A stretch of 56,229 nt of DNA from Ideonella sp. A 288 (GTDB lineage Bacteria > Pseudomonadota > Gammaproteobacteria > Burkholderiales > Burkholderiaceae_C): assembly GCF_002198735.1 (NCBI RefSeq), contig NZ_MWLO01000119.1:1-56229 (forward strand), written 5' to 3'. Shown piece after piece: positions 1-56,229 of the stretch. The notes under the pieces are model-generated. The model did not search any database, was not told the origin of the DNA, and saw only the letters and a list, made by a program, of their open reading frames with translations. The translations under genes were made by a program, and so were the position numbers. The stretch's first letter is position 1; each line of letters opens with the position of its first letter.

Positions 1-108
1 GGGGGGCCTGGGCGTGACAGTCCGCACGGTCGCCGGGTTGCCTTCGCGCCGCAACGGCCGAGATCGATCCCGACCCGCCCGCCTGGGCACGGACCCGCCC
101 GAGGTCAC

Positions 109-137
109 TTGACGGATCGCGGCACCCACCCTAGCCT
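109..137 (+). promoter_or_regulatory. Possible sigma70-type promoter for the VTT-domain gene
   Basis: A TTGACG hexamer at 109-114 is followed, after 17 bases, by TAGCCT at 132-137, which keeps the three most conserved -10 bases. Transcription would start near 144, about 30 bases before the ATG at 176. This is pattern matching in a GC-rich sequence and the -10 is weak. The remaining bases 1-108 show no supported gene. Confidence 0.3.
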
Positions 138-175
138 GTGCCGATGACGACAGCCTTCGCAGCTCGCCCCGGCCC

Positions 176-871
176 ATGACCGCCCCCGACACCCTGGCAC
201 CGCGCGCCGCGCCGGTGCGGCTGGTGCTGCGCTGGAGCCTGTTCGGCGCGCTGCTGCTGGCCTTCATCCTGGTGCCCTTCCTGGTGCTGGAAGACCAGAT
301 GAATGCGCTGGTGCAGGACACCTTGAAGTCCGAGCACTCGCTGGCCCTGGTCACGCTGGCGGTCATCGCGTTCCTGCTCGCCGACATCGTGCTGCCGATC
401 CCGTCGAGCTTCGTGCTGGCGACCACCGGCTTCCTGCTGGGCGCGGGCGCGGGCACGCTGGTGTGCTTCATCGGGCTCACCTGTGCCTCCGCCGCGGGCT
501 ACGCGATCGGCCGCTTTGCCGGCGAACCCGTGGCCGAGCGCATCGTCGGCCGCGCCGAACTCGATCGCTTCCGCGGGCTGTCCACGCGCTTCGGCGACGC
601 GCTGCTGGTGGCCTTCCGGGCCATGCCGGTGCTGGCCGAGGCCACCACGCTGCTGGCCGGCATGGCGCGCATGCCCTTGCTGCGCTTCGGGGTGCTGGTG
701 TCGATCGGCAATCTGGTGGTGGCGGCCTTGTACGCCGGCATCGGGGCCGCCTCGGCCGACCGCTCGTCGTTCCTGATGGTGTCGGTGGCGGGCATGGTGC
801 TGCCGGTGCTCATCGTGCTGGTGATGCGCTGGGTGATGCGGCCCCGCGCCGCCGGGCCCACCGCCCCCTGA
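176..871 (+). CDS. VTT (DedA/TVP38-like) domain membrane protein
   Basis: This 231-residue integral membrane protein has about five hydrophobic segments (roughly 17-38, 55-75, 78-100, 142-165, 170-192, 198-220). The middle carries the VTT/DedA signature: a small-residue-rich reentrant stretch around 72-115 (LPIPSSFVLATTGFLLGAG) and the later motif FRAMPVLAEATTLLAG at 147-162. VTT proteins act in the inner membrane and are linked to lipid scrambling or flipping and membrane homeostasis; the substrate of this one cannot be read from sequence. It is transcribed toward the large minus-strand operon and ends 23 bases from that operon's last stop codon. The ATG at 176 is the first start before the hydrophobic region. 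Confidence 0.8.
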   Translation: MTAPDTLAPRAAPVRLVLRWSLFGALLLAFILVPFLVLEDQMNALVQDTLKSEHSLALVTLAVIAFLLADIVLPIPSSFVLATTGFLLGAGAGTLVCFIGLTCASAAGYAIGRFAGEPVAERIVGRAELDRFRGLSTRFGDALLVAFRAMPVLAEATTLLAGMARMPLLRFGVLVSIGNLVVAALYAGIGAASADRSSFLMVSVAGMVLPVLIVLVMRWVMRPRAAGPTAP

Positions 872-887
872 AGTCCATCGCCCGGCG

Positions 888-905
888 TGGCGCGTCAGCG
901 CGCCA
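888..905. terminator. Hairpin between convergent genes (possible terminator)
   Basis: TGGCGCG at 888-894 and CGCGCCA at 899-905 form a perfect 7-bp stem with a TCAG loop. The hairpin includes the stop codon of the last minus-strand operon gene and lies just after the plus-strand VTT gene. No T-run follows on either strand, so intrinsic termination is uncertain. Confidence 0.3.
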
Positions 906-3327
906 GGCCGGTCAGCCGACGGCGCCAGCGGTGCCAGCCGGCGCGCAGGGCGGCGAGGTCGGGGCGCCAGCGATCGACCAGCACGCCGGCCAGCGAGAGC
1001 GCCAGCGCCAGTGCGACCAGCGTGCGATCGATCGGGCCGGTGCCGGGCCGTGCCCCATGCCGGACGGCCAGCGACGCCGGGTCCCAGGCCGCCACCAGAC
1101 CGGCCGCGCGCCAGGCGTCCAGTGCCGGGCTGGTGCCCCAGGTCCGGTCTTCGGCGGCGTGGCGCCGCAGGTGCAGTTGCCGCTGCGTGCCGCCGGGCGT
1201 CGCCGACTGGAAGGTGTAGAGGCCCGGGCCGGCGTCGGGCAGCCGGGCCTGCCACCGGCCCGGAGCCGCCGGGTCCATGGGCAGCGTGCGGCCCTGGGCC
1301 GTCGGCGTGTCCACCGTGACGGACGGGGCGGCCTCGCCGGGCCCGTCGGCCTCGATGTGCAAAGCACCCGGCCCGTCCGACACCGCCAGGCGCAGCGCGC
1401 CGCCTGGCGGCGTGCCGCTGGCCCAGTGGGCCAGGCCGCCGGCCAGGCGCGGCCATTCGCGCCAGGCCGGCCAGGCCGGGGTCCAGGCGCCCATGCCGCT
1501 GGTCACGGCCACCACGCGGCCGAGCCCCGCCTGGTGGAAGGCCAGCAGCGGATCGCCTTGCGCGCTCTGCACGGCCACCACCGCGCCGGCCTGGGCGCGG
1601 GTGGCGGCATGGGCGGCCACCGGCGGCCAGTCGGCCAGGGTGCCGGGGGCGAAGGGCAGCGGCTGGCGCTGGGTGGCGGCGATGCGGCCGCGCTCGATGC
1701 GCGCGCGCCGCCGCTCCAGCCCCGAGCGCATCACTGCCGGCAGCTCGGCGGCCTCGGCCACGCGCAGCACCACGCCGGCCTCGGCGCCGACCAGGCGCTG
1801 CAGCGCGCCGACGTCGGCCTCCGGCCCGACGGCCAGCGCGATCAGTTCGACGCGCGTGCGTTCGAGCCGCGCGCGCAGCCCGTCCAGCGGCGCGCTGTCG
1901 ACGAAGCCGTCGGTGACGACGACCAGCAACCGCCGCGCGGCGCCCGAGCGCTCGAGATCGCCGATCGCCAGGTCGAGCGCCGGCGCGAGCGTCGTGCCGC
2001 CGTTCGGGGTGACAGGCCAGTCGCGGTCGAGGGCCACGCGCCCGGCGGCGGCGGGGCCAAGCGGGATCAGCACCCGCGGCGCCACGTCGAAGACGACGAG
2101 GCCCAGCGCATCGCGGTCGCTCAGGCCTCGGGCCGTCTCCTGCACCGCGCGCTGGGCCAGCGCGAAGCGGTCGACGCCGCCGCTGCCCTGGCCCATGCTG
2201 CCCGACTTGTCCACCGCGAAGACGATGGCCGCCGGCGCGTCCAGCGCCGCCGGCTCCGACAGCACCGGCAGCACCGATTCGAGCGCCGAGCCGCGGTAGC
2301 CGCCGCGCGCGAACGAGCGTTCGCCGCCCAGCACCACCAACCCCAGCCCGCGCTGCCGCACGGCGGCCACCAGCGCGGCCCAGAACCGCGGCCCGGCATC
2401 GGCGATGGCCACGTCGTCCAGCACCACCGCCTGGTAGCCGTCCAGCCCGTCGGCGTGGGCGTCCAGCCGCGAGGCCGGCACCACCTGCAGCGACCAGCCA
2501 CCGTCGCGCAGGCTGCGTGCCAGCGGCCCGGGCGATCCCTGGGCGTAGAGGATGGCGGCGCCCGGCGCCACGTCGACGACGGCGGCGTCGGGCAGGGCGT
2601 CGAGCGGCGTCGTCGCGTCGGGCGCGTGCAGCGCCACGTCGATGACCGCTGCGCCGCTGCGCAGGCCGTCGAACACGACCGTCGCGCGGCCCGCGCCATC
2701 GGCCTCGGCGCGGGCCGACTGCAGCTCGCCGCCGGCCAGTCGGGCGGTGGCGTCGACGCGCAGCGGGCCGTCCAGCCGACCGGCCAGTTGCACCGTCAGC
2801 CGCACCGGCTGGCCGACCTGCGCGCGGTCGGGCGCCAGCACCTCGGCGATGCGCGTGGCCGGCGGCGGGCGGCCGACCGCGATCCACTGCAACGGCATCC
2901 GCGCCTCGCGGGCCGCGCGCAAGGCCCGCGCCGCGTCGCCGGCGTTCTCGAGGCCGTCCGAGACCACGACGACGCGGTCGAACGGCGCCTCGGCATGGGC
3001 CGCCAGGGCGGCGTCCAGCGCCGCCTCGATGTGGGTGGCCAACGGGTCGAGCCCGGCGGCGTGCGAGCCGGGGGCGCTCGGTCGGCCGGCGAAGTCGATC
3101 TGCTGCAGCGTCGCGCCGCCTGCGGCCTGCGTGGCGCGCAGCACCTCGGCCACCGCCTGGTCGGCGGCGGCGCGCGGCACGCTCTGCGAGCGGTCCACCA
3201 GCACCAGCACGCGCGGCCGGTGGCGCGTGTCGAGCCAGGCCGTGCCCAGCAGCGCCAGCGCCAGCACGGCCAGCGCGGCCGCCTGCAGCGCCAGTGCCAA
3301 CAGCGTTCTGGAGCGGCCATCGGTCAT
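895..3327 (-). CDS. Membrane-anchored double vWA protein with central GATase1-like domain
   Basis: This 810-residue protein is the last gene of the twelve-gene operon. A transmembrane segment lies near 8-30, followed by a vWA-like region starting LVLVDRSQS (about 41-49). A glutamine-amidotransferase-like block sits around 260-350 (LGLVVLGGERSFARGGYRGS). A second vWA domain has an intact MIDAS motif DKSGS near 370 and a TDGFVDS strand. A C-terminal hydrophobic segment is present near 785-800. Large vWA plus GATase-like proteins downstream of MoxR/DUF58/BatA genes are common in Planctomycetes and some Proteobacteria and are thought to act in MoxR-dependent assembly or chaperoning. The start ATG overlaps the BatA-like gene stop by 4 nt. 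The target is unknown. Confidence 0.75.
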   Translation of the reverse strand: MTDGRSRTLLALALQAAALAVLALALLGTAWLDTRHRPRVLVLVDRSQSVPRAAADQAVAEVLRATQAAGGATLQQIDFAGRPSAPGSHAAGLDPLATHIEAALDAALAAHAEAPFDRVVVVSDGLENAGDAARALRAAREARMPLQWIAVGRPPPATRIAEVLAPDRAQVGQPVRLTVQLAGRLDGPLRVDATARLAGGELQSARAEADGAGRATVVFDGLRSGAAVIDVALHAPDATTPLDALPDAAVVDVAPGAAILYAQGSPGPLARSLRDGGWSLQVVPASRLDAHADGLDGYQAVVLDDVAIADAGPRFWAALVAAVRQRGLGLVVLGGERSFARGGYRGSALESVLPVLSEPAALDAPAAIVFAVDKSGSMGQGSGGVDRFALAQRAVQETARGLSDRDALGLVVFDVAPRVLIPLGPAAAGRVALDRDWPVTPNGGTTLAPALDLAIGDLERSGAARRLLVVVTDGFVDSAPLDGLRARLERTRVELIALAVGPEADVGALQRLVGAEAGVVLRVAEAAELPAVMRSGLERRRARIERGRIAATQRQPLPFAPGTLADWPPVAAHAATRAQAGAVVAVQSAQGDPLLAFHQAGLGRVVAVTSGMGAWTPAWPAWREWPRLAGGLAHWASGTPPGGALRLAVSDGPGALHIEADGPGEAAPSVTVDTPTAQGRTLPMDPAAPGRWQARLPDAGPGLYTFQSATPGGTQRQLHLRRHAAEDRTWGTSPALDAWRAAGLVAAWDPASLAVRHGARPGTGPIDRTLVALALALSLAGVLVDRWRPDLAALRAGWHRWRRRLTGLAR

Positions 3328-4931
3328 GGCCGCGGCGCCTCGGCGACGGGACGCAGGCGCCGCCACTGGCGGCCCAGCGCGGCGATCTCCCACAGCAGCA
3401 CCAGCAGCGCCAGCCCCAGCAGGGGCCGCACGCCATCGGCCAGTGCGCGGGCGCGGTGCGCGTCGGACACCGCCGCGCCCTTCGGGTCGCCCGGTGGCGT
3501 CACCACTGCCGCCGCCGAGGCCGCCGGCGCCACGCGCGACGCCGCGGCCCCGCGGTCGGTGACGGCGATCTCGTCGAGCAGCCGCGCGTCGAGCACCTGC
3601 TCGGCCATCAGGTTCACCAGCAGCGGTGTGTCGGCCCCCGGCGCCAGGGCCATCGTCGCGAAGTCCAGCGACGTGTCCACCTGCGTGGGCGCGCCTGCAC
3701 GGCCGACGATCACCGGCTCGCCGCCGATGGCCAGCAGCACCGTGTCGGCCGGACGCGGCTGCAGGCGTGCCGCGAGGGCCAGCCGGTCGGTGTCGAGGCG
3801 CACGCGCCGCGCGTCGGCCACTGCGGTCGACCACTGCACCGCGCCGGTGGCGCGCGCCGGGGCACGATCGGCCCGCGCGTGGATCGTCGGCACGCGGCGG
3901 GCAGCGTCCGCGGTGCCGCAGTGCAGGGCGGCGTCCGCGTCGGCGGCGCCGGCGGCCGCCACGGTGAGCGCCGGGTGCGCGGCCACGGCCGCGGCCAGGG
4001 CCGGCGGGCAGGCCGGGTCCACCGCCACCTTGCGACGGCGCAGCGGGGCCAGGTCGAGCGCGATCTCGTCGTCCTCGGCCAGGGCATCGCCCGGCTGCAG
4101 CGTGGCGCGTACGCGGGCCGAGGCCGGCACGGTGGCGGCCACCTGCACGCTGCGGCCCGGCTCGATCTGCCGGGTCGACCGCAGCGCCTCGCCCGCGTCG
4201 GTGCTGACGACGATCTCGCGGGTTTCGGCGCTGGCGCCGCCGTTGGCCACCGTCAGCAGCAGGTCGATGCGGTCGGCATCGTCCGGATGCCGCCGCGCCG
4301 ACAGTCGCGCCAATCCGATGTTGCTGGCCACCCGACCCACCTGCACCACGCGGTCGGGCCGCCGGCCGCCGGGCCAGTCGAGCAGCGCCGCGTCGGCGCC
4401 ATCGGTGAGCAGCCAGTGCAGGCGGTCGGAGCGCAGCAGCGGCGCCGGTGGCGCGCCAGGCTCCTGCCGGCCGGCGGCGGCGGCCGACACGGTGGCCACG
4501 GTCGACGGCGACAAGGCGCCGAGGTTGTGCCACGGGTCACCCAGCGCGCGCACCTCGACTTCTGCTCCGGCCACCTCGTCCAGCGCCGTGCGCGCACTGG
4601 CCAGGCCCTCGGCCAGCCGCGTGGCCGGGCCTTCGCGCGTGCGCATGCTCAGCGAATCGTCCACCCACAGCGTGATGCGGGTGGCCTGCAGCGGCCACTG
4701 CGGCTCGGCCAGGGCCAGCAGGCACAGCGTGGCCAGCAGCGCGCGGCGCCGCCAGGCGGGGTCGGGCGGCCGGCGCGTGCCCGCGGCCGGCGGGCTGACG
4801 GCCGAGCCGCGCCACAGGCCCAGGCGCGCGACCTGCACCACGCGGCGGTGCGCGCCGCCGCGGTGCAGCCAGCGGATCACCGGCAGCAGCCCCAGGCCGA
4901 GCAACCACCACGGAGCGGCCAGCGTCAGCAA
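3324..4931 (-). CDS. BatA-like aerotolerance-family membrane protein
   Basis: This 535-residue protein begins with a hydrophobic helix (LTLAAPWWLLGLGLLPVIRWL) typical of the BatA N-terminal domain. A second helix lies near 63-80 and a vWA-like stretch begins LWVDDSLSM near 87-95. The long periplasmic middle is followed by a C-terminal transmembrane helix (LLGLALLVLLWEIAAL). The family partners with MoxR ATPases and DUF58 proteins at the inner membrane. I chose the TTG start at 4931, which overlaps the DUF58 stop by 7 nt, because it directly precedes the conserved N-terminal helix and no ATG is available there. It lacks a full vWA domain; that domain is supplied by the next gene, whose start overlaps this stop by 4 nt. 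Confidence 0.7.
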   Translation of the reverse strand: MLTLAAPWWLLGLGLLPVIRWLHRGGAHRRVVQVARLGLWRGSAVSPPAAGTRRPPDPAWRRRALLATLCLLALAEPQWPLQATRITLWVDDSLSMRTREGPATRLAEGLASARTALDEVAGAEVEVRALGDPWHNLGALSPSTVATVSAAAAGRQEPGAPPAPLLRSDRLHWLLTDGADAALLDWPGGRRPDRVVQVGRVASNIGLARLSARRHPDDADRIDLLLTVANGGASAETREIVVSTDAGEALRSTRQIEPGRSVQVAATVPASARVRATLQPGDALAEDDEIALDLAPLRRRKVAVDPACPPALAAAVAAHPALTVAAAGAADADAALHCGTADAARRVPTIHARADRAPARATGAVQWSTAVADARRVRLDTDRLALAARLQPRPADTVLLAIGGEPVIVGRAGAPTQVDTSLDFATMALAPGADTPLLVNLMAEQVLDARLLDEIAVTDRGAAASRVAPAASAAAVVTPPGDPKGAAVSDAHRARALADGVRPLLGLALLVLLWEIAALGRQWRRLRPVAEAPRP

Positions 4932-5824
4932 TTGGATCGCGCCTGGACCAGGTGCCGGATCAGCGTGTGCTGCCAGGGCTGGGCGATGTCCCAGTCGGTG
5001 AAGGCCGCGCCGCTGCGCAGGCAGAAGCCGCGCAGCCGCGCCGTCATCGCCCGGCGCTCGGCGGCGGCCAGTGCCTCGGCGGCGCCGCCGGCCTGCGCGG
5101 GCAGGTGCACGCCGGTTTCCACGTCGAGCAGTTCCACCTCGCCGTCCGTGCCCAGGTGCATGTCGGCGGGGTCGTTCACCTGCACCAGGTGCAGCGCGGT
5201 GCAGCGCTGCAGCAGCGCGGCCAGGTCGCGGCGCAACTCGTCGTCGGCCAGGCCGTCGGAGAGCACGAACACCGACGCCGCGCCGCGCAGGTGTCGTGCG
5301 CAGGCGCCGAGTTCGGAGCGCTCGCCGGTCGTCGACGGCTTCAGCGTGCCCAGCAGCCGCGCGAGGGCCGCGTAGTGGTGCTGCCCACGGCCCCCCGGGC
5401 ACTCGGCCAGCACGCGCTCGCCGAAGGCCAGCAGGCCCACGCGGTGGCCCAACTGCAGCAGTGCATAGGCCATCGCAGCGGCCATCTGCAGCGCGCCGCG
5501 CCACTTGGCTGCGCCATGCGTGGCCATCGACGAGCTGGTGTCGAGCAGCAGGGTCCAGTCGGTGGCCGATTCGGCCTCGAAGCGGCGCAGGATCGGCCGC
5601 CGCTGCCGCGCCGTCTGCCGCCAGTCGATGTGGCGCACCTCGTCGCCGGGCGCGTAGTCGCGGTGGTCGAGGTGCTGCAGCCCGACGCCGGCCTGGCGCG
5701 ACACCGCACGCGACCCGGCGGTGCGCGGCAGGCGCTCGACCAGCAACTGCGCGGCCGCGGACGCGAAGGCCTGCAGCTCCGGCTCGCTGGGCAGCGCGGC
5801 GCGGGTCAGAGTCGGCGTCGCCAT
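4925..5824 (-). CDS. DUF58 domain protein (MoxR partner)
   Basis: This is a 299-residue soluble protein. The DUF58 hallmark is visible around 52-75: HLDHRDYAPGDEVRHIDWRQ followed by TARQRR. A degenerate vWA fold follows, with a MIDAS-like LLLDTSSSM near 93-101 and FVLSDGLADD further on. DUF58 proteins are regularly encoded directly after a MoxR ATPase, and the pair is believed to modulate assembly or activity of vWA-containing client proteins. The ATG start at 5824 lies inside the moxR-like gene (19-nt overlap), and the stop overlaps the next start, so translation is coupled on both sides. Confidence 0.85.
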   Translation of the reverse strand: MATPTLTRAALPSEPELQAFASAAAQLLVERLPRTAGSRAVSRQAGVGLQHLDHRDYAPGDEVRHIDWRQTARQRRPILRRFEAESATDWTLLLDTSSSMATHGAAKWRGALQMAAAMAYALLQLGHRVGLLAFGERVLAECPGGRGQHHYAALARLLGTLKPSTTGERSELGACARHLRGAASVFVLSDGLADDELRRDLAALLQRCTALHLVQVNDPADMHLGTDGEVELLDVETGVHLPAQAGGAAEALAAAERRAMTARLRGFCLRSGAAFTDWDIAQPWQHTLIRHLVQARSNC

Positions 5825-6852
5825 CCGTCGATGATCGAGGCCAGCGTCGAATCGGTGTCGAGGCCGTCGAGCTCGCTCTCCAGCCGCAGCAGGATGCGGT
5901 GGCGCAGCACCGGCAGCGCCACCGCCGCCAGGTCGTCGACGTCCACGTGCGGGCGGCCGGCCATCAGCGCCCGCACCCGCGCGGCGCGCACCACCGCCTG
6001 CAGCGCGCGCGGGCTGGCGCCGTAGCGGATGTGGCGGCGCGCGCCGGTGTCGGCCGGGCCTTTGCCGTCGGCGCTGGCGGGCTCGGGCTGCGTGGCCATG
6101 ATCAGCTCCACCGCCGCGTCCTTGCAGCGCTCGCCCAGCAGCACCGTGCGGCACAGCGCGGTGATGCGCAGCACGTCGGCCGGGCCGGCGATGGCCTTCA
6201 GCGTGTCGGAGGGCTCGGCGTCGAGCGACACGTCGAGCAGCGCCCGCAGTGATTCGCGCGCCGGGAACGGCACCGTCAGCTTGAACATGAAGCGGTCGAG
6301 CTGCGCCTCGGGCAGCGGGTAGGTGCCTTCGAGCTCGATCGGGTTCTGCGTGGCCAGCACGCAGAACGGGCTGGGCAGGCGGTGGGTGGTGCCGGCCTGC
6401 GTGACCTGGCGTTCCTGCATGGCCTCGAGCAGGGCCGCCTGCGTGCGCGGCGTGGCGCGGTTGATCTCGTCGACCAGCACCAGCTGCGCGAACACCGGCC
6501 CGGGCCGGAACTCGAAGCTCGACGCGCCGCCCGCCGCGGTGGCGTAGACCTCGGCGCCGGTGACGTCGGCGGGCATCAGGTCGGGCGTGCACTGCACGCG
6601 TGCCCAGTGCAGCCCCAGCGCGGCGGCCAGGGCCTTGGCGAGGTGGGTCTTGCCGAGGCCGGGCAGGCCCTCGACCAGCACGTGCCCGCCGGCGAACACC
6701 GCGGTGACGAGGTGGGTGACGAGTTCGCCCTGGCCGACGATGACGCGGCCCAGCAGCGCCTGCAGGTCCAGCAGGCAGCGGTGCGCGTCGGCGTAGTCCC
6801 GGTCGGTGGCCGGCGCGCCGGTCAGCGGGTTCGCGCGCTGGACTTCATCCAT
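5806..6852 (-). CDS. MoxR-family AAA+ ATPase
   Basis: This 348-residue protein has a clear Walker A (GLPGLGKT, 63-70), Walker B (LVLVDEINRA, about 124-133), a sensor-1 region (CVLATQNPIELEGTYPLPEAQ) and an arginine-containing LDRFMFKL segment, all hallmarks of the MoxR subfamily. MoxR proteins are cytoplasmic chaperone-like ATPases that work with vWA proteins such as those encoded by the next three genes. The start ATG at 6852 overlaps the upstream membrane-protein gene by 31 nt. NorQ at 37589 is a distant member of the same ATPase class, so this window holds two MoxR/vWA modules. The client of this module is unknown; the upstream toroid and YdjY proteins are candidates. Confidence 0.92.
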   Translation of the reverse strand: MDEVQRANPLTGAPATDRDYADAHRCLLDLQALLGRVIVGQGELVTHLVTAVFAGGHVLVEGLPGLGKTHLAKALAAALGLHWARVQCTPDLMPADVTGAEVYATAAGGASSFEFRPGPVFAQLVLVDEINRATPRTQAALLEAMQERQVTQAGTTHRLPSPFCVLATQNPIELEGTYPLPEAQLDRFMFKLTVPFPARESLRALLDVSLDAEPSDTLKAIAGPADVLRITALCRTVLLGERCKDAAVELIMATQPEPASADGKGPADTGARRHIRYGASPRALQAVVRAARVRALMAGRPHVDVDDLAAVALPVLRHRILLRLESELDGLDTDSTLASIIDGWRRRL

Positions 6853-8045
6853 GCTTGTACATAGCTCGTTTCGGTTGCGGTCAGCCACGCGGCCTCGGTG
6901 GCTGTCGGGGGCGGGGACGCGGCCGCGGCGACCCCGGCCGGCGCCGCCGCGCCACCTGGCGTCGACGGCCCGTCGTCCATGGCCGCTCCACGCGCCATGT
7001 CGGCCTGTCGGTCGGCCGACGATCGACGGGCACCGGCCTCGGATCTTTGCACGGGAATCGCGCCGCGCAGCGCCCGCGAAACGCCAACATCGGCACGCTC
7101 GTCGCGGCTGTCGCCGGCCTCGCGCCCCGACCCGGCACCGGCCACCTGCGTGGCCCCGGTGGGGGGCGCAGCGTCCACCGGCGCACCGGCCGCGGCCATG
7201 TCGCGGGCGGCGGCGGCATCGCCCCTGGGCGTGGCCCCGGGCGGCGCGGTGGCGGCGGGCGGACGGTCGTCGGGCGTGCCGCCGCCAGCGGTCGGGGCGC
7301 CGCCGCCCGATCCCGGCGGTTCGGGCGTCTCGCGGGACGCCGCGGGCCGCAGGGCACGGGTGATCTCGGTGGCCAGGGCGGTCGGCGCCTCGGCGGCCGC
7401 CAGCGGGCGATCGCCCAGCCCGGCCGGTGCCGACGCGGTCACCGCGGCGGCCGGCGCCGCGGCCGGCGCGGGGTCCGGCAGCACCTGCACCAGGGCCGCC
7501 AGCGCCGTGCAGACCAGCATCGACAGCAGCGGCCGGGCCAGCCGCAGCGGCTCGTGGTGTTGTGCCAGGCGCTGGTGCGCGTCGGGCACCCGGGCCTGCG
7601 CCCACTGCACGAGCCATCGCACCGCGGCAGCGTCGCGGCCGGCCGTGCCGGGCCGGCCCGCCTCGATCAGCGTGCCGAAGGCCGAGGCGCCGCCCAGGTG
7701 GCGGTCGGCCCAGAGGGCGCAGGCCGACTCGGCGGGCCGGCGTCGGCCGGCCCAGGCCAGCGCCACCCCCCACGGCAGGGCCAGGGCGGCGAGCACCGCA
7801 CCCGCGGCCACCGGCCGTGCGACGACGTGCACCGCTGCGGCCAGCAACATCAGCCCCGCCGAGGCCCACGCCGCCCGACGCCCCGCCACGATGAACTCGT
7901 CGCGCCACAGGCGACGCCGCACCGCGGCCAGCAGAGCCTGCACCGTTGGCGGTGTCCTGTCGGCACCGCCGCCCGGGCCGCCCGAAGGGACAGGCGCGCC
8001 CCTTGGGGGGCTGCGAACGGCGAGGCCCTCGGGGTCTGGCGTCAT
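6822..8045 (-). CDS. Unrecognised membrane protein with long Pro/Ala/Gly-rich tail
   Basis: I do not recognise this 407-residue protein. Residues 1-35 are low-complexity and partly encoded by a palindromic repeat (7971-8033), so the true N-terminus may lie further in. Two hydrophobic segments lie around 48-93 and one around 153-175. From about 175 to 390 the chain is rich in Ala, Pro, Gly and Thr and probably disordered. The layout resembles DUF4175-like membrane proteins that accompany MoxR clusters, but I cannot confirm that. It overlaps the genes on both sides (ATGA at the start, 31 nt at the end), so it is a real member of the operon. Confidence 0.6.
   Translation of the reverse strand: MTPDPEGLAVRSPPRGAPVPSGGPGGGADRTPPTVQALLAAVRRRLWRDEFIVAGRRAAWASAGLMLLAAAVHVVARPVAAGAVLAALALPWGVALAWAGRRRPAESACALWADRHLGGASAFGTLIEAGRPGTAGRDAAAVRWLVQWAQARVPDAHQRLAQHHEPLRLARPLLSMLVCTALAALVQVLPDPAPAAAPAAAVTASAPAGLGDRPLAAAEAPTALATEITRALRPAASRETPEPPGSGGGAPTAGGGTPDDRPPAATAPPGATPRGDAAAARDMAAAGAPVDAAPPTGATQVAGAGSGREAGDSRDERADVGVSRALRGAIPVQRSEAGARRSSADRQADMARGAAMDDGPSTPGGAAAPAGVAAAASPPPTATEAAWLTATETSYVQAWMKSSARTR
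7971..8033. repeat. Palindromic GC-rich repeat at the 5' end of a coding sequence
   Basis: On the minus strand this stretch contains CCCCCCAAGGGG, then GCGCGCC, then GGGCGGCCC. The same order of blocks (CCCCCGAGGGG, GCGCC, GGGCGGCCC) occurs at 39255-39343, so the two look like members of one dispersed REP-like family. Here it supplies codons 4-25 or so of the 6822-8045 gene, giving an atypical N-terminus. Confidence 0.45.
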
Positions 8046-8536
8046 GGCGGCGGCGCGGCCCACCAGCCCCTTGCCAGCCACACCGCGGCCAGCAAGGCGA
8101 CACTGGTCAAGGTGGCCACGGACTCGGCCAGCCCCGCGCGGCGCACCGTGCGCCGCAGCCCCTGGCCGACGAGCGGCAGCGCCGCGCCAGCGGCCAGCAG
8201 CAGGCCTTCGGCCAGCGCCAGCCGCGCCCAGGGCAGGCTGCTGGCCGATCCCGCCAGCAGCACCAGCGGCCACGCGGGGGCCACCCACGCGGCCGCGGCT
8301 GCGGCGCCCGGACCCCAGCCGTGCAGGCTGCCGGTGCGCAGGCCGACCAGCCCCAGTCCCATCGCGCGCACCAGCCACAGCGCCTGCAAGGCGTCGGCCG
8401 CGGCGCGGCTGGCGTCGGCACCGGTGCCCAGCGCGAGGCGGGTGCTGCCCAGCCACCACACGGCGATGGCGGCGGTCAGCGCCAGGCCGGAGAGCGCGGC
8501 CCCGCGCGGCAGGTGGGCGTCGCGTGGCGAGGTCAT
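8042..8536 (-). CDS. Small unrecognised four-helix membrane protein
   Basis: This 164-residue protein is almost entirely hydrophobic. Segments lie near 12-32 (LSGLALTAAIAVWWLG), 48-66, 73-100, and 135-160, with a short polar N-terminus (MTSPRDAHLPRG). I do not recognise a family. It sits between two other membrane proteins upstream of the moxR-like gene, with 4-nt ATGA overlaps at both ends, so co-translation and a shared membrane complex are likely. No catalytic or cofactor motif is visible. Confidence 0.55.
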   Translation of the reverse strand: MTSPRDAHLPRGAALSGLALTAAIAVWWLGSTRLALGTGADASRAAADALQALWLVRAMGLGLVGLRTGSLHGWGPGAAAAAAWVAPAWPLVLLAGSASSLPWARLALAEGLLLAAGAALPLVGQGLRRTVRRAGLAESVATLTSVALLAAVWLARGWWAAPPP

Positions 8537-9990
8537 GGCGACGGCAGGGACACGAGCAGCCAGCCCGTCGACCCGCCCGGCAGGTCGGTGACGCCGGCGA
8601 GTTCCAGGGCCCACAGCGCGGCCACGCCGTCGGCCGGCATGCGCGACAAGGCCATGCGGCCGACGGCGTCGCGCAGCGGCTGGCCAGGGCGTTCGCCGAT
8701 CACTGCCGTGGCCCCGGCCGCGAGCATCGGCAGGTCGTGCGACAGGCCGCCGGCCAGCAGCCGGCCGGCTGGCCAACCGGTGGTGCCGGCGTTGCGCAGC
8801 ACGCGCAGGCCGTCGGCGCGGGCCTGCAACGACGGCGCCCGGGCCATCGGAAAGCTGCCCGAATAGCACAGTGCCACCTGCCGGAACAGCCGCGTGTCGA
8901 ACTCGGCGAACGTGGGCCGGCCCTGGCGGGCATCGTGGTCCAGGCGCATCGGCTGGGTTGGGTGGCAGGGCTGGGCGCCGCTGGCGAGCTGGGGTGGCAA
9001 GGGCACGCGGACGCGCTCGCGCACCCGTCCCGGCACATGCTGCCAGGCCTGGTAGCGCGCCACCTGCGCCCCCGATTCGCCCTCGCTCCAGACGATCAAG
9101 GTCGACGGCGCGGGCATCGCATGCAGCCAGGCCAGCGAGGCCGCGGCGGCGACGGCGGGCGTCAGCAGCAGCGCCGGCAACGAGGCCGAGAAGATCAGCA
9201 CCAGGGCCATCGCGGCGCCGTACACCGCCAGCGCCACGGCCACGCGGCCCCACACGCCATGGTCTGGCCGGGCCAGCGCCCCCACGGCACCCGGCGACAC
9301 CGGCTGCGGCAGGCTGCTGGCCAGCGAGGCGTCCAGCATCGCCACGCCCTCCGCCAGCGAGGCGGCGCCCATCAGCGCGCGGCCACCGCACCCGCCGGCG
9401 CCATCCAGCACGCGGCGCATGCGGGCGTCGGCGTTCACCACCACGATGCGGGCGCAGCCCGCGGCGTGGGTCAGCAGCGCGCCGAGCTGCCGCGGGTCGA
9501 GCGCACCCAGCGTGGCGGCGTCGAGCAGCAACGCGTCCACGCTGGCGTAGGCCGACGCCTGGCGCGGCAGGTCGTCCGCGGTGAGCGCCACGGGGTGGAA
9601 GCCGTCGAGCCGCAGGGGCTCGTCGGCCGCCAGGGCCACGCCGAGCAACGGCGCCTCGGACCTCGACAGGGCCACCTCGCGCCGCTGGGGTGGCCCGTCG
9701 GGCGTGGCAATGCTCACCGACACCGCCTCGGCCGGTGGCAAGGGCAGGTGCAGGCGTTGCGCGCGGCCGGGCTGCAGGTCGATCTCGGTGCGCACCGATT
9801 GGCGGCCCGTGGCCACCTCCACCGACACGCGGGTGGCGCTGTCGGTGCTCAGGCGGATGTCGAGCTCACTGGCCCGGCCGGGCCGGGTCCAGCCCTTCCA
9901 GGCCGGCGACACCGTGAACTCGACGCTCGGCGGCGTGGCCGCATGCGCCGTGCCGCACAGCGCGAGTGCTAGCAGCAGGCGGCGCAGCAC
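8533..9990 (-). CDS. Unrecognised exported/membrane protein of the toroid-MoxR operon
   Basis: This 485-residue protein starts with a good signal peptide (MLRRLLLALALCGTAHA). The N-terminal half looks like a beta-rich extracytoplasmic domain (about 20-240). Two adjacent hydrophobic segments lie near 245-290, and a second soluble domain follows to the C-terminus. The GTG at 9990 is the only start that keeps the signal peptide; it lies 4 nt after the toroid gene stop, the only junction in the operon without an overlap. I cannot assign a family. The layout (signal peptide, periplasmic domain, membrane hairpin, second domain) resembles accessory subunits found beside MoxR/Bat genes. Confidence 0.6.
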   Translation of the reverse strand: MLRRLLLALALCGTAHAATPPSVEFTVSPAWKGWTRPGRASELDIRLSTDSATRVSVEVATGRQSVRTEIDLQPGRAQRLHLPLPPAEAVSVSIATPDGPPQRREVALSRSEAPLLGVALAADEPLRLDGFHPVALTADDLPRQASAYASVDALLLDAATLGALDPRQLGALLTHAAGCARIVVVNADARMRRVLDGAGGCGGRALMGAASLAEGVAMLDASLASSLPQPVSPGAVGALARPDHGVWGRVAVALAVYGAAMALVLIFSASLPALLLTPAVAAAASLAWLHAMPAPSTLIVWSEGESGAQVARYQAWQHVPGRVRERVRVPLPPQLASGAQPCHPTQPMRLDHDARQGRPTFAEFDTRLFRQVALCYSGSFPMARAPSLQARADGLRVLRNAGTTGWPAGRLLAGGLSHDLPMLAAGATAVIGERPGQPLRDAVGRMALSRMPADGVAALWALELAGVTDLPGGSTGWLLVSLPSP

Positions 9991-9994
9991 CGGG

Positions 9995-11083
9995 TCACTT
10001 GAGCACGTGCTCGAGGGCGATCACCGACCACGAGGTCACGAGCTGCGGCCGGTCTTCCCACCAGGCGTTCGATTCGGCGTTGGCCCAGCTGCCGTCCGCC
10101 GATTGCAGGCTGAGCAGCTTCTGTGCGAGCTCGTTGCGCCAGTTGCGCTTCTGGCCCTTGCCGTCGGTGAAGGTGTCTTCGCCGTAGGCCGCCATCACCT
10201 TCGAGAAGGCGTTGTAGAAGTAGAAGATGCCGTGCTTCTTGCTCGTGCCCGGGTTGGTGTCGAGCGTGTAGTTGGCCGTCATCCACTTGTAGGCGGCCTG
10301 CACGCGGGGGTCGGACTTGTCGACGCCCGCGAACAGCAGGCTCAGCAGACCGGCGGCCGTCATGCCGCCGTAGGACGCGGTGCCGTTTTCGTACTCGGGC
10401 GGGTTGGTGCCGGGCCGGTAGGCGAAGCCGCCGTCGTTGGCTGCCCACTTCTGGTCGTTGCTCTCGCTGCGGTTCTGCGAGCGGTTGACGAACATCAGCG
10501 CCTTCTGCCACACGGCGTCCTTCGGGTCGGTGGCTGCGGCCTTCAGGCCTTCCAGCGACACGTAGACGTTGGACAGGTCGGGCCGCTCGCCGCCACCGTA
10601 CCCGATGCCGCCGTAGTAGACGTGGTCGGGCTTGTAGCCTTCCTCTTCGTCGATCTGGTGCTTGGACAGGAACTTGCGCCCGGCCTCGATGACGGCCGTG
10701 TGCTTCGGGTTCTTGGTGGCGGCCAGCGCGTTCAGGGCCACGGCCGTGTTGTAGGCGGTGGACTGCAGCGACGCGCTGATCGAGCCGTCGGGCTTGGCAT
10801 GCGACAGCAGGAAATCGACCTGGCGCGTGACGAAGGCACCGTCGGCCTCGTTGTACTTCTCGGGGCTTTCGAGGAAGGCGCGCAGCGCCAGCGCGGTGAT
10901 GCCGACCGACTTGAGCAGCGATCCATCGGGCGCCTGCTGCCCGCGCAGGTAGTGCAGGCCGCCGGCGATGGCGCGCACGACACGGCGGCGCAACTGCGGG
11001 TCCATCGCGTCCGCGGCGGCGTGGGCCGCCGGTGCCGCGAGCATGGCAAGGGCCGGGACGGCCAGCACGTGTCTTCTCTTCAT
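9995..11083 (-). CDS. Exported alpha/alpha-toroid (prenyltransferase/squalene-oxidase repeat) protein
   Basis: This 362-residue protein has a signal peptide (MKRRHVLAVPALAMLAAPAAHA) and then repeated helix pairs of the terpenoid cyclase/protein prenyltransferase toroid type. Signatures include LRGQQAPDGSLLKSVGITA, YGGIGYGGGERPDLSN, WAANDGGFAYRPGT, YGGMTAAGLLSLL and LLSLQSADGSWANAES. The DxDD acid motif of squalene-hopene cyclases is not evident, so a binding or scaffold role, or a different chemistry, is plausible. Because it is exported it is not a cytoplasmic prenyltransferase. It overlaps the upstream membrane-protein gene by 4 nt. A second, larger toroid protein with a dockerin is encoded at 16141-17808. 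Confidence 0.82.
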   Translation of the reverse strand: MKRRHVLAVPALAMLAAPAAHAAADAMDPQLRRRVVRAIAGGLHYLRGQQAPDGSLLKSVGITALALRAFLESPEKYNEADGAFVTRQVDFLLSHAKPDGSISASLQSTAYNTAVALNALAATKNPKHTAVIEAGRKFLSKHQIDEEEGYKPDHVYYGGIGYGGGERPDLSNVYVSLEGLKAAATDPKDAVWQKALMFVNRSQNRSESNDQKWAANDGGFAYRPGTNPPEYENGTASYGGMTAAGLLSLLFAGVDKSDPRVQAAYKWMTANYTLDTNPGTSKKHGIFYFYNAFSKVMAAYGEDTFTDGKGQKRNWRNELAQKLLSLQSADGSWANAESNAWWEDRPQLVTSWSVIALEHVLK

Positions 11084-11895
11084 GATGGGGTGTTCTCCGA
11101 GGTGGATGAGTGAGGGGCCGGGTCGATGGCCGTGTCGCGGGCCGTGCGGCGCCGCCGACCCAGCGCCAGCGAGGCCAGCACCAGCGCCAGGCCGATCGAG
11201 GCATAGGCCCAGGCCAGGTCGGCCGGGGCGGGGTCGTTGGCCTGCAGGCTGGCGAGGTTGGCGTGCTGGTACAGCCATTCGTTGCGCAGCAGGTCGTTCT
11301 CGCTGGCCACCGCCAGGTGGGTGAGCGGGCTCGCGCCGAGCACGGCATCGACGAGCCCGGGGTGGCGCTGCGACAGCAGTTCGGCCACGGGCCCCAGCCA
11401 CAGCGGCAGGGCCCCCAGCAGCGCCAGCGTGAGGACCACCGCGCGGCCGGCCGCTTCTCGGGCCTCTTGTGGGGCGGTTCGTGGGGCTGCTTCGTGGGCA
11501 GCGTCGCCCTGCCGTCCGCCGGCCTGGCCGGCATCCGCCGAGCGGCCGCGCCACCAGCCTTCGAGCGCTGCGGCCGCGGCATGCGCCAGCAACAGCACGG
11601 CCATCAGCATGGCGCTGCTCGACAGCAGCCGCGGCAGCGTCTGCGCCGGGCCGCCGAGCAGGCGCGTCACGAGCGCCGCCAGGCCCGCCGCCGCGGCCGA
11701 CCAGGCGACGATGCGCAGCGCCGTGCGTGCCGGCGTGGCGGCCAGCCCAGGCCAGAACAGCGGGGCCAGCAGGCCGACGATGGCCGCGACGGTGAGCCGC
11801 AGCGACGACGGCGACGTGTCCGGCGCCGTGGCGCCGAAGGCCGCGAGGACCAGCAGGGTCGACACGAGCAGCATCCCCCAGCGTGCGACGATCAC
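11080..11895 (-). CDS. Unrecognised multi-pass membrane protein
   Basis: This 271-residue protein has about six predicted transmembrane helices (near 7-25, 31-50, 58-78, 88-110, 150-175, 228-248). A polar Gly/Arg/Glu-rich loop lies around 112-148, and another loop contains NEWLYQHANLASLQAND. Start is GTG at 11895, overlapping the YdjY gene stop by 4 nt; no ATG lies nearby in frame. I do not recognise a family. Its place between two exported proteins suggests it is the membrane partner of the YdjY and toroid proteins. Confidence 0.6.
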   Translation of the reverse strand: MIVARWGMLLVSTLLVLAAFGATAPDTSPSSLRLTVAAIVGLLAPLFWPGLAATPARTALRIVAWSAAAAGLAALVTRLLGGPAQTLPRLLSSSAMLMAVLLLAHAAAAALEGWWRGRSADAGQAGGRQGDAAHEAAPRTAPQEAREAAGRAVVLTLALLGALPLWLGPVAELLSQRHPGLVDAVLGASPLTHLAVASENDLLRNEWLYQHANLASLQANDPAPADLAWAYASIGLALVLASLALGRRRRTARDTAIDPAPHSSTSENTPS

Positions 11896-12587
11896 TTGGC
11901 GCTGTTCACCGCTTCGACGATCAACTCGATGGCCGTGCCCACCGGGGGCAGCAGCGCATGGCCGCGCACCGACCCGTAGGCCCCGAGGCCGATGCCGGAC
12001 GACGCCTCGATGATGCTGTTGGCGTCCTGCACGAAGCCGATCAGCGTGCCGGTTTCGTCGGCGACGAATCGGCCATGGTGGTCCGATGCGGGGGCTCCCG
12101 TGTAGACCCATTCCACTGTTTCGGGCTTCACGCCGGCTTCCGGATTGAGCAAGGCCTCTGCCGCAGGCACCTGGCGGCGCTTGCCGTTGTCCGTCCAGGC
12201 CACCGAGAGCCCCACCCGCGGGCCGATCAGCCGAGGGGCCGTCCGGAAGTGGGTCAGGGGCACCTGCTTCGGGTCGCGCTCGAGCCCGATCAGGATGCAC
12301 GCCAGGTTGAACTCCGACCCGCTGGCGTCGAGTTCGAGCATCGACTCGTACTCCTTCATGCCGCGCGGACTGGTGGCCAGGTACTCGAGCGGCTTGCCGA
12401 CCACATGCACGCGTCCGGGGACGATGAAGCTGCCTGCCCGCTTGTCGACGACGATGCGCCCGATCTGGAAGCGGTCCTGGCCCAGCGGCTTCATGTCGCC
12501 CAGGTTCGGCGCCTGTGCCGCGGCCAGCGGGCTGTGCATCACCGCCGACCAGCCGAGTGCGGCCAGCAGGCCGTCGCGCCGCCTCAT
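11892..12587 (-). CDS. Exported YdjY-domain protein
   Basis: This 231-residue protein carries an N-terminal signal sequence (about 1-24, ending PLAAAQA) and a YdjY-type domain. Recognisable stretches are GSFIVPGRVHVVGKPLEYLA, RGMKEYESMLELDASGSEF and NLACILIGLERDP. YdjY-domain proteins are poorly understood; the domain occurs in exported proteins of Planctomycetes and in a few proteobacterial operons. No heme or Fe-S motif is present here, and the single Cys in NLACIL is not part of a pair. It overlaps the methyltransferase gene stop by 4 nt and the following membrane-protein start by 4 nt. Confidence 0.75.
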   Translation of the reverse strand: MRRRDGLLAALGWSAVMHSPLAAAQAPNLGDMKPLGQDRFQIGRIVVDKRAGSFIVPGRVHVVGKPLEYLATSPRGMKEYESMLELDASGSEFNLACILIGLERDPKQVPLTHFRTAPRLIGPRVGLSVAWTDNGKRRQVPAAEALLNPEAGVKPETVEWVYTGAPASDHHGRFVADETGTLIGFVQDANSIIEASSGIGLGAYGSVRGHALLPPVGTAIELIVEAVNSAK

Positions 12588-13609
12588 GGCCTGACCCCCA
12601 GCACCACGCGGTGCGGCATCGGCGGCGGCAGCGGCACCATGCGCATGTCGCGGAAGCCGCAGTCGCCCATCCAGCGCATCACGTCGGCATCGGCGTGCAC
12701 GCCGCCGTCGGGCGCGGTGAGCATCATGTTCAGGCCGAACATCGCGGCGAAGGTGGGCAGGGCGCCGCCCTGGTCGGTGAACACATCGCTGATCACCAGC
12801 AGGCCACCGGGCTCGAGGCAGGCCGAGGCGCGCTCGATCAGGCCGCGGCAGGTGGCCTCGCTCTCGCGGTGGAACATGCCGGACATCAGCACCACGTCCT
12901 TGCCGGTGCCGAAATCGCTGCTGTGGTAGTCGCCGTCGCGCAGCGTCACGCGGTCGCTGGCGCCGGCCGCGGCCACCAGCTCGCGCGCCACCGCGGCCAC
13001 GCCGGGCAGCTCGAGCACCTCGGAGCGCAGGCCGGGGAAGCGTTCGGTGAGCAGCACCGAGTAGGTGCCCGGCCCGCCGCCGACGTCGAGCATGCTGCGG
13101 CGGCCCTGCAGGTCGAGCACATGGACCAGCACGCGGGCGATGCCCAGCGCGCGCTCGTGCATCGCCATCACGAAGCCGCGCGTGCGCGCGGGGTCGTCGC
13201 CCAGGTAGGTCTCGGCGGGCAGGGCCGGCTTGCCGGCGCGCAGCGACCCTTCGAGCTGACCCCAGGCGCCGTAGAGCTGGTCGCTGTACTTGATGACGTT
13301 GCCCATGAAGGCCGGGCTGCGCGACACCAGGAAGGTGGCCGCGACGGGCGTGTTCTGGAAGCGCCCCGCCACCTCTTCGAGGAAGCCCAGGCCGGCGCAG
13401 GCGCGCAGGAACAGCGCCGTGCCGCGCGGGTCGAGCTGCAGCACGGCGGCCACCTCGTCGGCCGTGCGGCCGCCGTCGGCCAGCGTGTCGAAGACGCGCA
13501 GGCGGTTGGCGGTGAGCAGCGTCTGGCTTTCCCAGTACGAGGTGCTCAGGCGGACGATCGACGACGGATCGGGCGGCCGGGTGCCGGCGGGGGCCATGGG
13601 CGCGGTCAT
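12584..13609 (-). CDS. SAM-dependent O-methyltransferase (family 2, hydroxyindole-OMT-like)
   Basis: This 341-residue protein has the two-domain layout of the family. A winged-helix dimerisation domain covers about 20-100 (TANRLRVFDTLADGGRTADE). A Rossmann SAM-binding domain follows, with motif I LDVGGGPG at 174-181, an acidic strand end (SEVLELPGVA) and LVISDVFTD. The family includes CrtF, BchU and acetylserotonin O-methyltransferases, which methylate hydroxyl groups on small aromatic or isoprenoid substrates. The family's usual catalytic LHxW region reads MFHRESE here, so the acceptor may be unusual. It is coupled by 4-nt overlaps to the radical SAM gene upstream and the YdjY gene downstream, suggesting consecutive modification steps. 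Confidence 0.8.
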   Translation of the reverse strand: MTAPMAPAGTRPPDPSSIVRLSTSYWESQTLLTANRLRVFDTLADGGRTADEVAAVLQLDPRGTALFLRACAGLGFLEEVAGRFQNTPVAATFLVSRSPAFMGNVIKYSDQLYGAWGQLEGSLRAGKPALPAETYLGDDPARTRGFVMAMHERALGIARVLVHVLDLQGRRSMLDVGGGPGTYSVLLTERFPGLRSEVLELPGVAAVARELVAAAGASDRVTLRDGDYHSSDFGTGKDVVLMSGMFHRESEATCRGLIERASACLEPGGLLVISDVFTDQGGALPTFAAMFGLNMMLTAPDGGVHADADVMRWMGDCGFRDMRMVPLPPPMPHRVVLGVRP

Positions 13610-14841
13610 GCCACCACCGCCTCGGTGCGGTCCATGTCGCATTCGAGCTGCATGTAGGCGCAGCGGTGGCACATGAAGCCTTCGGACACCGACAGGCCGT
13701 GGCGCTTGCGGATCTCGTGGTAGCCCGCGCTCAGCGTCTCGAAGTAGCTGCGGATGCGCGCGTGGAAGTCGGACCGCGTGCGCCCGCCCACCGGCCACAC
13801 CAGCGAGTAGATCGGGATGATGCCGCGGCTGCACAGGTCTTCGGCGCCCTGCAGCGCGATGCGCGCGGCCTCTTCCCATTCGAGGCCGTGCTCGGGCTCG
13901 AGCTCGATGCCGGCCACCATGGCCGAGTAGACGTTGCCGCGGCCCCAGTAGCGCACCGCCGTCTCGAGCGATTCGATCCAGCGGGCATAGCCGACGAAGC
14001 GGTTCTTGCCGGGGCACACCTTGGCGAACAGCGGCTCCGACCACATCTCGAGGTTGAAGCAGACGTGCTGCACCAGGTCTTCGGCGTGGAACTGCGCGAT
14101 CAGGTCGTCGGGGATCGAGCCGCAGCCCAGCGCCACCGGGATGCGGCGGGTGTTGATGGTCTTGACGTAACGCGCCAGTTGCAGGAAGCGCTCGCCTTCC
14201 TTGCGCGCGTCGGTGAGCGAGCCGCCCACGAGGTAGATGTGCCGGATCTCGGTCTGGTCGATCACGGCGTTCAGCGCCTCGCACATGCGGTCGAGCGTGG
14301 GCGGCGGGATCTCCACCTGGCCGGTCTTCTGGCCCAGGTGCATGGTGCGCTCGTCGGGCGCGCCATAGGCGCAGAAGCTGCAGCGCATCGACACGCCATC
14401 TTGCTTGTGCAGGAAGTACTCGCAGCCCGGGGCCACGTTGATCACCAGCATGTCGCCGTGCGTGGTGATGCCGGCCTGCGAGAACGGCATGCCGTCCGAG
14501 GTCTTCTGCGTCAGCCAGGGCCGCAGGGGCTCGAACTCGATCGGCACCGTCTGGCCGCTGCGGTCGTCGATCAGCACGTAGCCCTTGGCCAGGTCGCCCT
14601 CCACGTGCCACGGCGAATCGCCGTTGCCCAGGATGCGGATCTCGGTGCCGTCGGCCGTGTTGATCAGGTAGGGGATGGTCGTGATGCCCCGGCCGGTGGG
14701 GTCGTGCTCCCCTTCCTTGAAGCGGTAGGGGTAGTAGTTGGGCATCGAATGCTGGGTGGCCTGGCCGAGGGCCGCCGTGTAGCGGATGCCCTCGCACATC
14801 ACCTGAACCTTCAGCGCCGGCGAGCCGGTGAGCATGACCAT
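13606..14841 (-). CDS. Radical SAM protein with atypical CX13CX2C motif
   Basis: This 411-residue protein is the first gene of the operon. Candidate cluster ligands are C140, C154 and C157 (final part MRCSFCAYGAPDERT), spaced CX13CX2C instead of the usual CX3CX2C. Downstream are a GGS-type SAM contact (IYLVGGSLTDARKEGE), LGCGSIPDDLI, and NLEMWSEPLFAKVCPGKNR. A C-terminal CX2CX6C group (C391, C394, C401) could bind an auxiliary Fe-S cluster. The ATG at 14841 was chosen because AAAAGGAAC lies about 9 nt upstream; open frame extends further but is unlike protein. The substrate is unknown. It partners with the overlapping methyltransferase gene. Confidence 0.8.
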   Translation of the reverse strand: MVMLTGSPALKVQVMCEGIRYTAALGQATQHSMPNYYPYRFKEGEHDPTGRGITTIPYLINTADGTEIRILGNGDSPWHVEGDLAKGYVLIDDRSGQTVPIEFEPLRPWLTQKTSDGMPFSQAGITTHGDMLVINVAPGCEYFLHKQDGVSMRCSFCAYGAPDERTMHLGQKTGQVEIPPPTLDRMCEALNAVIDQTEIRHIYLVGGSLTDARKEGERFLQLARYVKTINTRRIPVALGCGSIPDDLIAQFHAEDLVQHVCFNLEMWSEPLFAKVCPGKNRFVGYARWIESLETAVRYWGRGNVYSAMVAGIELEPEHGLEWEEAARIALQGAEDLCSRGIIPIYSLVWPVGGRTRSDFHARIRSYFETLSAGYHEIRKRHGLSVSEGFMCHRCAYMQLECDMDRTEAVVA

Positions 14842-15109
14842 GTCGACTGTTCCTTTTGATGCGTGAACCGGAGGGCGCCACAACAGGGCGCCGCATGAGG
14901 CCGGCGCCTGTTCCTGGCCGCCCCGCAAAGCCTCGGCGATGATGCCACGCACGGCCCGGCGAGGCGCCGATTTCCGCCGTGGCGACGTGTGTTCCTTCAC
15001 TACCTTTGACCCGCGTCCAAGAGCGGCGGCAAGGCCTGCCGCAGCAGCGTCGATCGGTGCCTGATCTGGTGCAAGATGGGCGCCCCAGACCGCCGAGGAG
15101 AACCCCGCC
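14842..15109. promoter_or_regulatory. Divergent promoter region of the radical SAM operon and DUF3303 gene
   Basis: This 268-base gap separates the divergent starts at 14841 (minus) and 15110 (plus) and must hold the promoter of the twelve-gene operon. The plus-strand gene has GAGGAGAA just before its ATG. I found no FNR-type box here, no confident -35/-10 pair and no riboswitch-like fold. Confidence 0.4.
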
Positions 15110-15379
15110 ATGCTGTTCCTGCTGACCAACCGCACCCGAGCCGGCCTCACCGGCGCGCAATGGGGCGAACTCGCCGCGCTGGCCAAGGCCTTCTACGCCT
15201 CGATCCCGCCCGACGTGAAGATCCGCGGCGAGTGGGTGGCGGCCGACCAGTCGCACAACTACTCGCTGATCGAGGCCCCCGATCTCGACACCGTGCAGCG
15301 CATCCAGGCGCCGTTCGAGCCGTTCACTGAGTCGGTGATCGTGCCGGTGAACGAGATCACCGGCTGGACCGCCAGCTGA
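15110..15379 (+). CDS. Small DUF3303-family protein
   Basis: This 89-residue soluble protein starts MLFLLTNRTRAGLTGAQWGE and contains IRGEWVAADQSHNYSLIEAP, matching the small DUF3303 family of ferredoxin-like (dimeric alpha/beta barrel) folds. Function is unknown. A good ribosome binding site (GAGGAGAA) precedes the ATG by about 7 nt. It is divergent from the radical SAM operon and convergent with the cohesin gene, separated from the latter by a strong hairpin. Confidence 0.7.
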   Translation: MLFLLTNRTRAGLTGAQWGELAALAKAFYASIPPDVKIRGEWVAADQSHNYSLIEAPDLDTVQRIQAPFEPFTESVIVPVNEITGWTAS

Positions 15380-15407
15380 CCCGCCGCGCGGCGGCGTCGC
15401 CATGAAA

Positions 15408-15430
15408 AAGGGCCGGCATTGCCGGCCCTT
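15408..15430 (-). terminator. Rho-independent terminator of the toroid-dockerin/cohesin unit
   Basis: AAGGGCCGGC at 15408-15417 pairs with GCCGGCCCTT at 15421-15430 around an ATT loop, a 10-bp perfect stem. Read on the minus strand it is followed by CTTTTTC, a T-run that makes it a classic intrinsic terminator for the cohesin gene ending at 15455. On the plus strand no T-run follows. Confidence 0.85.
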
Positions 15431-15454
15431 CGCATGGTGCAGGGCGACGCTGGA

Positions 15455-16069
15455 TCAGGCGGCCGTGCGGGCGTTGCGGCGGCGCGTGCGACCGGCAAAG
15501 CCGGCAGCCAGCAGGGCCACGGCGGCCAGGCCGTAGCTGGCGGGTTCCGGCACGTCGCAGGAGCCGGTGCCCACGGAGATGCAGGCCGAGCCGACGTTGA
15601 CATTGAGCGTGGCGAATTGCAGGCCGACGTGGTTGCGGTCGAAATCGGGATCGGCACCCAGCGTGAAGGTCGTGGCGCCGTTGGCCTTGCCATCCAGATG
15701 GAACCTGAACAACAGGAACGAGTTGGCCTGATTGGCTGCCAACGTAGCGTCGTCGTCGATCGAGATATCGTCCACGGCGAGGTTGCCATTGACCGACATG
15801 TCGTTCAAACCAAACGAGTTGCCCAGATTGGCGCCGAAGTACTCGGTCAGCGTCCAGTCCAGCACGGTCGAGTTGTACAAGAAGTTCAGGTCGAAGCCGG
15901 ACAGCACCTCGGCGTCAAGGCCGGTGATCGACACTTCGATCGCCACCGAATCGCCCACATTGATGTGCGTGGAGGCTGGCGTGAAGATCAACGCGATGGC
16001 GGCGCTGGCCGGCGCCGATGCGCACAACGCCGCCGCGGCCAAGGCTGCTGCTGAGAGAAAAGATTTCAT
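15455..16069 (-). CDS. Cohesin-domain protein with PEP-CTERM sorting signal
   Basis: This 204-residue protein has a signal peptide (about 1-23) and then a single beta-sandwich domain with cohesin features: INVGDSVAIEVSITGLDAEV (37-56), LSGFDLNFLYNSTVLDW (56-72) and a later FTLGADPDF segment. The C-terminus carries VPEPASYG (173-180), a hydrophobic helix and an Arg-rich end (GRTRRRN), a textbook PEP-CTERM signal processed by an exosortase in betaproteobacteria. Cohesins bind dockerins, and the gene 71 nt upstream on the same strand encodes a dockerin protein. A good ribosome binding site (AGAGGTAACC) precedes the ATG. I infer that it anchors or scaffolds the dockerin protein at the cell envelope. 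Confidence 0.85.
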   Translation of the reverse strand: MKSFLSAAALAAAALCASAPASAAIALIFTPASTHINVGDSVAIEVSITGLDAEVLSGFDLNFLYNSTVLDWTLTEYFGANLGNSFGLNDMSVNGNLAVDDISIDDDATLAANQANSFLLFRFHLDGKANGATTFTLGADPDFDRNHVGLQFATLNVNVGSACISVGTGSCDVPEPASYGLAAVALLAAGFAGRTRRRNARTAA

Positions 16070-16140
16070 GGTGGTTACCTCTTGGATGCGGGGGGTACTG
16101 GCAGGGGCCGCCCGGAGGGGCTGCCCCTGCCGCCGATGCC

Positions 16141-17808
16141 TCAGTTCGTGGCGCAAAGGGCGCGGGTGCACTTCAGGGTGCAGGCCCGCACGTCGTTGAC
16201 GGTGATCTTGCCGTCGCCGGTGGCGTCGCGCTTGTCGCCAGCCACAGGCACCTGGCCGATGCCGGCACGCACCGCGTTCACGTCGATCGAGTCGACATCG
16301 CGGTCGCCGTCGATGTCGCACGAGACGATCGGACGCGGCTCGCAGGCATCACCGCGGGCGTCGCCGTAGGTGTTCTCCTGGCCCGGGTTGGGCACGGCCG
16401 GGCAGTTGTCTTCGGTGTCGCAGACGCCGTCACCGTCGGTGTCGACACAGCCACCACCCGTAGAGCGCTGCAGCACGAGCAGGGCGTACGAGTTGTGCGA
16501 GGTGTTGAAGCTGTCGCCCCACGAGCCCGGGAAGCCGGTGCAGGTGAACGAGCCGTTGGCGCACTGCATGGAGATCAGCTGGTGTGCATAGTCGAAGTAC
16601 TGGCCCTTGGGCTCGCCGGCGTAGAAGCCGACCGCGCCCGCGCCGAACACGGCGGGCCGTGCGAAGGTGGCAGGTTCCTTGTTCACCTGGCGCACGTCGC
16701 ACGCAGGGGCGTTCGCGGCCGGCAGGGTGCCGAAGTCGTTCGGGCCGATGTTGCCGGCGGACGGCGGCACGCCGGCCTGACGCAGCAGTTCCATCGCCTT
16801 GAACGAACTCCACATGTAGTAGCCCATGGACTGGCCGGGCCAGAAGTTGCCGAGGTTGGACAGATCCTGCCAGCGGTAGCGGTTCTTCACCCACTGCATG
16901 TAGTTCTGGACCATCGGCGTGTTGATGTTGGCGCCGCCGAACAGCTGGATGTAGATGCCCGAGGCCGTCTGCTGCAGCGACGGAAGGTAGCCCGTCGAGG
17001 CGAACGAGTTGTAGCCGTGGCCGCGCTCGGCGCCGGTCAGGTTGAAGCAACCGGCGCGGTCCGAACCCACCGCCGCGTTCAGCTCATAGGCCGTGCGGGA
17101 GCGAGCCAGTGCCGCGTCGATGGCGGTCACGCGGGCGGCATCGGCGAACGGGTTGTCCGCGCTCTTGTTCGAGGCGTAGAACGCCTTGGCCGCGGCCAGG
17201 CCGGCCACCGCGAACTGCGTCGTGGACGAGTCTTCGCAGAACTGGTTGGTGTAGCACCAGTAGCCCTGGTTGATGGGGTTCGGGAAGCCGTTGGTGGCCT
17301 TGCGCTGGTTGGTGATCGTGCGGTCGACCAGCGCGTCCATCGCCTCCTTGATGGTCTGGTAGTTCACGTTGCCCGGGGCCAGCACGCTCTTGTCGGGGCC
17401 GCCGGTGAGCGCATAGGTCGACAGCGCGAACATCCACTGGCCGTCGCGGTAGGCGTAGAACGAGGTGTTGTTGACCCGGTCGAGGATGAAGGCGGCGGCG
17501 GTGCGCAGACGGCCCTGATCGGTGGCGTTGGCGCCGGTGTAGCCCTGCGGCGGATCGGTGGCGACACCGCTGGCGCGCTTCTCGAGCAGCGCTTCCATCG
17601 CCAGACCGTTGGCTCCGTCGGTACCCAAGGAACTGGGGTTGTTGTAGACGCCTTGCGTCGCCAGGAACTCGATGCCGCGGTTGATGGCCGTGGACACGTC
17701 CACTTCGAACGGCGTGGCGGCTTGCGCCAGCCCTGCCGTCAAGGTCAGCGCTGCACCGACAGCCGCACCGAGCAGCGATTTCTTCATGTGATTCCGGATA
17801 TTCAACAT
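16141..17808 (-). CDS. Exported alpha/alpha-toroid protein with TSP3 repeats and type I dockerin
   Basis: This is a 555-residue protein. After a signal peptide (MKKSLLGAAVGAALTLTAGL, starting at residue 8), residues about 32-445 form a prenyltransferase/squalene-oxidase-like toroid (AINRGIEFLATQG, DGQWMFALSTYALTGG, MGYYMWSSFKAMELL). Residues 451-490 are Asp-rich thrombospondin type 3-like calcium loops (DTDGDGVCDTEDNCP). The last about 59 residues are a type I dockerin with two calcium loops (DIDGDRDVDSID and DATGDGKITVND). Start ATG at 17808 has GGAGGGACC upstream. It is transcribed before the cohesin gene. Cys pairs in the toroid suggest disulfides and an extracytoplasmic location. Catalysis is not established. 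Confidence 0.87.
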   Translation of the reverse strand: MLNIRNHMKKSLLGAAVGAALTLTAGLAQAATPFEVDVSTAINRGIEFLATQGVYNNPSSLGTDGANGLAMEALLEKRASGVATDPPQGYTGANATDQGRLRTAAAFILDRVNNTSFYAYRDGQWMFALSTYALTGGPDKSVLAPGNVNYQTIKEAMDALVDRTITNQRKATNGFPNPINQGYWCYTNQFCEDSSTTQFAVAGLAAAKAFYASNKSADNPFADAARVTAIDAALARSRTAYELNAAVGSDRAGCFNLTGAERGHGYNSFASTGYLPSLQQTASGIYIQLFGGANINTPMVQNYMQWVKNRYRWQDLSNLGNFWPGQSMGYYMWSSFKAMELLRQAGVPPSAGNIGPNDFGTLPAANAPACDVRQVNKEPATFARPAVFGAGAVGFYAGEPKGQYFDYAHQLISMQCANGSFTCTGFPGSWGDSFNTSHNSYALLVLQRSTGGGCVDTDGDGVCDTEDNCPAVPNPGQENTYGDARGDACEPRPIVSCDIDGDRDVDSIDVNAVRAGIGQVPVAGDKRDATGDGKITVNDVRACTLKCTRALCATN

Positions 17809-18232
17809 AACGGTCCCTCCGTTGACTGGACTGAACTGGACTCTGCGGCCCCGCCCGGGTACCGCCCGACAACATTTCTGCAATGTGTGTCGGCCTGTAG
17901 GCACTGTGCCCCCGACCCCCTGCGATGACAAGTGACCGCCGGGCTGAACCGGGCACTTTCACCCCCTTGTCCGTGGGGGAGATGCCGCGGTACACCGATC
18001 CACCCCCTTGGATCGGGGGTCAGGAGGTCTGGACAGAACTTCGGGACAGGTCGATTTGGGCGGGGCCGTGCTGGCATGTCCCGGCCCCGGTCGACGTCCC
18101 GGGTCGACCGGGCCGCCGCGGTGTCATGGAGGCCTTGTGTTTCTTGACCAGAATCAAGCCCCGGGGCCCGGTCGGAGCGCAGACTTCGCCCCACCACCTG
18201 CCAATGCCCCAATATGGGGCGGCTTTCAGTCC
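17809..18232. promoter_or_regulatory. Divergent regulatory region between the toroid-dockerin gene and dnr
   Basis: This is a 424-base intergenic region without a supported gene. Besides the Fnr-type box at 18144-18157 it contains two copies of CACCCCCTTG (17960-17969 and 18001-18010), a CGATCC/GGATCG inverted repeat (17996-18001 with 18010-18015), and an imperfect ACTGG/ACTGA tandem (17824-17842) just upstream of the minus-strand ribosome binding site. The roles of the last three are unknown. Confidence 0.45.
18144..18157 (+). promoter_or_regulatory. Fnr/DNR box upstream of dnr
   Basis: TTGAC-CAGA-ATCAA closely matches the Fnr/DNR consensus TTGAT-N4-ATCAA. Its centre is about 82 bases before the dnr ATG, similar to the spacing at napA and nirS. 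This suggests that the regulator gene is itself controlled by an Fnr-family protein, possibly by its own product. Confidence 0.75.
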
Positions 18233-18931
18233 ATGGACACCCGCCAATTCGACCTGCCGCGCTACCTGTCGGTGCTGCCGCTGTTCAACGAGCTGAGCCC
18301 GACCGAGCTCGAGCGGCTGGCCCATGGCTGCCAGCTGCGCCGGCTGGCGCGCGGCGACATGGTGTTCCACGTCGGACAGCCCTGCGAGGAGTTCCACGTC
18401 GTGGTCATCGGCCAGGTCAAGCTGTTTGCCATCTCACCGGCCGGGCAGGAAAAGGTGATCGAGCTGGTCGGCCCGGGCAACAGCTTCGCCGAAGCGCTGA
18501 TGTTCACCGGCCGGCCCTACATCGTGAACGCCCAGGCGCTGACCGATTCGCTGCTGCTGTCGGTGCGCAAGCAGGCGGTGCTCGACGAGATCGAGCGCGA
18601 GCCCAAGTTCGCGCTGCGCATGCTGGCGGGCATCTCGCGCCGCCTGCACGGGCTGGTGCACGACGTGGAGGCCTATGCGCTGCACAGCGGCATGCAGCGG
18701 GTCATCGGCTACCTGCTGCGCGAGCAGGAGATGGAGGACGGCAGCGCCGTCGAATCGGTGACCGTGTCGCTGCCGGTCAGCAAGGCCACCGTCGCCTCGC
18801 GCCTGTCGCTCACGCCCGAGTACTTCTCGCGCGTGCTGCACGAACTGGAAGCGGCCGGCCTGATCGAGATCGACAAGCGCGACATCCGCATCCTCGACGT
18901 GCGCCGGCTGGCGAAGTACCAGCCCCAGTGA
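18233..18931 (+). CDS. dnr: Crp/Fnr-family transcriptional regulator (DNR-type)
   Basis: This 232-residue protein has an N-terminal cyclic-nucleotide-binding-like sensor domain (about 15-130: RGDMVFHVGQPCEEFHVVVI, NSFAEALMF), a long dimer helix, and a C-terminal winged helix-turn-helix (SKATVASRLSLTPEYFSRVL, about 183-202). It lacks the four-cysteine cluster of true FNR, which places it with the DNR/NnrR/Dnr-type NO-responsive regulators, some of which bind heme. The location beside nap, nir and nor, and the Fnr-type boxes before those operons, support a role as the denitrification regulator. I use ATG 18233 as the start, since the extended frame upstream is unlike protein and contains the Fnr box. 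Confidence 0.85.
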   Translation: MDTRQFDLPRYLSVLPLFNELSPTELERLAHGCQLRRLARGDMVFHVGQPCEEFHVVVIGQVKLFAISPAGQEKVIELVGPGNSFAEALMFTGRPYIVNAQALTDSLLLSVRKQAVLDEIEREPKFALRMLAGISRRLHGLVHDVEAYALHSGMQRVIGYLLREQEMEDGSAVESVTVSLPVSKATVASRLSLTPEYFSRVLHELEAAGLIEIDKRDIRILDVRRLAKYQPQ

Positions 18932-18941
18932 GCAACCATCG

Positions 18942-18961
18942 ACGGCGCCGCCGGGCGCCGT
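18942..18961. terminator. Hairpin between convergent dnr and napC
   Basis: ACGGCGCC (18942-18949) and GGCGCCGT (18954-18961) form a perfect 8-bp stem with a GCCG loop in the 37-base gap between two convergent genes. There is no T-run, so it may act as a bidirectional barrier rather than a classic terminator. Confidence 0.5.
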
Positions 18962-18968
18962 GGCCGGG

Positions 18969-19697
18969 TCACCGCGAGGCGGCGGCCTGGGCTGCCACGG
19001 CGCTGGATGCGGCCGGCGCGGCGGTGTGCGGCGCCGTGGCCAAGGGCTCGGGCGCGGCGCCTGCCGCCGGATTCGGCTCCGCGGCGCCGACCTTCGGCGC
19101 GCCGATGTGCTGCTCGATCGGCGGCAGGGTGTGGGCGATGCCCTTGTGGCAGTCGATGCAGGTCTGCCCTTCGTTGAAGGCCACCTGGTGCCGCGTGGCG
19201 GCGCGCCGGTTCTGCTCGGCGTAGTCCATGTAGGTGTAGTTGTGGCAGTTGCGGCATTCCTGGCTGTCGTTGGCCTTCATGCGGTCCCACTCGTGCTGGG
19301 CCAGCACCGCGCGCTTGGCATTGAACTTCTCCGGCGTGTCGATCGAGCCCAGCAGCTTGTGCCAGACCTCGTTGCTCGCCTGGATCTTGCGGACCATCTT
19401 GGGGCCCCACTCGCGCGGCACGTGGCAGTCGGGGCAGGTGGCGCGCACGCCGGTGCGGTTCTGGTAGTGGATGGTGTTGCGGTACTCGACGAAGACGTTC
19501 TCCTGCATCTCGTGGCACGAGATGCAGAAGGCCTCGCGGTTGGTCCATTCCATCGCGGTGTGGAAGCCGCCCCAGAACAGGATGCCCAGCACGAAGAACA
19601 GGCCCGCGGTGCCCGAGGCCAGGCCCCAGGCCCAGGCCACCAGGCTGCGCTTGCGGCCCGCGGCGGCGCGGGGGGTGTCGATCTTGTCGTCGGCCAT
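18969..19697 (-). CDS. napC: NapC/NirT-family tetraheme c-type cytochrome
   Basis: This 242-residue membrane-anchored cytochrome passes electrons from quinol to the periplasmic NapAB. An N-terminal transmembrane helix (about 19-45) is followed by four CXXCH heme sites: CISCH, CPDCH, CRNCH and CIDCH, the usual NapC number. A long Ala/Pro-rich tail follows the last heme, about 50 residues beyond the core, and has no recognised function. It is the last gene of the nap operon, 11 bases after napB. It coexists with NapGH, so two quinol-oxidising routes to NapA may operate. Confidence 0.95.
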
Positions 19698-19708
19698 GTC
19701 GCGGTCCC

Positions 19709-20164
19709 TCACTGCAGCCCGCGGGCGCGCTGGAAGGTGTTCTCCACCAGCGGCTTGGCATCGGTCTGCGCCACGTGGCACTGGGTGCAGAAGTAGCGTC
19801 GTGGGCTGATGTTGTCGAGTTCCTGGCCCTCGCGGGTGCGGAAGTGCGTGACGCTCACCTTGGTGGCCCCGCTGGCGCGGGTCTTCTGCCAGGCGTGGCA
19901 GTCCATGCACTTGTTGAAGTTGAGGGTGATCTGGTAGTTGGCCACGGCGTGCGGCACCAGCGGCGGCTGCTGCACGAAATCTCGGTCGGACACCGCGTGG
20001 TCGCGCTCCTGGTGCGAGGCCGAGGGCAGGTTGTCCTGCGTCAGCGGCGTGCCGCCGCGCAGGCCCTGCAGCTTGACCGGCGCGTCGGCCGCCTGTGCCA
20101 TCTGGGCGCCGAGCAGCACGAGGCCGCCGGCGAGCACGAGCTTGAGAAGGGTCTGGAATCTCAT
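19709..20164 (-). CDS. napB: Periplasmic nitrate reductase diheme subunit NapB
   Basis: This 151-residue protein has a signal peptide ([20 protein letters not shown], cleavage after AQA) and two heme c motifs, CMDCH and CTQCH, as expected for NapB, the electron-transfer partner of NapA. The conserved histidine-containing segments PPLVPH and VTHFRTREG supply likely distal ligands. The gene begins 2 bases after the napH stop and lies upstream of napC. Confidence 0.96.
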
Positions 20165-20166
20165 GG

Positions 20167-21090
20167 TCAATCCCTCAGCGTCTCGAAACGGTGGGTGGTG
20201 GTGAAGACATCGGTGGCGCAGACGTCGATGCAGCGGCCACAGTTGGTGCAGTTGCGGTCGGTGATCACCGGCCCGGCGCCGCCCTTGCCCTTGAGCGGCC
20301 CCACGATGACCTGGGGCTCGGGGCACACGGCGTAGCAATCGGCGCAGTCGTTGCAGCGGCTGCTGTGCCGGGCCGATACGCGCAGCAGGCTCTTGTGGCC
20401 GACCAGCGCGTAGGCCGCGCCCACCGGGCAGACATGGCCGCACCAGCCGCGCGGGGCGATCAGCAGGTCGAACAGGAACACCGCCGCCGCGGCGCCCCAG
20501 GCCACGGTGCCGCCGAAGATCAGCGCGCGCTGGGTCATCGACACCGGGTTGACGAGTTCCCAGGCGGCCTGGCCGCTGAGCGCCGAGGCCAGCAGCACCG
20601 CGCCGAGCAGCCAGTAGCGCAAAGCGCCGTGCGGCGCGCGGCCGCCGCCCAGGCGCAGCCGACGGCGCAGCCAGGCCGCGCCGTCGGTGACCACGTTGAC
20701 CGGGCACACCCAGCTGCAGAACACCCGCCCGCCCACCACGGCATAGAAGGCCACCACGATCGCCGCGCCGAGCAGCGCGCTGGTTTCGGGCCAGTGGCGC
20801 GTGGCCAGCACCTGGGCCAGCGCGAAGGGGTCGGTCAGCGGCAGCACACCCAGCGTCAGGCTCGACGACAGGTTGCCCTTCACCACCCACACGCCGGCCA
20901 GCGGCCCGAGCAGGAACAGGCCCATGATGGCCAGTTGCGACAGCCGCCGCAGCACCAGCCAGCGGTGGGCGCCCCACCAGCCCTTGGCCAGCCGGGCCGC
21001 CTGGCCCGGGGCCGGCGCGGCGTTTGCGCGGGCCACGGCCGGCGATGGGCTGGCGGTGCCGAGGCCGGCGGTCGTCGGGCCGGGCGTCAT
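20167..21090 (-). CDS. napH: NapH quinol dehydrogenase membrane subunit
   Basis: This 307-residue protein has about four transmembrane helices, two membrane-side CX3CP motifs (CSWVCP and CGHVCP), and C-terminal ferredoxin cysteines ([23 protein letters not shown]) for two 4Fe-4S clusters. NapH works with NapG to move electrons from quinol toward NapA. The start ATG overlaps the napG stop by 4 nt, which fits a NapGH complex. A Pro/Ala-rich N-terminal extension of about 35 residues precedes the first helix. Confidence 0.94.
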
Positions 21091-21908
21091 TTCGCGGCCC
21101 TCGCGGCATTGGCCGACGCGGCGCCCGCCGGGTCATAGGCCGGGCGGCCCGAGCGCAGCGGTGCCAGGTCCCCCGGCACCGGTTGCGCCGGCAGGTTCTG
21201 CACCGGCAGGTCGAAGCTGGGCCGCCCGGCGCGGCTGGCCTTGTCCCAGCCCTTGCGGTAGTGGTGGCCGAGTTCGCCGCGGGCCAGGGCCATCGGCAGC
21301 ACCTTGATCGCGGCCTTCTCGAGCACGCAGCTCTTCTCGCACTTGCCGCAGCCGGTGCAGGCGTCGGCGTGCACCACGGGCAGGAACATCGCGTGGCGGT
21401 CGCTGCGCGGGTTGTTGATCTTGTCGAGCGAGATGGCTTTGTCGATCAGCGGGCAGACGCGGTAGCACACGTCGCAGCGCAGGCCGAGGAAGTTCAGGCA
21501 GTTGTCCTGGTCGGCCAGCACGGCCACGCCCATGCGCGCGTCATTGATGTCGGTGAGCGCGTGGTCCAGCGCGCCGGTGGGGCAGGCCTTCACGCACGGG
21601 ATGTCCTCGCACATCTCGCACGGGATGTCGCGGGCCTCGAACCACGGCGTGCCGATGGCCACGTCGCGGGCGATGCCCTCGCCCCAGGTGCTGAGCTTCA
21701 GGTTCTTCGGCGGGCAGTCGCGCACGCACAGGCCGCAGCGGATGCAGGCGCCCAGGAAGCGCTCCTCGGCGATCGCGCCCGGCGGCCGAAGTGCCTGCGC
21801 CGGCCGCGCCGTGGCCGCGCGCCCCAGCAGCACCGCCCCGCCGGCGATGAGCCCGGCGGTGGTGGCACTGGCGGCACCTTGCAGCACCGTGCGGCGGGAG
21901 AGGTCCAC
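21087..21908 (-). CDS. napG: NapG ferredoxin-type protein
   Basis: This 273-residue periplasmic protein begins with a Tat-type signal ([12 protein letters not shown]) and has four cysteine groups for 4Fe-4S clusters: [43 protein letters not shown] and [11 protein letters not shown]. It forms the electron relay with NapH. I chose the GTG at 21908, 17 bases after the napA stop, because GGAGCG lies upstream and the Tat motif begins immediately after. The C-terminal 60 residues are an extended, less conserved tail. Confidence 0.94.
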
Positions 21909-21925
21909 GTGGCGCTCCGGCGGGA

Positions 21926-24490
21926 TCAGGTGCGCGTGACCTTGACCGCGCACTTCTTGAAGTCGGTTTCCTTCGAGATCGGGCAGGTGGCGTCGAGCGT
22001 CAGCCGGTTGATCAGCCGGCCTTCGTCGAAGAAGGGCACGAAGATCAGCCCGCGCGGCACCTTGTTGCGGCCCTTGGTCTCGACCTGCGCGAGGATCTCG
22101 CCTCGGCGCGAGGCCACCTTGATCTGCATGCCGCGCTGGATGCCGCGCGCCTTGGCGTCGTCGGGGTGCATGAAGACCACGGCCTCGGGCACGGCACGGT
22201 GCAGTTCGGGCACGCGGCGCGTCATCGAGCCGGTGTGCCAGTGCTCGAGCACGCGCCCGGTGCACAGCCACAGGTCGTAGTCCTTGTCCGGCGCCTCTGC
22301 AGCGGGCTGGTAGGGCAGCGCGAAGATGTTGGCCTTGCCGTCCTTGTGGCCGTAGAAGCGCACGCCCTCGCCCTTCTTCACGTAGGGGTCGTAGCCTTCG
22401 CGGAAGCGCCACAGCGTCTCCTTGCCGTCCACCACGGGCCAGCGCAGGCCGCGCACCTCGTGGTAGACGTCGAAGGCGGCCAGGTCGTGGCCATGGCCGC
22501 GGCCGAACTCGGCATATTCCTCGAACAGGCCCTTGTGCACGTAGAAGCCGAAGGCCTTCGATTCGTCGTTGCTGTAGCCCGGGATGTACTTGGCGTTCAC
22601 CTTGGTCAGGTCGGCCAACGGGTACTTGTCGACCTTGCCGTTCTTGTAGAGCACGTCGAACAGCGTCTTGCCCTTGAGCTCGGGCTTCTTGGCCACCAGC
22701 TCGGCGGGCCACACCTCGTCCACCTTGAAGCGCCGGGCGAACTCCATGAACTGCCACAGGTCGGACCGGGACTGGCCCGGCGCGCTGACCTGCTGGCGCC
22801 AGAACTGCGTGCGGCGCTCGGCGTTGCCGAAGGCACCTTCCTTCTCGACCCACATCGCCGACGGCAGGATCAGGTCGGCCGCCATCGCACTGACGGTGGG
22901 GTAGGCGTCGCTGACCACGATGAAGGTGGCCGGGTTGCGCCAGCCGGGCCAGATCTCGCCATTGACGTTGGGCCCGGCCTGCATGTTGTTGGTGGTGCTG
23001 GTCCAGTAGCACTTGAGCTTGCCGTCCTTCAGCGCGCGGCTCTGGGCCACCGCGTGCAGGCCGATCTTGTCGGGGATGGTGCCGTCGGGCAGGCCCCAGA
23101 TGGCTTCGGTGAGCTTGCGGTGCTCGGGGTTGGTCACCACCATGTCGGCCGGCAGGCGGTGGGCGAAGGTGCCCACCTCGCGCGCGGTGCCGCAGGCGCT
23201 GGGCTGCCCGGTCAGCGAGAACGGGCTGTTGCCCGGCTGGCTGATCTTGCCGGTGAGCAGGTGGATGTTGTAGACCATGTTGTTGGCCCAGGTGCCGCGC
23301 GTGTGCTGGTTGAAGCCCATCGTCCACAGCGACATCACCTTGACCTTCGGGTCGGCGTACAGCTTGGCCAGTTCTTCCAGTTGCTTGACCGGCACGCCGG
23401 AGAGCTTGCTCACCTTCTCGGCGGTGTAGTCGGCGACGAACTTGGCGTACTCGTCGAAAGTGATCGGCGTGGAGTCGTTCGGGTTGCCCTTCGGTCTACC
23501 GTCGGGCCCCGCGTAGCCATTGCTCTTGGCGTCCTTCTCGAGCGCATGCGCAGGGCGCAGGCCGTAGCCGATGTCGTCGGCGCCCTTCTTGAAGTTGATG
23601 TTCTTCTTGACGAACTCGGTGTCGACCTTCTTGTTCGCAATGATGTAGTGCGCGATGTAGTTCAGGATCGCCAGGTCGGTCTGCGGCGAGAAGATCATGC
23701 CGCTGTCGGCGAGGTCGAAGCTGCGGTGCTCGAAGGTCGACAGCACCATCACCTTGACGTGCGGGTTCGACAGCTTGCGATCGGTGATGCGGCTCCACAG
23801 CACCGGGTGCATCTCGGCCATGTTGCTGCCCCACAGCACGAAGCAGTCGGCCTGCTCGATGTCGTCGTAGCAGCCCATCGGCTCGTCGATGCCGAAGGTG
23901 CGCATGAAGCCGGTCACCGCGCTGGCCATGCAGTGGCGCGCGTTGGGGTCGAGGTTGTTCGAGCGGAAGCCCGCCTTCCACAGCTTGGCGGCGGCATAGC
24001 CCTCGAACACCGTCCACTGGCCCGAGCCGAACATGCCCACGCCGGCCGGGCCGTCGGTCTTCAGCGCCTCTTTCCACTTGCTGGCCATCAGGTCGAAGGC
24101 CTCGTCCCAGCCCACCGGCACGAACTCGCCGTTCTTGTCGTACTTGCCGTCCTTCTGGCGCATCAGCGGCGTCGTCAGGCGGTCCTTGCCGTACATGATC
24201 TTGGACAGGAAGTAGCCCTTGATGCAGTTCAGCCCGCGGTTCACCGGCGCGTCGGGGTCGCCCTGCGTGGCGACGACCTTGCCGTCCTGCACGCCGACCA
24301 TCACGGCGCAGCCCGTGCCGCAGAAGCGGCAGGGTGCCTTGTCCCAGCGCACGCCCACATCGGCGGCGGTCTTGGCCGCGCTGCCGGCTGGTGCAGCAGG
24401 GGCGGCCTGCACGACGATCGGGATGCCGGCGGCGGCCGCGGTGGCGGCCAGGGCTTGGGACTTGATGAAATCGCGGCGGTTGGCGGTCAT
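21926..24490 (-). CDS. napA: Periplasmic nitrate reductase catalytic subunit NapA
   Basis: This is an 854-residue bis-MGD molybdoenzyme reducing nitrate to nitrite in the periplasm. It carries a Tat signal ([12 protein letters not shown], residues 4-15), the N-terminal 4Fe-4S ligands C54, C57, C61 and C89 (CRFCGTGC and GLNCIKG), and the molybdenum-ligand Cys near 187 ([13 protein letters not shown]). Its length is near the usual NapA length of about 830. An Fnr/DNR box lies about 80 bases before the ATG, so napA has its own promoter downstream of napD. Export requires NapD, encoded just upstream. Confidence 0.97.
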
Positions 24491-24562
24491 GGTGGGTTCC
24501 GTGTCCGTGGGAGGCGTTCAGGGCTGTTGCGACGATGGTGCCGGCCCGGCCCAGCGATGTCC

Positions 24563-24576
24563 TTGAACTGCTTCAA
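24563..24576 (-). promoter_or_regulatory. Fnr/DNR box upstream of napA
   Basis: TTGAA-CTGC-TTCAA is a perfect inverted repeat of the Fnr/NNR type in the 198-base gap between napD and napA. The centre is about 80 bases before the napA ATG. At the usual -41.5 position the start site would be near 24528, and CATCGT at 24532-24537 (minus strand) would be the -10. Confidence 0.75.
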
Positions 24577-24688
24577 TTCGCCGAGCGATGGGGCACCCGG
24601 GGGGCGGGCATCTCGACGGGGTCGCGTCGGTGGGCGGTCGATGCCGACCAGGTGTCGGGCCCGTGGCGGGCGCGGGCCCGGCCCGCCT

Positions 24689-25024
24689 TCAGCGCTTGGG
24701 GGCGGTGTCGTGCCGCCGGGCCAGGTCGGCCAGGCTGGAGCGCCAGTCGGTGTACTGCTCCACCGGCGTGGTCTGCGACGGCGCGTCGGGGCCGGAGTAC
24801 TCGTAGACCAGCGAGGTGTTGAGCACCTGCGGCCACAGCGCCATCTCGGCCATCGAGGCGGCCGCCGCGCGGTCGGGCGTGTCCTCGATGACGATGACGA
24901 AGCGGCCATCGGCCTGCCCCGTCGGGCGTTCGGCGATGTCCACACCGGGCAGGCGGCGCAGGGCTTGTTCAACCGTGGCCAGGTCGGCCATCCGGCAGCG
25001 CACGATCACGCCGAGGATGCTCAT
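24689..25024 (-). CDS. napD: NapD chaperone
   Basis: This 111-residue protein shows the compact ferredoxin-like fold of NapD, with MSILGVIVRCRMADLATVEQ at the N-terminus and RFVIVIEDT and VYEYSG strands. NapD binds the Tat signal of NapA and holds it in the cytoplasm until cofactor loading is complete. It ends 198 bases before napA and is preceded by a small Cys-rich protein gene with a 46-base gap. The tail after residue 90 is slightly longer than in enterobacterial NapD. Confidence 0.9.
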   Translation of the reverse strand: MSILGVIVRCRMADLATVEQALRRLPGVDIAERPTGQADGRFVIVIEDTPDRAAAASMAEMALWPQVLNTSLVYEYSGPDAPSQTTPVEQYTDWRSSLADLARRHDTAPKR

Positions 25025-25070
25025 GTCTGCCTCGTGCGCGAACGGCCTGTGCTGTCGCGCAGGGCGGCCG

Positions 25071-25463
25071 TCATTGGCGCGCCTGCGAGCCGGCGTGGGT
25101 GACGTAGATGTCGGTGTCGGGCATCAGGCGGCGCAGCGTCTGGAAGGCTGCGTCGGCGAGCGTGGCGCCGCTGCAACTGGGCCCGACGGCGAGGTTCAGC
25201 ACCACCTCGCCCGGCATCAGCTTCAGCGAGCTCACCAGGGTGCCGTCGAGTTGCCCGTCGGCCATGCCCAGGCTGTCGGCCAGGGCCACCACCAGGCGCT
25301 GCAGGTCGTCGGGCGGGCCCATCAGCTGAGGCGCCGCGCATGAATGGCCGCCAGCGGAGCGGCACACCGGCCCAGACGGGGTGTTCAGACAGGCGCCACA
25401 GCCAAGGGCGCGACCGTCGTCCGCAACGGCCTTGATTCGAATCGGCATGGTGGCGTGGTTCAT
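25071..25463 (-). CDS. Small Cys-rich protein with DUF59-like C-terminal part, nap-associated
   Basis: I do not firmly recognise this protein. With the start used here it has 130 residues: a Cys-rich N-terminal part (GCGACLNTPSGPVC, then GGHSC) and a C-terminal part (GEVVLNLAVGPSCSGATLAD, FQTLRRLMPDTDIYVTH) resembling Fe-S assembly DUF59/MIP18-like proteins. That suggests metal or Fe-S delivery to the nap enzymes, which is inference. An upstream ATG at 25523 would place the Fnr box inside the coding sequence, so I prefer 25463; ATG 25448 is also possible. None of these starts has a good ribosome binding site. It is followed 46 bases later by napD. Confidence 0.6.
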   Translation of the reverse strand: MNHATMPIRIKAVADDGRALGCGACLNTPSGPVCRSAGGHSCAAPQLMGPPDDLQRLVVALADSLGMADGQLDGTLVSSLKLMPGEVVLNLAVGPSCSGATLADAAFQTLRRLMPDTDIYVTHAGSQARQ

Positions 25464-25497
25464 GACGCAATGGTCGGCGGGGCACCGGCGCGACCCC

Positions 25498-25511
25498 TTG
25501 ATGGGTGTCAA
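25498..25511 (-). promoter_or_regulatory. Fnr/DNR box upstream of the nap-associated Cys-rich gene and napD
   Basis: TTGAT-GGGT-GTCAA differs from the Fnr consensus by one base. It lies 41-57 bases before the candidate ATG codons at 25463 and 25448. The bases from about 25500 to 25640 are clearly more AT-rich than their surroundings, which supports a promoter here. The 25512-25737 stretch up to the nirE stop holds no gene I can support. Confidence 0.65.
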
Positions 25512-25737
25512 TTCAAAATTCATTGTCGTGTGAAATGACCCAAAAACAACGGGGCATGTCCCCCATTGATTTGGGCGACCTTTTTTCACCCGTTCGCGCA
25601 ATGTAACGAAAAATCCAATGCTGGCAATGCCTTGAACGGGGTGTGGTGAATCTGGCCCGCTATGTGCTTTGGTGCACTTGCGCTGGGGGATCTGCCCCGC
25701 GCCGTGGTGCGGCGCAAGGCCAGTCGTCCCGCGCGGC

Positions 25738-28457
<2,720 letters not shown>

Positions 28458-28473
28458 CCGGGGTGACACGGCC

Positions 28474-28848
28474 ATGACGACGATGGGTGCAGCACGGGCC
28501 GTGCTGGCACGCACGTGGCGCGTCCTCGCGCTGGTGCTGCCGACAGCGGCAGGTGCCGCGGGCCAGGGCGAACCGGACGCCGAGCGGCAGCGCGCCCTGG
28601 TGCGGGTCGTCCGGCAGGACTGCGGTGCCTGCCACGGCATGCGCCTGACCGGCGGCCTGGGGCCGGCGCTCACGCCGCAGGCCCTGGCCGACAAGCCCTT
28701 CGAGGGCCTGGTGGCCACCATCGTCCACGGCCGGCCCGGCACACCGATGCCGGGCTGGCGTTCCATGCTCAGCGAGGCCGATGCGGTGTGGATCACGCAG
28801 CTGCTGCAGCAGGGCTTCCCTGAAGAATCGCCAAAGGACCGTCCATGA
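28474..28848 (+). CDS. nirC: NirC-like monoheme cytochrome c (c55X type)
   Basis: This 124-residue protein has an N-terminal signal/hydrophobic segment (about 8-30) and one heme c site, CGACH, followed by a Met-containing GTPMPGW sixth-ligand region. Small cytochromes of this kind in nir operons (NirC) accept or donate electrons to NirS or help in its maturation. It starts 16 bases after the nirS stop and overlaps nirF by 4 nt. A separate NirM-type c551 gene is not present in the window. Confidence 0.85.
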   Translation: MTTMGAARAVLARTWRVLALVLPTAAGAAGQGEPDAERQRALVRVVRQDCGACHGMRLTGGLGPALTPQALADKPFEGLVATIVHGRPGTPMPGWRSMLSEADAVWITQLLQQGFPEESPKDRP

Positions 28849-30032
28849 ACCGCCGCGACCTGCTGTCGCTGCTGGCCGCCGCGCCCGCGGCGGCGTGGCT
28901 GCCGGGCTGTGCCACCGCGCCGGCCCCGGTGGGCACCGGCGACCTGGGTGTCGTCATCGAGCGGGCCCGCGGCACGCTGGCGCTGGTCAACACCAGTGCG
29001 CGCACGCTGCTGGGCGAGATCGGTGGCCTCGGCGACCTGTCGCACGCCTCGGTGGTGTTCTCGCGCGACGGTGCCTTCGCCTATGTCTTCGGCCGCGACG
29101 GGGGCCTGAGCAAGGTGAACCTGCTCACGCGACGCATCGACGCCCGGGTGATGCAGGCCGGCAACTCGATCGGCGGCGCCATCTCGGCCGACGGCACCCT
29201 GGTGGCGGCGCAGAACTACACGCCCGGCGGCGTCAAGGTGTTCGACGCGCGCACGCTGGCGCTGGTGGCCGACATCCCGGCGGAATACGCGCCGGGCCAA
29301 CTCTCACGCGTCGTCGGCCTGGTCGACCTGACGGGCCGGCGCTTCGCCTTCAGCCTGTTCGACGGCCACGCGATCTGGATCGCCGACCTGTCCGAGCCGG
29401 CGTCTCCCAAGCTCACCAAGCTGCCCGACATCGGCCGGCACCCTTACGACGCGTTGGTCACGCCCGATGGCCGGCACTACATCGCCGGCCTGTTCGGCGA
29501 GGATGGCCTGGCGATGGTCGACCTGTGGGCCGAGCGGCCGCAGGCGCGCCGCATCCTCGGCGGCTACGGCCGCGGCGAGCAGCCGCTGCCGGTCTTCAAG
29601 ATGCCGCACCTGCGCGGCTGGGCGGTGGCCGGGCGCCACGCCTATCTGCCGGCCATCGGCCGGCACGAGGTGTTGGTGGTCGACACGGCCACCTGGGCCG
29701 AGGTGGCGCGCATCCCCGTCGCCGGCCAGCCGGTGTTCGTGATCGCGCGGCCCGACGGCCGCCAGGTGTGGGTCAACTTCGCGGTGCCCGACTACCACCG
29801 CGTGCAGGTCATCGACACGCCCACGCGCCAGATCGTGCGCACGCTGGAGCCCGGCAAGGCCGTGCTGCACATGGAGTTCACGCCACGCGGCGAGGCCGTG
29901 TGGATCAGCTCGCGCGATGCCAACCGGGTGTCGGTGATCGACACGCAGAACTTCGCCACGCTGGCCGCGCTGGACATCGACGCGCCCAGCGGCATCTTCT
30001 TCACCTCGCGAGCCGCTCGCATCGGCTTTTAG
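28845..30032 (+). CDS. nirF: Heme d1 biosynthesis protein NirF
   Basis: This 395-residue periplasmic beta-propeller protein is related to the d1 domain of NirS and NirN but lacks a heme c site. The N-terminus has a RR-containing signal with a lipobox-like end (AWLPGCATAP), suggesting a lipoprotein as described for other NirF proteins. Propeller segments include FSRDGAFAYVFGRDG, GRHPYDALVTPDGRHYI and KMPHLRGWAVAGRHAYLP. NirF acts late in d1 synthesis. Its start overlaps the nirC stop (ATGA) and its stop lies 1 base before nirDL. Confidence 0.95.
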   Translation: MNRRDLLSLLAAAPAAAWLPGCATAPAPVGTGDLGVVIERARGTLALVNTSARTLLGEIGGLGDLSHASVVFSRDGAFAYVFGRDGGLSKVNLLTRRIDARVMQAGNSIGGAISADGTLVAAQNYTPGGVKVFDARTLALVADIPAEYAPGQLSRVVGLVDLTGRRFAFSLFDGHAIWIADLSEPASPKLTKLPDIGRHPYDALVTPDGRHYIAGLFGEDGLAMVDLWAERPQARRILGGYGRGEQPLPVFKMPHLRGWAVAGRHAYLPAIGRHEVLVVDTATWAEVARIPVAGQPVFVIARPDGRQVWVNFAVPDYHRVQVIDTPTRQIVRTLEPGKAVLHMEFTPRGEAVWISSRDANRVSVIDTQNFATLAALDIDAPSGIFFTSRAARIGF

Positions 30033-30033
30033 G

Positions 30034-31062
30034 ATGTCCATGGCCGACGATCTCTCGCTCGCGCTGCTGAACGACTGGCAGCACCACTTTCCGCTGCAGC
30101 GCGATCCATTCGCGCGCATCGGCGCGGCGCTGGCGGTGTCGCCCGCGCGGGTCATCGACGCCTACTGCGGCTTGCGGGCCTCGGGCGCGCTCAGCCGCAT
30201 CGGCGGCGTGTTCGCTGCCGGTGCTGGTGGCGCCGCGCTGCTGTCGGCGATGGCCGTGCCGGCCGATCGGCTGGAGGCGGTGGCCGCCATCGTCTCGGCG
30301 CACCCCGGCGTCAACCACAACTACGAGCGCGAGCACGATCTCAACCTGTGGTTCGTGATGACCGGCCGCGACGCCGCGGCGGTGGAGCACGCGATGCAGG
30401 GCCTGGAGGCCGCCACCGGCCTGCCCGCCCTGCGGCTGCGCATGCGGCGCGCCTACCGCATCGACCTGGGCTTCGACCTGCGCGGCGCGGTGGCGCCGGC
30501 GCCGCGCGCCTCGGCGGCGCCGCGGCTGCACGCCCCCGAGGTGGCCGAGGCCGACCGCGCGCTGGCCGCGCTGGTCGAGGCCGGCCTGCCGCTGGTCGAG
30601 CGCCCCTTCGACGCCTGGGCCGACGCGCTGGCCACGCCGCCCGACGCCGTCATCGCCACCCTGGGCCGCTGGCTCGAGGTGGGCACGCTGCGCCGCTTCG
30701 GTGCGGTGGTGCGGCACCACGAACTCGGCTTCGCGGCCAACGCGATGACGGTGTTCGACGTGCCCGACGATCAGGTCGACGCCTGCGGCGCCGCGCTGGC
30801 CGGCGAGCCCGGCGTCACCCTGGCCTATCGCCGGGAGAGAGCGTCCGGCTGGCCGTTCAACCTGTACTGCATGGTGCACGGCCGCGACCGCGGCAGCGTG
30901 GTCCAGGCGCTGGACGCGGCCATCCCGCGCTGCGGCCTGGCCGAGCGCCCGCGCACCGTGCTCTTCTCCCGCCGCCGCTTCAAGCAGGTCGGCGCGCGGC
31001 GTTTCCGCGAGTTGCCGGTGGCCTGGTCACCGGCCCAGGAGGTGTGCGATGCCCTCGTCTGA
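30034..31062 (+). CDS. nirDL: Fused siroheme decarboxylase NirD-NirL
   Basis: This 342-residue protein comprises two Lrp/AsnC-like units. The first (about 8-155) starts LLNDWQHHFPLQRDPFARIG and contains HNYEREHDLNLWFV, as in NirD. The second (about 168-335) starts LVEAGLPLVERPF and contains YRRERASGWPFNLYCMVHG, as in NirL. Each unit has a winged helix plus a RAM-type domain. Together with NirG and NirH, these proteins decarboxylate siroheme to didecarboxysiroheme in heme d1 synthesis. D-L fusion is known in other denitrifiers. The stop overlaps the next start by 14 nt. Confidence 0.92.
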   Translation: MSMADDLSLALLNDWQHHFPLQRDPFARIGAALAVSPARVIDAYCGLRASGALSRIGGVFAAGAGGAALLSAMAVPADRLEAVAAIVSAHPGVNHNYEREHDLNLWFVMTGRDAAAVEHAMQGLEAATGLPALRLRMRRAYRIDLGFDLRGAVAPAPRASAAPRLHAPEVAEADRALAALVEAGLPLVERPFDAWADALATPPDAVIATLGRWLEVGTLRRFGAVVRHHELGFAANAMTVFDVPDDQVDACGAALAGEPGVTLAYRRERASGWPFNLYCMVHGRDRGSVVQALDAAIPRCGLAERPRTVLFSRRRFKQVGARRFRELPVAWSPAQEVCDALV

Positions 31063-32119
31063 CGACACGGTGGCGATGGACCCGGGGGCGTGCTGCGCGG
31101 CGCGCCCGCCGATCAGCGACGCCCAGTTGATCGACCGCCTGCACGGCGGCCTGCCGCTGGTCGACCACCCGTTCGCCGCGCTGGCGCCCACGCTCGGCAT
31201 CAGCGAAGACGAGCTGATCGAGCGCCTGCACGGCCTGCTGGCTTCGGGTGTGCTGTCGCGCTTCGGGCCGCTGTACCAGATCGAGCGAGCCGGCGGCCTG
31301 TTCGTGCTGGCCGCGATGGCCGTGCCCGAGGCGCGCTTCGACGAGGTGGCTGCGCGGGTCAACGCCCGGCCCGAGGTGGCGCACAACTACCGCCGCGAGC
31401 ACCGCTTGAACATGTGGTTCGTCGTCGCCACCGAGAAGGCCGACGAGGCCGGCGCCGTGCTCGCCGCCATCGAGGCCGAGACGGGGAACCCGGTGCTGGC
31501 CTTCCCCAAGGAGCGCGAGTACTTCGTCGAACTGCGCCTGCAGTTCGCCGGACCCGCGGGCCGGCCCGATGCGCCGGCCGCCCCCAGAGGGGGTGAGAAA
31601 GCACGGGAGCGGCCCGTCGTTTTCTCGAGAAGCACGATGTCGCTCAGTGACTTCGACCGCGCCCTGATCGCCGCCACCCAGGGAGGCCTGCCGCTCGTCG
31701 AGCGGCCCTATGAGGCCGTCGGTGCGGTGCTGGGCGTGTCGTGCACGCAGGTGCGCGAGCGCCTGGCGCAGATGCTCGAGGAGGGCCTGGTGCGCCGCAT
31801 CGGCGCCGTGCCCAACCATTACCGCCTGGGCTTCACCGCCAACGGCATGACGGTGTGGGACGTGGACGACGACCGCGTCGACGACCTGGGCGCCGTCGTC
31901 GGCGCGCTGCCCGGCGTCAGCCACTGCTACCGCCGTCCGCGCCGCCTGCCCGGGTGGCGCTACAACCTGTTCGCGATGGTTCATGGCCGCGGCCGCGAGG
32001 CCGTGCAGGCCCAGACCGAGGAGATCGCGGCGCTGCTGGGCGAGGCCTGCCATGCGCACGAGATCCTGTACTCGAGCGCCATCCTGAAGAAGACCGGCCT
32101 GCGCCTCCGAGGAGATTGA
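31049..32119 (+). CDS. nirGH: Fused siroheme decarboxylase NirG-NirH
   Basis: This is a 356-residue two-unit protein. The first unit (about 20-175: LIDRLHGGLPLVDHPFAALA, HNYRREHRLNMWFV) matches NirG and the second (about 200-350: LIAATQGGLPLVERPYEAVG, YRRPRRLPGWRYNLFAMVHG) matches NirH. The junction (about 175-197, RPDAPAAPRGGEKARERPVV) is encoded by a GC-rich stretch with a CCCCC-AGA-GGGGG hairpin and looks like former intergenic sequence that now joins the two genes. An internal ATG (residue 192, followed by SLSDFDRALIAA) could still start a separate NirH. Two cysteines (CC) lie near the N-terminus. Confidence 0.88.
   Translation: MPSSDDTVAMDPGACCAARPPISDAQLIDRLHGGLPLVDHPFAALAPTLGISEDELIERLHGLLASGVLSRFGPLYQIERAGGLFVLAAMAVPEARFDEVAARVNARPEVAHNYRREHRLNMWFVVATEKADEAGAVLAAIEAETGNPVLAFPKEREYFVELRLQFAGPAGRPDAPAAPRGGEKARERPVVFSRSTMSLSDFDRALIAATQGGLPLVERPYEAVGAVLGVSCTQVRERLAQMLEEGLVRRIGAVPNHYRLGFTANGMTVWDVDDDRVDDLGAVVGALPGVSHCYRRPRRLPGWRYNLFAMVHGRGREAVQAQTEEIAALLGEACHAHEILYSSAILKKTGLRLRGD
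31570..31612. repeat. GC-rich hairpin at the nirG-nirH junction
   Basis: CCCCC (31581-31585) and GGGGG (31589-31593) flank an AGA loop inside the linker codons of the fused gene. It resembles the dispersed GC-rich palindromic elements at 39255 and 41694 but is shorter, so family membership is tentative. Confidence 0.3.
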
Positions 32120-32122
32120 CTG

Positions 32123-33373
32123 ATGTTCCGCGTTTCCCAATACATGCAACTCCTGGCGCGCGCCGAGCGCGACGGCGACATGCCGCCGGCACGCGACGCG
32201 CAGCCCCCCGGCCCGGTGGTCATCTGGAACCTCATCCGCCGCTGCAACCTCACCTGTGCGCACTGCTACGCGCTGTCGGCCGACCACGACTACGAGGGCG
32301 AGCTCGCCACCGGCGAGGTCTTCACGGTGATGGACGACCTGAAGGCGTTCCGCGTGCCGGTGCTCATCCTGTCGGGCGGCGAGCCGCTGATGCGCGCCGA
32401 CCTGTTCGACATCGCCGCGCGGGCCAAGGCCCTGCGCTTCTACGTGGGCCTGTCGACCAACGGCACGTTGATCGATGCGCCGATGGCCGACCGCGTGGCC
32501 GCCGCCGGCTTCGACTACGTGGGCATCAGCCTGGACGGCCTGCGCGCCACGCACGACCGCTTCCGTCGGCTGGACGGCGCCTTCGACGCCAGCCTGGCGG
32601 CGGTTCGCCTGCTGCGCGAGCGCGGCGTCAAGACCGGCCTGCGCTTCACGATGACCGCGATGAACGCGCACGACCTGCCCGCGCTGCTGCAGCTGATGCG
32701 CGACGAGCAGGTCGACAAGTTCTACTTCAGCCACCTCAACTACGCCGGCCGAGGCAACATCCACCGCGCCCGCGACGCGCAGTTCGCCGCCACGCGCGAC
32801 GCGCTGGACATGCTGTTCGACCGCGCCTGGGCCGCCGCCCGCGAAGGCCGCGACGAGACCTACGTCACCGGCAACAACGATGCCGACGGCCCCTGGCTGC
32901 TGCATTGGCTGGCGCGTCGCGAGCCGGCGCTGGCCGCTCGCTTCGCCGGCCGGCTGCGCGAGCACCTGGTGGCCTGGGGCGGCAATGCCTCGGGTGTGCA
33001 CGTGGCCAACATCGACAACCTGGGCCACGTGCACCCCGACACCATGTGGTGGCACCACACGCTGGGCAATGTGCGCGAGCGGCCGTTCTCGGTGCTGTGG
33101 TCCGACCTGTCCGACCCGCTGCTGGCGGGGCTGAAGCGCCGGCCGCGGCCGGTGCAGGGCCGCTGCGCCGCATGCCGGCACCTGGCGCTGTGCGGCGGCA
33201 ACACCCGTGTGCGCGCCGAGCAGGTCACCGGCAACCCCTGGGCCGAAGACCCCGGCTGCTACCTCGACGACGACGAGATCGGCGTCAGCGGCAGCGGCCC
33301 GCGCGTGGCGCTGACGCCGTTCGCCGGCAGGCGCCGCATCGCCATCGTGCCGGCCGACGAGGTGGCGTCATGA
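32123..33373 (+). CDS. nirJ: Heme d1 biosynthesis radical SAM protein NirJ
   Basis: This 416-residue enzyme has the classic radical SAM motif CNLTCAHCYA (C41, C45, C48), GGEPLMR for SAM contact, and a C-terminal SPASM-like cysteine group (CAACRHLALCGGN, then PGCYL) for an extra Fe-S cluster. NirJ removes the propionate groups of didecarboxysiroheme to install the oxo groups of heme d1. It starts 3 bases after the nirGH stop and overlaps nirN by 4 nt. The last 25 residues (after DEIGVSGSGP) extend past the usual end. Confidence 0.95.
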   Translation: MFRVSQYMQLLARAERDGDMPPARDAQPPGPVVIWNLIRRCNLTCAHCYALSADHDYEGELATGEVFTVMDDLKAFRVPVLILSGGEPLMRADLFDIAARAKALRFYVGLSTNGTLIDAPMADRVAAAGFDYVGISLDGLRATHDRFRRLDGAFDASLAAVRLLRERGVKTGLRFTMTAMNAHDLPALLQLMRDEQVDKFYFSHLNYAGRGNIHRARDAQFAATRDALDMLFDRAWAAAREGRDETYVTGNNDADGPWLLHWLARREPALAARFAGRLREHLVAWGGNASGVHVANIDNLGHVHPDTMWWHHTLGNVRERPFSVLWSDLSDPLLAGLKRRPRPVQGRCAACRHLALCGGNTRVRAEQVTGNPWAEDPGCYLDDDEIGVSGSGPRVALTPFAGRRRIAIVPADEVAS

Positions 33374-35055
33374 CCATCGCCACAGTCTGCCGTGCCGCGG
33401 CACGGGCGCTGGCGCTCGGCGCCGCGTTGCTGATGTCGCTGACGGGCGCCGTGTTCGCGCAGGCGCCCGCCGCGGCAGCCCATGTCCCCGCCGCGTCGGC
33501 CCCGGCCACTGCCGCCGCGCCCGACGGCGCCGGGCTGTACCGCCAGCACTGCGCCGCCTGCCACGGCCCGCAGCGCACCGGCCTGATGGGGCCGGCGCTG
33601 CTGCCCGAGAGCCTGGAACGCCTGCGCCGCCCCGACGCCGCCAGGACCATCGCCGCCGGCCGCACCGCCACGCAGATGCCCGGCTTCAAGGACGCGTTGT
33701 CGGCCGACGAGATCGCCGCGCTGGTGCAGCACATCTACACGCCGGTGCAGCCGGCGCCGCGCTGGACGGACGACGACATCCGCGCCTCGCGCACCGCCCG
33801 CGCCGATGCGGCGTCCTTGCCGGCCAAGCCGCTTTGGTCGGCCGACCCGATGAACCTGTTCGTCGTCGTCGAGGGCGGCGACCACCATGTCTCGCTGGTC
33901 GACGGCGACCGCTTCGAGCGCATCCACCGCTTCGCCAGCCGCTATGCGCTGCACGGCGGGCCGAAGTTCACGCCGGATGGGCGCTATGTTTTCTTCGGTT
34001 CGCGCGACGGCTGGATCACCAAGGTCGACCTCTGGAACCTCACCGTGGTGGCCGAGGTGCGCGCCGGCCTGAACATGCGCAACGTGGCCGTCAGCGGCGA
34101 CGGCCGCTGGGTGATGGCGGCCAACTACCTGCCGCACACGGTGGCGCTGTTCGACGCCGAGCTTTCGCTGGTCAAGACCATCGCCGCGGCCACGCTCGAC
34201 GGCAAGGCCACGTCGCGCGTGTCGGCCGTCTACGACGCCGCGCCGCGCAAGAGCTTCGTCGTCGCGCTGAAGGACATCCCCGAACTGTGGGAGATCTCGT
34301 ACGACCCCAAGGCGGAGCCCATCTTCGACGGCCTCGTGCACGACTACCGCATGGGCGAGGCCATCGCCAAGCCCGGCACCTTCGGCGTGCGCCGCACCGT
34401 GCTCAACGAGCCGCTGGATGACTTCTTCTTCGACCAGTCGTACCGCCATGTGCTGGGGGCGACGCGGCCAAAGCCTGCTGCCGAAGCCGGACCGAAGGGT
34501 GCCTCGGCGCCAGCCGCCGCCGTGCCCACCGCCCAGGTGGTCAACCTCGACATCCGCCGCAAGATCGCCGAACTGCCGATCGCCGGCATGCCGCACCTGG
34601 GCTCGGGCATCACCTTCGCGTGGAACGGCACCACCGTGCTGGCCTCGCCCAACCTCAAGGGCGGCGCCATCGACGTCATCGACATGCGCACCTGGAAGCC
34701 GCTGCGCAGCGTGCCGGTGCCCGGCCCCGGCTTCTTCCTGCGCAGCCACGAGGCCACGCCCTATGCGTGGACCGATTCGATGATGAGCCCCACGGCCAAG
34801 GACACGCTCACCATCATCGACAAGCGCACGCTGCAGGTGGTGGCCCAGGTGCGCGAGCCCGGCAAGACGCTGGCCCACATCGAGTTCACCAAGGACGGCC
34901 GCTACGCGCTGGCCAGCCTGTGGGAGATGGACGGCGCGCTGATCGTCTACGACGCCGCCACCTTCAAGGAGGTGAAGCGCCTGCCGATGAGCAAGCCGGT
35001 GGGCAAGTACAACGTCTGGAACAAGATCACGCGGTCGGAAGGCACGTCGCACTGA
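33370..35055 (+). CDS. nirN: NirN, cd1-type d1 dehydrogenase
   Basis: This 561-residue periplasmic protein is a paralogue of NirS with a signal peptide (about 1-31), an Ala-rich linker, a heme c site CAACH near 62-66, and a d1-binding propeller (HGGPKFTPDGRYVFFGSRDG, ANYLPHTVALFDA, GMPHLGSGITFAWNG). In Pseudomonas NirN catalyses the last step, forming the acrylate double bond of heme d1. It is smaller in sequence identity to NirS than true isoforms and lacks NirS features such as the LHDGGW segment, which supports NirN. It is the last gene of the nir operon. Confidence 0.93.
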   Translation: MTIATVCRAAARALALGAALLMSLTGAVFAQAPAAAAHVPAASAPATAAAPDGAGLYRQHCAACHGPQRTGLMGPALLPESLERLRRPDAARTIAAGRTATQMPGFKDALSADEIAALVQHIYTPVQPAPRWTDDDIRASRTARADAASLPAKPLWSADPMNLFVVVEGGDHHVSLVDGDRFERIHRFASRYALHGGPKFTPDGRYVFFGSRDGWITKVDLWNLTVVAEVRAGLNMRNVAVSGDGRWVMAANYLPHTVALFDAELSLVKTIAAATLDGKATSRVSAVYDAAPRKSFVVALKDIPELWEISYDPKAEPIFDGLVHDYRMGEAIAKPGTFGVRRTVLNEPLDDFFFDQSYRHVLGATRPKPAAEAGPKGASAPAAAVPTAQVVNLDIRRKIAELPIAGMPHLGSGITFAWNGTTVLASPNLKGGAIDVIDMRTWKPLRSVPVPGPGFFLRSHEATPYAWTDSMMSPTAKDTLTIIDKRTLQVVAQVREPGKTLAHIEFTKDGRYALASLWEMDGALIVYDAATFKEVKRLPMSKPVGKYNVWNKITRSEGTSH

Positions 35056-35097
35056 GTGATCGGGCCGGGGCCGGTGGTCCGGCTGCCGCGGCGCGCC

Positions 35098-35113
35098 GGG
35101 TGCCCCGGCACCC
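35098..35113. terminator. Hairpin after nirN
   Basis: GGGTGCC (35098-35104) and GGCACCC (35107-35113) form a 7-bp stem with a two-base loop between the convergent nirN and flagellar-rod-like genes. There is no T-run on either side. Confidence 0.3.
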
Positions 35114-35127
35114 CTGCCGCGCCTGCG

Positions 35128-35427
35128 TCAGGCCACGGCCTTGAGCAGCGCGCCGGTGGTGGCGTCGCTGGCGCGGAACACTGCCAGGTTGGCGAGGAAC
35201 GCGTTCTTGCCCTGCAACAGTCCGACCATGTCGGTCTCGAGCGATGGCCCGGTGATGTCGGCCTGGGCCAGCGACGTGGTCACGCCGCCGCCGGGCGCGG
35301 CGCTCTGCACCACCTGCTGGCGGCGAAAGCCGTCGGTGGCCAGGTTGGCCACGTTGTGCGCCGACGACTGCATCTGGTGCTGCGCAGCAGACAGGCCGGA
35401 CAGGGCGATCGAGGCGGTGGCGTTCAT
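35128..35427 (-). CDS. Short flagellar basal-body rod-like protein
   Basis: This 99-residue protein begins MNATASIALSGLSAAQHQMQ and contains SSAHNVANLATDGFRRQQVV, the conserved N-terminal helix and NVAN-TDG-(F/Y)-(R/K)RQ motif of flagellar rod/hook proteins (FlgB/FlgC/FlgF/FlgG). The C-terminal helix (ETDMVGLLQGKNAFLANLAVFRASD) matches the paired C-terminal coiled coil. It is much shorter than FlgC (about 135) and lacks the central domain. No other flagellar gene is nearby, so this is an orphan, perhaps a small FlgC-like protein of unknown role. It is divergent from norC. Confidence 0.75.
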   Translation of the reverse strand: MNATASIALSGLSAAQHQMQSSAHNVANLATDGFRRQQVVQSAAPGGGVTTSLAQADITGPSLETDMVGLLQGKNAFLANLAVFRASDATTGALLKAVA

Positions 35428-35614
35428 GGTCGGTCGGGGCGGGTGACGCGCCAGCTTAGCCCGCGCCGCGCGCCTGCGCACGCCTGGCCGGTGCGCGGCC
35501 TGCCACCTTCGCGCGAGGATTTCACGGCACAGGGCCGACAGCGCGATGTCCCCCTGCCGCCGGCACGGTGATCCGCCGCCGCCAAGGCTCGGTTGCGCGG
35601 TGTCGTCCGGATTC

Positions 35615-35628
35615 TTGAACCGGTTCAA
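35615..35628 (+). promoter_or_regulatory. Fnr/DNR box of the norCB operon
   Basis: TTGAA-CCGG-TTCAA is a perfect palindrome in the 263-base gap before norC. With the centre at -41.5 the start site falls at about 35663, and TAGGCT at 35651-35656 sits exactly where the -10 should be. The ATG of norC is about 70 bases from the box centre. Confidence 0.82.
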
Positions 35629-35650
35629 GGAACAAGTCCGACTGAATCCG

Positions 35651-35656
35651 TAGGCT
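35651..35656 (+). promoter_or_regulatory. -10 element of the norC promoter
   Basis: TAGGCT keeps the TA...T positions of the sigma70 -10 and lies 29 bases from the centre of the Fnr/DNR box, the spacing of a class II Fnr-activated promoter. Confidence 0.5.
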
Positions 35657-35690
35657 TCCCCCCTGGCAATCAAGCACAAGGAGGCCGGCA

Positions 35691-37575
<1,885 letters not shown>

Positions 37576-37588
37576 GGCGGGGCGCCCC

Positions 37589-38401
37589 ATGGAAATGACC
37601 AGCGCCCGGCAGCTCAGCGAGCTGCCCTTCTATGCCGCGCAGGGCGACGAATGCGTGCTGTTCGAGCATGCCGCCGCCCAGCACCTGCCGCTGCTCATCA
37701 AGGGGCCCACCGGCTGCGGCAAGACGCGCTTCGTCGAGCACATGGCCGCACGCCTGGGCCGGCCGCTCGTCACCGTGAGCTGCCACGACGACCTGAGCGC
37801 GGCCGACCTGGTGGGCCGCCACCTCATCCGCGATGGCGACACCGCCTGGTGCGACGGCCCGCTCACACGTGCCGTGCGCACCGGCGCCATCTGCTACCTG
37901 GACGAGGTGGTGGAGGCGCGCAAGGACACCATCGTCGTGCTGCACCCGCTGGCCGACGACCGGCGCGTGCTGCCGATCGAGCGCACCGGCGAGCTGCTGC
38001 ACGCCGCGCCCGGATTCATGCTGGTGATCTCGTACAACCCCGGCTACCAGAACCTGCTGAAGGGCCTGAAGCCCAGCACGCGCCAGCGCTTCGTGGCGCT
38101 GAACTTCGGCTACCCCACGGCCGCGGTGGAGCGCGAGATCCTCGTCGCCGAGGCCGGCGCCACCCCTGCGCTGGCGGCGCAGCTGGTGCAGCTGGCGCAG
38201 GCCCTGCGCCGGCTCACCGAGCAGGATCTGGAAGAGACCGCCAGCACCCGCCTGCTGGTGATGGCCGCCCGCCTGGTGGCGGCCGGCTGCTCCCCGCGCA
38301 GCGCCTGCCGCGCGGCCATCGTCGATGCGCTCACCGACGATGCCGACACCGCCGCCGCGCTCGACGAGGTCGTGCGCGCCGTGTTCGGCGATGGCCACTG
38401 A
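37589..38401 (+). CDS. norQ: NorQ, MoxR-type AAA+ ATPase
   Basis: This 270-residue cytoplasmic ATPase has Walker A GPTGCGKTRF (about 35-44), Walker B AICYLDEVVEAR and an ISYNPGYQNL sensor region. NorQ with the vWA protein NorD activates NorCB, probably by inserting the non-heme iron. I start at the ATG at 37589 (MEMTSARQLSELPFY); an ATG two codons later is equally possible. The gene follows norB by 13 bases, and its 3' end overlaps the following 4Fe-4S protein gene by 11 nt. Confidence 0.95.
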   Translation: MEMTSARQLSELPFYAAQGDECVLFEHAAAQHLPLLIKGPTGCGKTRFVEHMAARLGRPLVTVSCHDDLSAADLVGRHLIRDGDTAWCDGPLTRAVRTGAICYLDEVVEARKDTIVVLHPLADDRRVLPIERTGELLHAAPGFMLVISYNPGYQNLLKGLKPSTRQRFVALNFGYPTAAVEREILVAEAGATPALAAQLVQLAQALRRLTEQDLEETASTRLLVMAARLVAAGCSPRSACRAAIVDALTDDADTAAALDEVVRAVFGDGH

Positions 38402-39542
38402 CACCTCCACCGGCTGCGCGCCGCGCCCGGTGATCGTGCCGGCACCGGCCTGTGCCGCGCCGCCCCCGCCGCCGCGGGCGGCCTGGGCGACGTCGTCCGC
38501 CACACCCTCGGCCCCACCACCGGCCGCGGTGGCGATGACCGACACCGACCGCCTTCAGCGCCGCCGGCGCTGGTTCCAGGCGGCGTTCTTCCTGTTCTTT
38601 TTGGTCGCGCCGGCGATGGACTTGTTGCGCTTCGACCTGCATGAGGCCCAGCTGTGGGTGGCCGGCCAGCGCTGGACGCTGGGCATCGACGCCTTCCGCG
38701 CCGGCCAGGCCACCGCGGCCGAGACGGCGCTGGCCATGGTGCTGCGCGGCCTGTTGCCGGCGCTGGTGCTGGTCGTCGGCTTCCTGGCCGTGGCCTGGCG
38801 CTGGGGGCGGCTGTACTGCGGCTGGCTGTGCCCGCACTTTTCGGCGGTGGAGCTGCTCAATGGCCTGCTGCACCGGGCCATCGGCAAGCTGAGCCTGTGG
38901 GACCGCAGCCCCACGCGCCTGCCCGGCATCACGCCGCAAAAGCGCTGGTGGCCGGTGTTCGCGCTGTCGTGCCTGATCCTGGGCTTTGCCTGGAGCATCA
39001 CGCTGGTCACCTACCTGCTGCCCCCGCGAGAGATCTGGGGCGGCCTGGTCACCGGCACGATGACGCCCAACCAGACGCGCTTCCTGCTCATCGCCTGGGC
39101 CGTCTTCACGCTGGAATTCGCCTTCGCGCGGCACCTGTTCTGCCGCTTTGGTTGCGCGGTAGGACTGTTCCAGAGCCTGGCCTGGATGGCCAACCCCAAG
39201 GGCATGGTCGTGTCGTTCTCGCGCGACCGCGCCAAAGAGTGCAAAACATGTGGAACCGAGCCCCTTGACCGCCTTCGGCGGTCGTCCCCCGAGGGGAGCG
39301 CCGGGCTTGGGGCGGCCCTGCGCCCGGCCCCACGCGGCTCCGCCTGCGACCACGCCTGCCCCATGCGCCTGAACCCGCGCAACATCAAGCGCATGATGTT
39401 CTCGTGCGTGCAGTGCGGCCAGTGCCTGCAGGCCTGCGATGCGTCGCAGGGCGCGCAGCAGCGCACTCCGGTGCTCGAATGGAAGGTGGGCCTGGACGCG
39501 GTGCGCGAGACGCTGCGCCAGAAGCGCGAGGAGCACCGCTGA
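38391..39542 (+). CDS. 4Fe-4S membrane protein of the NapH/NosR/CcoG type, within nor cluster
   Basis: This 383-residue protein has about five transmembrane helices and NapH/NosR-like cysteine motifs: CGWLCPHF, CRFGCAVGLF, then two ferredoxin groups (CKTC...CDHACPM and CVQCGQCLQACD). In the first ferredoxin group the spacing between CKTC and CDHACP is expanded by about 29 residues encoded by a palindromic repeat. The order CKTCGACDHACP is expected in relatives. Electron delivery to NO reductase or its assembly is inferred from position between norQ and norD. The ATG 38391 overlaps norQ; a Pro-rich N-terminus makes the ATG at 38535 (TDTDRLQ) an alternative. Confidence 0.8.
   Translation: MATDTSTGCAPRPVIVPAPACAAPPPPPRAAWATSSATPSAPPPAAVAMTDTDRLQRRRRWFQAAFFLFFLVAPAMDLLRFDLHEAQLWVAGQRWTLGIDAFRAGQATAAETALAMVLRGLLPALVLVVGFLAVAWRWGRLYCGWLCPHFSAVELLNGLLHRAIGKLSLWDRSPTRLPGITPQKRWWPVFALSCLILGFAWSITLVTYLLPPREIWGGLVTGTMTPNQTRFLLIAWAVFTLEFAFARHLFCRFGCAVGLFQSLAWMANPKGMVVSFSRDRAKECKTCGTEPLDRLRRSSPEGSAGLGAALRPAPRGSACDHACPMRLNPRNIKRMMFSCVQCGQCLQACDASQGAQQRTPVLEWKVGLDAVRETLRQKREEHR
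39255..39343. repeat. In-frame palindromic repeat inside a ferredoxin motif
   Basis: The stretch contains GACCGCC-TTC-GGCGGTC (39267-39283, a 7-bp stem) followed by CCCCCGAGGGG and GGGGCGGCCC blocks. It is 87-93 bases, a multiple of three, and lies between the second and third cysteines of a 4Fe-4S motif. The blocks also occur in the same order at 7971-8033 (minus), suggesting a dispersed REP-like element of this genome. Confidence 0.6.
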
Positions 39543-41371
39543 TGGAAGAGTGGGTGGGCCACTGGTGGCACCGCGCCGTCACGCGCGCGGCCGATCGGTC
39601 GCACGCCGATGCGGCGGTGGAACTGCCCGAGGTGCAGCGCGCCATCGGCCTGCTGTTCCGCGCCGCCGGTGGCGCGCCGGCCGTGCGCGTGGCGGCGGTG
39701 GGCGACAGCGCCGCCGGCGGCCCGCGCGGCTGGCTGCAGAAGCTGGCCGGAAGCGGCCAGCGCGAGGCCCGCGGCCGCCTCGAGCCCGAGGTGCTGTCGC
39801 TGCCGCCGCGGCTGGCGGTGTTCGCGCAGCGCGAACTCAACCGCGACCTGTACCTGTGGCTGGCCGCGCTGGCTGCCAGCCACTCGGGCCAGGCCGACTG
39901 GATCGCCGGCAACCATGCCGCCACCGCACGCGCGCTGCAGCGCTTTGCCGGCCTGCGCAGCCGCCACGCCGCGCTGGTGCAGGCGCACCTGGCTCAGCGG
40001 CCCGCGCCCACGTCGCTGCGCGGCGAGGCCGCGCACGCCGAAGCCGCGGTGCAGGCCGCGCTGCGCGGCGAGGCGCCCACAGGCCTGGCCGTGCTGCCGG
40101 CGCAGGTGGCCCCGGTGTGGCTGTGGCTGGAAGCCTCACCGGCCATGGTGGCCGCGGCCGAAGCCGCGCGCGTGCTGCGCGGGGCCCGCGACGCCAGCCG
40201 GCAGCCGTCGGTCAGCGACGCCACCCGCCGCAAGGCGCAGCGCAGCACCCACGAGATCGAGCGTGCGCCGCTGATGATGTTCTTCCGCGCCGAATCGCTG
40301 CAGACCTGGTCGGAGCTGGTGCGCGTGAACCGCGCCACCGACGACAGCGACGACGGCCATGCGCTCACCGCCGCCAACGACATGGAGCACCTGGCCATCA
40401 CGCCCGACGGCGAGACCTGTGCGTCGCGCGTGCGCTTCGACCTGGACCTGCCCAGCGCCGCCGCCGACGACCTGCCGCTGGGCCCGTCGGCCCAGTTGCC
40501 CGAGTGGGACTGGCGCATCCAGGCCCTGCGGCCCGCGCACTGCCGTGTGCAGCCGATGGTGGCCCGACCCGGCCCCGCCTGGCAACCCGACGCCGCGCTG
40601 CGCCGCACCGCGCGCCAGGTGCGCCGCCGGCTGGAGGTGCTGCGCGCCGAGCCGCGCTGGGCCCACGCGCAGGACGAGGGCGAGGCGTTGGACCTGGACG
40701 CCTGGGTGCGCCACGCCAGCGACAGCGTGGGCGGCGTGCCGCGCAGCGCGTCGCCCGCGGTGCATGCCCGCCGCGTGCGGCAGGACCGCAGCCTGGCCAC
40801 GCTGCTGCTGGCCGACCTGTCGCTGTCCACCGACGCGCACGTGGACAACGAGTGCCGCGTCATCGACGTCATCCGCGATGCGATGCACGTCTTCGGCGAG
40901 GCCCTGTCCGCCAGCGGCGACGCGTTCGAGATGCTGGGCTTCAGCTCGGTGCGGCGCGAGCAGGTGCGCATCCAGCACCTGAAGGGCTTCGACGAGCCCT
41001 GGGGCGCCATCGCCCGCCAGCGCGTCGGCGCCATCCGCCCGGGCTACTACACGCGCATGGGCGCGGCCATCCGCTGGGCCACCGCGCGCCTGTCCGCCCG
41101 GCCCGAGCGCCAGCGCCTGCTGCTGCTGCTGACCGACGGCAAGCCCAACGACCTGGATGTGTACGAAGGCCGTTACGGACTGGAAGACACCCGCCACGCC
41201 GTCGCCGAAGCCCGCTCCGCCGGGCTGGTGCCCTTCTGCGTGACCATCGACGAGCACGCACAGGACTACCTGCCCTGGCTCTTCGGCACCCAGGGCCATG
41301 CGCGGGTGCAGCGGCCGCGGGAACTGCCGTTGAGGTTGGCGCGGATCCACGCGACCTTGGCGCGGGGGTGA
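39542..41371 (+). CDS. norD: NorD, vWA-domain NO reductase activation protein
   Basis: This 609-residue protein has a C-terminal vWA domain with MIDAS motif ADLSLSTD (about 422-429) and LLLLTDGKPND further on, preceded by a long N-terminal helical region. NorD pairs with the NorQ ATPase to activate the NorCB complex. The start overlaps the preceding 4Fe-4S gene stop by one base (TGATG). A transmembrane segment is not evident. It closes the nor operon. Confidence 0.94.
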   Translation: MEEWVGHWWHRAVTRAADRSHADAAVELPEVQRAIGLLFRAAGGAPAVRVAAVGDSAAGGPRGWLQKLAGSGQREARGRLEPEVLSLPPRLAVFAQRELNRDLYLWLAALAASHSGQADWIAGNHAATARALQRFAGLRSRHAALVQAHLAQRPAPTSLRGEAAHAEAAVQAALRGEAPTGLAVLPAQVAPVWLWLEASPAMVAAAEAARVLRGARDASRQPSVSDATRRKAQRSTHEIERAPLMMFFRAESLQTWSELVRVNRATDDSDDGHALTAANDMEHLAITPDGETCASRVRFDLDLPSAAADDLPLGPSAQLPEWDWRIQALRPAHCRVQPMVARPGPAWQPDAALRRTARQVRRRLEVLRAEPRWAHAQDEGEALDLDAWVRHASDSVGGVPRSASPAVHARRVRQDRSLATLLLADLSLSTDAHVDNECRVIDVIRDAMHVFGEALSASGDAFEMLGFSSVRREQVRIQHLKGFDEPWGAIARQRVGAIRPGYYTRMGAAIRWATARLSARPERQRLLLLLTDGKPNDLDVYEGRYGLEDTRHAVAEARSAGLVPFCVTIDEHAQDYLPWLFGTQGHARVQRPRELPLRLARIHATLARG

Positions 41372-41758
41372 GCGGCCGGCTCTGGCCAGGGCGGGCACGC
41401 CGGCCGGTACGGTGCGCGGCAGCGGGCACGCTCGGATCTGCCCGAGGCTGCGGCAAGCCGAGGCGCCCGCCCGTTGCCGGGACGTGACCGCCGCGCGGGA
41501 CCCCGCTATGCTGCCGTGGCCGGCGGCGCTCCGCATCGGCTTGGCGCCGTCGGTGGCGCAGGGCCCCCGCGCTGAGCACCGGCGTGCACCGCCGATGCGG
41601 CAGGCGAGACCAAGGCCGCGGGGCCACTGCGCTCCACGGTCTCGAGAGCGTCCCCTGGCCGACGGCATGCACCGTCCGCCACGGGCCTGCCGGCCCTCGG
41701 CCCCCGAGGGGTGAGTCGGCTCGGGATCGCCCCTTCGTCGACTCGAGAGGATGAACCC
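41372..41758. other. Intergenic region after norD
   Basis: This is a 387-base gap. It holds a long-loop inverted repeat (CGGCCGGC at 41373-41380 with GCCGGCCG at 41399-41406, possible end of the nor transcript), a GGCCCCCGAGGGG-like palindrome at 41694-41712 of the dispersed repeat type, and GAGAGGATGAACCC, the ribosome binding site of the next gene. I see no gene that I can support here. Confidence 0.5.
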
Positions 41759-42175
41759 ATGAATGGACATTGCCTGTGCGGCGCCGTCACCCTCGCGTCG
41801 CCCGACGCCCGCGAGATCGGCGCCTGTCATTGCGGCTTCTGCCGCCGATGGGGCGGCGGGCCGCTGCTGGCGGTCCACTGCGGTCCCGAGGTCCAGTTCC
41901 AGGGCCGCGAGCACATCACCGTCTATGCGTCGTCGCAGTGGGCGGAGCGCGCCTTCTGCCGCACCTGCGGAACCCACCTGTACTACAAGCTCCTGGCCAC
42001 CGGCGAGTACTTCGTTCCAGCGGGCCTGTTCGACTCGACCGATTTCGCACTCGCGTCGCAGATCTACATCGACAACAAGCCCGACTACTACGCGTTCGCC
42101 AACGAGACCCCCATGCTCACCGAGCAGCAGGTGGTCGAGCAGTTCTCATCGCCTGGCAGCGGAACCGTGGCCTGA
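41759..42175 (+). CDS. GFA (glutathione-dependent formaldehyde-activating-like) family protein
   Basis: This 138-residue zinc protein has the GFA cysteine pattern: GHCLCGAV (about 3-10), CHCGFCRRWGGG (about 27-38) and CRTCGTHLYYK (about 70-80). Family members bind zinc; many are labelled formaldehyde-activating enzymes, but most have unknown substrates. The ATG 41759 has GAGAGG about 8 bases upstream and begins just before the first Cys motif. It is not part of the nor operon by spacing. Confidence 0.85.
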   Translation: MNGHCLCGAVTLASPDAREIGACHCGFCRRWGGGPLLAVHCGPEVQFQGREHITVYASSQWAERAFCRTCGTHLYYKLLATGEYFVPAGLFDSTDFALASQIYIDNKPDYYAFANETPMLTEQQVVEQFSSPGSGTVA

Positions 42176-42325
42176 CCAGGCGTTGGGCGCGCGCCTCGAC
42201 CGGCGGGGCCCGCGGCGCGCGTCCAGCCCCTGCGCCGTATGGCGGGGCACGCCGGCGTCGGCTGGCCCGGTGAGCGCCAGGCCTCCGAAATGCCGGGCGC
42301 GACACGCCGGGAGCGAAAATGCACG

Positions 42326-43084
42326 ATGCCCATCGACTATGGCCGCCGCCTGACCGGCAAAGACCGCACCCGCGGGGGCAACCGACACCTCGGCTGGGCG
42401 CTGGCCTTCATCGCCGGGGCGACCAACGCCGGTGCCTTCCTGGCCGTCAAGCAGTACACCTCGCACATGACCGGCATGGTGTCGTCGATGGCCGACTCGC
42501 TGGTGCTCGGCGACTTCCCGCTGGCGGCCAGCGCCCTCGGCGGCGTGATCTCCTTCGTCGCCGGGGCCGCCACGTCGGCGGTGCTGGTCAACTATGCCCG
42601 CCGACGCCAGCTCAAGAGCCAGTTTGCGCTGCCGCTGCTGCTCGAAGCGGCACTGTTGCTGCTCTTTGGCGTCATCGGGGCCCGGCTCGCCACGATGCAC
42701 GGCCTGTTCGTCCCGGGCACGGTGGTGCTCCTGTGCTTCATCATGGGGCTGCAGAACGCGGTCATCACCAAGGTGTCCCGCTCGGAGATCCGCACCACGC
42801 ACATCACCGGCCTGGTGACCGACATCGGCATCGAACTGGGCAAGCTGGTGTACTGGAACCGGATCCAGGAAGACCCGTCCCTGCGTGTCATGGCCGACAG
42901 GGACCGACTGCTGGTGTTGTCCCTGCTGGTGTTCGCCTTCGCGCTGGGGGGCGTGCTCGGCGCGATCGGATTCCAGCGCATCGGCTATGCGACGACCATC
43001 CCGCTGGCGGTAATCCTGGTGCTCATGGCCGGTGTGCCGGCCGCGGACGATGTCAAGGACTACCTCGGGCGCAACGACCACTGA
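42326..43084 (+). CDS. YoaK/DUF1275 family membrane protein
   Basis: This 252-residue protein has about six hydrophobic segments and a DUF1275 pattern: LAFIAGATNAGAFLAVKQYTSHMTG near 25-50, AVITKVSRSEIRTTHITGLVTDIGIELGK near 150-178 and a final LAVILVLMAGVP. Function of the family is unknown, though transporter-like roles have been suggested. I use ATG 42326; an upstream in-frame ATG extends into sequence without protein character. Confidence 0.8.
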   Translation: MPIDYGRRLTGKDRTRGGNRHLGWALAFIAGATNAGAFLAVKQYTSHMTGMVSSMADSLVLGDFPLAASALGGVISFVAGAATSAVLVNYARRRQLKSQFALPLLLEAALLLLFGVIGARLATMHGLFVPGTVVLLCFIMGLQNAVITKVSRSEIRTTHITGLVTDIGIELGKLVYWNRIQEDPSLRVMADRDRLLVLSLLVFAFALGGVLGAIGFQRIGYATTIPLAVILVLMAGVPAADDVKDYLGRNDH

Positions 43085-43152
43085 CCCGTCTGCCGGGCCT
43101 GGCTGCCCACCGGCCGCCCCGGGGCAGACCAGCGGCCTGACACAATTTGCGC

Positions 43153-43755
43153 ATGCACATCGCCATCCTCACCTTCCAGGGCTTCAACGAGCTCGACTCC
43201 CTCGTGGCCCTGGGGGTGCTCCACCGCATCAAGCGGCCGGGTTGGCGCGTCAGCTTGTGCTGCCCCGACGACACGGTCACCTCGATGAACGGGGTGGTGG
43301 TGCACGCGCAGTCCCGCCTCGCGGAAGTGGCCTCGGCCGATGCGGTCATCGTGGGCAGCGGCATCAAGACGCGCGAGGTGGTCGAGGATCCGCAGTTGAT
43401 GGGGGCCCTGCGGCTCGATCCGGCGCGCCAGCTCATCGGCGCCCAATGTTCCGGCGCGCTGGTGCTGGCGAGGCTCGGCCTGCTCGGGGCCGTGCCCGCC
43501 TGCACCGACCTCACGACCAAGCCCTGGGTGCAGGCGGCCGGCATCCAGGTGCTGGATCAGCCGTTCTTTGCCGCCGGCAACATCGCGACCGCCGGGGGCT
43601 GTTTCGCCGCCCCGTACCTGGCCGCCTGGATCATCGCCCGCTCGGAAGGCGAGGACGCGGCCCGCGCGGCGCTGCACTACGTGGCGCCCGTCGGCGAGAA
43701 GGACGAGTACGTGGCCCGCGCGATGAAGCACATCGCGCCCTGCATGCCGCGGTGA
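43153..43755 (+). CDS. DJ-1/PfpI-family protein
   Basis: This 200-residue single-domain protein begins MHIAILTFQGFNELDSLVAL and has the nucleophile-elbow region LIGAQCSGALVLARLGLL with a Cys at the usual catalytic position, then FFAAGNIATAGGCFAAPYLA. The fold is that of class I glutamine amidotransferase-like DJ-1/PfpI proteins, which include glyoxalases, proteases, isonitrile hydratases and regulators lacking a DNA-binding domain. The exact activity is undefined. ATG 43153 is preferred over the TTG two codons upstream. Confidence 0.85.
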   Translation: MHIAILTFQGFNELDSLVALGVLHRIKRPGWRVSLCCPDDTVTSMNGVVVHAQSRLAEVASADAVIVGSGIKTREVVEDPQLMGALRLDPARQLIGAQCSGALVLARLGLLGAVPACTDLTTKPWVQAAGIQVLDQPFFAAGNIATAGGCFAAPYLAAWIIARSEGEDAARAALHYVAPVGEKDEYVARAMKHIAPCMPR

Positions 43756-43798
43756 GCTTGCTGCAGGCGCGCCTGCACAGCGCCGGGACGCGCATTGG

Positions 43799-45109
43799 CT
43801 AGCGCCCTATCAACGCGGCCGCCCCCATCGCCGCCACGCCCAGCCCCAGCATCAGTGCTGTGGCCCGGGCGATGTGCCCGCGCACCGGCCCATCGCCCTG
43901 CAGCCACACGATGGCGCACTTGACGAGGGTGTTGGACAGCATGGCCAGCGTGATCGCGTGGCCGGCCTGTGCCAGTGCCGCGGGCGTGTCGGCCTGGCGG
44001 GCCACCGACAGGGTGATCGCGTCCACGTCCACCAGCCCCGCCAGCGCCGCGACCACGTAGACGCCGAAGCCCGGCGCATGCTGCTGCGCCAGCGCCACGC
44101 CCAGCAGCACCACGGCAAAGAGCACGCCGAAGCGGATGGCCGAGGTCAGGCTGAAGGGGTTGCTCACCCGCACCTGCGTGGCCTCGCCGGCGGCGGTCGG
44201 GGCAGCAGCGGACGTCGGCGTGCCCTGCGGCAGGCTGAGGCGGCCGTGTCGGGCCGCCAGCACCAGGGTGGCGGCGATCATCGCCGCGCAGGGCACGGCC
44301 AGGGCCGGCAGCAGCGCACGGTTCACCAGCAGCACCAGCACCACCACGCGGGCGAACATCACCCCCCACGACAGCAGGATGCCGGCCGCCAGCGCGTGGG
44401 CCTGCGCGGCGTCGGTGCCGGTCTGGCTGGTGCGCGCGAAGCTCACCGTGGTGGCCGTGGACGACACCAGACCGCCGGCCAGCCCAGTGATCGCGGTGCC
44501 GTAGGTGGTGCCCAGCACCCGCACCGCCACGTAGCCCAGCAGCGACAGCGCCGAGATGAAGATCACCAGCAGCCACAGCGTGTAGGGGTTCAGCGCATCC
44601 CAGGGGTCGACCGTCGCGTTGGGCAGCAGCGGCAGCACGATGAACGAGGCGATGGCCAGCTTGATGCCGGCGAACAGATCGTCGGTGTCGATGCGCCGAA
44701 CCAGGCTGTGCAGCGGTTGCTTGAAGGCCAGCAGGGCCGAGGTGACCACCGCCAGCGCCACCGCCAGGCCGGGGTCGCCCACCACCACCATCGCGCCCAG
44801 CAGGCACACGGCAATGGCCGCCACCTCGCTGGTCAGGCCCAGCGGGGAGTCGGGTTCGCGCGCCTGCAGCACGTGGCTGGCCACCACCGCCGCGCCCACC
44901 ACCGCCAGCGTCACCGCCAGCAGCCAGGGTGAGTCGAGCGTGCGCGACAGCCACGCCGACGTGGCGCCCACCAGCGCCAGCAGCGTGTAGGTGCGGATGC
45001 CGCCGAAGGTGGGGCCTGGCTCGGTGGCCTTGCGCTTCTCGCGCTCCAGGCCCACCAGCGCGCCGATCAGCAGCGCGATGAGGAAGTTGCGGGCGGTGGC
45101 CAGGTCCAT
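43799..45109 (-). CDS. MgtC/SapB and DUF4010 fusion membrane protein
   Basis: This 436-residue protein has about twelve hydrophobic segments. The N-terminal MgtC/SapB part (about 5-140) contains FLIALLIGALVGLEREKRK and GIRTYTLLALVGA, and the C-terminal DUF4010 part contains GLAGGLVSSTATTVSFAR and AALAGLVDVDAITLSVAR. Function is not established; MgtC domains are linked to Mg2+ stress and virulence. It is convergent with the DJ-1 gene and divergent from the kinase gene. Confidence 0.88.
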   Translation of the reverse strand: MDLATARNFLIALLIGALVGLEREKRKATEPGPTFGGIRTYTLLALVGATSAWLSRTLDSPWLLAVTLAVVGAAVVASHVLQAREPDSPLGLTSEVAAIAVCLLGAMVVVGDPGLAVALAVVTSALLAFKQPLHSLVRRIDTDDLFAGIKLAIASFIVLPLLPNATVDPWDALNPYTLWLLVIFISALSLLGYVAVRVLGTTYGTAITGLAGGLVSSTATTVSFARTSQTGTDAAQAHALAAGILLSWGVMFARVVVLVLLVNRALLPALAVPCAAMIAATLVLAARHGRLSLPQGTPTSAAAPTAAGEATQVRVSNPFSLTSAIRFGVLFAVVLLGVALAQQHAPGFGVYVVAALAGLVDVDAITLSVARQADTPAALAQAGHAITLAMLSNTLVKCAIVWLQGDGPVRGHIARATALMLGLGVAAMGAAALIGR

Positions 45110-45186
45110 GCGCCGAGGCTACTGCATGCGCTGCCGCCCGGTCGCCACCGCGTGGGGGCCGGATTGATGCGCGACAAGCTGCACGC

Positions 45187-45205
45187 CCCCCGCCCGTTGC
45201 GGGGG
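45187..45205. other. GC hairpin between the MgtC-like and histidine kinase genes
   Basis: CCCCCGC (45187-45193) pairs with GCGGGGG (45199-45205) around CCGTT in the 161-base divergent gap. It may belong to the dispersed palindromic elements or act in the mRNA leader. The gap shows no gene. Confidence 0.35.
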
Positions 45206-45270
45206 TGTCACCCCGCCCAGGCCGGGGGTGTCGGCGGGTTGGAGGCGGGGCCCTGGGATACGATCGTTCG

Positions 45271-47058
45271 ATGGGCGACCCGTCCGATTCCGACATCCAG
45301 GCGAGGCGCGAGGCGCTCTCGTTCGGGCTGTCGCAGGCGCGCCTGACGGTGGCCACCATGCTGTTGGTGGTGGGCGTCGTGTCGTGGATGGGCTGGCGCG
45401 CCGGGCTGGCGCCATGGTCGGCGGCGTTCGTCGGCATGGGGCTGCTGAGCGCCGTGTGGCGCTTCTGGGTCATCCGCGCCAGTGGCGATGCGCTGCAGCT
45501 CGACCCCGCCGCGCTGCGGCGCGCCGAGCGGCGCGTCGAGGCCAACATGCTGTATTCCGGCGCGATGTGGACGTTTGCCAACGTCACCATCTACCCCGGC
45601 CTCGCCGGCGAGGCGGCGGCGCTGTACGTGATCATCCTGGTGGCCAACGTCAGCTTCGCGGCCTTCTTCATGTCGGCCGTCGGTCACGGCTTTGCGCTGA
45701 TGGTGGTGCCGACGATGGGCTCGGCCTTCCTGGTGTGCCTGTCCATCGGCACCTTCGAGTCGCGGCTGATGGCGGGGCTGATCCTGGTCTTCGTGGTGGT
45801 GATGGTGCGGGCCACCAACCGCTTTCGCAAGATCACGCTGCTGGCCTCGCGCCGCGGCCACGAGATGCGGCAGACCAACGAGGCACTGCGCCATGCCATG
45901 GCCGACGCCGAGGTTGCGGCACAGGCCAAGACGCGCTTCCTGGCGACGATGAGCCACGAGCTGCGCACGCCGATGAACGGCCTGCTCGGCGCACTCGAAC
46001 TGCTCGGGCGGGCCTCGCTGCCGCCGCCGCAGCGCCGGCTGCTCGACATCGCGCGCTCGTCCGGCGGGGGCCTGCTGGCGGTGCTGAACGACGTGCTGGA
46101 TTACGCCAAGATCGAGGCCGACGCACTGTCGCTGCATGCCGCGCCGACGTCGCTGCGGGCGGTGGTCGATTCGGTGGTCGGTCTGTTCATGGCGCCGGCC
46201 CATGCCAAGGGGCTGGTGCTGCGCGCCGAGATGGCCCCCGAGGTGCCGGCCTGGGTGATGGCCGACGGCCAGCGCCTGCGGCAGGTGCTGCTCAACATCG
46301 TCGGCAACGCCATCAAGTTCACCGAACAGGGCGAGGTGGTGGTGCGCATCGACGCGCAGGCGCAGGGGCTGCGCTTCGAGGTGCGCGACACCGGCATCGG
46401 CATCGCGCCGCAGGCGCAGGCCGAGCTGTTCCAGCCCTTCCGGCAGGTGGACGAGCGCAGCAGCCGCAGCCACGGCGGCACCGGGCTGGGCCTGGCCATC
46501 AGCCAGCGGCTGGTGCAGGCCATGGGCGGCCACATCGACGTCCACAGCGCGGCGGGCCAGGGCGCCCGCTTCGCCTTCACGCTGGCCCTGCCCGCCACGC
46601 ACGACCCCCAGCCGGTGGCGCCCGCCCCGGCGGCGGCCGCGCCCTCGCTGTCGGGCCGGGTGCTGCTGGTCGACGACAACCCCGTGAACCGCTGCCTGGT
46701 GGTCGAGTTGCTGGGCGTGCTGGGCGTGGACGTGGTCGAGGCCGAGGACGGCGCGCAGGCCCTGGTGCGCCTGCGCACGCAGCCCTTCGACCTGGTGCTG
46801 ATGGACTGCCAGATGCCGGTGCTCGACGGTTGCGATGCCACCCGCCAGTGGCGCGCGCTGGAAGCGGCCCAGGGCCGTGCCCGTCTGCCGGTGGTGGCGG
46901 TGACGGCCAACGTGATGGCCGACGATGCCGAGCGCGCGCGCGCCAGCGGCATGGACGACCTGCTGGCCAAGCCCTTCACCTTCGAGCAACTGCAGGCCAC
47001 GGTGGCGCGGTGGTTGCCGCGCCCGGTGGCGCAGACCGCAGGGCAGGCCGGCGACTGA
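45271..47058 (+). CDS. Hybrid histidine kinase with receiver domain
   Basis: This 595-residue protein has about five transmembrane helices in residues 25-185 without a large periplasmic loop. A HisKA domain carries MSHELRTPMNGLLGALELL (phospho-His near 230), an HATPase domain has NIVGNAIKFT, DTGIGIAP and GGTGLGLAIS, and a C-terminal receiver has LVDDNPVNRCL with the phospho-acceptor in LVLMDCQMPVLDG near 510. No output domain is fused, so the phosphate is likely passed on to a partner protein. The ATG 45271 follows a GGGATACGATCG leader without a strong ribosome binding site. Confidence 0.93.
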   Translation: MGDPSDSDIQARREALSFGLSQARLTVATMLLVVGVVSWMGWRAGLAPWSAAFVGMGLLSAVWRFWVIRASGDALQLDPAALRRAERRVEANMLYSGAMWTFANVTIYPGLAGEAAALYVIILVANVSFAAFFMSAVGHGFALMVVPTMGSAFLVCLSIGTFESRLMAGLILVFVVVMVRATNRFRKITLLASRRGHEMRQTNEALRHAMADAEVAAQAKTRFLATMSHELRTPMNGLLGALELLGRASLPPPQRRLLDIARSSGGGLLAVLNDVLDYAKIEADALSLHAAPTSLRAVVDSVVGLFMAPAHAKGLVLRAEMAPEVPAWVMADGQRLRQVLLNIVGNAIKFTEQGEVVVRIDAQAQGLRFEVRDTGIGIAPQAQAELFQPFRQVDERSSRSHGGTGLGLAISQRLVQAMGGHIDVHSAAGQGARFAFTLALPATHDPQPVAPAPAAAAPSLSGRVLLVDDNPVNRCLVVELLGVLGVDVVEAEDGAQALVRLRTQPFDLVLMDCQMPVLDGCDATRQWRALEAAQGRARLPVVAVTANVMADDAERARASGMDDLLAKPFTFEQLQATVARWLPRPVAQTAGQAGD

Positions 47059-47092
47059 CCGCGCACGCTGCGGCGCGACCGGGCGCGCGAGG

Positions 47093-47818
47093 TCAGGCCC
47101 GCGCGTCCAGCTGGTCGGCCAGGTCGACCAGGCTGGTGGCCGTGAAGTCGAACTCGTGGCCTTCGGTGGATTCCATCCAGCCGCCGGGGCCATGTTCGTC
47201 GGGCCGCGGCACATAGGCCGTCAGCAGACCGGCGCGGCGCGCCGCGGCCAGGTCGGACGGGTGCGCCGCCACCATCAGCACGCGTTCGGGCGCATGGCCC
47301 AGCAGCCGCGCGGCGGCCCGGTACACCTCGAGGTCGGGCTTGTATCGGCCGATCAGCTCGGCCGACAGCACGGCGTCCCAGGGCAGGCCGGCGCGCCTGG
47401 CCATGTTCACCAGCAGCGCCACGTTGCCGTTGGACAGCGTGGCGATCACGTGCCGGCGGCGCAGCCGCGTCAGGCCCGGCACGCTGTCGGGCCAGGGGTC
47501 GAGGCGGTGCCAGGCGCGGTTGAAGGCCTCGCGTTCGGCCTCGGGCAGGGCCTCGAGGCCGAAGCGCGGCAGCAGTTCGTCGAGGATCTGGCGGTGCAGG
47601 CCGTCGATGTTCGTCCACGGCAGCTCGCCGCGGGCCACCCGCTGCATCGCCGGCTGGTAGCCGGCGCGCCAGGCGTCGGCCAGCGCCGGCCAGTCGGCCG
47701 CCAGGCCCAGGCGCTGGCCCAGCGCCCGGCCCTCCCGGGTGATCGACGAGCGCCAGTCGACCACGGTGCCGAAGATGTCGAAGACGAGGGCCGAGGGTGC
47801 GGCGGCGTTGGAGGTCAT
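47093..47818 (-). CDS. Haloacid dehalogenase type II family hydrolase
   Basis: This 241-residue HAD hydrolase has the nucleophile motif ALVFDIFGTVVDWR (Asp near 14), motif II TLSNGNVAL and motif III region RYKPDLEVYRAA, with VMVAAHPSDLAAAR in the place of the usual MVAAHxWD of L-2-haloacid dehalogenases. Those enzymes hydrolyse 2-haloalkanoic acids by an aspartyl-ester mechanism. Whether this one dehalogenates or acts on another substrate cannot be told. It starts 20 bases after the end of the large kinase gene on the same strand. Confidence 0.85.
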   Translation of the reverse strand: MTSNAAAPSALVFDIFGTVVDWRSSITREGRALGQRLGLAADWPALADAWRAGYQPAMQRVARGELPWTNIDGLHRQILDELLPRFGLEALPEAEREAFNRAWHRLDPWPDSVPGLTRLRRRHVIATLSNGNVALLVNMARRAGLPWDAVLSAELIGRYKPDLEVYRAAARLLGHAPERVLMVAAHPSDLAAARRAGLLTAYVPRPDEHGPGGWMESTEGHEFDFTATSLVDLADQLDARA

Positions 47819-47838
47819 GCGCGGGCTGGGTGGGGCAT

Positions 47839-52169
<4,331 letters not shown>

Positions 52170-52173
<4 letters not shown>

Positions 52174-53282
52174 TGGGCGGGGTCGTCGGTGGCCGAGGGC
52201 TGCTCGTCGCTGTGCCGCCGCGCCACGGCGCAGAACTCGTCGAAGCGAGCGACGAAGGCGTCGGTCACGTCGGGGTCGAAATGGGTGCCCCGCTCGGAGA
52301 CGATCACGTCGCGCGCGGCTTCGAAGCTCATCGGCGGCTTGTACACACGGCGCGAGATCAGCGCGTCGAAGACGTCGGCCAGCGCCATCAGCCGGGCTGG
52401 CACCGGGATGTCGTCGCCGGCCAGGCCGTCGGGGTAGCCCTTGCCGTCCCAGCGCTCGTGGTGGTGCGCCGCGATGTCCTTGGCATAGGCCAGGAACTGC
52501 ACCTGCTGCTCGGCATCGCTTTCGGCGCGGGCGATGGCGTCGGCGCCCATCTGCGCGTGGGTCTTCATCACCTCCCACTCGTCGGGCGTCAGCTTGCCGG
52601 GCTTGAGCAGCACGTGGTCGGGGATGCCAACCTTGCCGATGTCGTGCAGCGGTGCCGACTTGGCGATCAGGTCGATCGTGCGGTCGTCCAGGTCGGCGCA
52701 GAAGCGCGCGTGGTTCTTCAGCTGCTGGCCCAGCACGCGCACATAGGCCTGGGTGCGCAGCAGGTGGTTGCCGGTTTCGTTGTCGCGGGTCTCGGCCAGG
52801 CGCGCGAGCGCGCGGATGCTCACCTCCTGGATGAGCTGGTTCTCGCGCATGCGGTGCTGCACCTCGGCCTCGAGCGCTGCGTTGTGGTGGCGCAGCGTGG
52901 CCCGGGCCCGGGCCAGCTCGAGGTGGTTGTGCACGCGCGCCAGCACGATGGCCGGGCGCAGCGGCTTGGTGATGTAGTCCACGGCGCCCAGCACCAGCCC
53001 GTGCTGCTCGTCCTCGGTGGCCGACAGGGCGGTGGTGAAGATCACCGGGATGTCGCAGGTCTCGGGCCCGGCGCGCAGGGTCTCGAGCACCTCGTAGCCA
53101 CTCATCCCCGGCATCATCACGTCGAGCAGGATGAGGTTGGGGTGGGGCGACTGTGCGGCCAGTTGCAGCGCCCGCGGGCCCGAGTTGGCCGCGCGCACGC
53201 TGTACTGGTCGTGCAACAACTCGCAGAGCACTGTGAGGTTCTCCGGGTTGTCGTCGACGACAAGGATCAAGGCTGGGGTCAT
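52170..53282 (-). CDS. Response regulator with HD-GYP c-di-GMP phosphodiesterase domain
   Basis: This 370-residue protein has an N-terminal receiver (LILVVDDNPENLTVL, phospho-Asp in NLILLDVMMPGMSG) and a C-terminal HD-GYP domain (about 160-345) with SAPLHDIGKVGIPD, HHERWDGKGYPDGLAGDDIP and LADVFDAL. HD-GYP enzymes degrade cyclic di-GMP. The Asp/His metal ligands and the GYP triad appear intact. It lies directly upstream of the large hybrid kinase with a GTGA overlap, which makes it the likely phosphorelay output controlling motility or biofilm traits. Confidence 0.93.
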
Positions 53283-53496
53283 GGCGCCTGGCTCTCGGGG
53301 ACTCCGCAGGTTATCGGCCAAACCGCGCCGCGGCTGAATCATCGTTGCTGGCGGCCCACGTCGCCAGCGGGAGCAGTCGACAGAAGGCTGGCGGGGCACT
53401 GGATCTTGCGCTGGCTCAATGTGATTCGCGGCGCCTGTGCCACAGGTCGCGGCGGCGACACCGGCCCGCCAGAGCATCCGCCCAGAATCGTCGGCA

Positions 53497-54756
53497 ATGG
53501 ACTTTGCCCCTTCCGCCCGCTCCCAGGCGCTGCTGGGCGCGCTGCAGCGCTTCATGGACGATCTGGTCGTGCCGTCGATGCCCGACTGGCACCGCTGGGC
53601 CGATGCCGGCGCCTACCCGCTCGACGTGGTCGAGCCGCTGAAGGCGCGCGCCCGGGCGCTGGGCCTGTGGAACCTGTGCCTGCCCGGCCTGCGCGACGAC
53701 CAGCCCGGCACCCGCCTGTCCAACCTCGACTACGCGCCGCTGGCCGAGGCCATGGGCGCCGTGCCCTGGTCGGCCGAGGTCTTCAACTGCAGCGCCCCCG
53801 ACAGCGGCACGATGGAGCTGCTGCAGCGCAGCGCCACGCCGGCGCAGGCCGAGCGCTGGCTCGATCCGTTGTTGCGCGGCGAGATCCGCTCGTGCTTCGC
53901 GATGAGCGAGCCCGACACCGCCTCGTCCGATCCCACCCAGTTGCAGACGCGCATCGCCCGCGACGGCGACCACTGGGTGGTGCACGGCCGCAAGTGGTTC
54001 ATCACCGGCGCCGCCCATCCGCTGTGCCGGCTGATGGTGGTGATGGGCATCAGCGACCCCGACCCGCAGGCGCCGAAGCATGCCAGGCACTCGATGTTGC
54101 TGGTGCCGATGGACACGCCCGGCGTCACCATCGAACGCAACATCCCGGTGATGGACCACCAGGCGCTGGAAGGCCACTGCGAGATCGTGTTGCGCGACGT
54201 GCGCGTGCCGGCCGACCAGCTGCTGGGCGAGCCCGGCGCCGGCTTCGCACTGGCCCAGGCGCGGCTTGGCCCCGGCCGCGTGCACCACGCCATGCGCAGC
54301 ATCGGCCAATGTGAGCTGGCGCTGGCGCTGATGTGCGAGCGCGCGCTCGAGCGCCGGGCCTTTGGCGGCCGCCTGGGCGACCTTGCCAACGTACAGGACT
54401 GGATCGCCCACAGCCGCGTCGAGATCGACCAGGCCCGCCTGCTGGTGCTGCGCGCCGCGTGGCGGCTGGACGTGGAGGGTGCCGACGCCGCGCGCACCGA
54501 CGTGGCCGCCATCAAGCTGGTGGCCGCGCAACTGCAGACCCGGGTGCTCGACCGCGCGATGCAGGTCTTCGGTGCCATGGGCCTGTCGCCCGACACGCCA
54601 TTGGCCCGCCTGTGGGCCTGGGGCCGCGCGATGCGCTTCCTCGACGGCCCCGACGAGGTGCACCTGCGCACCGTGGCTCGCGCCGAGCTGCGCCGCAGCC
54701 GCGGCCGTGCAGGTGCCCATGCCGCGCACTTGAGGCGTTGGATGCCGGTGGGCTGA
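53497..54756 (+). CDS. Acyl-CoA dehydrogenase family protein
   Basis: This 419-residue FAD enzyme has the N-terminal helical part, a middle domain (SCFAMSEPDTASSDPTQLQT, WVVHGRKWFITGAA), and a C-terminal domain with QVFGAMGLSPDTPLARLWAW and LDGPDEVHLRTVA. The DGPDEVH end matches the ACAD10/ACAD11-like subgroup. It oxidises an acyl-CoA at the alpha-beta position, probably in fatty or branched acid breakdown, but chain preference is unknown. It is divergent from the HD-GYP gene, and no partner beta-oxidation gene is in the window. Confidence 0.88.
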   Translation: MDFAPSARSQALLGALQRFMDDLVVPSMPDWHRWADAGAYPLDVVEPLKARARALGLWNLCLPGLRDDQPGTRLSNLDYAPLAEAMGAVPWSAEVFNCSAPDSGTMELLQRSATPAQAERWLDPLLRGEIRSCFAMSEPDTASSDPTQLQTRIARDGDHWVVHGRKWFITGAAHPLCRLMVVMGISDPDPQAPKHARHSMLLVPMDTPGVTIERNIPVMDHQALEGHCEIVLRDVRVPADQLLGEPGAGFALAQARLGPGRVHHAMRSIGQCELALALMCERALERRAFGGRLGDLANVQDWIAHSRVEIDQARLLVLRAAWRLDVEGADAARTDVAAIKLVAAQLQTRVLDRAMQVFGAMGLSPDTPLARLWAWGRAMRFLDGPDEVHLRTVARAELRRSRGRAGAHAAHLRRWMPVG

Positions 54757-55183
54757 TGCGGCGTTCGGCCGAGCGCAGTGCCGGCCGATGGTGCCTCTGG
54801 GCTCGTTGCCGCGGTTCGTTCCGTCCGACGATCGGTGCGGCGCGGCGCGACAGGCGGCAGCCGACGGTGGCGCTGACTGTGGCGGTCGGCTGCGCCGACT
54901 GCGCTGCGATGCTCGTCTCGGGGTCGCGCCGCAGAACTCGCTGCGCGCCCTTGCGGGCGCTGCGCTTGTATGTTCTGAGTGCTGGGGTGGAGGGACTCGC
55001 TTCGCTATCGGCCGCAGTAGCGGACCGACCGTCTTGAGAACTCCCCCATCCCGCCTTCCAACGTCCATGAGGAACTGAGCGGCGCTTGCGGACCATGCGG
55101 CGACCGCCGATCTGAAGGCAAGCGAACGTGGCAGGCAGGCATTCCACCCCAGCGACTTCATTGTCTGACTGGAGGATTTCCGT
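54757..55183. other. Non-coding stretch upstream of the IS110-type transposase
   Basis: This is a 427-base gap. The open frames in it are low-quality and lack ribosome binding sites. It contains a GCGCCC-TTGC-GGGCGC hairpin (54945-54960) and GGAGGATTTCCGT, the ribosome binding site of the transposase. IS110-family elements encode a non-coding bridge RNA near one transposase end, so part of this stretch, or the bases after 56149, may be that RNA. I cannot define the element ends from a single copy. Confidence 0.4.
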
Positions 55184-56149
55184 ATGCAAGCACACGATGT
55201 GTTCATCGGCGTGGATGTCGCCAAGGCGAGCCTGTCCATCTGCCGGCACGGCGAGCCGGGTGGCCATGAGCTGAGCAACGACGAGGCGTCCATTCGCCGC
55301 TGGCTTTGTACCCTGCCCAGGCAGGCAGTCATCGCCGTGGAGTCGACGGGCCGATACCACCAGCTCCTGGTGCGCCTGGCGTACGCTATGGGGCACCGCA
55401 CCTTCGTGCTCAATGCCCGCGACGTCTATTTCTACGCCAAGGCGCTGGGTGTTCGGGGCAAGACCGATCGCACCGACGCACGGCTCATTGCGCGCTACTT
55501 GGCCGAACACCACGACGCGCTCAAGCCCTGGGCCCCGGGCACGGCTGCACAGGATCGGCTGCACGAACTGCTGCGGTGCCGCGCTGGCGTGACGTGCAAG
55601 CGGATGTCGCTGCGGCAAGTGCTGCGCGATGTCCCGGACCTGAGTGCAGCTGTCGAGGGCCTGGAGCGGCAGTTCGACGAGTTGCTCGATCACATCGATC
55701 GCCAAGTCGCCACCCTGGTCGCCGCAGACGTCCGCCTCAGCCAGGGCTGCGCGGCCTTGCGCACCATCACCGGCTTCGGGCCGCAAGGCTCGGCGATGCT
55801 GGCCGCCTTGCTCAGCCGTGTGGATTTCGCCAACGCCGACGCCCTGGTGGCTTACAGCGGCCTGGATCCTCGGCCCAACGACTCCGGGGCCAAGACCGGA
55901 AGACGCCACATCTCCAAGCGTGGCAGTCCCGACTTGCGCAGGCAGTTGTACCTGGCCGCCTTCGCCGCCTCGCACAGCAAGGCCTTGGGCCCTCTGTACC
56001 GGTCGATCAAGGCCAAGGGGTTCAAACCTACTCAGGCTCTGGTCATCCTCGCGCGAAAGCTCTTGCGTATCGCCTGGGCCGTCTGGAAGTCAGCCAAGCC
56101 GTTCGATCCCAGCCTGGTGACCTCACCTGAAGCTTGCGCAAAAACATAG
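55184..56149 (+). mobile_element. IS110-family transposase (DEDD recombinase)
   Basis: This 321-residue transposase has the IS110 layout: an N-terminal DEDD RuvC-like domain (FIGVDVAKASLSICRHG near 7-23, AVESTGRYHQLLVRL near 51-65, GKTDRTDARLIARYLAEH near 93-110) and a C-terminal Tnp2-like part with RTITGFGPQGSAMLAALLSR and VAYSGLDPRPNDSGAKTGRR. It is a little shorter than most family members but shows no frameshift. IS110 elements lack ordinary terminal inverted repeats, so the element borders cannot be set. Only 80 bases follow its stop codon in the window. Confidence 0.85.
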
Positions 56150-56229
56150 AACCTCAGACAGCTGCGGCGAGCATGTCCACGAAGCGCGCTGCGCGCGCCG
56201 CCCCCGAGCCTGCGCTTCTCGCCGCCACA

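Follow-up and report, generated by a model that had tools for sequence, protein, structure and literature searches.

Two adjacent genes in Ideonella sp. A 288 probably form a one-to-one, calcium-dependent and exosortase-anchored cohesin-dockerin surface display unit. They lie on the minus strand of contig NZ_MWLO01000119.1, a stretch of 56,229 nucleotides that was analysed as a whole (the window). The upstream gene encodes P0002, in which an alpha/alpha toroid precedes a TSP3 unit and a C-terminal dockerin. The downstream gene, 71 bases away, encodes P0001, which consists of a signal peptide, one cohesin and a PEP-CTERM sorting tail. The domain identities, the recurrence of the pairing, the step and recognition positions in dockerin-cohesin covariation, and the exosortases in the genome were all computed. 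That the toroid protein docks to an exosortase-processed cohesin is strongly suggested. The window pair belongs to a broad family in which cargos are swapped.

Domains and genomic setting of the pair

The features of the two genes are as follows.

16141..17808, minus strand: toroid-TSP3-dockerin protein P0002, 555 aa
17719..17808, minus strand: P0002 signal peptide, residues 1-30 (by sequence inspection; model helix 2-22; alternative start possible at 17787)
16444..17718, minus strand: P0002 cargo domain, alpha/alpha toroid, residues 31-455
16336..16443, minus strand: P0002 TSP3 calcium-binding unit, residues 456-491
16144..16323, minus strand: P0002 dockerin, residues 496-555 (two 12-residue calcium loops; one cysteine before loop 1, three after loop 2)
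15455..16069, minus strand: cohesin-PEP-CTERM protein P0001, 204 aa
15557..16000, minus strand: P0001 cohesin domain, residues 24-171
15479..15556, minus strand: P0001 PEP-CTERM exosortase sorting tail, residues 172-197 (Pfam PF07589)
15405..15431, minus strand: GC-rich hairpin and U-run 3′ of the cohesin gene, possible terminator (z = -5.0)

When the two sequences were scanned singly against Pfam, the PEP-CTERM tail of P0001 was the only domain to pass its cut-off (PF07589, 26.6 bits); Cohesin (18.9 bits, cut-off 24.1), TSP_3 (23.9 bits, cut-off 25) and Dockerin_1 (14.7 bits, cut-off 22.9) all fell below theirs. A cohesin profile (A4) matched the solved cohesin 3l8q at 3.2e-8, placing the domain in sequence kinship with known cohesins. 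The predicted structure of P0001 has the cohesin fold, on which the first-pass annotation had staked its identification of the protein starting at 15455. Structural matches include cohesins of Archaeoglobus fulgidus (2xdh) and Clostridium perfringens (2vo8, 2jh2), which share this fold outside cellulosomes. The tail contains the PEP motif, hydrophobic helix and basic end of an exosortase substrate. The dockerin of P0002 has two F-hand repeats, each with a 12-residue calcium loop, and its profile matched 2y3n_B at 1.5e-10; position 3 of loop 2 is Thr, where Asn or Asp is usual. Domain analysis thus bears out the earlier observation that a dockerin gene adjoins a cohesin-PEP-CTERM gene. The same annotation had ended the unit in a strong intrinsic terminator; the hairpin and its U-run are present, but the terminator rule does not list the hairpin.

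The TSP3 unit, which also matched COMP at 8e-17, is common to P0002 and the MtsC-like proteins (NF047638). P0002 scores 26.8 bits against that model (cut-off 350) and has no sorting tail of its own, whereas MtsC-like proteins end in MYXO-CTERM. The toroid matched no family in our Pfam scan and nothing at E ≤ 0.001 in Foldseek. Its fold resembles GH76, GH105 and squalene-hopene cyclases, which VIA separates by only about one Z unit; with these tied and Foldseek without a match, we dropped assignment to a single enzyme class. A second toroid-like protein in the window (9995-11083, minus strand) matches squalene-hopene cyclase models, and its position is unrelated to the dockerin-cohesin pair.

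The genome (6.98 Mb in 164 contigs) contains 35 PEP-CTERM matches and two dockerin-profile matches. The second dockerin match, on C53, is again a toroid-TSP3-dockerin protein followed by a cohesin with a PEP-CTERM tail. A search for exosortases, proposed in the first-pass annotation, found XrtA on C43 and XrtB on C52. P0001 has a single cohesin. Pfam finds one Cohesin match in the genome, a secretin, although divergent cohesins such as that of P0001 escape its model. In this secretin (L066, C57, 1575-3872; 115.8 bits), the Cohesin domain is C-terminal (38 bits, above cut-off), and Cohesin matches in similarly long open frames occur in other relatives. Another PEP-CTERM protein of the same genome (L069, C33, 6325-6903) matches the cohesin HMM described below (1.3e-11); we found no dockerin match near it, the whole genome having just the two.

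No Pfam glycoside hydrolase was found in P0002 or in eight dockerin proteins from other loci. In the FG-GAP proteins of L111 and L094, the FG-GAP repeats also gave a match to the RGL11_C lyase model, above cut-off in L111. As dockerin-bearing plant cell wall enzymes were not found among these proteins, we did not accept membership of a cellulosome.

An FNR-like palindrome (18144-18157) lies in the spacer that separates the toroid gene from a divergent gene of the Crp/Fnr family (18233-18931), and a very similar Crp/Fnr-family gene is likewise divergent to the dockerin operon of L059 (G018). FNR- or RpoN-like sites occurred at 9 of 73 dockerin operon starts, and over all 180 operon-like starts, dockerin ones included, the three patterns occurred at 8, 5 and 4; we make no claim of such regulation.

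Recurrence of the pairing and variety of cargo

Among 60 genomes, including that of the window, P0002 was matched over its full length only in its own. Elsewhere, the match was confined to its C-terminal region, in most cases to the final 60 residues, and fell on a different protein; relatives of P0001 lay beside many of these. A dockerin-only profile scan of genome contigs with 11 dockerin tails, from which 80 of 85 relatives were kept, yielded at least 79 loci, at least six of them (L073, L074, L083, L092, L103 and L106) in genomes that had supplied query tails. The 79 loci are mainly beta- and gammaproteobacterial, together with records labelled Acidobacteria, Nitrospirae, Deltaproteobacteria and others. 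Gene calling gave 84 dockerin genes from 76 of the loci, L114, L115 and L124 yielding none. For 80 of these genes the neighbour was complete on the side where a partner is expected, downstream of a C-terminal dockerin and upstream of an N-terminal one.

By our own rule, 51 of these 80 direct neighbours carried a PEP-CTERM tail, compared to 5 of 495 other genes. The tail was present on 44 of 56 neighbours of C-terminal dockerins and 7 of 24 neighbours of N-terminal dockerins; 17 of the 29 neighbours lacking a recognisable tail lie beside N-terminal dockerins. We also built a cohesin HMM from 25 neighbours, with signal peptides and tails removed. At E < 0.001 it matched 34 of 55 held-out neighbours, leaving 21 without a match, and 4 of 497 other genes. 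All four of the latter are near a dockerin: on its other side in L105, one gene further in L122, beside a stretch with no called gene in L115, and at the cut end of the locus in L134. As a check set, we used six-frame open reading frames (ORFs) from 15 regions found in whole-genome HMM searches (one, L153, apparently on the same contig as L087). Ten of 13 dockerin ORFs had an adjacent cohesin ORF, and no other cohesin match occurred among 469 ORFs; six of the ten cohesin ORFs had a PEP-CTERM tail by our rule. L163 and L164 contained no dockerin, and the dockerin ORFs of L155, L158 and L159 had no adjacent cohesin. These three sets of counts lead us to reject a chance neighbourhood of the two genes, and the pairing seen in the window is not peculiar to one genome. 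It may be easily overlooked because the Pfam Cohesin model misses most of these proteins, matching only 21 of 61 at E ≤ 0.01.

We surveyed 399 genomes of the order, 21 of which had a dockerin match. An exosortase was found in 16 of these 21, compared to 149 of the other 378 (Fisher p = 0.001). Of the five dockerin-positive genomes without an exosortase match, four (G073, G160, G254 and G255) have weak dockerin matches. The fifth, G228, has a 50-bit match and an adjacent cohesin with a PEP-CTERM tail, and does not fit the anchoring model unless its exosortase was missed.

BLAST linkage grouped the cargos into toroids (14, including a doubtful member, L127), a protein of about 600 residues (29), a mixed group (33) and several small groups. 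L127 is linked by BLAST, but its alignment is 24% and its N-terminal part differs, and we left it out of the structure prediction. Tandem toroid-dockerin-cohesin units occur in Accumulibacter (L134) and in a Burkholderiales record (L137). The operon of the 600-residue cargo encodes a small protein, a TolB-like PD40 protein, the dockerin protein and the cohesin-PEP-CTERM protein. In the one 600-residue protein scanned, Pfam found nothing beyond calcium motifs and Dockerin_1; by eye it looks like a propeller. The eight dockerin proteins scanned from other loci contained peptidase C25 with TSP3, FG-GAP, Ig/PKD, DUF11 and NHL domains.

Two cargos (L061, 3789-7006, assigned by Pfam; L060, 1031-4239, assigned by BLAST linkage) consist of a gingipain-type C25 peptidase, TSP3 and a dockerin that lacks the cysteines. 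The PEP-CTERM protein that follows each gene matches the cohesin HMM, at 2.9e-8 in L061 and only at E = 0.03 in L060. A giant protein with PKD and RHS repeats (L108, 3175-10277, cut at 2090 aa) has an N-terminal dockerin, and the cohesin-PEP-CTERM gene lies upstream.

Proposed display at the cell surface and related systems

We propose that signal peptides would export both proteins and that XrtA or XrtB would process the PEP-CTERM tail of P0001, whose one cohesin would then stay at the cell surface or within the exopolysaccharide matrix. The dockerin of P0002 would fold round two calcium ions and plug into this cohesin, and the toroid, although without a sorting tail, would be held at the cell. 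Tail processing and anchoring at the surface or in the matrix are what the protein families would predict, and the two 12-residue loops of the dockerin suggest that docking depends on calcium. The cargo presumably acts extracellularly, perhaps within the matrix of a floc or biofilm. Exosortases appear to leave their substrates surface-anchored, according to the available part of PMC11980579. In its essentials this was the reading of the first-pass annotation, a toroid docked on an exosortase-processed, non-cellulosomal anchor, and the parts of it that could be checked (fold, exosortases and pairing) held.

The nearest working analogue is ScaE of Ruminococcus flavefaciens. In the accessible text of PMC5301203, this single sortase-anchored cohesin binds the XDoc of ScaB and of CttA, and likewise holds a dockerin-bearing protein at the cell. 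The ScaE anchor is of the LPXTG/sortase type in a Gram-positive cellulosome, whereas the window pair is PEP-CTERM/exosortase and Gram-negative. Unlike that system, the window pair has no visible X module, its cargo gene is adjacent, and its cargo is not cellulolytic by Pfam. In the open full-text literature, outside which most subscription papers lie, no paper combines dockerin and PEP-CTERM, with or without cohesin. The only co-mention of exosortase and cohesin there is in a review of methanotrophic archaea (PMC5244752) whose accessible part treats them separately, calls the function of non-cellulosomal cohesins and dockerins unknown and guesses at cell contact. We regard the pair as a new form of non-cellulosomal cohesin-dockerin system.

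PepA of Aquincola (NCBIfam NF033554) is also a small secreted PEP-CTERM protein, from a related order. P0001 matched the PepA model over residues 83-196 (3.6e-5), but as the score was 23.7 bits against a cut-off of 80, we rejected membership of that family. Unlike P0001, PepA has no dockerin partner mentioned in the portion of PMC9850573 available. That portion states that PepA increases cell-bound polysaccharide in flocs and that its overexpression raises cell-bound polysaccharide in an Aquincola rpoN1 mutant.

These properties of PepA favour an alternative in which the proteins bind but tie cells or polysaccharide together, with the cohesin on one partner and the dockerin cargo on another, rather than display the cargo on the producing cell. 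Forty of 61 family members resemble the floc_PepA model at E ≤ 0.001, with P0001 far below its cut-off, and several cargos are adhesin-like (PKD, cadherin, RHS). As other cargos are of the peptidase C25 or TolB-operon type, we consider such a matrix cross-linker improbable.

Less probable still is that the PEP-CTERM cohesin escorts the dockerin protein to and across the outer membrane without having to remain attached as its anchor. The adjoining genes would suit an escort, and the secretin with a C-terminal cohesin could receive dockerin proteins. Escort and anchor look alike in sequence, however, and the N-terminal dockerins (24 of 80) give no special hint.

Covariation of dockerin and cohesin

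For the display unit, each dockerin would be expected to fit the cohesin of the adjacent gene through matched residues in its F-hand helices. Across 64 pairs, dockerin and cohesin distances were correlated (Mantel r = 0.66, 0 of 5000 permutations). We then considered loci with the 600-residue cargo (27, or 23 with a TolB-like gene). There, the dockerin-cohesin correlation was 0.74-0.77, and 0.74-0.76 as a partial correlation given the cargo (0 of 2000 permutations). Cargo-cohesin and TolB-cohesin correlations were 0.15-0.20 and 0.20-0.26, while cargo and TolB correlated at 0.83. Neither dockerin nor cohesin sequence tracks the cargo. When 24-column windows were moved along 26 loci, correlation with the cohesin was 0.16-0.41 for those starting upstream of the dockerin and 0.53-0.71 for those starting inside it, with a step at the boundary to 0.70 for the window at the first dockerin residue.

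We took positions 10, 11, 17, 18 and 22 to be the classical dockerin recognition positions. Among 44 F-hand columns, covariation was strongest at position 17 of hand 1 and positions 18 and 10 of hand 2, while positions 11 and 22 covaried weakly; position 14 of hand 2, outside our recognition list, ranked fourth. The recognition positions exceeded other columns in 64 pairs (p = 0.002), in 26 pairs (p = 0.010) and in 56 non-redundant pairs (p = 0.003; 0.019 against equally variable columns). In the parts of PMC5301203 and PMC5141474 available, only one pair, given as 10-11 or 11-12, agrees with this list, and the available part of PMC12484212 gives no recognition positions. Cohesin and dockerin sequences covary, most of all at classical recognition positions (17, 18 and 10), which supports the pairing originally proposed. 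Since adjacent genes are linked, some correlation is expected without binding, and correlation alone does not prove it; what points to binding is the step where the dockerin begins, together with the pattern among columns. That the genes are merely co-inherited, with covariation reflecting linkage, is very improbable: one recombination could exchange both domains, which lie at the end of one gene and in the gene that follows, but correlation rises only once windows start in the dockerin, recognition columns stand above others (p = 0.003 to 0.02), and for N-terminal dockerins the cohesin gene lies on the opposite side.

With a matched fit, evolution could give an existing plug and socket a new cargo, or alter both of them together around an unchanged cargo. 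The window toroid is 70% identical to that of L137 (4405-6150), whereas the dockerins are 45% and the cohesin cores 21% identical. Its dockerin (75%) and cohesin (60%) resemble those of L071, where the cargo is the unrelated 600-residue protein. Similarly, the C53 toroid is 75% identical to those of the L137 and L134 units, with dockerins at 51 and 40% and cohesins at 21 and 24%, whereas the C53 pair is 61% (dockerin) and 53% (cohesin) identical to that of L106. By these identities, one genome holds two toroids of different lineages, each with a plug and socket nearest those of another cargo.

A four-cysteine dockerin (one cysteine precedes loop 1 and three follow loop 2, typically as C-x3-C-x4-C) occurs in 56 of 64 pairs, and five more have an extra upstream cysteine, counts partly shaped by search patterns that contained cysteines. 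The arrangement suggests a disulfide clasp.

We are evenly divided on a wider reading, in which Gram-negative bacteria would generally use code-matched display: exosortase-anchored single cohesins would pair one-to-one with four-cysteine, perhaps disulfide-clasped, dockerins, matched at F-hand positions 10, 17 and 18, with unrelated extracellular cargos exchangeable and several orthogonal pairs per cell. The family joins two questions, the roles of cohesins and dockerins outside cellulosomes and the surface roles of many PEP-CTERM proteins. It is testable, since each locus names its own binding pair, predicted specificity residues and an expected phenotype, release of the cargo on loss of the cohesin. 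For engineering, it could also supply Gram-negative cohesin-dockerin pairs that are matched and bring their own anchor.

At one locus, plug and socket occur in a single ORF (L070, 4000-7437, on G003:C23). It contains a P0001-like region (2.8e-10), a PEP-CTERM-like segment just below cut-off, an Ig domain and a C-terminal dockerin above cut-off, and is a natural fusion of socket and plug.
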